Shown: positions 1 through 38,102 of the stretch, piece after piece
Layout of the letters: every line of letters begins with the position of its first letter
Position numbering within the stretch: position 1 is the first letter of the stretch
DNA from: an uncultured Pirellulaceae bacterium
GTDB lineage: Bacteria; Planctomycetota; Planctomycetia; Pirellulales; Pirellulaceae
Reading direction: 5' to 3'
Length of the DNA: 38,102 bases
Assembly (NCBI GenBank): GCA_937928215.1
Contig: CALFWL010000239.1
Span: 1 to 38,102, forward strand
Made by a program: the position numbers and the translations under genes
The notes under the pieces: model-generated
What the model saw: only the letters and a program-made list of their open reading frames with translations
Told to the model about the DNA's origin: nothing
Database searches by the model: none

Positions 1-695
1 TCCCACCGCTTCATCCGTCGCTGTTTGTGGGAGAACCTGAGCGTCTCTTGTTCTTTTTCGCGGTCGGATTCAATAACTTGAGCGTTACCGCCCGCGTCGC
101 GGACTCGCAAGATCGCATTGCTGTCAGATTTGACGACGCCAATGTCCAGATTGAAAAAGCTCAACTGGTCCGCGTACTGATCGATGTCGGTCGATTCATA
201 ATTGATCACCCAACGTTTGTACTCGGGGATCCCAATGCCTGAGCCCGTGCCTCCGCCTTCGCGTGAACCGGCTCCGCGTCCCGCTCCCTGAAGCAAAGCA
301 TCACCGCTAACGGCGTCTGTGTTGGCTCGGATAGCAGATACCGCATCGGTGACCGCTTCCAACGCCATGGCCAACTGAGGCGTTTCAATTTCTGGAAAGT
401 CCTCGACTCCCGGTTCCAATTCGTCATCCGCGACACCTTCAGGTTTGGAGTCACCCGAATCTTCACTGAAAGGCGTTTCAACAACGACTGCCTTGGGGGC
501 GTCCCGCTCAAGGCTGGTGTACCACAGCAAAAACAGGATCGTCGCAAACGAACCGAACATCATGATCGCTGCGACCAGAAACGCATTGAGCAAGTCGAAG
601 GCCGAGACCGTGGTCTCGACTTTTTCATGGCCGATCGAGCCGGATTCAGATTGCGGTGTGATGTCCGACAATTTTCTTGGCTTCCGAGGAAGCAT
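1..695 (-). CDS. Membrane-anchored Gly-rich protein, C-terminus cut by window edge
   Basis: An open frame runs from an ATG at 695 to the left edge with no stop, giving 231 visible residues. Residues 1-30 are basic/polar. Residues 36-60 form one strong hydrophobic segment (key stretch AIMMFGSFATILFLLWY). Next comes an acidic Pro/Glu linker (70-105), a helical stretch (107-130) and a Gly/Ser-rich hinge (138-155). A folded part begins with IPEYKRWVINYES. The topology is a single N-terminal membrane anchor with the rest outside the cytoplasm. I do not recognise a named domain. From memory, proteins of this shape in planctomycetes often sit beside ExbB/ExbD-type genes, but none is visible here, so that link is inference. 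A weak AGGA lies just before the ATG. The next gene on this strand (905-2782) lies upstream with a 209-bp gap. Confidence 0.75.
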   Translation of the reverse strand, partial: MLPRKPRKLSDITPQSESGSIGHEKVETTVSAFDLLNAFLVAAIMMFGSFATILFLLWYTSLERDAPKAVVVETPFSEDSGDSKPEGVADDELEPGVEDFPEIETPQLAMALEAVTDAVSAIRANTDAVSGDALLQGAGRGAGSREGGGTGSGIGIPEYKRWVINYESTDIDQYADQLSFFNLDIGVVKSDSNAILRVRDAGGNAQVIESDREKEQETLRFSHKQRRMKRW

Positions 696-904
696 TCCTG
701 TTGATGAACTGTTTTCGTGAAAGATCAGAGGGAGCTCAAAACCTTACACGTTGTTTTACTAGTTAGTTAATCGATGTCGATGTTTCTAGTTGATCGGTGT
801 TTCGGGACTTGCCGACCAATAAGCTACCGGAATCGGTTTCATCTCGCTCGCATAAAATGGGTTGTGAATCACACTCGTCCGGAAACTTTTTTATTCGCAA
901 GTCG

Positions 905-2782
905 TTAGTCGAGCAGCTTTGCGTTGGGTCTCAGTTTCAAATACCAGTCGGTCCAGATAGTTTTCACACGTTGATACTCAAGTTTGACTTGATCAAGCAC
1001 CTTCTGGTCAGCTGGAAGCGGAGGAACGGCAATCGGGGCCAGAGCGATTGAATCGATTTTGCGGCTGATCAACCGTAACCCGTTGTGAGCCTCGTACGCG
1101 ATACGATAATCCGGGTCACCCAAAGCGTAAAGCAAGGCCGGGACGTTACCGAGATCCTGTTCACCGGCCAAGAAACGTACCGCGATTAGGCGGCGATAAT
1201 AGTTCTTGTCCGAAATCATGGTTCGCAGGAATGACTCGAGGTTGCCGCGATTGTTTTTCTCATCGTCGCGAAACGAGTTGAGTGCTTTTCGCATTGATTT
1301 CGCAAGCACCGCTAGATCAGAGTCATCCAGCGACCCCGCCTTTAGTTGGTCTATCATCTTGTTCAGGTTTTGCTGCGTGTCATTCGCCTGAATTCTTCCG
1401 TTGACTTCCGTAAGTTCCTTGTCTTCTTCAAAACCTTGACCACCGGTCAATTGACTACCCGCAGAAGGACGAACCAGAATTTCACTGCTGCGAACGAGGA
1501 ACAGGACGGCGAACGCAGTGTTGACGTACTGGGTCGCAAGCGGATTCCGGCCCTTGGCGAACATCCCGGATTTCACTTGTGCGTCGAGCAAAAAACGGAC
1601 GCCATCGTCGTACCAAGTGTTCATCTTTCTGTTGCCCATGCCACCTTCCGATTGTTCCCGGAAATAGGCATACCGCTCGAACGCATACATGTAATAGTAG
1701 TTCCATTCATCGATTGGAACTTTAAACATCTTATCCATCACATCGTTTCCAAAGCGTTTACTGGCGGCAAGTTTACCGCCATCAAAACTAACGCGAGGGC
1801 CTTTTCTTCGCTTCGTCGCCCCGTCATCGCGTGGTTTGACGTAAATCGAAACGCCCGGTGGAAATGGCAAGACTTCCAGTTCTTCGGCAGTGGCAGCCGT
1901 CTTCTTTTTGCGTTTGGTCAATTGCAGTAAATCTGCCAGAAGGTATACCGTGCCAAGTCCAGCAGCCTGAATCGATGGAGTAGGTCTGGTTCCTAATTTC
2001 GGTCGCCCACGCGGCCTGGTCGCACTAGGATCGATTACCTTGTAATAAAATGCTCCGTTTTGCTGTTGAGTTGTAGCAAGCCAGTCCAATGCGGCCTTGG
2101 CGGCCTGCGGGTTGATTTCAAACTGGTGCTGCTCGGCGACGAACATTGCAAGGGCAGCGTACTGCATTTGTGACGTGTCGCCTTCGGTCTTATCCCTGCG
2201 ATACGAAAACGCTCCGGTACGCTTCTGACGTTTCAACAAGATGTCGATCAACAACTTGATTTCAGATTCGTACTTTTGGTCATCGAACTCGCACAGCAGG
2301 ATCAACGCGAGGGCAGGGTAATAGGTTTCATTGTGCTCGGCGATCGGCCCGTTAAGCTTGGATGGGTTCTTGGGCAGATCAGCTAGAATTCGCTTGATCG
2401 CCTCCTTCACGGTTTTGCTGTCTCGCGGCACACTCTCAGAGTAACGCTTGCTGGTCTCGATGATTGCCAGCGCTCCGAGAGCAAAGTGGCCAGAATTTCC
2501 GGGGTTGCTCTTTTCCAGAGCAGCGACTCCTTTTTCGGCAGCCGTTTGGACCACTTCATCATCAGGATGAAACTTCACTTGAGCCGCCACGCCGGCTGGC
2601 GACGTCATCGCCGCCAGCGAAACCAAGATAGTCAATAACGCGGGAATGTTTCGTCGCACGGGGGCCTCGTGCCGAGTGTCAGGATTCGAATTATACGCCA
2701 GTAACCACATCGTCCGGGAGAACCGTCTCAATATCACGTTTTGCAAAAAGTTGTCTCGGTGGACCCAATTTTTTCGAAACAT
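905..2782 (-). CDS. Secreted protein with prenyltransferase/squalene-oxidase-type repeats
   Basis: The frame encodes up to 625 residues. The true start is uncertain. A GTG at 2659 would give a 584-residue protein beginning VRRNIPALLTILVSLAAM, a conventional signal peptide ending near GVAAQ, and I prefer it; an internal ATG at 2710 is another option. The first half holds alpha/alpha repeats of the squalene-cyclase type, seen as GAFSYRRDKTEGDTSQMQYA and a second GAFYYKV unit. The cyclase acid motif DXDD was not found, so enzymatic cyclisation is not supported. The C-terminal 130 residues look HEAT-like (YYRRLIAVRFLAG, VPALLYALGDPDYRIAYEA). The role is probably a binding or scaffold protein outside the cytoplasmic membrane. 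It shares strand with the membrane-anchored gene at 1-695 and may be co-transcribed with it. Confidence 0.8.
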   Translation of the reverse strand: MFRKNWVHRDNFLQNVILRRFSRTMWLLAYNSNPDTRHEAPVRRNIPALLTILVSLAAMTSPAGVAAQVKFHPDDEVVQTAAEKGVAALEKSNPGNSGHFALGALAIIETSKRYSESVPRDSKTVKEAIKRILADLPKNPSKLNGPIAEHNETYYPALALILLCEFDDQKYESEIKLLIDILLKRQKRTGAFSYRRDKTEGDTSQMQYAALAMFVAEQHQFEINPQAAKAALDWLATTQQQNGAFYYKVIDPSATRPRGRPKLGTRPTPSIQAAGLGTVYLLADLLQLTKRKKKTAATAEELEVLPFPPGVSIYVKPRDDGATKRRKGPRVSFDGGKLAASKRFGNDVMDKMFKVPIDEWNYYYMYAFERYAYFREQSEGGMGNRKMNTWYDDGVRFLLDAQVKSGMFAKGRNPLATQYVNTAFAVLFLVRSSEILVRPSAGSQLTGGQGFEEDKELTEVNGRIQANDTQQNLNKMIDQLKAGSLDDSDLAVLAKSMRKALNSFRDDEKNNRGNLESFLRTMISDKNYYRRLIAVRFLAGEQDLGNVPALLYALGDPDYRIAYEAHNGLRLISRKIDSIALAPIAVPPLPADQKVLDQVKLEYQRVKTIWTDWYLKLRPNAKLLD

Positions 2783-3281
2783 AGATCGAATCGCGTCGAG
2801 GTCGCCATTGAACTGACAATCGCAGGGCGAACCGACAACACTTATCTTAGACGCATGTTACAGCCTGAAGTCAAGTGTAGCCCGCTCAAGACCGTTGCTC
2901 GGATACAAGCGAACGCACATGATTAGAATCCAATTCCAAGATCGCGTGCAGTAGATCAAACCGAAATATGTTGGAAGTGGTTTGAGTCAAGAAGTGAGCA
3001 GATGACCCGCTCGACATAAGGATATTAGTTCAACATACTTGCTCGGTCAACAAACCAGAGCTCAAACCGGAACTTGCTAGGTCGCAGCATGGAGGAAAAA
3101 CCAATCTCGCTCACCGAGTTTACGCCGTTGGATGCTGACTCCACCGCCGGATGCTGACTTGCAGCAGGCGATGGACTTTCGGGCCGCGTTGGTCACATCG
3201 GTCTGGACGACGGCATAGCCGCCACATTCGGTAGATGTCTCAGGAATCGGTGTGATTCGATAAATTTGGGCCGGGTCACAA
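2783..3281. other. Intergenic region upstream of tRNA-Phe
   Basis: About 500 bases without a convincing gene. Short open frames here have no recognisable protein features. The segment holds the unresolved promoter of the minus-strand gene at 905-2782 and leads into the tRNA-Phe promoter. Confidence 0.5.
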
Positions 3282-3311
3282 TTGACAGGCGAAACCCGAA
3301 TCCGGTACTAT
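3282..3311 (+). promoter_or_regulatory. Sigma-70-type promoter of tRNA-Phe
   Basis: A perfect -35 box TTGACA lies at 3282-3287 and a -10-like box TACTAT at 3306-3311, separated by 18 bases. The predicted start near 3318 is about 18 bases before the mature tRNA 5' end at 3336. This is the clearest promoter in the window. Confidence 0.75.
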
Positions 3312-3335
3312 CTTCGCTCCGCATCTGCGGAAGGC

Positions 3336-3408
3336 GGTCAGGTAGCTCAGTTGGTAGAGCAATGGACTGAAAATCCATGTGTCGGCGGTTCGAGCCCGCC
3401 CCTGACCA
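3336..3408 (+). tRNA. tRNA-Phe (anticodon GAA)
   Basis: The 73-base cloverleaf is complete. The acceptor stem GGTCAGG (3336-3342) pairs with CCTGACC (3401-3407), with discriminator A at 3408. The D arm is GCTC-AGTTGGTA-GAGC. The anticodon arm is ATGGA-CTGAAAA-TCCAT with anticodon GAA. The variable loop is GTGTC. The T arm is GGCGG-TTCGAGC-CCGCC. The 3' CCA is not encoded (the next bases are CTG) and must be added after transcription. No duplicated 3' end or integrase gene was seen nearby, so there is no sign that this tRNA serves as an integration site. Confidence 0.97.
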
Positions 3409-3910
3409 CTGCATCAAAAAATGGCCCCAGCCATAAATACCGTACGTTTGATGCCTCACTCAATGGTTACCTCACTCGACACGCGCGGGTTGTGAGGCCG
3501 ACCAGTAACATTCGCAAACCAGACACTTTGTTTGTCTGGGATGGCGATTATTTACACGGCATTTCGCCGATGTCTTTCTGCACGACGCCGGTTGAGAAAT
3601 CAGTTTTCGTCACGCCGAATGTGACCTTCTATGATTCTCGGTTTATCTACTTCGACTCTCTGCCGCGTTGCCTAATGGTCTGTCACGAATCACAGTCCGG
3701 GTTGGCATTCCTGTTTGAAGCAAGAAAACCAAGATGAGATCACATCGCGATCCCAAATTTTCAAGCCGGACAAACCACCAGTTGGACAGCGCCGCTTTGG
3801 AAACGAAATGACGCGATTTGCTGTTTTCCACCCCGGAAAGGTTTCCACGCTCTGGCGCGCGTATCGACCTCAAACTGGCGCTGTTGCTCAACTAGGTAGC
3901 CTAGCCGAGT
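3409..3910. other. Intergenic region after tRNA-Phe
   Basis: About 500 bases with no supportable gene. A small stem ATGGC/GCCAT with a 4-base loop at 3421-3434, just after the tRNA, could help end its transcript, but no T-run follows. The region receives transcription from both sides (the tRNA from the left, the gene ending at 3911 from the right). Confidence 0.45.
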
Positions 3911-6583
3911 CTACTGCACCTGCAGTTCGCCCTCGACCGAAGGGATAGGCGGAGCATTCTCGTCCGTGGAAAGGATCGAGTCACCGCTCTGGTCGAAGTC
4001 AGTTTCGTACTGATCAATCGTGATCTCGTTCCAGATCGCTGGTAAATCTGTGGTGTAACCCGTTGAGCCCAGAGTACCAGCTGAACCCAAGGAGGCAGCC
4101 GCGGAGCTTGCCGAACTAGGCAGGTGCCGCCAGCCAAGGTAGAACCAACCGTCTTCAATCATGCATTGGACCAATCTCAGGTCCCGCGCGATCTTGTTCG
4201 ACCGCAGCGCGGCGACTTCATCGATCGGCAGCAGATTGGCTGGCAGGTCAATTGCGTTTGTCTGGTTCGCTTCGGAGTTCAGTTTGTCTTCTAGGAACGA
4301 CTTGAACGCGACGATTTTTGCGTCTTTCCGATCTGGATCGGTGTAGTCGATTTCCGCTTCTCCGTCTCGAACCAATTGCAGGCCATCGGTCGAACGCTTG
4401 ATCTTGAAACGAACACTGATCTGAAGGCCGGCGTCGATCTTGCGGTCTCCTTGAGAAAACTGTTTCCCTGAAACGGAAACCGTAACCGCGTTCCCTTCGA
4501 ACTCGAACTGGATAGGTCGCACGCTGTCGAAAGTGATGCTGAAGGATTCGTCTTCGCCCGCACCGTCGCCGTCTTCGGTTGCGAGCCCTTTCGGAGTCTC
4601 GCCTGAAAGCTCTGCTGCCTTGGCGGCAAGTTCTTCGTTGCTGAATGTCTTACCGGCGAAGATCGGGTCCACCAGATTGCTCAACAGCGAGTCGTGCAAT
4701 CGAACGGTCACGTCGACGGGAACGGAACTGGCAGCCGGATAGTTGGGAGCAGCCAGGCTTCCTGCCGAGTCCAATTTGCCCACTGCCTCAATGAAGTCGG
4801 TGGACGAACGTAAGAACAGATCGGGAATCCAAGCCGCGTAATCGATGGCTCGGTCGTTAATGTCGAAGATTGCGTCTTGGCCGCCAATGACGGCCTCGCT
4901 GGTCAAACTGTCGAACTCTTCAAACGCTTCCAGTTCGGCTCGTCGCGCAGCATCGGCATCGGCATCCGCTTTCCCTTCGTTGAACTGTTTGAAGGCCAGC
5001 TTTTGAATCAGGTCGCATTTTGTCGTCAAGCCGAGGAAGTCGGTGCTCACATTGGCTGCGACTTTCGAATCACCCGCGAACAAGCCTCCGATATTCGCGT
5101 ACAGGCTTCGCCGTCCCTCGAACTGGCCATTTGCGTTCACAAATCCGTAAAATTTTCGCTCGCGGAACCGAGTGTTAGACGCAATGCTTCCTAACAGGTG
5201 AATACTCAGATGGACCTGATTCGGATCGTCTTGAAGTTCTAGGTTCACGTTCGTTGACGTGGTCGCGTAGCCTCGGATGAGGCGGCCATTCACGTTTTCG
5301 TCTAACACCCGAGTTGCCACGGCAGACTGAGCGGCAGCCGCGTTGATCAAATTCGAAGAGATGTTCAAGTAAAGGTTTGGCAGCGAGTAATCGCGGCGAA
5401 TCGCGGACACGAGCGACGGAACTTGATTTGAATTTTCAAGCCATTGCAGCAAGTTGGCAACCCGCCCCGCGGCGCGTCGTTCATCCGGCAGTCCAAGTAG
5501 CGGTAGGTCTTCCGACAGAACTTCGATTCGACGCAGCATGTCCTCTTGAAGGTTGTCTGCGGTGCCATTTGCGTAGGTCTGAATGAACTGGTCGTACGAA
5601 GTCGCTGCCGTAACGAAGTAGGGATCGAACTGCTCATTGGACAGGTCATCAAACCGTTGCTTGAAGTCTTTCATTTTCAGCAGCGTGTCTCGACGTCGAA
5701 TCAATCGCGGTCGATCGGCTTTCAAAACTTCCTTGCGACGAGCACTGATCTCTTTGATGGCGGCTTTCAGTTCGGTTTGCCGTCGTTTCAAGTCATCCAG
5801 CGTCGATGAATTGTCCGGAACGGGACCGTCGTCCGTATTCAGATGCCCCGGTTCGTCCAGCTTGATCTGGTCGTCGTTCCGATCCGGTTGCGGCCGATCC
5901 ATTTTCGGCCGTTGGATTTCTTCATCCGGCAACGCGTCGATTTCGCGAGTGATGTCGCGGAGCGCTCGCTTTTTCTCAGCAATCATGGAGCTCAGTTTTC
6001 CAACCGAAATTTCTGGGGCTCGTTCGAACACAACCGAATCAATGAATTCCATCATCGGATCCAGTTGCAGGTCGTAAAATAGTTCGGCCCGTTGCCGACT
6101 GGCCATTGTCGATCGATAGTATTTTTTCAGGACTTTCAAATCGTACGAAGCACCACTGCGCACATGGTCAAAGTGCTCTGCAGTGATTGCTTGGAACTGT
6201 CCAACGTGAGCCATCAGGATGTCTGAAAGTTCCCCTCGATAGCTATTTCTAAGGCTGGCCAGTTGGCGGTCGATCGCGTTGCGAACATCGACAAACGCTG
6301 GATGATCCGATCCCGTCACGCCGCTGGCAAAGCGATCTCGCACCCGACTGAGTGTCCCAAAATCAGCCCGATGGCCCTTGGCCGCTTGGGATTCCAAAAC
6401 ATTCAGCAACAGATATTTGCGCCAGCCGATCGCCTGATCACTGTCACCCAGCCAAGTGTTCAGCCGACGGACAGACCACTGCAAATCGTCAGCTGAATCC
6501 ACCGCTTGGCAGTTGGATCCCATGAAGCAAGTTAACACTGCCGACAGCAGCAGAATCAATCGGGGCAATTTGGTTGTGGTCAT
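3911..6583 (-). CDS. Large secreted coiled-coil protein of unknown function
   Basis: 890 residues starting from ATG at 6583. Residues 1-28 form a signal peptide (basic MTTTKLPR, hydrophobic LILLLSAVLTCFMG, then NCQAVDSADD). The N-terminal part to about residue 190 is helical. Residues 195-315 are strongly coiled-coil, with heptad-like KRREL/ELKAAIKEI patches, split near 222-260 by a Pro/Asp-rich spacer. The region from about 400 to 700 has many beta-prone stretches (for example NGRLIRGYATTSTNVNLEL). The C-terminus carries a repetitive Ser/Ala/Gly stretch and ends acidic. I recognise no enzyme motif. The protein is likely envelope-localised and structural; planctomycetes have many such lineage-restricted proteins. 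It stands alone on its strand, with an intergenic region on each side. Confidence 0.85.
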   Translation of the reverse strand: MTTTKLPRLILLLSAVLTCFMGSNCQAVDSADDLQWSVRRLNTWLGDSDQAIGWRKYLLLNVLESQAAKGHRADFGTLSRVRDRFASGVTGSDHPAFVDVRNAIDRQLASLRNSYRGELSDILMAHVGQFQAITAEHFDHVRSGASYDLKVLKKYYRSTMASRQRAELFYDLQLDPMMEFIDSVVFERAPEISVGKLSSMIAEKKRALRDITREIDALPDEEIQRPKMDRPQPDRNDDQIKLDEPGHLNTDDGPVPDNSSTLDDLKRRQTELKAAIKEISARRKEVLKADRPRLIRRRDTLLKMKDFKQRFDDLSNEQFDPYFVTAATSYDQFIQTYANGTADNLQEDMLRRIEVLSEDLPLLGLPDERRAAGRVANLLQWLENSNQVPSLVSAIRRDYSLPNLYLNISSNLINAAAAQSAVATRVLDENVNGRLIRGYATTSTNVNLELQDDPNQVHLSIHLLGSIASNTRFRERKFYGFVNANGQFEGRRSLYANIGGLFAGDSKVAANVSTDFLGLTTKCDLIQKLAFKQFNEGKADADADAARRAELEAFEEFDSLTSEAVIGGQDAIFDINDRAIDYAAWIPDLFLRSSTDFIEAVGKLDSAGSLAAPNYPAASSVPVDVTVRLHDSLLSNLVDPIFAGKTFSNEELAAKAAELSGETPKGLATEDGDGAGEDESFSITFDSVRPIQFEFEGNAVTVSVSGKQFSQGDRKIDAGLQISVRFKIKRSTDGLQLVRDGEAEIDYTDPDRKDAKIVAFKSFLEDKLNSEANQTNAIDLPANLLPIDEVAALRSNKIARDLRLVQCMIEDGWFYLGWRHLPSSASSAAASLGSAGTLGSTGYTTDLPAIWNEITIDQYETDFDQSGDSILSTDENAPPIPSVEGELQVQ

Positions 6584-6973
6584 CGAACGGGCCGAGGCAG
6601 GAAATCATGATCAAGATGCAGAACAACTCTAATTGTGATTCACACTAGAGGAAAACGCTACCGTCGCGATTCGTTTTTCCGGGCAGAACCAACCGGTTTG
6701 TGTGGTCCTTGGCGACAAATTCAATTATTCCACCAGATTGGATCAAGCTTGACGAAATGAAATTCCGTTCATCACAACGTGCCATGCGTTGCGGCCAACG
6801 GCACCCCGTCGAAGTCACTTGAATCCGCTTGCTGCCCCTTTCGCGAGATTATCGCGTTTCGTAGCATTTGTAGCACTTAATGGCGACGTGAGGAGGCAGG
6901 CGAGCGGGTCGGCGTCGGACCGGTTCCGCCAGGCACCAGGGATAGTCGAACAGTTCAAACCGGAGTTTACAGG
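6584..6973. other. Divergent intergenic region
   Basis: 390 bases between two divergent genes (minus-strand start at 6583, plus-strand start at 6974). It must carry both promoters. A TTGACG hexamer at about 6750 is the best -35-like match on the plus strand, but there is no good -10 at the right distance. No gene or repeat is supported. Confidence 0.4.
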
Positions 6974-7543
6974 ATGGCAGATTCGCTTCATGAGCGTGCA
7001 GAAGCGCTGGAAAATGGGTTTTTCGCCCACCGAGATCAAGAACTTCTGGCGAAATTGCGTGACCAGATGGAGACGGAAGAAACTCGGGAAGCCCTGTCTT
7101 CCGCGATTGGGATCGATAACCAGGAAGTCCTCGACTCCATGATAGAGCACAAGATCGATCCCAAAACGCTGTTGGTGCTCGGCCTGATTCCGATGGTTGC
7201 TGTCGCGTGGTCCGACAGCGTGCTGGAACCTGCCGAACGTGACGCGATTGCAAAAGCTGCGGACGAAGTCGGAGTCAAAGATGGCTCAGTCAGTTTCGCG
7301 TTGCTACAGAGTTGGCTGGCCACAAAACCGGGCGATGATCTGCTCGACGCGTGGAAAAGCTACATCATTGCCTTGGCAAAGACGTTGGACGAGCCCGCTT
7401 TGGGGCAGATTCGTGATCAGGTGATCGGTCGAGCTGAATCGGCGGCCCGTGCTGCCGGAGGGTTTCTGGGACTGGGAAACAAGATTTCCGACTCCGAGCA
7501 GCAGGTCATTGACGAATTGAAGCAAACATTCACTCGCGCGTGA
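6974..7543 (+). CDS. TerB-like cytoplasmic protein
   Basis: 189 residues with ATG at 6974 preceded by GGAG eight bases upstream, a usable ribosome binding site. No signal peptide is present. The sequence is almost entirely helical. The central part (AVAWSDSVLEPAERDAIAKA, about residues 75-95) resembles the first acidic helix pair of TerB/tellurite-resistance-like domains, where an Asp-rich turn is followed by an E-x-x-A-I helix. The C-terminal part has a short Gly/Ala-rich stretch (AARAAGGFLGLGNK) followed by a terminal helix. TerB-like domains are associated with metal-dependent stress responses, but no other ter gene is present, so the biological role is unknown. The family assignment rests on pattern similarity only. 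Confidence 0.75.
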   Translation: MADSLHERAEALENGFFAHRDQELLAKLRDQMETEETREALSSAIGIDNQEVLDSMIEHKIDPKTLLVLGLIPMVAVAWSDSVLEPAERDAIAKAADEVGVKDGSVSFALLQSWLATKPGDDLLDAWKSYIIALAKTLDEPALGQIRDQVIGRAESAARAAGGFLGLGNKISDSEQQVIDELKQTFTRA

Positions 7544-7667
7544 AAACCTGAGCCCTGATGGAATTGCCGGTGGCTACAAGTTTGGGGCCGCTGTTCGGCT
7601 TAGCAAACCGACTTTAACCAAAATTGGGAAAGTACGAGTCTTTCCTTTTCGGTTTTGAAATTAGCGC

Positions 7668-7708
7668 AAAAAAGGAAGGGCCTCAGCTCGCCGCTACTGA
7701 GACCCTTC
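7668..7708 (-). terminator. Intrinsic terminator, minus strand
   Basis: Read on the minus strand, GAAGGG-T-CTCAG (7708-7697) pairs with CTGAG-G-CCCTTC (7686-7675) across a 10-base loop, with a single mismatch in the stem. A run of six T follows (7673-7668). On the plus strand no T-run follows the stem, so the direction is minus. It does not follow any recognised protein gene. Confidence 0.65.
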
Positions 7709-7800
7709 TGAAGTTGGCTGTCCGAACAAAAACCTTGGTTCATGTCGGAGACCCACAGCCAGTTGTTCCTATCGGACGGGCGTTTGGCTTTCCCATAGCT
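7668..7800 (-). ncRNA. Candidate small RNA upstream of carA
   Basis: On the minus strand a stable-looking element ends in an intrinsic terminator (7668-7708). Upstream of it, TGGCTGT (about 7756-7762) pairs perfectly with ACAGCCA (about 7715-7721), and inside that CCGA pairs with TCGG around an AACCAAGGTT hairpin. A weak -10-like TATTTA lies at about 7800-7805, with TTGTAC 19 bases before it as a poor -35. No protein-coding gene ends at this terminator: the only open frame here runs straight through it and has no protein-like features. I infer a transcript of roughly 130 bases. The family is unknown. 6S RNA is a possibility to test, but the expected long closing stem between the ends is not evident. 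Confidence 0.35.
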
Positions 7801-7937
7801 AAATAAGATCGAAAAGGGCAGACAGTACAATGGTTAAACTCGGTTGTTAATCTGTACGCATTGTGTTGCTTCGCTTATCGCCTGAAGTTCGCTCAACTCA
7901 TTCATCCACCCCGTGTTTTCGGCGTCTCGGCTTTTGG

Positions 7938-7968
7938 TAGAATTGAGGTTAAACTGGATTGAATCCAG
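7938..7968 (+). promoter_or_regulatory. Possible carA promoter and operator-like palindrome
   Basis: A -10-like TAGAAT (5 of 6 to consensus) lies at 7938-7943 with only a poor TGTTTT -35. Just downstream is a near-perfect palindrome CTGGATTGAATCCAG (7954-7968), followed by a second perfect one, AACACGTGTT (7981-7990). Both lie between the predicted start of transcription and the carA start codon, where a repressor or leader structure could act. Confidence 0.35.
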
Positions 7969-8030
7969 AAAAATCTGGGAAACACGTGTTCAGCGTGTCT
8001 CTGTCTTCATGGAAATAACCGGAGCAACGA

Positions 8031-9239
8031 GTGATCGCAGAAACCTCACAAAATGGATCACCGGGAAACGAACTCATAGAGCAGCCAGAACCGATTGTCG
8101 CTAGGCTCGCTCTATCTGATGGCACCGTTTTTACGGGTTGTTCGTTCGGTGCTGAGGGCACGACCATCGGTGAGGTAATTTTCAACACTTCCATGACCGG
8201 GTATCAGGAAATCCTTACCGATCCTAGCTATCGTGGCCAGCTGGTAGCGATGACTTATCCGGAAATCGGTAACTATGGTGTCAACGTCGATGATGTAGAA
8301 AGTGCTGGCCCTCAAGTTTCCGGATTCATCGTCCGAAGCGTCAGCGGCGTAGCAAGCAATCATCGATCGTCCGGATCATTGCACGACTACCTTAAGCAGC
8401 ATGGCATTGTAGGTATTTCAAACATCGACACTCGAGCGCTGGTCCGTCACATTCGCAGTGCGGGGGCGATGGAAGCTGTGATTTCAACCGAGAAACTGGA
8501 TGACGCAGCACTCGTTGCGAAAGCAAAAGCAAGCCCGGGGTTGGTTGGCCGTGACCTAGTCAGCGAGGTCATCCCGGCGGAGCCAGTGCAATGGCAGGAA
8601 GGCCTTAGCGGCTGGTGGGGATTTGAAGTTTCCGATGAAGCCCAACCCGTTGCCGATGCCGATCGACCTCATGTCGTGGCGTTGGACTTTGGAATGAAGC
8701 GAAACATCGCAAGGCATCTGTACGATCAAGGGTTTCGTGTAACGGTGCTCCCCGGGACGGCTTCGGCGGAAGAAGTTCTGAAACTCAATCCTGACGGAAT
8801 TTTTCTTTCCAACGGTCCAGGCGATCCCGAGCCTTTGACTCACGCGATCAAGACGATTGAGCAACTGATTGGCAAGGCACCTCTGTTCGGCATCTGTCTT
8901 GGCCATCAACTCTTCGCCTTGGCGTGCGGCGCTAAAACGTACAAGCTGAAGTTCGGTCACCGAGGCGCGAATCAGCCGGTGCAAAATCTTGAGACGGAAA
9001 AGATCGAGATCACTTCTCAAAACCATGGCTTTGCCGTCGAGCCCGAGGGGCTGCCCGACTGCTTGCAAGTGACTCACAAGCATTTGAACGACGGGACGAT
9101 CGCAGGATTGAAGCACGTGGAGCATCCCGCGTTCAGCGTGCAGTACCACCCCGAGGCCTCGGCGGGTCCGCACGACAGCCAGTACTTGTTCACTGTGTTC
9201 CGGAAAATGGTCGCTGACAACTTGGCCGCGAAAACGTAA
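8031..9239 (+). CDS. carA: Carbamoyl-phosphate synthase small (glutaminase) subunit
   Basis: 402 residues, GTG start at 8031 preceded by GGAG with a 6-base spacer. The enzyme hydrolyses glutamine and passes ammonia to the large subunit CarB for carbamoyl phosphate, the precursor of pyrimidines and arginine, in the cytoplasm. The N-terminal CPSase_sm domain is seen in LALSDGTVFTGCSFG and TSMTGYQEILTDPSYRGQ. The class I glutamine amidotransferase domain starts near residue 215. It has the nucleophile elbow GICLGHQ with Cys289, and the catalytic His373 and Glu375 in YHPEAS. The offset to the E. coli residues (269, 353, 355) is a constant 20, from a longer N-terminus. carB is not adjacent, so the two subunits are encoded apart, at least within this window. 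Confidence 0.97.
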   Translation: MIAETSQNGSPGNELIEQPEPIVARLALSDGTVFTGCSFGAEGTTIGEVIFNTSMTGYQEILTDPSYRGQLVAMTYPEIGNYGVNVDDVESAGPQVSGFIVRSVSGVASNHRSSGSLHDYLKQHGIVGISNIDTRALVRHIRSAGAMEAVISTEKLDDAALVAKAKASPGLVGRDLVSEVIPAEPVQWQEGLSGWWGFEVSDEAQPVADADRPHVVALDFGMKRNIARHLYDQGFRVTVLPGTASAEEVLKLNPDGIFLSNGPGDPEPLTHAIKTIEQLIGKAPLFGICLGHQLFALACGAKTYKLKFGHRGANQPVQNLETEKIEITSQNHGFAVEPEGLPDCLQVTHKHLNDGTIAGLKHVEHPAFSVQYHPEASAGPHDSQYLFTVFRKMVADNLAAKT

Positions 9240-9727
9240 ACGGTGACTTTTGGATGGTGCGTCAGGCGTCGCAATTGCCCCCTTTGCGTTTTGAAAGAAG
9301 TCGGGAGGGCACCGGATAGAGCCGGGTTGGCGCGAAAAACCGGGAGGGCGCTGGCTCCGTCCACGCCTACGGTTGGTTCCGATCGGTCATCTTCTTACGG
9401 TTCGCCAGAGGTCGGGCTGGTGCTAAAAACCGGGAGGGCGCTGGCTCCGTCCACGCCGGCGCTCACAGCTAGGCATCATAAAGTCATTGCCTTAATCCAA
9501 GCATCCTGTCCAACCCACGTGGACGATCTTCGCGTTCAAGCCCAACACGGCTTAGCCGCAACCAACTCAGCTACAACCAACACAAATGGAACAGGAGATA
9601 ACGGAGGGAACTGAGAAAGAAAGCATGGACTAGATGAATTGGATTGCCGCTCCAATCTTTGTTTCCTCTGCGAACTCGCGTTCAAGAATCTGCACTCCGT
9701 GTGAAGAAATCAATCGTAGTTGGACGG
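9240..9727. other. Convergent intergenic region with repeats
   Basis: 488 bases between the ends of carA and the minus-strand DUF2007-like gene. Apart from the direct repeats at 9302-9457 no gene or terminator stands out. An open frame across the repeats reads like translated repeat sequence and is not supported. Confidence 0.5.
9335..9457 (+). repeat. Two 33-bp direct repeats, 90-bp period
   Basis: Positions 9335-9367 and 9425-9457 are identical over 33 bases (each contains CGGGAGGGCGCTGGCTCCGT). Similarity continues about 11 bases upstream with a few mismatches (GGGTTGGCGCG and GGGCTGGTGCT). A third, partial copy sharing CGGGAGGGC lies at 9302-9310. They sit entirely between genes. They look like a small interspersed intergenic repeat family rather than a CRISPR array, as there are only two full copies and the spacing is long. 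Confidence 0.8.
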
Positions 9728-10000
9728 TTAATCTTCTGGTTCCCCCACATCCACCTGAGACCAATCGATCTCGGAATTTTCAGCCTCAATCTCTTCTAAA
9801 AGTTTCACCGCCTTTTCGTAGTCGACTTTTTTGACGATCAGCTGAACATCGCCCAAGTCTTCCCCAAACAAAGACAGATCATCTCCACCGTTAATGAAGA
9901 CCGAAATTCCTTCTTCTTCGAACAGGCCGATCAACGATTTTGCTTCTGACTCATTGGCGACGTTCGTTAAGGTTACTAGGTCAGGTTGTTGATCAGACAT
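9728..10000 (-). CDS. DUF2007-like small protein
   Basis: 90 residues from the ATG at 10000; the frame is open further upstream but those codons do not look protein-like. There is no signal peptide. The pattern LVTLTNVANESEAKSLIGLF, then a short strand containing ISVFINGG, then VQLIVKKVDYEKAVKLLEEI is the ferredoxin-like fold of the DUF2007 group (putative signal-transducing proteins, possibly metal- or ligand-binding). Such proteins compare two half-motifs, an N-terminal helix that selects which entry to read and a C-terminal strand-helix. The C-terminus is acidic. Function is unknown. It is divergent from ffh, with 236 bases between. Confidence 0.75.
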   Translation of the reverse strand: MSDQQPDLVTLTNVANESEAKSLIGLFEEEGISVFINGGDDLSLFGEDLGDVQLIVKKVDYEKAVKLLEEIEAENSEIDWSQVDVGEPED

Positions 10001-10236
10001 TCGCGTTCTCCCGTTCGCATGGACAATGGCCAGCTTACCGCTGCCGCCAGTCCACAAAGTACACGCGGATCATCTGCATTTCCATCGCCTTGGAACGAAC
10101 ACAGATCTTAGATCACTAGAAACTCGACAGGGCTTACGGAAAATATCGGTTTTGTGTATGTTTTTGCGATCGATCGCGGCCGAAGCTGCGTCGAATTCCT
10201 TTGCATTTCCGCTGAATTCGTCAATTTCTGATACGT

Positions 10237-11733
10237 ATGTTTGATTCGCTCCAGGACGGCCTCAAAGGCGCTTTCAAATCCCTGCGGGGAAAAGGTAAGC
10301 TGACTGAAGGCAACATGCGCGACGGCCTGAAGATGGTCGAGCAATCGTTGCTGGAGGCGGATGTTAGTTATGATGTCGTCAAAGCCTTCATGGCGAATGT
10401 CAGCCAAAAAGCGATGGGCGAGAAAGTTCTGCTTTCTCTCAAACCGGCAGAGCAATTGGTCGGCATCGTCAACGAAGAACTGGTCAACTTGTTGGGGCCG
10501 GTCGACGATTCGCTGCGGTTGGACAAGCCCGTCAACGTGATCATGATGTGCGGCCTGCAGGGAGCAGGTAAGACGACGACATGCGGTAAGCTGGCTAAGC
10601 TGCTGCAAAGAAACAAGATCGATCCTTTGCTGGTGGCCGCCGACCTCCAGCGACCTGCCGCGATCGATCAATTGCACGTGCTTGGTGATAGCCTGAAGGT
10701 CCCCGTCTACAGCGATCGAGACACTCAGGATCCCGTTGCCGTTTGCAAGGCGGCTGTGGCTCAGGCGAAAGCCAACGGAAACAAGGTGGTGATTCTGGAC
10801 ACCGCTGGCCGGCTGGCGATCGACACTGAACTGATGGAACAGTTGAAAACGATTGATCGGCAGGTCCAACCGGATCACGTCTTCCTAGTGGTCGATGGAA
10901 TGACGGGTCAGGATGCCGTCAAAAGTGCCGCCGCATTCCACGAAGCGCTTGAATTAAACGGCGTGGTGATGACCAAGCTGGATGGTGATGCTCGTGGTGG
11001 AGCGTTGCTGTCGGTGAAGCACGTCACGGGGGTGCCGATTCGCTTTATTGGTACGGGCGAGCACATCGACAACCTCGATTACTTCCGCCCGGAGGGAATG
11101 GCCAGCCGAATTCTCGGCATGGGCGACATGATGGCTCTGGTCGATGAGGCTCACAAGCTGGTCGACGAAAAAGAGCAGCAGCGGATGCAGGAGCAACTGG
11201 AAAAAGGCCAGTTCACGCTCGAAGACTTCCGCGACCAGATGGTCAAAATGGCCAAGCCTGGCCTGATGCAGAAAATGATGGGACTGCTGCCCGGAATGCC
11301 CAGCATGGGTGAGATTTCCAAGATGATGGGCGATGGCGACACTTCCAAACAGATCCGTCAGATGGCCGGAATCGTCGACAGCATGACGCCTGCGGAACGA
11401 AAAGACCCCAAGTTGGTCGATGTGGGCCGCAAGCAGCGCATTGCGGCTGGCTCCGGAGTTCAGCCAAAGCAGGTTAGTGATTTAATCAAACAATATGATA
11501 TGATGAAGCCGATGCTAACCGGTATGGCTGGCATGGGCGCGGGCGATCGGATGCAGCAAATCCAGGATTTGCAGCGTCAGATGATGAATCCTGGCGGTAA
11601 AATGCCGGGCGTCAGTAACAAGGCAGCCAGCAAGCGGCTGTCTCCCAAGCAAAAGAAAAAGTTGGCGAAGGAGCGCGAAAAGCTCCTGCGTCAACGTCGA
11701 CGCGACAAGAAAAACCCGGGTGGAGGAAGCTGA
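10237..11733 (+). CDS. ffh: Signal recognition particle protein Ffh (SRP54)
   Basis: 498 residues. It is the GTPase of the signal recognition particle: with 4.5S RNA it binds signal sequences on ribosomes and delivers them to FtsY at the membrane. The N domain spans residues 1-95. The G domain has the P-loop GLQGAGKT (106-113), DTAGR (188-192) and TKLDGDARGG (from 246). The M domain (about 300-455) is methionine-rich (MMGLLPGMPSMGEISKMMG) and contains the RNA-binding helix region GSGVQPKQVSDLIKQY. It ends with a very basic tail (KQKKKLAKEREKLLRQRRRD), longer than in E. coli. The ATG at 10237 fits the usual MFDSL start. First gene of the ffh-rpsP-trmD-rplS cluster. No SRP RNA gene was recognised in the window. 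Confidence 0.97.
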   Translation: MFDSLQDGLKGAFKSLRGKGKLTEGNMRDGLKMVEQSLLEADVSYDVVKAFMANVSQKAMGEKVLLSLKPAEQLVGIVNEELVNLLGPVDDSLRLDKPVNVIMMCGLQGAGKTTTCGKLAKLLQRNKIDPLLVAADLQRPAAIDQLHVLGDSLKVPVYSDRDTQDPVAVCKAAVAQAKANGNKVVILDTAGRLAIDTELMEQLKTIDRQVQPDHVFLVVDGMTGQDAVKSAAAFHEALELNGVVMTKLDGDARGGALLSVKHVTGVPIRFIGTGEHIDNLDYFRPEGMASRILGMGDMMALVDEAHKLVDEKEQQRMQEQLEKGQFTLEDFRDQMVKMAKPGLMQKMMGLLPGMPSMGEISKMMGDGDTSKQIRQMAGIVDSMTPAERKDPKLVDVGRKQRIAAGSGVQPKQVSDLIKQYDMMKPMLTGMAGMGAGDRMQQIQDLQRQMMNPGGKMPGVSNKAASKRLSPKQKKKLAKEREKLLRQRRRDKKNPGGGS

Positions 11734-11882
11734 ATTCAGGTACGCAAGTATTTGATTCGCATCTCTTCGACTCAGGTTCATCTTCCCAGCGAAGAGGCTG
11801 GCTGTGTGAGTGTGCATTTCGCGCAAGATCACAGTGGGTCTGGACAAGTACGTTTCAATTCTATGATTTTAGAAAGATAAAA

Positions 11883-12401
11883 GTGGCAGTAAGAATTCGT
11901 TTGAAAAAGATGGGGCGCACCCATCGACCTTTTTTCCGCGTCTGCGCGATGGACTCGCGAGCACCTCGTGATGGACGAGTGATCGAAGAACTTGGAACGT
12001 ACGACCCTATGGTGCCCGAGACCGACGCACGGGCAATCCTAAAAGGCGACCGCATCAACTACTGGTTGAGCGTTGGGGCTCAACCTACCCGAAAAGTTGG
12101 CACGTTGATCAAAAAGTACGGTGCCGAGGGCACTCATCTTGATGCACAGACCGAAGCCATTTCACGATTGGGCGATCGTCGTGCGTCTTCGATTGCCGCA
12201 GCACGCGAAGCTGCCACGAAGGTGAAGATTCCGGATCCGGTAGCCGCGGCTGCCCCAGAAGCTCCCGCGTCGGAAGCTCCAACGGAAGGTGATGCTGCTG
12301 CCGAGGCACCTGCTGAGGAGAAAACGGAGGCCGTCGCAGAAGAGGCAAAGACGGAAACGGCTGTAGAACCAGCAGCGGCTGAAGAAAAGCCAGCCGAGTA
12401 A
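11883..12401 (+). CDS. rpsP: 30S ribosomal protein S16 with Ala/Glu-rich extension
   Basis: 172 residues, with a GTG start at 11883 (mature start MAVRIRLKKMGRTHRPFFRV). Residues 1-82 are a typical S16, including RAPRDGRVIEELGTYDP and YWLSVGAQPT, and bind 16S rRNA during 30S assembly. After a short helical link, residues about 116-172 form a low-complexity Ala/Glu/Pro/Thr tail not present in the 80-90-residue proteins of most bacteria. The tail is acidic, unusual for a ribosomal protein. A 7-bp inverted repeat with a 20-base loop (11763-11796) lies between ffh and this gene, so a weak processing or attenuation point is possible. trmD follows after 20 bases. Confidence 0.95.
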   Translation: MAVRIRLKKMGRTHRPFFRVCAMDSRAPRDGRVIEELGTYDPMVPETDARAILKGDRINYWLSVGAQPTRKVGTLIKKYGAEGTHLDAQTEAISRLGDRRASSIAAAREAATKVKIPDPVAAAAPEAPASEAPTEGDAAAEAPAEEKTEAVAEEAKTETAVEPAAAEEKPAE

Positions 12402-12421
12402 TTCAGATTCAGTGATTTGCA

Positions 12422-13108
12422 ATGAGGCTAGACGTTTTGACTTTGTTCCCGGAGATGTTCTCTGGATACCTAAGTCAAAGCATTTTGAATAAATCGATTG
12501 AACGAGGGCTCGTTGAGATCCACGTTCATAACATGCGAGATTGGTCAACAGACAAACACAATAAGATTGACGATCGTCCTTTTGGGGGCGGCCCCGGCAT
12601 GATCTTGATGGTGGAACCTGTTGTCAATTGCGTACGCGACGTTCAAAAGATGGCTCCCGAACCTGGGACGCTTATCCTGACAACGCCGCAAGGCCAACGG
12701 CTCTGCCAGCCAATGGTCGAAGACCTTGCGATCCATCAACGATTTATCGTATTGTGCGGTCGCTACGAGGGATTTGATCAACGAGTGATGGACATTCTGC
12801 AACCGATGGAAGTATCGATTGGAGATTACATCCTCAACGGTGGCGAAGTGGCGTCGATGGTCCTGATTGATTCGTTGGTGCGAATGGTGCCCGGAGTACT
12901 GGGGGACGAACTGAGTAACTGGGATGACTCGTTTTCGCGAGGCAACCGGATGCTGGAGTATCCCCAGTACACACGACCAAGAGAATTTGAAGGCCATGAA
13001 GTGCCGGACGTTCTGTTGGGCGGAAATCACGGAGCCATCGAGGGCTGGCGAAAAGAACAGAGTCTCGAAAAGACAAAACAACGTCGTAGCGATTTACTGG
13101 ATAGTTGA
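12422..13108 (+). CDS. trmD: tRNA (guanine37-N1)-methyltransferase
   Basis: 228 residues, ATG at 12422. TrmD methylates G37 next to the anticodon using S-adenosylmethionine, which prevents frameshifting; it acts as a cytoplasmic dimer with a trefoil knot. The visible family motifs are MRLDVLTLFPEMF at the N-terminus, DDRPFGGGPGMILMVEPV, the knot segment LCGRYEGFDQRVMD and SIGDYILNGGEVASMVLIDS, and the C-terminal helical domain with PRPREFEG-like YTRPREFEGHEVPDVLLGGN. Length is near the usual 230-250. It lies 20 bases behind rpsP. rimM, which commonly separates these two genes, is missing. Confidence 0.97.
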   Translation: MRLDVLTLFPEMFSGYLSQSILNKSIERGLVEIHVHNMRDWSTDKHNKIDDRPFGGGPGMILMVEPVVNCVRDVQKMAPEPGTLILTTPQGQRLCQPMVEDLAIHQRFIVLCGRYEGFDQRVMDILQPMEVSIGDYILNGGEVASMVLIDSLVRMVPGVLGDELSNWDDSFSRGNRMLEYPQYTRPREFEGHEVPDVLLGGNHGAIEGWRKEQSLEKTKQRRSDLLDS

Positions 13109-13195
13109 TCCTGTCGCTAAAGATTAAAATACGATACTGATTGATTTGCCACCGCTTCGTCAGGATACGAAAGTGGCCCAAACGAGGGTATTCCT

Positions 13196-13546
13196 ATGAG
13201 CCAACAAATTATGGATCTGGTCGATGCGACCAGCATGAAACCAGAAACTCCGTCCTTCGACATCGGGGACACCGTCGACGTGCACTGCCTGATCCACGAA
13301 GGCCAGAAAAGTCGAACTCAGGTGTTCACCGGCACCGTGATCGGTCGCAGTGGCAAGGGAGCTCGTGAAATGTTCACCGTCCGCCGCATCGTTGCGGGAC
13401 GAGGCGTCGAGCGTAAGTTCCCGGTTCACTCGCCAAGAATTGACAAGATTGAAGTCAAACGATCGTCCGTCGTTCACCGAGCCAAACTGTACTTCCTACG
13501 TGATCGCGTGGGTAAAGCCGTTCGATTGAAAGAGCGCCGTCGTTAA
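13196..13546 (+). CDS. rplS: 50S ribosomal protein L19
   Basis: 116 residues, ATG at 13196 with GAGGG seven bases upstream, one of the better ribosome binding sites here. L19 lies at the 30S-50S interface. Recognisable family blocks are FDIGDTVDVHCLIHEGQKSR, FTGTVIGRSGKGAREMFTVRR, GVERKFPVHSPRIDKIEVKR and RAKLYFLRDRVGKAVRLKER. Normal length. It is 87 bases after trmD, and a strong terminator follows at 13573-13610, so it is the last gene of the ffh cluster. Confidence 0.97.
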   Translation: MSQQIMDLVDATSMKPETPSFDIGDTVDVHCLIHEGQKSRTQVFTGTVIGRSGKGAREMFTVRRIVAGRGVERKFPVHSPRIDKIEVKRSSVVHRAKLYFLRDRVGKAVRLKERRR

Positions 13547-13572
13547 GACGATGTTGCTCTGATAGAAAATTG

Positions 13573-13610
13573 AAAAAGGGTTCTCGGCCTCCGGGTCGTG
13601 AACCCTTTTT
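13573..13610 (+). terminator. Strong intrinsic terminator after rplS
   Basis: A perfect 11-bp stem, AAAAAGGGTTC (13573-13583) with GAACCCTTTTT (13600-13610), encloses a 16-base loop that can partly pair further (CGG/TCG). The T-run is part of the stem and continues as GTTT. It lies 26 bases after the rplS stop. The A-run on the other side would also let it work for minus-strand transcripts. Confidence 0.88.
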
Positions 13611-13891
13611 GTTTGGGGCTAGGTATTTGCCCGAGCGGCAAGAGTAGTCGCTGCCAATCTTCGAAAAATGACACAGTAACCAACCCATCGTCGAGCCGGT
13701 TTGATCGACCAACCACCTCGAGTGTGATTTGAATTCGAGCGCCATGTAAAGTCACGAACTCCAGAAACAGCGCCGTACAAAAGACGGGAAGCGTTCGCCG
13801 GTCTTGGACGATGGGCGAACTGGAAGATTCAGAGAGATCCGAATGTTTTTCACGACAACGTGAATCCATGTCAGCAATACACAGTGACCGG

Positions 13892-15178
13892 CTAATCCGA
13901 TCGTACGTTAACGCCGTGATGAGTGTTAGCCTTGATATTCCATTCACGCCATTGGTCGACATCGAAATCGAAATCAATGTCTTGCTCTGTCAGCACCTTC
14001 AATGCGTTTAGCACTCGATCGTTACGCCGAGTGACCGTGATCGTCTGAGGGCCTCCGCCAGTCGTCAATCCCGCTCCACCGTCTCGCGTAAAGGTCGGGT
14101 TCAAGCGACCGGACTCGAGTGCGTTCGGGTTCCTTTCCGTATGAGTGGTAACTAGGACTTCGATCAATTTGTCGATGACTGATGTGCCCCCGAGTTCACC
14201 GATCGCGTGGGCGGCTCGTTGAATATCGTCATTGGCAACTTTTTTGGCTGTCAACACTTCGGCGAACATCATCGATGCCGTTTGAGCGTCGTAATGAGGC
14301 TGTCCTAACAACGTGAGTGCTCGTTCGCGAACATCCACGTGAGGATCATTCATGGCAAAAGCGACCAAGATTCGCATCGCTTCACGAGTCTCGACGCGGC
14401 CAATCCCACCCAGCATTAGCGAACGAATGGCAGGATCGTCGTTTTCGCGTTTCGCAGCTTTCTCGACCAGCCGAATGGCGAACTCGTCACAAAATTCAAA
14501 AAGCGATTTCTCCAGCTCATCCAGACCCGCTTCGCCCCGCTTGGCCGCACGAAGCCATTTTCGCAGTGAGCTTCTTCGTTCTGCGATTCTATCATCGACT
14601 TCTTCCTGTCGTGCCTCCATCTGCGTGACACGAATGGGTGTCCAACTGGTGCCGTCTCGCGTGTAGCCATGTTCGCCAAAGAATTGCTCTTTCTGAATCC
14701 ATGCATCGCCTTCGCGTTCGAACCCCAACGCTCGGCGAGCTTGCTCATCGTCGGGCAACGATTGAATAATGTGTTGAGCATGAACTTCGATTTCTGATTC
14801 GAACACACGCTTGCCTCGTGGCTGATCAAGGCACCAGTTGAGAACCTTTCGATGATCTTCGACCGATGCAACCGTGGCTGCTAGTTGTTGGTACTCGAAG
14901 TTCGCCGAGTTCATCAGTTCGACTTTTCGAACGAGTCGCGATTGGTCCAGCTTGATGAGCGAACCATCTTCTTTGAGGACGGTGACGTAAGGGCGACCAT
15001 CGCCAGTATTCTTGCTCGAACCGATCATTCCTTCGAGCATTCCGCCCGACTTTAAGATGACTCGGCCTTGAGTCGCAGCTTCCATCTGTCCAGACACGGG
15101 TGCCGGACAGGCGATGTTACCAACCAAACATCCAATAAATAAGAACAAACTATTGTGTCGTAAAACCCGGTGATTCAT
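13892..15178 (-). CDS. Secreted HEAT-like repeat protein
   Basis: 428 residues from ATG at 15178. A signal peptide covers residues 1-30 (SLFLFIGCLVGNIACPAPVSG). Residues 36-75 form a small beta-rich module (GRVILKSGGMLEGMIGSS, YVTVLKEDGSLIKLD) of the kind seen at the start of many planctomycete envelope proteins. The middle is helical. About 250-360 contains HEAT-like repeats (ETREAMRILVAFAMNDPHVD, VRERALTLLGQPHYD, RAAHAIGELGG). A Gly-rich stretch (GGAGLTTGGGPQ) precedes a C-terminal strand and a Trp-rich end. No catalytic motif. It probably binds other envelope proteins. It is divergent from the GspF-like gene at 15281 with only 102 bases between them. Confidence 0.85.
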   Translation of the reverse strand: MNHRVLRHNSLFLFIGCLVGNIACPAPVSGQMEAATQGRVILKSGGMLEGMIGSSKNTGDGRPYVTVLKEDGSLIKLDQSRLVRKVELMNSANFEYQQLAATVASVEDHRKVLNWCLDQPRGKRVFESEIEVHAQHIIQSLPDDEQARRALGFEREGDAWIQKEQFFGEHGYTRDGTSWTPIRVTQMEARQEEVDDRIAERRSSLRKWLRAAKRGEAGLDELEKSLFEFCDEFAIRLVEKAAKRENDDPAIRSLMLGGIGRVETREAMRILVAFAMNDPHVDVRERALTLLGQPHYDAQTASMMFAEVLTAKKVANDDIQRAAHAIGELGGTSVIDKLIEVLVTTHTERNPNALESGRLNPTFTRDGGAGLTTGGGPQTITVTRRNDRVLNALKVLTEQDIDFDFDVDQWREWNIKANTHHGVNVRSD

Positions 15179-15280
15179 GACTGGCCTTGTTGCGAGAACT
15201 TCCGTTAGTCGATAACGTTGGAGCTTCCTTGATTCTATCGGCCAGATTTCTCAAAACCAACGACGAAAGGCGGATTTTCG

Positions 15281-16303
15281 ATGGGTCATTTCACCTATTC
15301 GCAGATGGCAACCGGTTTTCAGCGGATGGCAGTGAGTTATGCCGCTGGAATTGACATTCGAAAAATCGTCCGACGAGAAACCGAGTACGGCTCGCCTGCC
15401 TACCGAAAAGTATTCTCCGAAATTGCTCGCAAGGTGGACAAAGGTGATCCACTGGGGGCTTCCATGGCATCGACCGGTGAGACTTTTCCGATGTTGGCGA
15501 CCTCGGTTGTCAAAGCTGGCGAAAAGAGCGGTCGTCTGGAAGAGTCTTTCAAGAGGCTGTCGGACCACTACAAATCGTTGGCTGATTTTCGACAACGCTT
15601 CTTGAGTTCCATCGCGTGGCCCTGTTTCCAACTACTGGCGGCGATCGGCATCATCGGCGGTTTGATTCTGGTTCTCGATTACGTTTACCGATTGGGGAAG
15701 ATGGATCCGATCGACTGGTTTGGAATGGGTAGCACAACGGGAAACTTTTTGTTCTACCTGTTCGTGGTGCTCTTTCTGTCCGGTGGTGGATACCTTTTAT
15801 ACCAAGGTGTTAATCGAGGCTGGTTTGGTGTCCTACCAATGAAAATTGCCAGACGAGTTCCGCTCATTGGCAACACGATCGAGTGCCTTGCGCTGTCTCG
15901 TCTTGCTTGGACGATGTCGGTCTGTGAGAACGCCGGAATGAATCCGTTGGAAACCATTCGACTTGCCTTGGGATCGACCGAGAATTATTTCTATCAACAG
16001 CTTGAGCCTGAGCTGACTGCTGATCTTCAAAAGGGACATGAGTACTATCGATCGATGAAGCGAACAGATGCCTTCCCCGACGACCTGTTGATTTACATTG
16101 ACAACGGCGAAACGTCGGGCGAACTGGCGGAGTCGATGGATCGCGCATCCCGCGAACTTCAAGATCGGGCCGAACAACAGTTGAAAACGATATCCGGAAT
16201 CGGGTTCTTTTTGATTTTCTCGCTGGTAGCGGTGTTGATTGGTGGGACCGTGATTCTGCTGTACAACAATCTGTACCTGAAAACCATCAACGAATTTTTG
16301 TAA
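15281..16303 (+). CDS. Type II secretion system F-family (GspF/PilC) protein
   Basis: 340 residues. GspF/PilC proteins are the inner-membrane platform of type II secretion and type IV pilus machines. Two T2SSF domains are visible. The first (about 10-110) holds YSQMATGFQRMAVSYAAGID and ATSVVKAGEKSGRLEESF. The second (about 190-300) holds LSRLAWTMSVCENAGMNPLE and LIYIDNGETSGELAESMDRA. Three membrane segments lie at about 110-132, 148-172 and 305-332. The first domain is shorter than in E. coli-type GspF. ATG at 15281 is preceded by GGCGG. No GspE ATPase, pseudopilin or secretin gene is near, so its partners must be elsewhere. The next gene starts 7 bases after its stop. Confidence 0.92.
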   Translation: MGHFTYSQMATGFQRMAVSYAAGIDIRKIVRRETEYGSPAYRKVFSEIARKVDKGDPLGASMASTGETFPMLATSVVKAGEKSGRLEESFKRLSDHYKSLADFRQRFLSSIAWPCFQLLAAIGIIGGLILVLDYVYRLGKMDPIDWFGMGSTTGNFLFYLFVVLFLSGGGYLLYQGVNRGWFGVLPMKIARRVPLIGNTIECLALSRLAWTMSVCENAGMNPLETIRLALGSTENYFYQQLEPELTADLQKGHEYYRSMKRTDAFPDDLLIYIDNGETSGELAESMDRASRELQDRAEQQLKTISGIGFFLIFSLVAVLIGGTVILLYNNLYLKTINEFL

Positions 16304-16310
16304 AGCAACC

Positions 16311-17120
16311 ATGAGCAAAGCTAGTCCCTACATTGTTTCACCCGGCGAAAGTGTCGATTTGTCTTCCATCGCTTCGGGGCCAACATCCGAAGATTGGAAA
16401 AAGAAGTCGGCTCTGAAAAAAATCGCTGCGAACGCAATCCAGATGGCCGATTTTGCCAAGCGACTGTATGCGGAAGATCAACGCTCGATCCTGCTGGTTC
16501 TGCAAGGTATGGACACTGCGGGCAAGGATGGCACGATTCGCAATGTGATGCGAGGAATGAACCCCACCAGCTGCCAGGTCAGCTCGTTCAAACGCCCAAG
16601 CGTCGAAGAACTGGATCATGATTTTCTGTGGCGAGTCCACAAGGTTGTACCGCGACGTGGAAACATTGGAATCTTCAATCGCAGCCATTATGAAGACGTG
16701 CTGGTTGTTCGCGTTCACAATATCGTTCCCGAAAAAATCTGGAGCCAACGCTACGAACAAATCAATCGATTCGAACAGCTGCTGCACGAAACAGGCACGA
16801 AGATCGTGAAGTGCTTTCTTCACATCAGCAAAGAAACTCAGCGCAAACGACTACAGGAGCGAATTGACCTGCCGGAAAAGCACTGGAAATTTAATCCGGG
16901 CGATTTGAAAGAACGAGAGCGATGGGACGATTACCAAACGGCCTACACAGCTGCGTTGGCAAAATGCAGTACGGATTTTGCTCCATGGCACGTTATTCCT
17001 TCCGACAAGAAGTGGTACCGCAACTTGGTCATTAGCGAACTGTTGCTGTCGACACTCAAAGGGTTAGACCCTCAATTCCCAGTCGCTGAACAAGACCCGA
17101 CGGGAACCGTCGTCTCGTGA
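16311..17120 (+). CDS. Polyphosphate kinase 2 family protein
   Basis: 269 residues, ATG at 16311. PPK2 enzymes transfer phosphate between polyphosphate and nucleotides. The Walker A is QGMDTAGKDG (65-74), the lid/Walker B region IFNRSHYEDVLVVRVH (121-136), and the family block ERERWDDYQTAY follows. The Asp after the Walker A Lys (GKDG) is the pattern reported for class III PPK2, which can phosphorylate AMP and ADP; I infer that class, not more. N-terminal SPG and DWKKKSALKKI match the usual start. Only 7 bases separate it from the GspF-like gene, so the two are almost certainly co-transcribed, an unexplained pairing. It converges with the pseudo-protease gene, with 68 bases between. Confidence 0.93.
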   Translation: MSKASPYIVSPGESVDLSSIASGPTSEDWKKKSALKKIAANAIQMADFAKRLYAEDQRSILLVLQGMDTAGKDGTIRNVMRGMNPTSCQVSSFKRPSVEELDHDFLWRVHKVVPRRGNIGIFNRSHYEDVLVVRVHNIVPEKIWSQRYEQINRFEQLLHETGTKIVKCFLHISKETQRKRLQERIDLPEKHWKFNPGDLKERERWDDYQTAYTAALAKCSTDFAPWHVIPSDKKWYRNLVISELLLSTLKGLDPQFPVAEQDPTGTVVS

Positions 17121-17188
17121 TTGTCCGCAGATTTCCTGGATGCGCGCAGTGGGAGCATCTGATGCCGGAGCCCGTAAGCGTGCTTCTC

Positions 17189-18478
17189 TCACTGACGAGC
17201 TGCCACGTTTTCGCGTTGAAGCTCATCCACGATTTTCTCAATCTGATCTGCTGGCAACGCATACGTTGCCGCTCGACCGTTGCGGGCAATGTTCAACCCA
17301 ACCGCATTGCCATCCAGATCAAGAATGAGGCCGCCGCAATGCTCTGGAAAAATCGGCATGTCGTGTTGAAAGACGTTGGGGAATCCTGAATGTCTTCGGC
17401 TAGGAACGGCCCCAAGCCGATTCATCATCTTGAACCGAGCTGCACGTTCTCCGTTGATCAGGTTTCCTGCCAGCGTGGCGGTCGTTTCGTTCGGGATGTC
17501 GTCACGAAGAAACTTGATCGCGATCTGGTCGCCAGGTTCGTGTTGGCGAATTTGAAAAACCAAATCACTTGTTTCTTGAATTGGTTCTTCGTCCAGTTCG
17601 GTGATGATATCGCCATTTTTCAAACCTGCTGCAAACGATGCGGTTCCCGGACGCACATCTGAGATCCTCACGCCGCCGATTGTCGTTTCGGGTTTGACTC
17701 CGAGGAACGCCTGTTCGCCAATTTTTGTCGATCGTGGCGTCACGCTGTAGTTCCCGATTGCGATCACGTTTCCATTCTGATCTGGAGCCATCAAAAACTG
17801 CCCAAGCGACAGCCGCGAAGGATGCCATTGAACCGGCGTCAACTCACGCGCGTTGATTTCAAGCAAAGCGACATCGTGAACCTTGTTTGATCGGCGGATC
17901 TGCGCAGGCACTTTCCTCCCGTCAGGCAACAGACATGTGATCCGTTTTCGGGTCGCGACTTCGCTATTTTTGGTGACAATCAAGCCATTGGCGGTAACGA
18001 TCGTCCCCATCGCCACGTGGCGGTTGCCATCGTAGATTCGAACGATGCTTGCAGATGCAGGCAATGCAACGGACTTCAGTTGCTTGATGAGTGAACGATG
18101 TTGCTTTTCAAACTTCGCCTTGGGCCGAGAGCGAAGGCTGGGCAGCTCAAATTTCAACGCGATGTTTCCGGCTCCGTCGGAGGCATCAATTTCATCGAGC
18201 CCTTCGAAGGGATTGAAAGGATTGTCTCGGAATTCACGAAACTGATCGGGCGTCATCTCGACGACGGCAGTGTCCTTGTCCAAGGCTTTGCGAAATGGCT
18301 TCTGCAAGCCCGGTTCCAGATTATCCAGCATGCTCTCGAACACGTCCCGCACCTCGGTGGGGATTTCACCGTTGGATTCTTGAACCGAGAAGCCTGTCAG
18401 CACGGCAACGACGAAAATGTAAATTGTTCGCGTCACGGCGAATCCAGTAAGACGTTTTGTATAAGCCATATCTGTCAT
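17189..18478 (-). CDS. Inactive HtrA-like protein with PDZ inserted in protease domain
   Basis: 429 residues (ATG at 18478, or 18469 for M4), signal peptide within 1-38. Residues about 140-245 resemble the first barrel of HtrA proteases: VAMGTIVTANGLIVTKNSEV, where the catalytic His (usually in TNAHV) is replaced (Asn171-Ser172). It keeps the Asp block HDVALLEI (Asp202) and GNVIAIGNYSV. A PDZ domain follows at about 256-335 (FLGVKPETTIGGVRISDV, PGTASFAAGLKNGDIITELD). Only after the PDZ comes the serine-loop equivalent EHCGGLILDLDGNAVGLNIA, with Cys381 in place of Ser. The usual order has PDZ after the serine loop. Probably a non-catalytic binding protein; a Cys-type enzyme is possible but lacks His. 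It follows the active protease gene after 39 bases. Confidence 0.85.
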   Translation of the reverse strand: MTDMAYTKRLTGFAVTRTIYIFVVAVLTGFSVQESNGEIPTEVRDVFESMLDNLEPGLQKPFRKALDKDTAVVEMTPDQFREFRDNPFNPFEGLDEIDASDGAGNIALKFELPSLRSRPKAKFEKQHRSLIKQLKSVALPASASIVRIYDGNRHVAMGTIVTANGLIVTKNSEVATRKRITCLLPDGRKVPAQIRRSNKVHDVALLEINARELTPVQWHPSRLSLGQFLMAPDQNGNVIAIGNYSVTPRSTKIGEQAFLGVKPETTIGGVRISDVRPGTASFAAGLKNGDIITELDEEPIQETSDLVFQIRQHEPGDQIAIKFLRDDIPNETTATLAGNLINGERAARFKMMNRLGAVPSRRHSGFPNVFQHDMPIFPEHCGGLILDLDGNAVGLNIARNGRAATYALPADQIEKIVDELQRENVAARQ

Positions 18479-18517
18479 TTCGGTTTTCGGTACCCGTCCA
18501 TGATAGTCTGCCGTGGA

Positions 18518-19540
18518 CTATTGCAGCTGAATTTCCAGCTCCATCATCGTTTCGCCTCGCCGGACTTTAATCGGCACGACGTCCCCCAAGTGAAAGCGCT
18601 TCACGACCTCAATCAAATGAGCACCGTCGTTAATGATGACGTTGTCAAATTGAACAACAACATCGCCAGCAACCAGACCAACCTCGTCCGCCGCTGATCC
18701 TCCCGTCACCTTGCGAATCTTAGCATTCGGAGCCTCACGATCTACGTTGACGCCCATTCGACCCGGACGAGTCTTGTCCCCCGGCTCATTCAGTTCAGGT
18801 AGTTTTCCCCACGAGTCACCTCGTTTCATGCGATCCCAATCGCGGCGAAAAATGGAAAGTGGCACGTGCCGGTTGTCGGCCGTAATGTCGCCGATTGAGG
18901 TATGGATGGCAATCAACTGGCCGTCTAAATTGAATAGCGGTCCACCCGAGTCGCCCCCGATAAGAATCGCGTCCGTCACAATCGTGTTTGGTTTCTTGCG
19001 GAGGATACGGCCGACTCGAACGGGTGGTTTTCGTCCCAGTTCGAATCCTCCCGAATGCCCCAGCGTGATCACCCAGTCGCCCAGCTTGGTACGATCGGTT
19101 TCGCTCATTTCGACATGAGGCCAAGGCCCCGCTCCAATCAATTGGAGCATTCCCGCATCGACATTCAGGTTCTTTCCGAGTGGTTTGGCGGGCACGGTGC
19201 GACCGCTTGGGAAAATCACTTCGTATTTTCCATCGGTTGAAGAACTCATTACGTGACCAGCGGTCAACACCAGTCCATCTTCGTTTACAACGACACCGCT
19301 GCCGAAACCGATTCCATCTGAAATCGCCACGCAAGCGGGCAGCGTCATTGTTACCGCCTTGCCGACTTTTTGCTGAACGTCTTTCAGTTGTCCAACCGCT
19401 TCGGTTTGAGCGATCGTCGGAGCGACAGCCACCAGCGACAACGCAATCAGGACAAACGGCGTCAGCAGATGTGAACCAACCGTCTTCAACGTCTGGCTAC
19501 CGGCAATATCGCGAAACCATGGTTTCCTCAATGGCATCAT
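18518..19540 (-). CDS. HtrA-like serine protease with C-terminal PDZ
   Basis: 340 residues from the ATG at 19540 (an upstream start at 19618 would add 26 residues that do not look like a signal peptide). A signal or anchor segment lies at 25-43 (LLTPFVLIALSLVAVAP). The trypsin-like S1C domain holds the full triad: His96 in VLTAGHV, Asp128 in NVDAGML and Ser198 in IGGDSGGPLFNLDG. The PDZ domain spans 260-338 (RMGVNVDREAPNAKIRKV, GSAADEVGLVAGDVVVQFDN). Such proteases cut misfolded or signalling proteins in the periplasm, with PDZ selecting substrate. The single PDZ makes it DegS/HtrA-like rather than DegP-like in layout. It is the first gene of a pair with the non-catalytic paralogue at 17189-18478. 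Confidence 0.92.
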   Translation of the reverse strand: MMPLRKPWFRDIAGSQTLKTVGSHLLTPFVLIALSLVAVAPTIAQTEAVGQLKDVQQKVGKAVTMTLPACVAISDGIGFGSGVVVNEDGLVLTAGHVMSSSTDGKYEVIFPSGRTVPAKPLGKNLNVDAGMLQLIGAGPWPHVEMSETDRTKLGDWVITLGHSGGFELGRKPPVRVGRILRKKPNTIVTDAILIGGDSGGPLFNLDGQLIAIHTSIGDITADNRHVPLSIFRRDWDRMKRGDSWGKLPELNEPGDKTRPGRMGVNVDREAPNAKIRKVTGGSAADEVGLVAGDVVVQFDNVIINDGAHLIEVVKRFHLGDVVPIKVRRGETMMELEIQLQ

Positions 19541-19765
19541 GAAAGTCCTGCAACTGATTGGTTCTGAAGAGTGGCTGATCGTGCCTAACATCTTGGTCGG
19601 CGGCTCCAATTCAGGCAAGACGGATGCTCAAGCGACTTACACCCACGGTCTACGGATCTCGCAAAAACAGTGTTTTCATCATGCTGGCAAATTGCTATCG
19701 TTCGCCGTTTTTCGGGAGCCTTCGTGGTTCGCGATAACTCCACAGCTTCCGCACACCGGTTTTCA

Positions 19766-20614
19766 GTGAATTCGAGCCACCCAAGCTTGCGACTCAGTTT
19801 CATCGCATTGTGCCTGATTGGCGCTATCGGTTGTGCACGGTTATCGGGTTCGCGATCCGCCGAACTGCCCGACCGACGCAAGGTGACTCGGGACAGTCTG
19901 GTCTTCCACACCAATTTTTACTTCCCGCGCCGGCATCGATTGATCGAAGAATTGCTGGCCAAACGATCGAACATTAAATCGATACTTGGATTGACTCCTT
20001 CTGACGAAACCATTCACATTTTCTTGTTTCAGGACCAGCAGAAATTTCGTCGGTTCCTGACAGAGCAACATCCTTCGTTTCCCGATCGGCGAGCGTTCTT
20101 TCTTCGGTCTTCAACTAACCTGATGGTTTACGCACATTGGAATGCTCGTGTGGCCGAAGATCTACGACATGAAGTGACTCACGCGTATCTTCACAGCGTG
20201 GTTCCAGAAGTGCCTTTGTGGTTGGACGAAGGGATCGCCGAGTATTTTGAGGTTCCCACGTCTGAACGAGGGCTCAATCGAGATCATCTGGATTACTTGG
20301 TCGCGGAAAACGAATCCGGACGATGGCAGCCCGATCTCGAACGTTTGGAATCACTACGGCAGGCTGGTGAAATGAGTCAGTTGGATTACGCCGAGTCGTG
20401 GTTGTGGATTCATTTTCTGGTCCACCGTAACGAAAAAACGCTCGGCCTGTTGCAAAGCTACCTGCAGCAGACGCAGTATGATCGCGTTAACAACAACTTG
20501 AAAATGTGGCCGCAGTTGGAGAAGTTTGACGCTGACGCACCTTCGAATCTGATCGGATACATGAAATCGCTGTCCACTTCCACCAAACTGGCTTCAATCA
20601 AAACGTCACAATAG
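19766..20614 (+). CDS. Gluzincin-type (peptidase MA-like) lipoprotein
   Basis: 282 residues from GTG at 19766; the frame stays open to another GTG at 19670, but the later start gives a neat lipoprotein signal (RLSFIALCLIGAIGC, lipid-attachment Cys near residue 23). The catalytic-type motif is HEVTHAYLH, an HExxH zinc site. It is followed by LWLDEGIAEYFE, whose Glu would be the third zinc ligand; this arrangement is the gluzincin/peptidase MA-like pattern, also seen in DUF1570-type planctomycete proteins. The C-terminal half is helical (LDYAESWLWIHFLVH, LGLLQSYLQQ). Likely a membrane-tethered periplasmic metalloprotease; substrate unknown. It is divergent from the HtrA-like gene, with 225 bases between start codons, and may share control with it. 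Confidence 0.85.
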   Translation: MNSSHPSLRLSFIALCLIGAIGCARLSGSRSAELPDRRKVTRDSLVFHTNFYFPRRHRLIEELLAKRSNIKSILGLTPSDETIHIFLFQDQQKFRRFLTEQHPSFPDRRAFFLRSSTNLMVYAHWNARVAEDLRHEVTHAYLHSVVPEVPLWLDEGIAEYFEVPTSERGLNRDHLDYLVAENESGRWQPDLERLESLRQAGEMSQLDYAESWLWIHFLVHRNEKTLGLLQSYLQQTQYDRVNNNLKMWPQLEKFDADAPSNLIGYMKSLSTSTKLASIKTSQ

Positions 20615-20653
20615 TTTCGCGGTTCCAGAGCATCATCCAGATTACGCGATCGA

Positions 20654-21658
20654 TCAGTTGATCGCCCGGTGTCGAAGTCGATCGATCCCCACAGCGATGA
20701 TCACGATTGACCCGATGATAATTTCCTGCACAAACGTCTCAGCGCCAAGCATCGTGCATGTGCTACCCAAGATCGACATGATCAGAGCGCCAATGAATGT
20801 CCCGACTGCCGAACCTTCACCGCCGCTCAACGAGCCACCTCCAATGACAACCGCCGCAATGATATGCAACTCCAACCCGACACCAATCGTCGGATTTCCG
20901 CTGCCTAAAAAAGCGTACTGCATGACGCCCGACAGCCCGGTCAACATTCCACACAACATGTAAATCGCAACCGAACGACGTTCGACGTTGATCCCGCACA
21001 GTCGAGCCGTGTTTTCACTGGAGCCGATAGCGTAGATGTAACGTCCCATCACGGTGTAGTTCAACATGATACCGACCGCCAAAATTGACACCATCAAAAC
21101 GTAGAACCCAACTCCAATCCCTAGCATCCCGTCGTAGTCCATGAAGTTTTGAGCACTATTGGTCGGAGTACGCACCGCTTCGCCACCGGCCAACCATTTT
21201 GCGAATCCGCGGAATATCTGCATGGTTCCAAGGGTCACAATAAACGGAACGATCTTCAGACTTGCCGACAGGAAACCATTGATCCACCCACAAGCGGCGC
21301 ACACAACAATGGCCACCGAAATCGCCATCGCAACGTCTCCGCCAGACGGCGCTTCCGTATCTCCAGGCGAAACGGCCCCGCCATTTATCGTGATCGCAAA
21401 CACAACGGTCGCCAACGCGACTTGGGAACCGACGCTCAAATCGATTCCGCCGCTGATAATGACCATCGTCATCCCCAACGCAGCGATCCCGACAACCACG
21501 GTCTGAATCAAGATGATTTTCAAGTTGTCAACGCTCAGGAAATTACTCAAATCCTCGCCTGTCGAATCTTGTATGCGAATCGCAATAACACTGATCAGAA
21601 CAACGAAGATCAGCCCAAGAAACGGAACGATGCGTGAAAGTAATGTCTTGAACTTCAT
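20654..21658 (-). CDS. Ribose-type ABC transporter permease
   Basis: 334 residues from ATG at 21658 (MKFKTLLSRIVPFLG). The longer open frame adds codons that are not protein-like. The family is BPD_transp_2, the RbsC type: the membrane channel of carbohydrate importers. It has about eight to ten membrane segments; signature blocks are GMTMVIISGGIDLSVGSQVA, ALVIMSILG-like GALIMSILGSTCTM, and AAVVIGGGSLSGGEGSAVGT, the usual EAA-like loop region. It is the third gene of the importer unit, 114 bases after the ATPase gene. Substrate is not shown by sequence; ribose, xylose, galactose or autoinducer-2-type sugars are all possible. Confidence 0.93.
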   Translation of the reverse strand: MKFKTLLSRIVPFLGLIFVVLISVIAIRIQDSTGEDLSNFLSVDNLKIILIQTVVVGIAALGMTMVIISGGIDLSVGSQVALATVVFAITINGGAVSPGDTEAPSGGDVAMAISVAIVVCAACGWINGFLSASLKIVPFIVTLGTMQIFRGFAKWLAGGEAVRTPTNSAQNFMDYDGMLGIGVGFYVLMVSILAVGIMLNYTVMGRYIYAIGSSENTARLCGINVERRSVAIYMLCGMLTGLSGVMQYAFLGSGNPTIGVGLELHIIAAVVIGGGSLSGGEGSAVGTFIGALIMSILGSTCTMLGAETFVQEIIIGSIVIIAVGIDRLRHRAIN

Positions 21659-21772
21659 TGGTGCTACCACGATTCGAATCTTGTTGTCGTGTGAAAACTC
21701 AGCGGCCTGCGGGATCGGATACCATCCTCGACGGGGAAGCACCAGTCGTTGGCCGCACTGGCGATGTGGGGT

Positions 21773-23284
21773 TCAAGCATCTGCTGAATCTGATTGTCCG
21801 GTTGTCGCGTAAGCCATGACATCGTCTTTGAGCCACAGCTCGACAACTTTGGTTTCGCTCAGCCGACCGCGGTACATCACCGCAAGCGAATCACAAACTC
21901 CTTGCAACTCGGGCAAATAGGAACTGACAATCACTATTGACTTTCCGGACGCGGCCAACTGTTGAATCAATTGGTAGATCTCTGCCTTGCTTCCCACGTC
22001 GATGCCGCGTGTTGGTTCGTCAAGCAACAGGATGGATGAGTCGTGATTCATTAGCCGAGCGATTGCCACTTTTTGCTGATTGCCGCCGGAGAGAGTCGAG
22101 ATCGCATCGAGTGTCGAATGGCATTTGGTACCCAAACGTGCCGCCCATCGGTCCGCAATTTTCTGTTCTCGCGTCAAGTTAATCCAGCCACCGCGAGATT
22201 GTTTCGCCAGAGCGGACAACGTCGTGTTGACCGCGACGTTCATCTGCTGAGCCAGTCCTTCCGTTTTTCTATCCTCGCTCAAGAGATCGAGTCCGGCATC
22301 GAGCGCCCGTCTGGGCGACCATGATGTTCTGCTTAGCCTGTGGCCGCTGGAAAGTTCAATCGTGCCACCGCTCCACACATCCAGCCCGAACAGGCACCGG
22401 AGTAATTCAGTTCGCCCCGAACCCACCAATCCGAAAATCCCAAAAATCTCACCCTCGCGAAGGTCAAACGAAGCATCCACCGGCAGGTTCGTCCCTCGAA
22501 CGCGCCGGCAACTCATCGCGACATCACCCATCTGATGTTCGATGCGCGGGTACATCTCGTCCAGACTACGCCCTACCATCATGCGAATGATCTGAGGGAT
22601 TGAGACGTCACCGATCAGGCCTGTCTCAACCGTTTCGCCATCGCGAAGGACCGTATAGCGATCCGAAATTTCTTGAACCTCTTCCAGAAAGTGGCTGATG
22701 TAGATGATGGCAATGCCTCGGTCTCGCAGTTGCGATATCACCCGAAACAGAGCTTGGGTGTCTTCGGTCGACAGCGAACTGGTAGGTTCGTCCATGATGA
22801 TGATTTTTGCATCACTGATGATCGCTCGACCAATTTCGATCAGTTGTTGAGTGCCAATACTCAACGAACCAACCATCGCATCGGGCGACAATGAGTCGTG
22901 CCCCAATAGGCTGAGCACTTCCTTGATCTTTGTTGTTTGTCTGCGAATGAATCCAAAACGAGTAGGCTCCGCGCCCAGCATGATGTTTTGTTCCACGGTC
23001 AGATGCGGAGCGAGTGTGAGTTCCTGATAGATCATTGCGACGGCCGCATCGCGGCCATCCTGCGGGCAGGTCGGGTGATACCTTCGTCCTTGAAGATCGA
23101 TTCGCCCCTCGTTGGCTTGATGAGCGCCACTAAGCACCTTCATCAAAGTACTTTTTCCGGCTCCGTTTTCCCCGATTAGCGCGTGAACTTCACCCGGATA
23201 GATCTCAAGATCAACGCCACGGAGCGCGCGGACAGGACCAAAGTTTTTGCAAATGTTCCTCAACCGCAAAATGCTCTGGCTCAT
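21773..23284 (-). CDS. Ribose-type ABC transporter ATP-binding protein (double NBD)
   Basis: 503 residues from ATG at 23284; codons upstream in the open frame are read-through of spacer. The protein holds two ATPase domains in tandem, as in RbsA/MglA/XylG. The first (about 5-235) has Walker A GENGAGKST, signature LSIGTQQLIEIGRA (a variant of LSGGQ) and Walker B IIIMDEPTSSL. The second has the degenerate Walker A GLVGSGRTELL typical for the family, then the signature LSGGNQQKVAIARL and Walker B ILLLDEPTRGIDVG. It energises uptake through the permease encoded downstream. The gap to the binding-protein gene is 70 bases, consistent with one operon. Confidence 0.94.
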   Translation of the reverse strand: MSQSILRLRNICKNFGPVRALRGVDLEIYPGEVHALIGENGAGKSTLMKVLSGAHQANEGRIDLQGRRYHPTCPQDGRDAAVAMIYQELTLAPHLTVEQNIMLGAEPTRFGFIRRQTTKIKEVLSLLGHDSLSPDAMVGSLSIGTQQLIEIGRAIISDAKIIIMDEPTSSLSTEDTQALFRVISQLRDRGIAIIYISHFLEEVQEISDRYTVLRDGETVETGLIGDVSIPQIIRMMVGRSLDEMYPRIEHQMGDVAMSCRRVRGTNLPVDASFDLREGEIFGIFGLVGSGRTELLRCLFGLDVWSGGTIELSSGHRLSRTSWSPRRALDAGLDLLSEDRKTEGLAQQMNVAVNTTLSALAKQSRGGWINLTREQKIADRWAARLGTKCHSTLDAISTLSGGNQQKVAIARLMNHDSSILLLDEPTRGIDVGSKAEIYQLIQQLAASGKSIVIVSSYLPELQGVCDSLAVMYRGRLSETKVVELWLKDDVMAYATTGQSDSADA

Positions 23285-23354
23285 GCCTTCATTCCACCAA
23301 CGTAACGGTCCTTGCGTGACGGCGCTACAAAGACGGGCCGCATTAAATATGGCA

Positions 23355-24338
23355 CTACAGCCATTTTTGATAGTCGGGAAACAAAACCTGTTGCATCTTG
23401 GGATCGTCAATGTTTTCCTGAGTGATGATCGAGACCCCCGTGTCGACCAACGGTTCAACGTGTTCGCCCCTGAGCAACGCGACTGATGTTTTCACCGACA
23501 GATACCCCATGTTGAACGGGTCTTGAGAAGCCGTCGCGGTCAACAGACCGTTACGAATGCTTTCGCCAATGTACGGATTGAAATCGAAACCAATGATTTT
23601 GATCTTTCCCTTCAAGGGCGATTTTTCCATCGCCTTGAGCATCCCTTCCGTTAAAGGTTGAGCACTACAGAAAATCCCGGCCAGATTGAGACCATCCTTT
23701 TGCAAAATACGTGTGGCCACTTCCTGGGACTTCACTTCGTCACCGCCTCGTTGCGAATCTGATACGACTTTGATATCCGGGAACTTCTTGATCTCGTCCA
23801 AAAATCCTTTTTCCCGCAACTCCGTGCTTAATGAACCTTCAAAGAAACGCATGACGGCAACGTTCCCTTTTCCTTCTAACGCCTCGGCCATCGCCCGTGC
23901 ACATTTTACTCCCCCCAAATAATTGTCGGTCGCCACAAACGCGTCGTAGGCGGATTCGTCATCGAGCCCGGAATCCCACACCACCGTTTTGATGCCTTTG
24001 TTTTTCGAGTTGCGAATCGACTTGATCAAGTCAACCGAATCAATCGGAGCGACGGCAATGGCGTCGACTTTTTTGATTTGCAGATTCTGGATCGTCTTGA
24101 TTTGTTCGGACCGATCGTTGGCGACTGCGGGTGGCTGCCAGATCACCTCAAATTCGGACTCTTCACTGGCGGCTTTCATCACGCCTCCCTGGACCATTTT
24201 CCAGAACTCAACATCGCCGGCTTTTGGCACGACAGCGATCCTTGGAAGACGCGATGGCATGTTCGCACGGTCACCGCTTCCGCAACCGATAGACGCCAAG
24301 AACAGGATTGTCAGCACGAGGCTTGCGAGAGACTTCAT
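23355..24338 (-). CDS. Sugar-binding lipoprotein of ABC importer
   Basis: 327 residues from ATG at 24338 (MKSLASLVLT); an ATG nine bases earlier is also possible. A lipoprotein signal ends in LASIGC with the lipidated Cys at about 19. The mature part is a Peripla_BP_4 (RbsB-like) fold: RIAVVPKAGDVEFWKMVQGG, KKVDAIAVAPIDSVDL, KGIKTVVWDSGLDD, LAGIFCSAQPLTEGMLKAME and KIKIIGFDFNPYIGESIRNG follow the ribose-binding pattern closely. It captures the sugar outside the cytoplasmic membrane and delivers it to the permease. First gene of the importer unit. A 10-bp palindrome GCCCTAGGGC (24358-24367) lies 20 bases before its start codon. The DUF1552 gene ends 103 bases upstream on the same strand. Confidence 0.92.
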   Translation of the reverse strand: MKSLASLVLTILFLASIGCGSGDRANMPSRLPRIAVVPKAGDVEFWKMVQGGVMKAASEESEFEVIWQPPAVANDRSEQIKTIQNLQIKKVDAIAVAPIDSVDLIKSIRNSKNKGIKTVVWDSGLDDESAYDAFVATDNYLGGVKCARAMAEALEGKGNVAVMRFFEGSLSTELREKGFLDEIKKFPDIKVVSDSQRGGDEVKSQEVATRILQKDGLNLAGIFCSAQPLTEGMLKAMEKSPLKGKIKIIGFDFNPYIGESIRNGLLTATASQDPFNMGYLSVKTSVALLRGEHVEPLVDTGVSIITQENIDDPKMQQVLFPDYQKWL

Positions 24339-24441
24339 AAAACACATTTGAAATTTTGCCCTAGGGCGATACGCCGGTCGCCAATTTTTGAATAACGCAT
24401 CGGCCAGCGTCGTGCCGTACGCAAAAACGTTTCGCGGAAGC

Positions 24442-25803
24442 CTACGTCAACACCGCAGGCAGTTTTCCAGTGCTGTCTGAGAATCGTTCCGTTTCCACTC
24501 CAACGGCGTTGAGCATGCTGACGAACAGATTCGACATCGGCGTATGTTTCTCATCGAACACGGTATAGCTTCCGTGCTGAGCACCCAAGCTGGATCCACC
24601 GGCAAGGACGAGCGGATAGTTTCTGGCGTTGTGGGTTGAGCTACAGGCGCTGCCGTAAAGCACTAGGGTGTTGTCGAGAATCGGTCCGTGTTCGTCAGTC
24701 ACGTTTTTCATCTGTTTCAAAAAGTAAGCGAACTGTCTGGCAAGCCATTGATCATAACGCCCCCAGTCCGCCCAATGGTCGCTGGACTTGTCATGGGTGA
24801 TGCCGTGATGCCCTTTCAAGCCAAGTGCCAGTTTTGGGAAATTGTCACCAAATCCCATTCCGTCCTCGCGGGCGATCATGTACGACAGCACTCGAGTCAA
24901 ATCGGTTTGAAACGCGAGCACCATCAAATCCATCGTCGCGCGAATGTAGGCTTCGGGATCGACGGTCGCGTCAACATCCAGCCGCAAGTGATTGGCGTCA
25001 AATGCCTTCATGGGAATGTCGAGCCATTGCTCATTTCGCTGTAGCTGTTTCTCAACTCGATTCAACGAAGTCAGATATTCGTCCAGTTTGCTTTGGTCTC
25101 GTTTGCCAAGACGACGCTGCAAACCTTTGCTATCCTCCAAGACCAAGTCGACCACTTTCTTTCCGCGCCGGATACTTCGTCGGCGTTCATCAGTGGTCGC
25201 GTCGCCATTGGGCGAGAAGTATCTTTCGAAAATTTCTCGCTGGCGATGCTCGGTCGGAATCGGCGATCCTGTTGAATCGAAAGAAAGCGTGGAAACTCGC
25301 GATTTGTATCCGACTCCGCCGTCTGTCGAAAACGATAGCGAAGGGTAACGAGTATGTTGGCCCAGTGATCGAGCCGCGATCTGGTCGACCGAGACGTTAT
25401 TACGATAAGCGCCACCACGCACGTCTCCGCCGGTCAGCCAAGTGTCTCCTGCGATATGCCCCAACACTTCACGACTGCGAGGATGACTGAGTCCTCCGAG
25501 AATCGAAAGATCATCACGAAACGGTTCCAGCGGCTCAAGCGACTGCGTCAACTGGTAATTTTCACCTTCGCCTTTGGGAAACCAGTTCCATGTATCGTGA
25601 TATGGGTTTTCGGCCGGAGGAAGGCAAACGCCGTTGGGAACGTACAAGAAGCACATCCGTTTGGGCGGTTCAGCATTCGCGCGAGTCAGCGAAGCCGCAC
25701 TGGCAGTGTCACGCATGCACTCAAGCCACGGCAGTGAGCAGGTAACGCCCAATCCTCGCAAGAAGGTACGGCGGTGTAACTTCAGCGGCTTTCGTTTCAT
25801 CAT
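24442..25803 (-). CDS. DUF1552 protein, Tat-exported
   Basis: 453 residues, ATG at 25803 or 25800. The N-terminus KLHRRTFLRGLGVTCSLPWL has a twin-arginine motif (RRTFLRG), so export in folded form is expected. The DUF1552 pattern runs through the whole chain: PKRMCFLYVPNGV, WNWFPKGEGENYQL, SILGGLSHPRS, SVDQIAARSLG, SLSFSTDGG, YLTSLNRVEKQL, DLTRVLSYMIAREDG, LGLKGHHGITH and the C-terminal MSNLFVSMLNAVGV. DUF1552 is abundant in planctomycetes and has no established reaction; a sulfatase/alkaline-phosphatase-like fold has been suggested for related DUF1501 proteins. It starts 38 bases after the cytochrome gene stop and is surely its operon partner. Confidence 0.93.
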   Translation of the reverse strand: MMKRKPLKLHRRTFLRGLGVTCSLPWLECMRDTASAASLTRANAEPPKRMCFLYVPNGVCLPPAENPYHDTWNWFPKGEGENYQLTQSLEPLEPFRDDLSILGGLSHPRSREVLGHIAGDTWLTGGDVRGGAYRNNVSVDQIAARSLGQHTRYPSLSFSTDGGVGYKSRVSTLSFDSTGSPIPTEHRQREIFERYFSPNGDATTDERRRSIRRGKKVVDLVLEDSKGLQRRLGKRDQSKLDEYLTSLNRVEKQLQRNEQWLDIPMKAFDANHLRLDVDATVDPEAYIRATMDLMVLAFQTDLTRVLSYMIAREDGMGFGDNFPKLALGLKGHHGITHDKSSDHWADWGRYDQWLARQFAYFLKQMKNVTDEHGPILDNTLVLYGSACSSTHNARNYPLVLAGGSSLGAQHGSYTVFDEKHTPMSNLFVSMLNAVGVETERFSDSTGKLPAVLT

Positions 25804-25841
25804 TGATCGTACCTCATTTGTGCTGAGACGGCGGCTGCATT

Positions 25842-28800
25842 CTAGTCATCAAGAAAGGATTGGCTAAGCACGATCCCCTTGATAACAGAGCGAAAACGAT
25901 AACTATCCGCAGTCACCTGATCGACGATGCGTTGAATTTCGTCCTCATCGGCGAACGTGACATCGCGCCCCAATGCGTAAGCAAACATATGCTCGACCAG
26001 TGACCGGGTAACGTCGTCAGCTCGGTTGTTCAAAATGTACTGCTGTATTCCTTCCACTCCATTGACCACCTTGCCGTCCGGCAAGGAAGACACAGCATCG
26101 ACCGGTTTCCCTTTTGCTTGTGTTCGAACACGACCAACGGCGTCAAATTGCTCAAACACGATACCGTAAGGATCGATTTTCTTGTGGCAGTCGACGCACG
26201 ACGCCTTGCTGCGATGAAGCTCAAGCTGCTCCTTTAGCGTCAACTTGTCAAACCCGGGCGTATCGGGATCGAGCTCAGGCACATTGGGAGGCGGAGGCGG
26301 AGCAGGGTCGCCCAAGATTTTTTCCTTCAGCCAAACGGCTCGCTTGATCGGATGAGGCTCAACACCGTCGGAATGCCCGTTCAAAAACGCGCCTTGCGCT
26401 AGCAAACCACCGCGATGCGACGCCGGTTGGATCTCGACAGGCCGAAAGTAACTGCCTTCCACACCACTCACCCCGTAAAACTCGGCGAGATTTTGGTTCA
26501 GCATAGCAAAGTCAGATTGAATAAAGTTCAAAATGCTTTGGTCATTCGCCAAAACGTGATGAACGAAATGATAGGTCTCCTTGGGCATGTCCTCCTTCAC
26601 GAAGCGAGTGAAGTCCGGATAGGCTCTGGTATTGGTGTCCATGAGCTGTTGACGGTCGACTCGCAGCCACTCATACGTAAACGCGCGGACCATGCGCCGA
26701 ACCTTCGGATCAGCAATCATCCGGTCGATCTGATTCTCTAAATCGTCGGTCAAATGCCCTTCGTTTGCCAAGCGTAGAAGCTCATCATCGGGCGGCGAGT
26801 TCCACAGAAAGTAAGACAACCGTGACGCGAGAGAGAACTGTTCCAGATTTTGAATGTCATCCGTTTTCGGCATTCCAGCGAGAAACAGAAAGTTCGGATT
26901 GCAGATGACCGCGACCAGCACCTGTTTGATACCGTCTTCGTATCGTTCATGCTCGCCCCTGATGTCTTTCCAGAAATCCACATACCGTTCAAGTTCGCTG
27001 GCAGACACGGGACGCCGATACGAACGTTCAATGAAACGAGTCAACACTTCTCGCGTGTAAATTTCTAAATCGTCCCGGTTGGGCGAATCGAAAAAGATAT
27101 CCGTGTGGCTTTTGGGTGGCCACTGTTCGTAGTACGGCGCTTCAAGCTCAACCGAGTGAACCAGCAGCGGCGGTCCGGAATCACTTTTCTGTTTGACCAG
27201 ATAATCGTTCCACAAACCGATTACCATCGTGTTGGCGTGAATCGTTGTGGCATCCGGATCAAATACTGGAATCGGCAGGTTTTCAAGGCAACCGATGAAC
27301 TCAAGCGTTTGCATTTGTCCCGGCGGAGCAGTCACCTCCTGCGCTGCTCCAAACGTCGCGAAGTCCATGCCATCGTCGGTTCGTGTTCCGGCAAAAACGC
27401 GAACCGATGGATTTTTGGAACCGTACTTCTGCTGATTGGCGGCCATTTCGTTTGTCAGGCTACGAGATATCGTGTCATTGCCGGGAAGTGGCGTCACAAT
27501 GAGCTCGCTGAACCCGACGAAAAACTTGCCTCCCAGCTTCAGTGAATACTCGCCCTGCTCAAGAAGCGCCAAGCTGACCGGTGTCACGATGCGCTGGTTA
27601 TCTTTGAGCAATTTGTTTAGATACAGTCGCTCTTGAATCGTTCCGATTTTATTGATACTCAGCAGAAACGACGGCATCGAGTCATTTGGAGCGTACGGGT
27701 GAACGAGGTCGAATTGGTAATAGCCTGTCGTCGGGATTTCAAGCGTCATACGCGTCGACGTATTGTCCGCTAGGTTGACCGGTCGCAATCCAACTCCTTC
27801 GACGAACTCGAGATTGACGTTGGACTTATGGTTTTTTGCTGACAACCGAATGGAACTTGCGGACTCCTTTGCTGGATTTTCATCTCGCAAACTGATCAGG
27901 CCCCGCTTGGTTTCGAGCAACGGCCCTCGGCTGACCTTGGCATTAAATCGAATAGCGCCTGCGCGAGGAAAATTGTCCTTGATCACGACCTTCAGGTTTG
28001 GCGACGGTCCCTGCCACGAACGAGGCGGAACGTTCCTGTGCGGCAAGGCCGAGTAAAGCACAATGCCGTCCTCTATCGCGCCGAAGCGATCTGCCGTGGA
28101 ACCACGAAGTCCGACACCAATTTTATTCTTAAGCCCTCTCATCGCGAGCTCAACCGTCCGGTTTGCCGGTTCGACAGATTCACCGTTGGCGTCCAAAACG
28201 TGAACGCGAAAGTCATTGGAACTTAACGGCATCGTTTGATAGCCAACAAATTCGGCACTCGGTTGGCCCTCGCCGATCTCCGATCCAAATTCGACACGAT
28301 ACCGAATGGGATTCGGTCGATCTCCTGTCACGATCGCTTTATCCAACGCCTCATTGGCGATGGCTCGATAGTATTCGATGTGCAACGGAGAGATTTGCAG
28401 AACGTCGCCGTTGTTGCTAAATCCCATCTTGGACTTGCCGTCATCGGGCAGCCTGTCTCCAAAGCGAATGGGAAGGCTTAGCAACTGGCTTAGCGTATTG
28501 GAGTACTGTTCCGTGGTCAGCCTCCGTAGGGCGACCGTTTTTTCTTGCTGGCGAGCCGCTGCGGCTTGCTTCAGAGCTTCGGTCATCCAGTCGACCAGAA
28601 GACGACGCTCGGCGGGAGTAGGTTGAGCCTCTCCCTCGGGGGGCATGTCACCGGTGTTGAGCACGTCAAGCACTCCATGCCAACTTTCGGCATCCGTTCC
28701 GTTGATGACATCAGCATCAAGGCTGTCCAGCGCGACGGTGCCTTCACGTTCACCATTCCCATGGCAGTCGTAGCAGTATTTCTCCAGCACCGGCAATGCG

Positions 28801-28913
28801 TCTTGTCGAAATGCTTGAGTCAGCTCATCCGCGTGACTGCGACACGAGCTCGGCAGCCAAGCCATGAAGACCGCAGCAAGTAACGCGCGAGTTTCAGGCC
28901 GTCGTGAGCGCAT
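25842..28913 (-). CDS. Planctomycete cytochrome with DUF1587/1595/1592/1588/1585
   Basis: 1023 residues, ATG at 28913, signal peptide in 1-29. The N-terminal c-type haem module has CYDCH (Cys47, Cys50, His51) and a downstream GDMPPEG with its Met. DUF1587 follows (VALRRLTTEQYSNTLSQLL). The middle 200-560 is a beta-rich, possibly carbohydrate-binding section. DUF1595 (YRRPVSASELERYVDFW), DUF1592 (LASRLSYFLWNSPPDDELL, FTYEWLRVD), DUF1588 (GGLLAQGAFLNGHSDGVEP) and DUF1585 (VKGIVLSQSF-like VIKGIVLSQSF) follow in order. A second haem motif CVDCH (Cys906, Cys909, His910) lies in DUF1588. Electron transfer in the cell envelope is likely; the substrate is unknown. It pairs with DUF1552 downstream, as in many planctomycetes. 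Confidence 0.95.
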   Translation of the reverse strand: MRSRRPETRALLAAVFMAWLPSSCRSHADELTQAFRQDALPVLEKYCYDCHGNGEREGTVALDSLDADVINGTDAESWHGVLDVLNTGDMPPEGEAQPTPAERRLLVDWMTEALKQAAAARQQEKTVALRRLTTEQYSNTLSQLLSLPIRFGDRLPDDGKSKMGFSNNGDVLQISPLHIEYYRAIANEALDKAIVTGDRPNPIRYRVEFGSEIGEGQPSAEFVGYQTMPLSSNDFRVHVLDANGESVEPANRTVELAMRGLKNKIGVGLRGSTADRFGAIEDGIVLYSALPHRNVPPRSWQGPSPNLKVVIKDNFPRAGAIRFNAKVSRGPLLETKRGLISLRDENPAKESASSIRLSAKNHKSNVNLEFVEGVGLRPVNLADNTSTRMTLEIPTTGYYQFDLVHPYAPNDSMPSFLLSINKIGTIQERLYLNKLLKDNQRIVTPVSLALLEQGEYSLKLGGKFFVGFSELIVTPLPGNDTISRSLTNEMAANQQKYGSKNPSVRVFAGTRTDDGMDFATFGAAQEVTAPPGQMQTLEFIGCLENLPIPVFDPDATTIHANTMVIGLWNDYLVKQKSDSGPPLLVHSVELEAPYYEQWPPKSHTDIFFDSPNRDDLEIYTREVLTRFIERSYRRPVSASELERYVDFWKDIRGEHERYEDGIKQVLVAVICNPNFLFLAGMPKTDDIQNLEQFSLASRLSYFLWNSPPDDELLRLANEGHLTDDLENQIDRMIADPKVRRMVRAFTYEWLRVDRQQLMDTNTRAYPDFTRFVKEDMPKETYHFVHHVLANDQSILNFIQSDFAMLNQNLAEFYGVSGVEGSYFRPVEIQPASHRGGLLAQGAFLNGHSDGVEPHPIKRAVWLKEKILGDPAPPPPPNVPELDPDTPGFDKLTLKEQLELHRSKASCVDCHKKIDPYGIVFEQFDAVGRVRTQAKGKPVDAVSSLPDGKVVNGVEGIQQYILNNRADDVTRSLVEHMFAYALGRDVTFADEDEIQRIVDQVTADSYRFRSVIKGIVLSQSFLDD

Positions 28914-29215
28914 CTGGTCGATTCAAGTCAATGACATAGAAACAAATATCGAATGCAGGGAAACAGCAAACGAAGCCCAGCCGATTCTACAGGAAGGTCT
29001 TTTGAACCCCTGAAACAGACTGGTGTTCCGCGACAATCGAAGGAATCCGAATCGCGAGCAACTATCTTATGACCTGAATGATCCTTATGACACCATGTTA
29101 TGTACTCGTAAATCCTCAGGGCTCACGCAAGAACCGGCAACCGAATTGACTCGGTAAACCGCAAGCGATGACCGGTTCCACAATTAGAACCGGTAACTTG
29201 GTGTTTTGCGAGTGC
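28914..29215. other. Intergenic region with paired octamers and a hairpin
   Basis: 302 bases between two minus-strand genes. It holds the promoter region of the cytochrome gene, a direct repeat CTTATGAC (29066-29073 and 29084-29091, 18-base period), and the hairpin at 29171-29194. No gene is supported. Confidence 0.45.
29171..29194 (-). terminator. Terminator-like hairpin after outer-membrane gene
   Basis: A perfect 8-bp stem ACCGGTTC (29171-29178) and GAACCGGT (29187-29194) with an 8-base loop lies 21 bases past the stop of the minus-strand gene at 29216. No T-run follows on the minus strand, so it may protect the 3' end rather than terminate by itself. Confidence 0.4.
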
Positions 29216-30433
29216 TTAATAGTTCATCTTCAAACCGAATGAGAGGCCCCTCGCGTACAGTTCTCCTGAATTTTCAATTCCAGTGAGCACGACCGACTGA
29301 GCGGGAGCCAACGCTACCTGGTCAATGTAGACTGCGTCGAAACCGGCGTATGCGGCAACACTGTTTGGAATCAAGTCAACATACCCTCGGATGCTCACTT
29401 CAGCCAACCACGCTTCACCTGAATCGCTGTCATTGATCTGTGCAGTAAAGTCGGTCGCATTAGTGGCGATGGTCGGCAACAACGGCGAAGCCGATCTGCC
29501 AACATGCATCGAGTTGTAAAACGCTCCACCGCGTCCGCTGACTTGAATGTAGACGTCCTGCGTGATCGGCATGTTGTACTCAAGTCCAAGCTGCAAACCG
29601 ATCATCGAATTCCGGGTTTCAGACCTGACGGCAGCCGTCGCATCCAACGTTCCCGTTGGTAGTGGGGTCGTGCTCGGAGGGAGAAAAATGCGAGTGGGTG
29701 AAGTTCCAAGAGTAGTGATCTCGGAATCTTCACTGATCGAGATGAAGCGCGGGCCACATAACCAAGTCAAACCCGGCCGATGATTTCGCCGACTCATCAG
29801 TTCAATACTTGTGTAGTCAGATTGGTATTTTGAACTGAGTTCCCGCACGTCGAAAAAGTCTTCGATGTCGGGCCCCGCTAGTCGGTCGACGAATAGGCCA
29901 TCAGGCAAACGCGGCATCACGAGGCTAAGGGCGGAAACCGTACCGGTTGCCAGCGGGATGTTTGGGACAGCCAGATCGGCCGCCGTGATCCCGGGCGGAA
30001 GAAGTGGATTCATCGGGTTGTTAACATCGATTCCAGCAAGCTCGGCAACTTGAACAATTCCGCCCAACACAAACGCGCTTTCTAGGTTTGAGTTGGCGAC
30101 GATAAAATCTTCATCCCAACCCGTATACGAACCACGCAACTCGAATGTATGAAGTGTTCGGCGAGAAGGAAAAACGATCTTTCCCTGGACGCCAGCCGCA
30201 CTGCCCAAGTCCGTTGCTTCGTCGCCAGTCAATAAGGTCGCACCAGTGGCGGAATCGGTTGCAACGACCAATGAGTCTGACAAACCTTCTCGATCGAATG
30301 CGATTCCTCCAAATTCGATCGTGACCGCTGGCTCATGACTGGTGGCTGGGGGCCATTGAGCAGTGGCGCGCTGAGGACTGCCAGCGATGCACAACGCAAA
30401 CGCCACAGCAGCAATAGAGAACAAGGTCTTCAC
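29216..30433 (-). CDS. Predicted outer-membrane beta-barrel (BBP7-like)
   Basis: 405 residues from a GTG at 30433, chosen because GGAGAG lies six bases upstream and because it yields a clean signal peptide (VKTLFSIAAVAFALCIAGSP ending near RATAQ). An ATG-like upstream start at 30496 would add 21 unlikely residues. The mature protein has many amphipathic beta strands with alternating aromatics (RTLHTFELRGSYTGWDEDFI, TSIELMSRRNHRPGLTWLCG, MIGLQLGLEYNMPITQDVYI, WLAEVSIRGYVDLIPNSVAA) and ends in GLSFGLKMNY with a terminal aromatic, a mark of outer-membrane barrels. The overall look matches the BBP7/Lpg1974-like barrel proteins frequent in planctomycetes. Cargo unknown. Confidence 0.8.
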   Translation of the reverse strand: MKTLFSIAAVAFALCIAGSPQRATAQWPPATSHEPAVTIEFGGIAFDREGLSDSLVVATDSATGATLLTGDEATDLGSAAGVQGKIVFPSRRTLHTFELRGSYTGWDEDFIVANSNLESAFVLGGIVQVAELAGIDVNNPMNPLLPPGITAADLAVPNIPLATGTVSALSLVMPRLPDGLFVDRLAGPDIEDFFDVRELSSKYQSDYTSIELMSRRNHRPGLTWLCGPRFISISEDSEITTLGTSPTRIFLPPSTTPLPTGTLDATAAVRSETRNSMIGLQLGLEYNMPITQDVYIQVSGRGGAFYNSMHVGRSASPLLPTIATNATDFTAQINDSDSGEAWLAEVSIRGYVDLIPNSVAAYAGFDAVYIDQVALAPAQSVVLTGIENSGELYARGLSFGLKMNY

Positions 30434-31099
30434 AGGGATCTCTCCGGATCGAGGAAAGGCACAAACTGGTGTCTGCACAACTGGATCGGTCCGCAATGGT
30501 GGAATAATAAGAGTGATCGTTACTCACGGAATGGTTGACTTAAATTACGCAGAGTCCCAAATCGTGTTTTTCCCTGCGTCGGTTGATCAATTGCCAATGT
30601 CGCCGCCACAGCCGTTTCGTTGCCGTGGTTGCTTGATCGAAAATATCCCGCGACGAGTGCAAGCAGCTGCCTGCAAGCAGTAGCGTGTTGGCGGCAGGCA
30701 ATGCGGTTATCCATCCACGGCTGGCTCAACTCGTTTTGTCACAAGGGGATTTGGCCAGCAGGATTACTTGAAAGGCAACAAAAATCGTTGAGGTGACTGC
30801 GGTGAGAGCTCGCTTGAGGGAAACGACTAGCTACTCGCTAGGACATAAATGACGGATTTGAGTACTCGAAATCCACGTATTTCACCGCCCTGCAAGTCCG
30901 TCGGTTATTGGTTCGCGAGTACCAAATTGCCAGTGGCCAACAGGCCTGTTTCATATGGTCAGATCTTTGCTCAGGCTTTCGAGTTGGAGCGAGTAGGAGA
31001 AGGAACGAAAGACCTATTCGCGTAACCGCGATTTTGCTACTTTTCCCGCCCGCCGAATTGAATCTCATCAAGAATGCTATCCCACTCCGGAACTTGCAC
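30434..31099. other. Long divergent intergenic region
   Basis: 666 bases between two divergent outer-membrane protein genes, the longest gap in the window. It holds both promoters, not resolved by eye, and a direct repeat TGCAAGCAG (30658-30666 and 30672-30680). The plus-strand frame open from 30908 is a read-through extension of the next gene. No other gene is supported. Confidence 0.45.
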
Positions 31100-31903
31100 A
31101 TGCGAGTCATTTTCTTCACCGTCTTTCTCTGCTTCGGCTCAGCACTCAGCCTCAGCTCGTGGGCCACAGCATCGCAACTTGACTACGAGTTTGAAGAGGG
31201 CGTGTTTTCGGACGAGGTGATCGAAGAGCCAATTGTTGAATCGCCTTGGACGGGAACATTCGCTTCCGGGCTCAATGGTAAGTCAGGTAACAGCGACAAC
31301 CTTGATATCAATATGACTCTGAATCTGGCTCGTGATACTGATTTCACCAACACCACGTTGCTGGCAAGCTACTTTTATGCCTCTAACGAAGTGGCGACGG
31401 TTACCGACCGTGTTTTCGCCCAAGGTCGACGAGAACGTAAGTTTTCAAACTATCCCAAGCTGAGCATTTATCATCAAACCGCGTACGAATGGGATCGCTT
31501 CAAGAATTTTGACTACCGCATCGCGTTGCACGGTGGTTTAGGATACGAGGTATACAAGTTGGATGATCGTTTCCTGAAGCTTCGTTTCGGTGCAGGTGCC
31601 TCGCGAGAAGTTGGTGCGCCGGCTCCAGGTGACGAATGGATTCCTGAATTGCAGTTTGGTACCGATTGGGAGCGAAACCTGACCGACCGAGTTCGCTTGT
31701 ATGCCACGCTGGACTTCTATCCGAACGTCAACGACTTCGCCGACTATCGTTTGAACACACTTGGTGGCGTCGAATATACGCTCAACGAGGAACGAGATAT
31801 CAATTTCCGGTTGTTTGCGTTCAACCGGTATGACAGTACTCCAGCACCCGGCAATACGGAAAATGACTTGGATTACGGGATGGCTCTGTCGCTCGGATTT
31901 TGA
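31100..31903 (+). CDS. DUF481-type outer-membrane protein
   Basis: 267 residues from ATG at 31100; the frame is open from 30908, but this ATG gives a proper signal peptide (MRVIFFTVFLCFGSALSLSS ending near ATA). The mature N-terminus is acidic (YEFEEGVFSDEVIEEPIVES). The barrel begins with WTGTFASGLNGKSGNSDNLD, the start typical of DUF481 proteins (salt-induced outer-membrane protein YdiY family). It continues with paired strands such as RFKNFDYRIALHGGLGYEVY and RVRLYATLDFYPNVNDFADY, ending DYGMALSLGF with a C-terminal Phe, the usual outer-membrane insertion signal. The function of DUF481 is unknown. It is divergent from the BBP7-like gene and may be an alternative or partner channel. Confidence 0.88.
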   Translation: MRVIFFTVFLCFGSALSLSSWATASQLDYEFEEGVFSDEVIEEPIVESPWTGTFASGLNGKSGNSDNLDINMTLNLARDTDFTNTTLLASYFYASNEVATVTDRVFAQGRRERKFSNYPKLSIYHQTAYEWDRFKNFDYRIALHGGLGYEVYKLDDRFLKLRFGAGASREVGAPAPGDEWIPELQFGTDWERNLTDRVRLYATLDFYPNVNDFADYRLNTLGGVEYTLNEERDINFRLFAFNRYDSTPAPGNTENDLDYGMALSLGF

Positions 31904-32150
31904 ATCTGACAGGACCGGTGACACAATCTCGACCCGCTCGCTTGGCTGAATCCCAAGTTCGGACACTCGGACACCGATACGTTTCACTTTGCGAACGTAC
32001 CAACGCTCCGATGGGGTAGTGAATTGCCCGTCGAATCGCATTCTTTCATGCCGGAATGTTGGGCGTTGCTGCGTCTAGCCTTTCAGACGCTTCTGGCTAT
32101 GATATGAGCCTGTTTTTCGAACATTTTCACTCTCTGACAAGACGTTATTC

Positions 32151-33497
32151 ATGTCGCTTGACACGTGGTCGCCCGCATCGTGGCAGAACAAGACTGCCAA
32201 ACAGCAACCTCAATACCCTGACCAAGAACAGCTTCAGAACGTGCTGACGCGGCTTGCCAAACTGCCTCCGCTGGTAACCAGTTGGGAGATCGAAGGTCTG
32301 CGCGAACAGATCGCGGAAGCCGCCGACGGAGATGCGTTTCTGTTGCAGGGTGGTGATTGCAGCGAGAATCTGGATGACTGCGAAAATGATTCGATCGTTC
32401 GCAACCTGAAAGTCATGATGCAGATGAGCTTCGTGCTTATTTATGGATCACTGAAAAAAGTGATTCGTGTCGGTCGCGTCGCGGGGCAGTACGCCAAGCC
32501 TCGTTCTGCCGATATGGAGACTCGCGAAGGAGTCACGTTGCCTGTTTATCGTGGCGACAACGTCAATCGGTCTGGATTCACCGAGACGGAACGTGTACCC
32601 GATCCTGAGCTCCTGCTGCGGGGGTACGAGCGATCGGCACTGACGCTGAATTTTATTCGCGGCTTGTCGAGTCGTGGTTTCGCGGACATGCACCATCCGG
32701 AAAACTGGGATTTGGATTTCGCGACCGATTCGGCTCGATCGGACGAATACCATGACATGGTGGGTTCGATCACCAACTCGCTGAAGTTCATGGAAGCGGT
32801 GCTCGGTTCGGCGATTCGCCAAAGCGAGAGCGTGGACTTCTTCACCTCTCACGAAGCTTTGCACTTACCCTACGAGCAGGCTCAAACTCGCCGCGTTCCT
32901 CGCCGGGAGGGCTGGTACAACATGAGCACGCACTTGCCGTGGATTGGTTACCGGACGGCCGACATCGACGGAGCGCACGTCGAGTACTTCAAAGGCATCC
33001 AGAATCCGTTGGGTATCAAGGTCGGTCCAAAATCTGATCCTGCCGGCCTAGTCGATCTAATCAAATACCTTAATCCTGACAATCAACGTGGTCGCATCAC
33101 GCTGATTCACCGCTTCGGCGCGGATGAGATTGCTTCGTGCTTGCCGCCCATTATTGGTGAGATTCAGAAGAACAAACTGAACGTCTTGTTTTGCTCTGAC
33201 CCCATGCATGGAAACACGTTTTCTACGAACTCGGGGATCAAGACTCGCAGTTTCGACAAGATCTCAAGCGAGCTGGAGCAAGCGTTCAAGATTCACTACC
33301 AACAGGGTTCGGTTCTGGGCGGCGTTCATCTGGAATTGACAGGCGACAATGTTACCGAATGCATTGGCGGCGCGAAAAATTTGAGCGAACCGGATCTTGA
33401 AAGGGCTTACAAAAGCAACGTTGACCCTCGTCTGAACCATGATCAGGCGATGGAGATTGCGTTCCTGATCGCGGATCAGATGAAAAATCATCGTTAG
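32151..33497 (+). CDS. Class II 3-deoxy-7-phosphoheptulonate synthase
   Basis: 448 residues, ATG at 32151. The enzyme joins phosphoenolpyruvate and erythrose 4-phosphate, the first step of aromatic amino acid synthesis. Class II (plant/Mycobacterium type) is clear: LQGGDCSE (67-72), RVGRVAGQYAKPRS (106-119), LPYEQAQTRR, THLPWIGYRT and GIKVGPKSDP. The four metal ligands are visible as Cys70, His353 (SDPMHGNT), Glu395 (VHLELTGDNVTEC) and Asp425 (NVDPRLNHDQ). The His-Glu and Glu-Asp spacings (42 and 30) equal those in the M. tuberculosis enzyme as I recall it. The N-terminal extension used for regulation in mycobacteria is short here. First gene of a compact three-gene run with rnc 6 bases downstream. 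Confidence 0.96.
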   Translation: MSLDTWSPASWQNKTAKQQPQYPDQEQLQNVLTRLAKLPPLVTSWEIEGLREQIAEAADGDAFLLQGGDCSENLDDCENDSIVRNLKVMMQMSFVLIYGSLKKVIRVGRVAGQYAKPRSADMETREGVTLPVYRGDNVNRSGFTETERVPDPELLLRGYERSALTLNFIRGLSSRGFADMHHPENWDLDFATDSARSDEYHDMVGSITNSLKFMEAVLGSAIRQSESVDFFTSHEALHLPYEQAQTRRVPRREGWYNMSTHLPWIGYRTADIDGAHVEYFKGIQNPLGIKVGPKSDPAGLVDLIKYLNPDNQRGRITLIHRFGADEIASCLPPIIGEIQKNKLNVLFCSDPMHGNTFSTNSGIKTRSFDKISSELEQAFKIHYQQGSVLGGVHLELTGDNVTECIGGAKNLSEPDLERAYKSNVDPRLNHDQAMEIAFLIADQMKNHR

Positions 33498-33503
33498 AAG
33501 AAT

Positions 33504-34256
33504 TTGCCACCCGGTGTAGAGCGAAATACCATCGATCAGAATCAGAACTTTTCTGAAGTGCACCTCGACGCCGCGCGGCGTTGTGAGCAGAAACTGGGTT
33601 ACCGGTTCAGGAATACCGCGTACCTTTGCGAAGCGATCACTCATGCTTCGATCGCGGATACTCGCTTGGTGTCCTACGAACGCTTGGAATTTCTGGGCGA
33701 TTCGATCCTTGGGTTTGTCGTGTGCGAGTATCTGTACAACACGTTCCCTGATTGGCTGGAAGGGGAACTGACCAAAGTCAAATCAAACGTGGTCAGTCGT
33801 CGCACGTGTGGTTTGATGGGCGAGGAATTGGAGCTTGAAGAATGTCTGGTCGTCGGCAAGGGAGTCGGCATCAAAGGCAAAGTGCCTCGCTCGCTGCTGG
33901 CGAACGCGTTTGAGTCCATCGTCGCAGCGATCTATCTGGACGGAAGTTGGGACGCCGCAAAAGCGTTTCTGGTTCCCTTGATCGAGCGACATGTCCAGAG
34001 TGCGATCGATGGTGGACTGGAGATCAATTACAAATCTGAACTTCAGCAGTATTCGCAGAAGCGTTACGGACTTCCACCCCGTTATGTTTTACTCGGGGAT
34101 GATGGCCCGGACCATGACAAGTCGTTCAAAGTCGCAGCCGTGATTGGCAAACGTGAGTTTGGCCCGGCGTGGGGTAAGAATAAGAAGCAAGCCGAACAAC
34201 ACGCCGCTGCCAATGCGCTCGCCAAGATCAAAGGTTCCGATGAACCGTTTACGTAA
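33504..34256 (+). CDS. rnc: Ribonuclease III
   Basis: 250 residues. The start is TTG at 33504, six bases after the DAHP synthase stop, with AGAAGA in front; no ATG fits better. RNase III cuts double-stranded RNA in rRNA maturation and mRNA turnover. The RNase III domain has the signature ERLEFLGDS (59-67) with Glu59, Glu62 and Asp66, and the second acidic block LLANAFESIVAAIYLDG with Glu137. The position matching E. coli Asp114 is Asn134, as I believe is common in many bacteria. The double-stranded RNA-binding domain covers about 173-245 (NYKSELQQYSQKRYG, FKVAAVIGKREFG, KNKKQAEQHAAANALAKI). The N-terminal 20 residues are an extra, acidic stretch. Confidence 0.96.
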   Translation: MPPGVERNTIDQNQNFSEVHLDAARRCEQKLGYRFRNTAYLCEAITHASIADTRLVSYERLEFLGDSILGFVVCEYLYNTFPDWLEGELTKVKSNVVSRRTCGLMGEELELEECLVVGKGVGIKGKVPRSLLANAFESIVAAIYLDGSWDAAKAFLVPLIERHVQSAIDGGLEINYKSELQQYSQKRYGLPPRYVLLGDDGPDHDKSFKVAAVIGKREFGPAWGKNKKQAEQHAAANALAKIKGSDEPFT

Positions 34257-34276
34257 GCACTCGACCAGCCTAGCGA

Positions 34277-35224
34277 ATGAAAACACTTTCCAGACCGACG
34301 TGGCAAAAACTGGCGACCGACCACGAATCAGCGGTCGGACCATGGTTGAAAGCATTTCGTGAACGCCGCAAGCGTCGTCAAATGCATCCCGTTCAGGACT
34401 TCCTGTTTGTCTACTATCGTTATTCGCCCACCAAGCTGCGGCAATGGCATCCAGGAATCGGTTACTCACTGGAAGATGCTACGATTGACGGCAACATGCG
34501 GTCGCGGGACTGTCAAAGCAATTATTGGACAGCGTTCTCTGATAAGGCGTATTCTCGCACGGAAGCGAATTCTTACGGCAGGCCAGACCCGAATCGGATT
34601 TTCTGCGACCCGTCCAAGATCACGGGCGCGCAGCGAGAACGGATGGAATGGTCACGAGACATGCTGGCCCGGACGGCGGATCGGCCAAGCAATTACGGCT
34701 GCTTCGGGCTGCACGAATGGGCGATGGTTTATGGTGGCAAAGATGTGCGCCACGACCGCACCGCGCCGCTGCGATTGACTCAGCAGGAAATCGATCGTGT
34801 CGTGCACGAGCTTCCGATCGCCTGTAGCCACTTTGATGCATTTCGTTTTTTCGCGGACGACGCGAAACCGCTGAATATTCTTCAGCCCACCGTCGAAGAT
34901 CGAGCCGACTTCGAGCAGCCCGCCTGTATTCACGCCAACATGGACCTTTATAAATGGGCGTTCAAGGCAATGCCTTGGTTGGGAAGCAAGTTGCTGCTCG
35001 AGTGTTTTTTGCTTGCACGTGACGCTCGCGAGATCGACATGCGAGCCAGTCCATACGATTTGACGGCATACGGCGTCGACAATCCAATCTGCATCGAAAC
35101 CGAACAGGGGCGTGCCGATTATCAGACGCAGCAACGCGAACTCGCCGATCGAGCGAAGCCACTGCGACGTGCTCTGATCGATCGATTAGGCGAAATTCTG
35201 ACGTGCCTTCAACCAAATCAATGA
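34277..35224 (+). CDS. Conserved protein of '3-methyladenine DNA glycosylase' label
   Basis: 315 residues, ATG at 34277, 20 bases after rnc. The N-terminus has a basic helix (AFRERRKRRQMHPVQDFLFV) leading into YYRYSPTKLRQWHPG. This HPV-x-DFLF-x-YY-x5-LRRWHPG pattern matches a family that, from memory, is found in actinobacteria and planctomycetes and is annotated as 3-methyladenine DNA glycosylase. I see neither the helix-hairpin-helix nor the AAG-type fold motif that would prove that. Other conserved-looking blocks are SNYGCFGLHEWAMVYGG, LPIACSHFDAFRFF, PLNILQPT, ANMDLYKWAFKAMPWLGSKL and ASPYDLTAYG. No signal peptide, so cytoplasmic. The many His and Asp residues suggest a metal site, which is inference. 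Confidence 0.85.
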   Translation: MKTLSRPTWQKLATDHESAVGPWLKAFRERRKRRQMHPVQDFLFVYYRYSPTKLRQWHPGIGYSLEDATIDGNMRSRDCQSNYWTAFSDKAYSRTEANSYGRPDPNRIFCDPSKITGAQRERMEWSRDMLARTADRPSNYGCFGLHEWAMVYGGKDVRHDRTAPLRLTQQEIDRVVHELPIACSHFDAFRFFADDAKPLNILQPTVEDRADFEQPACIHANMDLYKWAFKAMPWLGSKLLLECFLLARDAREIDMRASPYDLTAYGVDNPICIETEQGRADYQTQQRELADRAKPLRRALIDRLGEILTCLQPNQ

Positions 35225-35346
35225 TACTGGTGAAGGCGACCCACTCACGGGGTGCGTTGAAATCGCACTGAAAACGGTGAGGCCTTCATGCTACCAGCAC
35301 AACTGACGGTTTGCGGAAATTCGATTTGCGTACGTGATCGGCTGCT

Positions 35347-38102
35347 TTATTCTTCAACGCCTACCGCCGCAACGTGTTCTGGTCGCCCCACTGTTTTCAG
35401 CTGAACGGACTTGTGAGTGACCTGCGAGTTCTTATTTCCAAAATTGCGATAGATTTTCAGATGCACTCGGTTGCGAAGGCTCGCGCGGCTTTGATTGTTA
35501 GCAAACAGTTTGACTCGAACGTCGTATTTTCCCTGTGGTGCCTCCAGAAGGTGGTACATCTCGGGCCCGAAACCTGTCGTGATGTCTGAAGTAATGTGGC
35601 CGCCGATGGGTGTCGTGCGATTCTGGTAACTGCACTCGCTGCCTCCGGGTTCGCCGATATGCAGATCCACGTCCGTCTGGTCGGTGTTCCACATCATCGT
35701 GATCAAAAGATCCGCTTTTTCGAAACCAAGCGTTTCCACCAGCATCTTCCTGCGAGCTTTTGCAAAATCCGACACCGACGATTTCAGTTCTCCAGCTTCG
35801 ACTTGCGTTAAAAGGTGCAGATAGTCTGCCGCAATGATCTTTCGATAGTCAGATCCCTGGTTATTGAAATTTGCAGTCATCGCAATTTCATAGAACACGA
35901 TGGCCATATCCGGCTGTTCCAACTGAGTCAGGCACTGGGCAATCGCCGGGTAAACACTGCACTCGAACGGGCGAGCTTTCGCGACTTTCATCAAGAGCGG
36001 AAACGCCTGAGCCGGACGGTCTACCCGCATCGCCGAAAACGCGACATCTCGAGCGATCACAAGGTCACCAGGATGACGTTCGATCAGATTGCTGAGCACT
36101 CTCAGTCCTTCGTCGACTGACCTGGTCGAACGACGTTGTGACTCGGTCGATACGGCGTCGTAGTCCGGATCTTCGGTCGCCAATTGCAAAAGATAAGACT
36201 CGGGGGCGTCGAATGAATGGCGAGGATCGGTCTGAAGTGGTTTTGAAATCGCGATGACCTTCACTTGATCCAACGCCAAACTGAGTGCGGTCGGAATCTT
36301 GAAGTTCATGCCGGGCATCGTCTCCAACCGTTTTAGCCAATCGAGCAACCGTTCTTTCGGGTCGGCCAAGGTTTGAGCGAACTCCGTTAATGTGTCACTG
36401 ACGATTTCTCCCGCATTCTTTGTTTTGACGACGAATAAGTCTTCCTCGGGTTTGATCCCAAACCGTTCATAATCTGCTTCGGTTTCAAGCATCAGCAGTG
36501 AACAGGTTTGCCCCGTTACTCGAAAATGCCGTGCGTACGACGCCGACACATCGAATACCTTGCTTCCAAGGCTTTCAAGTTGTCCGACGGCAACCTGTCC
36601 ATAAAACCGACCGGCCAGTTCGGAATCGATACGAATGGGCGAAACCGATACCGTTTTGGTTTTGTCTCCTTGTGACAGATTCAATTTCACATCGCCCGCA
36701 GGAGTTCCGCGTCCAACCAGCGTTATCACTTGCCCTGGGTAGATCCATTCGATCCGTCCTGCGGTCATTGTGTCAGTGGCGCCGTCGACATCGATTGAAT
36801 CAAGTCGCCACGGTCGTTTCCGATGGGCGGTCGAAGCGGCCGTGATTTCGTCTTCTGTCGTGACGCTGAAGACTGCACCACCAGACGCGTTGGCCAGAAA
36901 CCGGAGGTTCGCAATTGCCGTTCCGGTCAAACCTGATTGGAATGCAAACAGGCTTCCCAGATTTCCGTCGTCGATCTGGCGTTTGATCAATCGGATATCC
37001 GTCTCACCCCAATTGGCGGCCCCGTCGCTGAGCAGAAACAGATCAGGACCATGATTTTTGCTGCCGATCCACTCCGCTCCTGCAGCGCGTTCGATCGCTC
37101 CGTAGAGATCGGTGGCTCCTTCGAGCGACAGCTTTTCACAATCTCGGATCAAGGCATCGACGTTGGATTGAGAATTCTCAACGTATCCATTTCGCCAGAA
37201 TGTACTTCCGACATCAAAGAAAAGCACATTGAACTCTTTCAGGGAATCACGATTGTTGTCGAGAGTCTCTTTGAGGAGCTGCAACCACACGTTAAATCTC
37301 TCCGGGTTGCTGCTGAGCGACGTATCGAGCAGGAAAATCGCTCGGTCGTTGTCCGCAACCGATTCGCTGGCCAGTTGGGGGTTCAGTTGCATGCCCCAAA
37401 AATCACCTTCCTGTTCGTCCGAATGTTGCAATAACAGGTTGGGCTGGGACGGCAGGTTGACCCGGATCTGTTTCGTTTTCGGATTGGTCCACCGGTATTG
37501 CTCGAAACTGGACTTTCGAACCTCGGCGTCTCCATCAGGCGATGGAGCGATCTGCAAACCTGTTTTTGTGTCTTCGATACGGTTCACTTTAACGTCGACG
37601 ACACAGTGCCCGGTCTTCTCTGGCAACGCCAGTTCGTAAGCGTATCCATCGTCGGTGCGAGTCAAATTAACGTCGTATCCGAAGACGATGCGGTGCATCT
37701 TGTGCGGCGACAGCGGAAAAACACGAGCGTCAAAAACGCCGGCTCCTGACCACTCAACCAGCGCCGGATCAATTTTGCGGCGGATGGTCTGTTCATAGGC
37801 GAAGGCGGCTCGTTCTCGAGGAACCATACGTGCCTCTTTGACGTTCGTCCAATCGTCCTGGCGTTGCCGTCGTATTTCGAGTGGCTGAAAGGACGCCAAC
37901 TGCATGGTGCGGCCATTGAACTCATTCTTGATCAAGCGATCAGCTGGTGCCGTTGGACTGAAGTTGTAGACACTTTCACCGAACGCGAAATACCAAGGAG
38001 ATGCATCGTCAGGAAGCCGCAGTTTGAAATTTCCCTCCAGCTGTTGGTCTCGATCGTTGTAGTAGAGGCAATCAATCAAGACCCGAGCTCGGAAACCATC
38101 AA
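35347..38102 (-). CDS. VIT-VWA-TPR-DUF2135-like protein, N-terminus cut by window edge
   Basis: The frame runs off the right edge; the first codons at the edge (DGFRARV) continue smoothly into the protein, so the TTG at 38079 is not the start. About 917 residues are visible. The VIT domain comes first (VLIDCLYYNDRDQQLEGNFK, MVPRERAAFAYEQ, DARVFPLSPHKMHRI). A von Willebrand A domain follows, with the metal site DTSLSS at about 252-257 counted from 38079, and DGAANWGETD. The part after about 430 is beta-rich, then a helical TPR-like region (LPLLMKVAKARPFECSVYPA, LEQPDMAIVFYEIAM). The last 90 residues match DUF2135 (MMWNTDQTDVDLHIGEPGG). Such proteins are extracytoplasmic adhesion or assembly factors. 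It converges with the gene at 34277. Confidence 0.9.
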   Translation of the reverse strand, partial: DGFRARVLIDCLYYNDRDQQLEGNFKLRLPDDASPWYFAFGESVYNFSPTAPADRLIKNEFNGRTMQLASFQPLEIRRQRQDDWTNVKEARMVPRERAAFAYEQTIRRKIDPALVEWSGAGVFDARVFPLSPHKMHRIVFGYDVNLTRTDDGYAYELALPEKTGHCVVDVKVNRIEDTKTGLQIAPSPDGDAEVRKSSFEQYRWTNPKTKQIRVNLPSQPNLLLQHSDEQEGDFWGMQLNPQLASESVADNDRAIFLLDTSLSSNPERFNVWLQLLKETLDNNRDSLKEFNVLFFDVGSTFWRNGYVENSQSNVDALIRDCEKLSLEGATDLYGAIERAAGAEWIGSKNHGPDLFLLSDGAANWGETDIRLIKRQIDDGNLGSLFAFQSGLTGTAIANLRFLANASGGAVFSVTTEDEITAASTAHRKRPWRLDSIDVDGATDTMTAGRIEWIYPGQVITLVGRGTPAGDVKLNLSQGDKTKTVSVSPIRIDSELAGRFYGQVAVGQLESLGSKVFDVSASYARHFRVTGQTCSLLMLETEADYERFGIKPEEDLFVVKTKNAGEIVSDTLTEFAQTLADPKERLLDWLKRLETMPGMNFKIPTALSLALDQVKVIAISKPLQTDPRHSFDAPESYLLQLATEDPDYDAVSTESQRRSTRSVDEGLRVLSNLIERHPGDLVIARDVAFSAMRVDRPAQAFPLLMKVAKARPFECSVYPAIAQCLTQLEQPDMAIVFYEIAMTANFNNQGSDYRKIIAADYLHLLTQVEAGELKSSVSDFAKARRKMLVETLGFEKADLLITMMWNTDQTDVDLHIGEPGGSECSYQNRTTPIGGHITSDITTGFGPEMYHLLEAPQGKYDVRVKLFANNQSRASLRNRVHLKIYRNFGNKNSQVTHKSVQLKTVGRPEHVAAVGVEE

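Follow-up and report, generated by a model that had tools for sequence, protein, structure and literature searches.

Introduction

Allostery in HtrA proteases, in which a signal runs from the PDZ domain through loop L3 to the LD loop of a neighbouring subunit and on to the active site, is well studied and hard to dissect, since each subunit contains all of the parts. In DegS, the liganded PDZ domain is described as signalling through L3 to LD′ of the neighbour and from there to the active site; DegP has a comparable activation cluster, which includes Thr176, Ser183, Arg187 and Gln200 (PMC11642142). The R302A substitution in L3 of human HtrA1 is reported to leave no catalytic activity (PMC5666011). 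PDZ domains inserted in a protease are already known from the C-terminal processing proteases (Prc/Tsp, CtpA/B; PMC6686036), and dead HtrA homologues are known from MamO. A survey of PDZ proteins reports many of them in planctomycetes, and its available text makes no mention of a nested domain order (PMC6411480).

Here, we analysed two adjoining genes, P0001 and P0002, in a 38,102-nucleotide stretch of DNA from an uncultured Pirellulaceae bacterium (the window). The original prediction proposed that P0001 is an HtrA paralogue with a PDZ domain between the two barrels of its protease domain and a ruined, Cys-containing active site; the upstream gene P0002, natural fusions of the two protein types and their complementary loop changes were absent from it. 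Among the publications listed by our literature searches, none described a dead HtrA that carries a PDZ domain in L3 and is matched to an active partner.

Results

P0001 carries a PDZ domain inside an HtrA-like protease domain

The P0001 open reading frame, on the minus strand at window positions 17189–18478, encodes 429 residues, and its frame, strand and coordinates were confirmed exactly. By eye, the N-terminus holds a hydrophobic stretch resembling a Sec signal, and the protein is probably exported. Same-genus orthologues share a motif like EFTPxQFxRFRxxPxNPFEGL in the region of residues 38–120 (window 18119–18367); a similar motif was seen by eye in the linkers of some fusion proteins.

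Pfam matched Trypsin_2 to residues 157–249, covering only profile positions 2–94 of 144, and PDZ_2 to residues 258–334 (E = 1.4e-14), with no match C-terminal to PDZ_2; the rest of the protease domain lies C-terminal to the PDZ domain. A phmmer search of the PDB aligned residues 157–242 with residues 66–151 of DegQ (3stj), residues 362–399 with residues 168–205 (7.8 bits, weak alone), and PDZ residues 269–337 with residues 264–332. In a profile of the nested family, positions 37–139 aligned with residues 95–200 of a DegP-like chain (22kg), positions 251–306 with residues 202–262, and the PDZ domain with residues 267–385. The two protease segments are contiguous in the chain, so that neighbours in HtrA lie 112 profile positions apart in the nested family, with the PDZ domain between them.

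All 60 best profile matches from the PDB were HtrA/Deg chains, and the protease matches of P0001 were to trypsin/HtrA models and chains; S41 did not appear among the families listed. No family model specific to the nested proteins came from the Pfam and NCBIfam scans, which recognised just HtrA/trypsin and PDZ pieces. Pfam, the PDB profile matches and the predicted strand order described below all point to a protease domain homologous to that of DegP, in which the PDZ domain does not follow a complete protease domain. On these alignments, P0001 is an HtrA homologue with a PDZ domain inside its protease domain and a dead active site.

The nested PDZ domain is predicted to lie in loop L3

We modelled P0001 with AlphaFold2 (AF2) from an alignment of 81 sequences (mean pLDDT 85.5, pTM 0.77). 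In blocks of ten residues, pLDDT was 89–98 across residues 121–250, 79 at 251–260, 86–97 at 261–340, 76–77 at 341–360 and 91–98 at 361–420. Barrel 1 comprises six strands in residues 145–208 (window 17855–18046, minus strand, as are all segments of P0001), with Ser172 replacing the catalytic His and Asp202 kept. The first two strands of barrel 2, modelled at residues 228–232 and 238–249, fall within a segment (residues 226–249; 17732–17803) that by profile alignment ends at relay-type Ser245 and Arg249, in L3. The PDZ domain follows at residues 258–335 (17474–17707) as delimited by PDZ_2, AF2 and the conserved Gly260, or at 261–335 in the AF2 model itself; Gly260 is conserved in 99 of 100 nested proteins, and the domain retains an F-L-G-V sequence that we take to be the ligand-loop motif. 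The chain returns to barrel 2 through a linker (residues 343–365; 17384–17452) with a helix at 343–356, in which Ser360 and Arg362 are conserved in 91 and 94 of 100 nested proteins and which is mostly gap in partner rows. The remaining segment (residues 366–427; 17198–17383), containing a QHD motif, Cys381 and NIAR..R, forms the last four strands (369–409) and a C-terminal helix.

This order of two strands, PDZ domain, helix and four strands places the PDZ domain inside barrel 2, after strand 2. In the model, the nested domain sits between strands 2 and 3 of barrel 2, at loop L3, rather than between the two barrels as had been proposed; the nesting itself is borne out by Pfam, phmmer, the family profile and AF2, and recurs in 155 proteins. 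The catalytic serine of DegS is Ser201. According to the available text of the structural reports, L3 spans residues 176–189 in DegS (PMC11642142) and residues 241–251 in Deg5, in which the catalytic Ser is residue 266 (PMC3640471). In P0001 the insert starts after residue 249 and extends to about residue 366, 15 residues before the Ser position, which identifies the interrupted loop as L3 of HtrA.

A Foldseek search with the P0001 model listed 50 matches, which were HtrA/Deg proteins with query TM-scores of just 0.20–0.26, low values that we attribute to the insert defeating a linear aligner. We also modelled a natural fusion (L088, 640 residues modelled) from a 21-row alignment that included seven fusions (pTM 0.64). 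Its second half repeats the strand and PDZ order of P0001, and the stretch between the halves (residues 299–341) scored below 50; given this low-confidence linker and the pTM, the model is silent on how the halves pack. In an alignment combining fusions with single-gene rows, pseudoprotease rows were seemingly set on the active half, and this alignment was unused for modelling.

The catalytic residues are lost and the old active site is remodelled

By alignment, P0001 carries Ser172 at the catalytic-His position (within TKNS; codon at window 17963–17965, minus strand), Asp202 at the Asp position and Cys381 at the catalytic-Ser position (codon at 17336–17338, minus strand). These residues agree with the original reading of a ruined site, in which the His block lacks His, Asp is kept and Cys stands for Ser. 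We assessed conservation in 100 distinct nested domains whose retrieval did not depend on Cys, none of which has the His or the Ser of the triad: position 172 is Ser in 97 and never His, and position 381 is Cys in 86, Met in 5, Ile in 3, Val in 3, and Gln, Thr and Leu in one each. Being present in only 86, and never replaced by Ser, Cys is not a defining feature of the nested family; of the two features whose conservation the original prediction wished to see checked, the PDZ position recurs in 155 proteins, a set chosen for the split order, and the cysteine is replaced by six other residues in 14 of 100. The oxyanion-hole Gly two residues before the Ser position occurs in one of 100 nested domains versus all 94 partner rows, and is Glu379 in P0001.

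More constant than the cysteine in the 100 nested domains are Lys170 (99), Ser172 (97), Asp202 (100) and His372 (93), together with Asp373 (99), Arg399 (97) and Arg402 (97). The letters of Lys170, Ser172, His372 and Arg399 each appear in none of the 94 partner rows, and that of Arg402 in one. Lys170 and Asp202 could form a salt bridge.

The nested family has one origin

The split protease domain was recovered in 155 distinct proteins, for 55 of which the sole source is loci retrieved by a pattern that includes the Cys; the 80 loci retrieved in this way were for this reason left out of the residue counts. In a genome-by-genome search of Planctomycetota and Verrucomicrobiota, a nested match was present in 72 of 392 genomes of the former (threshold 1e-20) and 16 of 194 of the latter (threshold 1e-25). 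The best 80 of 186 confirmed relatives carry titles of Planctomycetota or Verrucomicrobiota groups, Kiritimatiellia, or just ‘bacterium’. Within the genus, 25 of the 27 other genomes have an open, full-length orthologue of P0001, with at least 42% identity over nearly the full length.

We built a tree of 105 sequences with the PDZ domain cut out (55 nested, 40 of the partner set and 10 HtrAs from the bacterium's own genome), using a quick search with no bootstrap. All 55 nested sequences fall on one side of one branch (SH-aLRT 99), and 38 partners group together (94), adjoined on long branches by two divergent own-genome sequences (L197, L201); of the 99 inner branches, 50 are open, and the tree has several long rows. 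This topology indicates that the nested form has one origin. The uniform PDZ position is not an independent test, since the nested set was chosen for the split order. The original prediction had named simple tandem domain order or an error as the alternative, to be recognised by homologues of normal order; in the tree, normal-order HtrA homologues lie outside the nested clade. The row nearest that clade (support 84) is L005, a normal-order HtrA homologue of the own genome (contig C5, open reading frame 613–1818) whose catalytic positions hold Phe, Lys and Tyr, possibly a separate pseudoprotease.

We measured dN/dS in three close pairs of other genus members; P0001 compared with its nearest relative is saturated at silent sites. 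In two pairs the nested protein gave about 0.05 (0.024/0.45 and 0.018/0.34) and the active partner about 0.11 and 0.14. The third pair, which differs by few changes, gave about 0.21 for the nested protein and 0.17 for the partner. The single clade, the recurrence across genomes of both phyla and the low dN/dS in two of three pairs argue that P0001 is not a decaying gene.

An intact HtrA is paired with, or fused to, the nested protein

Directly upstream of P0001 on the same strand lies P0002 (window 18518–19618, minus strand), an HtrA with the protease domain followed by a PDZ domain and with a shortened L3; by eye, its true start codon is probably downstream of the listed TTG. Its His122, Asp154, Gly222 and Ser224, the triad and oxyanion Gly of an active HtrA, are invariant among 25 sequences, and by these residues P0002 is catalytically intact. 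The partner set initially held 95 rows (His in 93, Asp in 93, Ser in 93). Two own-genome HtrA-like sequences that are not pair partners (L005, L007) were removed and P0002 was added, giving 94 rows, in which P0002 counts twice, being present as locus copy L001 as well; Asp is present in 93, Ser in 93 and Gly in 94.

The own genome contains 18 Trypsin_2 places, three of them nested and each adjoining a partner-type HtrA. The further active/nested pairs are L002 on contig C114, whose nested protein has, by eye, a long, charged, helical-looking C-terminal tail, and L003/L006 on contig C236. Of the 155 distinct nested proteins, a partner-type HtrA lies upstream of 111 and is fused to another 35, leaving nine with neither, where ‘partner type’ denotes a profile match, with not all triads read. 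The upstream count includes 106 on the same strand and five with a split match (L003, L080, L097, L103, L183); the fused count includes 33 scored automatically and two assigned by inspection (L037 and L072; L120, a copy of L037, had been scored as fused). Three partnerless proteins start at a contig edge (L085, L091, L117) and one has 890 bases upstream (L093). The other five (L071, L084, L145, L147, L148) have no HtrA in the adjoining DNA examined and no nearby contig edge to account for this; the genomes of L145, L147 and L148 carry a P0002-like gene elsewhere (8e-45 to 2e-41).

The active half is N-terminal in the fusions scored, the sole order that the script sought. The active half has no profile-recognised PDZ domain in 12 of the 33, which suggests that the nested PDZ domain may serve the active half. 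More elaborate arrangements were also seen. Three proteins of 962–972 residues (L149, L150 and L151, family f44) seemingly have a tandem PDZ pair nested between the barrel-2 halves and further PDZ domains between the active and dead halves, and two others (L167, 837 residues; L177, 881 residues) have three HtrA-like protease domains, two of partner type and one nested pseudoprotease.

At a cut-off of 1e-52, picked after seeing the scores (the next genome scores 2.1e-51, and 133 of 392 match at 1e-45), the partner profile matches 66 of 392 Planctomycetota genomes. All 66 also have a nested protein, they make up 66 of the 72 nested genomes, and none of the 320 others matches. Fusions count as both types, the best four to six candidates per genome were scored, and one true fusion (G105, 8.5e-48) misses the cut-off; the co-occurrence is strong but not blind evidence for a link between the two types.

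A conserved third gene was considered and rejected: just the pair is present in all 26 orthologous loci compared, other gene clusters reaching at most 18 of 26, and the three neighbours sampled were a gene without a Pfam match, a UvrC-like gene and a thioredoxin/TPR gene. At window positions 19670–20614, on the plus strand, lies a divergent neighbour with weak DUF1570 and peptidase MA matches, matched in one of the 26 loci.

Loops and relay residues are complementary in the two proteins

As a measure of L3 we took the distance between residue 242, the second Gly of barrel 2, and the Ser position; for the LD hairpin we took the distance between residue 226, the first Gly, and residue 242. L3 spacing in nested proteins has a median of 139 (range 128–260, n = 100); in partner rows it is 21 in 69 of 94 (range 21–31), and in six own-genome canonical HtrAs 29–34, four of the ten being unreadable by the pattern. 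The LD hairpin is 16 in 80 of 100 nested proteins and 23 in 91 of 94 partner rows; five own-genome canonical HtrAs give 19, 19, 19, 21 and 23 (four read by eye), so the partner value is at the long end of the canonical range of 19–23, not outside it. These spacings indicate that the partner has shed most of L3 and has an LD at the long end, and that in the pseudoprotease LD is short and L3 greatly enlarged.

Relay residues equivalent to DegP Ser183, Arg187 and Gln200 were located by spacing, using the known distances of the DegP cluster residues from Ser210. P0001 has all three, as Ser245, Arg249 and Gln371. Among the 100 nested proteins, 52 have three, 19 two, 21 one and eight none, a moderate conservation when taken singly (Ser 73, Arg 67, Gln 75). 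In the partner rows (n = 93, one row skipped) the corresponding numbers are 0, 1, 33 and 59, and five of the six own-genome canonical HtrAs read have all three. In partners, the second strand of barrel 2 opens with Gly-Arg (P0002 residues 203–204; window 19007–19012), the Arg being present in 79 of 94 rows versus five of 100 nested proteins; it is possibly a replacement relay residue.

Discussion

We propose that P0001 and P0002 form a two-subunit HtrA of the cell envelope, with P0001 as sensor and P0002 as cutter, a tentative reading to which we give slightly less than an even chance. P0002, with its His, Asp, Ser and oxyanion Gly and nearly no L3, would be the cutting subunit, and P0001, with a PDZ domain spliced into L3, a non-cutting sensor; the two would assemble into mixed oligomers. 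A peptide or an unfolded C-terminus bound to the PDZ domain of P0001 would move its L3, and this movement would order LD of P0002 and switch its active site on. In a DegS-type trimer the PDZ domain and L3 of each subunit act on LD of the next; here P0001 would retain the part that sends (PDZ in L3) and P0002 the part that receives (LD and active site). The proposal is built on computed features, namely the nested order, catalytic loss, one origin, pairing, fusion, co-occurrence, the loops and a partial relay; that the two proteins bind each other, which way the signal runs and what the ligand is are inferred. Several findings count against it: split partners retain their own C-terminal PDZ domain, the relay is moderately kept, nine of 155 nested proteins are partnerless and the partner LD lies within the canonical range.

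The sensor model also leaves unexplained the Lys/Ser/Asp/His/Arg/Arg set at the old active site, which is more conserved than the relay residues and suggests a separate task for this region, such as ligand binding or holding the partner. In a fuller version, catalysis and allosteric sensing would be divided between two co-inherited proteins, with the site of Lys170, Ser172, Asp202, His372, Arg399 and Arg402 serving as a second input; we regard this as possible but doubtful.

The same residues bear on another explanation, that P0001 is a repurposed pseudoprotease resembling MamO, whose dead site binds a metal, an anion or a peptide end and which perhaps helps its partner only indirectly. MamO offers a precedent, as a degenerate, metal-binding HtrA described as needed for MamE-dependent proteolysis (PMC4794232), and the six residues, kept in 93–100 of 100 nested domains and so above the relay residues, match at the five positions besides Asp202 in 0, 0, 0, 0 and 1 of 94 partner rows. 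This reading, which we consider unlikely, leaves the PDZ domain in L3 and the partner's loss of L3 unaccounted for, and the ligand it assigns to P0001 is only putative.

P0001 might instead be a scaffold, adaptor or chaperone that hands substrates to P0002 through its PDZ domain, with no allostery. Pairing and fusion would suit any tethered adaptor, the PDZ match and Gly260 are kept, and fusions without a recognised first PDZ domain could capture substrates through the nested one. An adaptor, however, needs neither a PDZ domain inside L3 nor a partner that has lost L3 and relay residues, and we rate it marginally below the MamO-like role in likelihood.

A dead subunit can poison an oligomer, and P0001 could in this way be an inhibitory decoy that keeps P0002 off until displaced. 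Contacts of the unliganded PDZ domain of DegS with L3 and the protease domain are reported to be inhibitory (PMC11642142). Single-chain fusions (35 of 155) nevertheless suit a permanent subunit better, and none of the neighbouring genes accompanies the pair at all 26 orthologous loci compared; we consider a decoy quite improbable.

New catalysis at the old site, through Cys381 or a Ser/Lys arrangement, could draw on the Cys at the nucleophile position in 86 of 100 and the nearly invariant Lys170 and Ser172, and we hold it very improbable, given that 14 of 100 have another residue than Cys at position 381 (Met, Ile, Val, Leu, Thr or Gln) and that the oxyanion Gly is kept in one of 100 versus 94 of 94 partner rows; the variation at position 381 excludes a Cys protease as the main reading. 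The loss of catalytic residues, and nothing else, would fit an assembly artefact, frameshift or decaying pseudogene, a negligible prospect against open orthologues in 25 of 27 genomes, a single clade and low dN/dS in two of three pairs.

If the division into sensor and cutter is correct, sender and receiver would be different proteins, and the steps of HtrA allostery could be tested separately. It would also suggest a design rule for switchable proteases and assign a role to a family conserved in Planctomycetota and Verrucomicrobiota.

Among known systems, the C-terminal processing proteases, which form family S41, share with P0001 an embedded PDZ domain and differ in being an active enzyme of another protease family, made of a single protein; P0001 matches no S41 model among the families listed. 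Like the HtrA/Deg proteases (S1C: DegP, DegQ, DegS, HtrA1–3), P0001 has a chymotrypsin-like domain, a PDZ domain, the triad Asp and L3 relay residues, but unlike them it lacks the triad His and Ser and the oxyanion Gly, carries its PDZ domain in barrel 2, has a short LD and comes with a matched second protein. Plant Deg5 and Deg8 are likewise a pair of HtrA proteins that act synergistically, and one of the two lacks a PDZ domain; unlike P0001 and P0002, in the available text both have catalytic triads, their structures were solved separately and neither has a nested PDZ domain (PMC3640471). MamO has Thr at the Ser position, where P0001 has Cys381, and a C-terminal TauE domain that promotes MamE, which Pfam does not find in P0001, and the available part of the MamO report does not mention a nested PDZ domain (PMC4794232). 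As judged by its degenerate triad and its HtrA partner, active by sequence, P0001 nonetheless resembles MamO, a dead HtrA homologue without which the proteolysis carried out by MamE, an active HtrA of the same gene island, does not proceed (PMC4794232).
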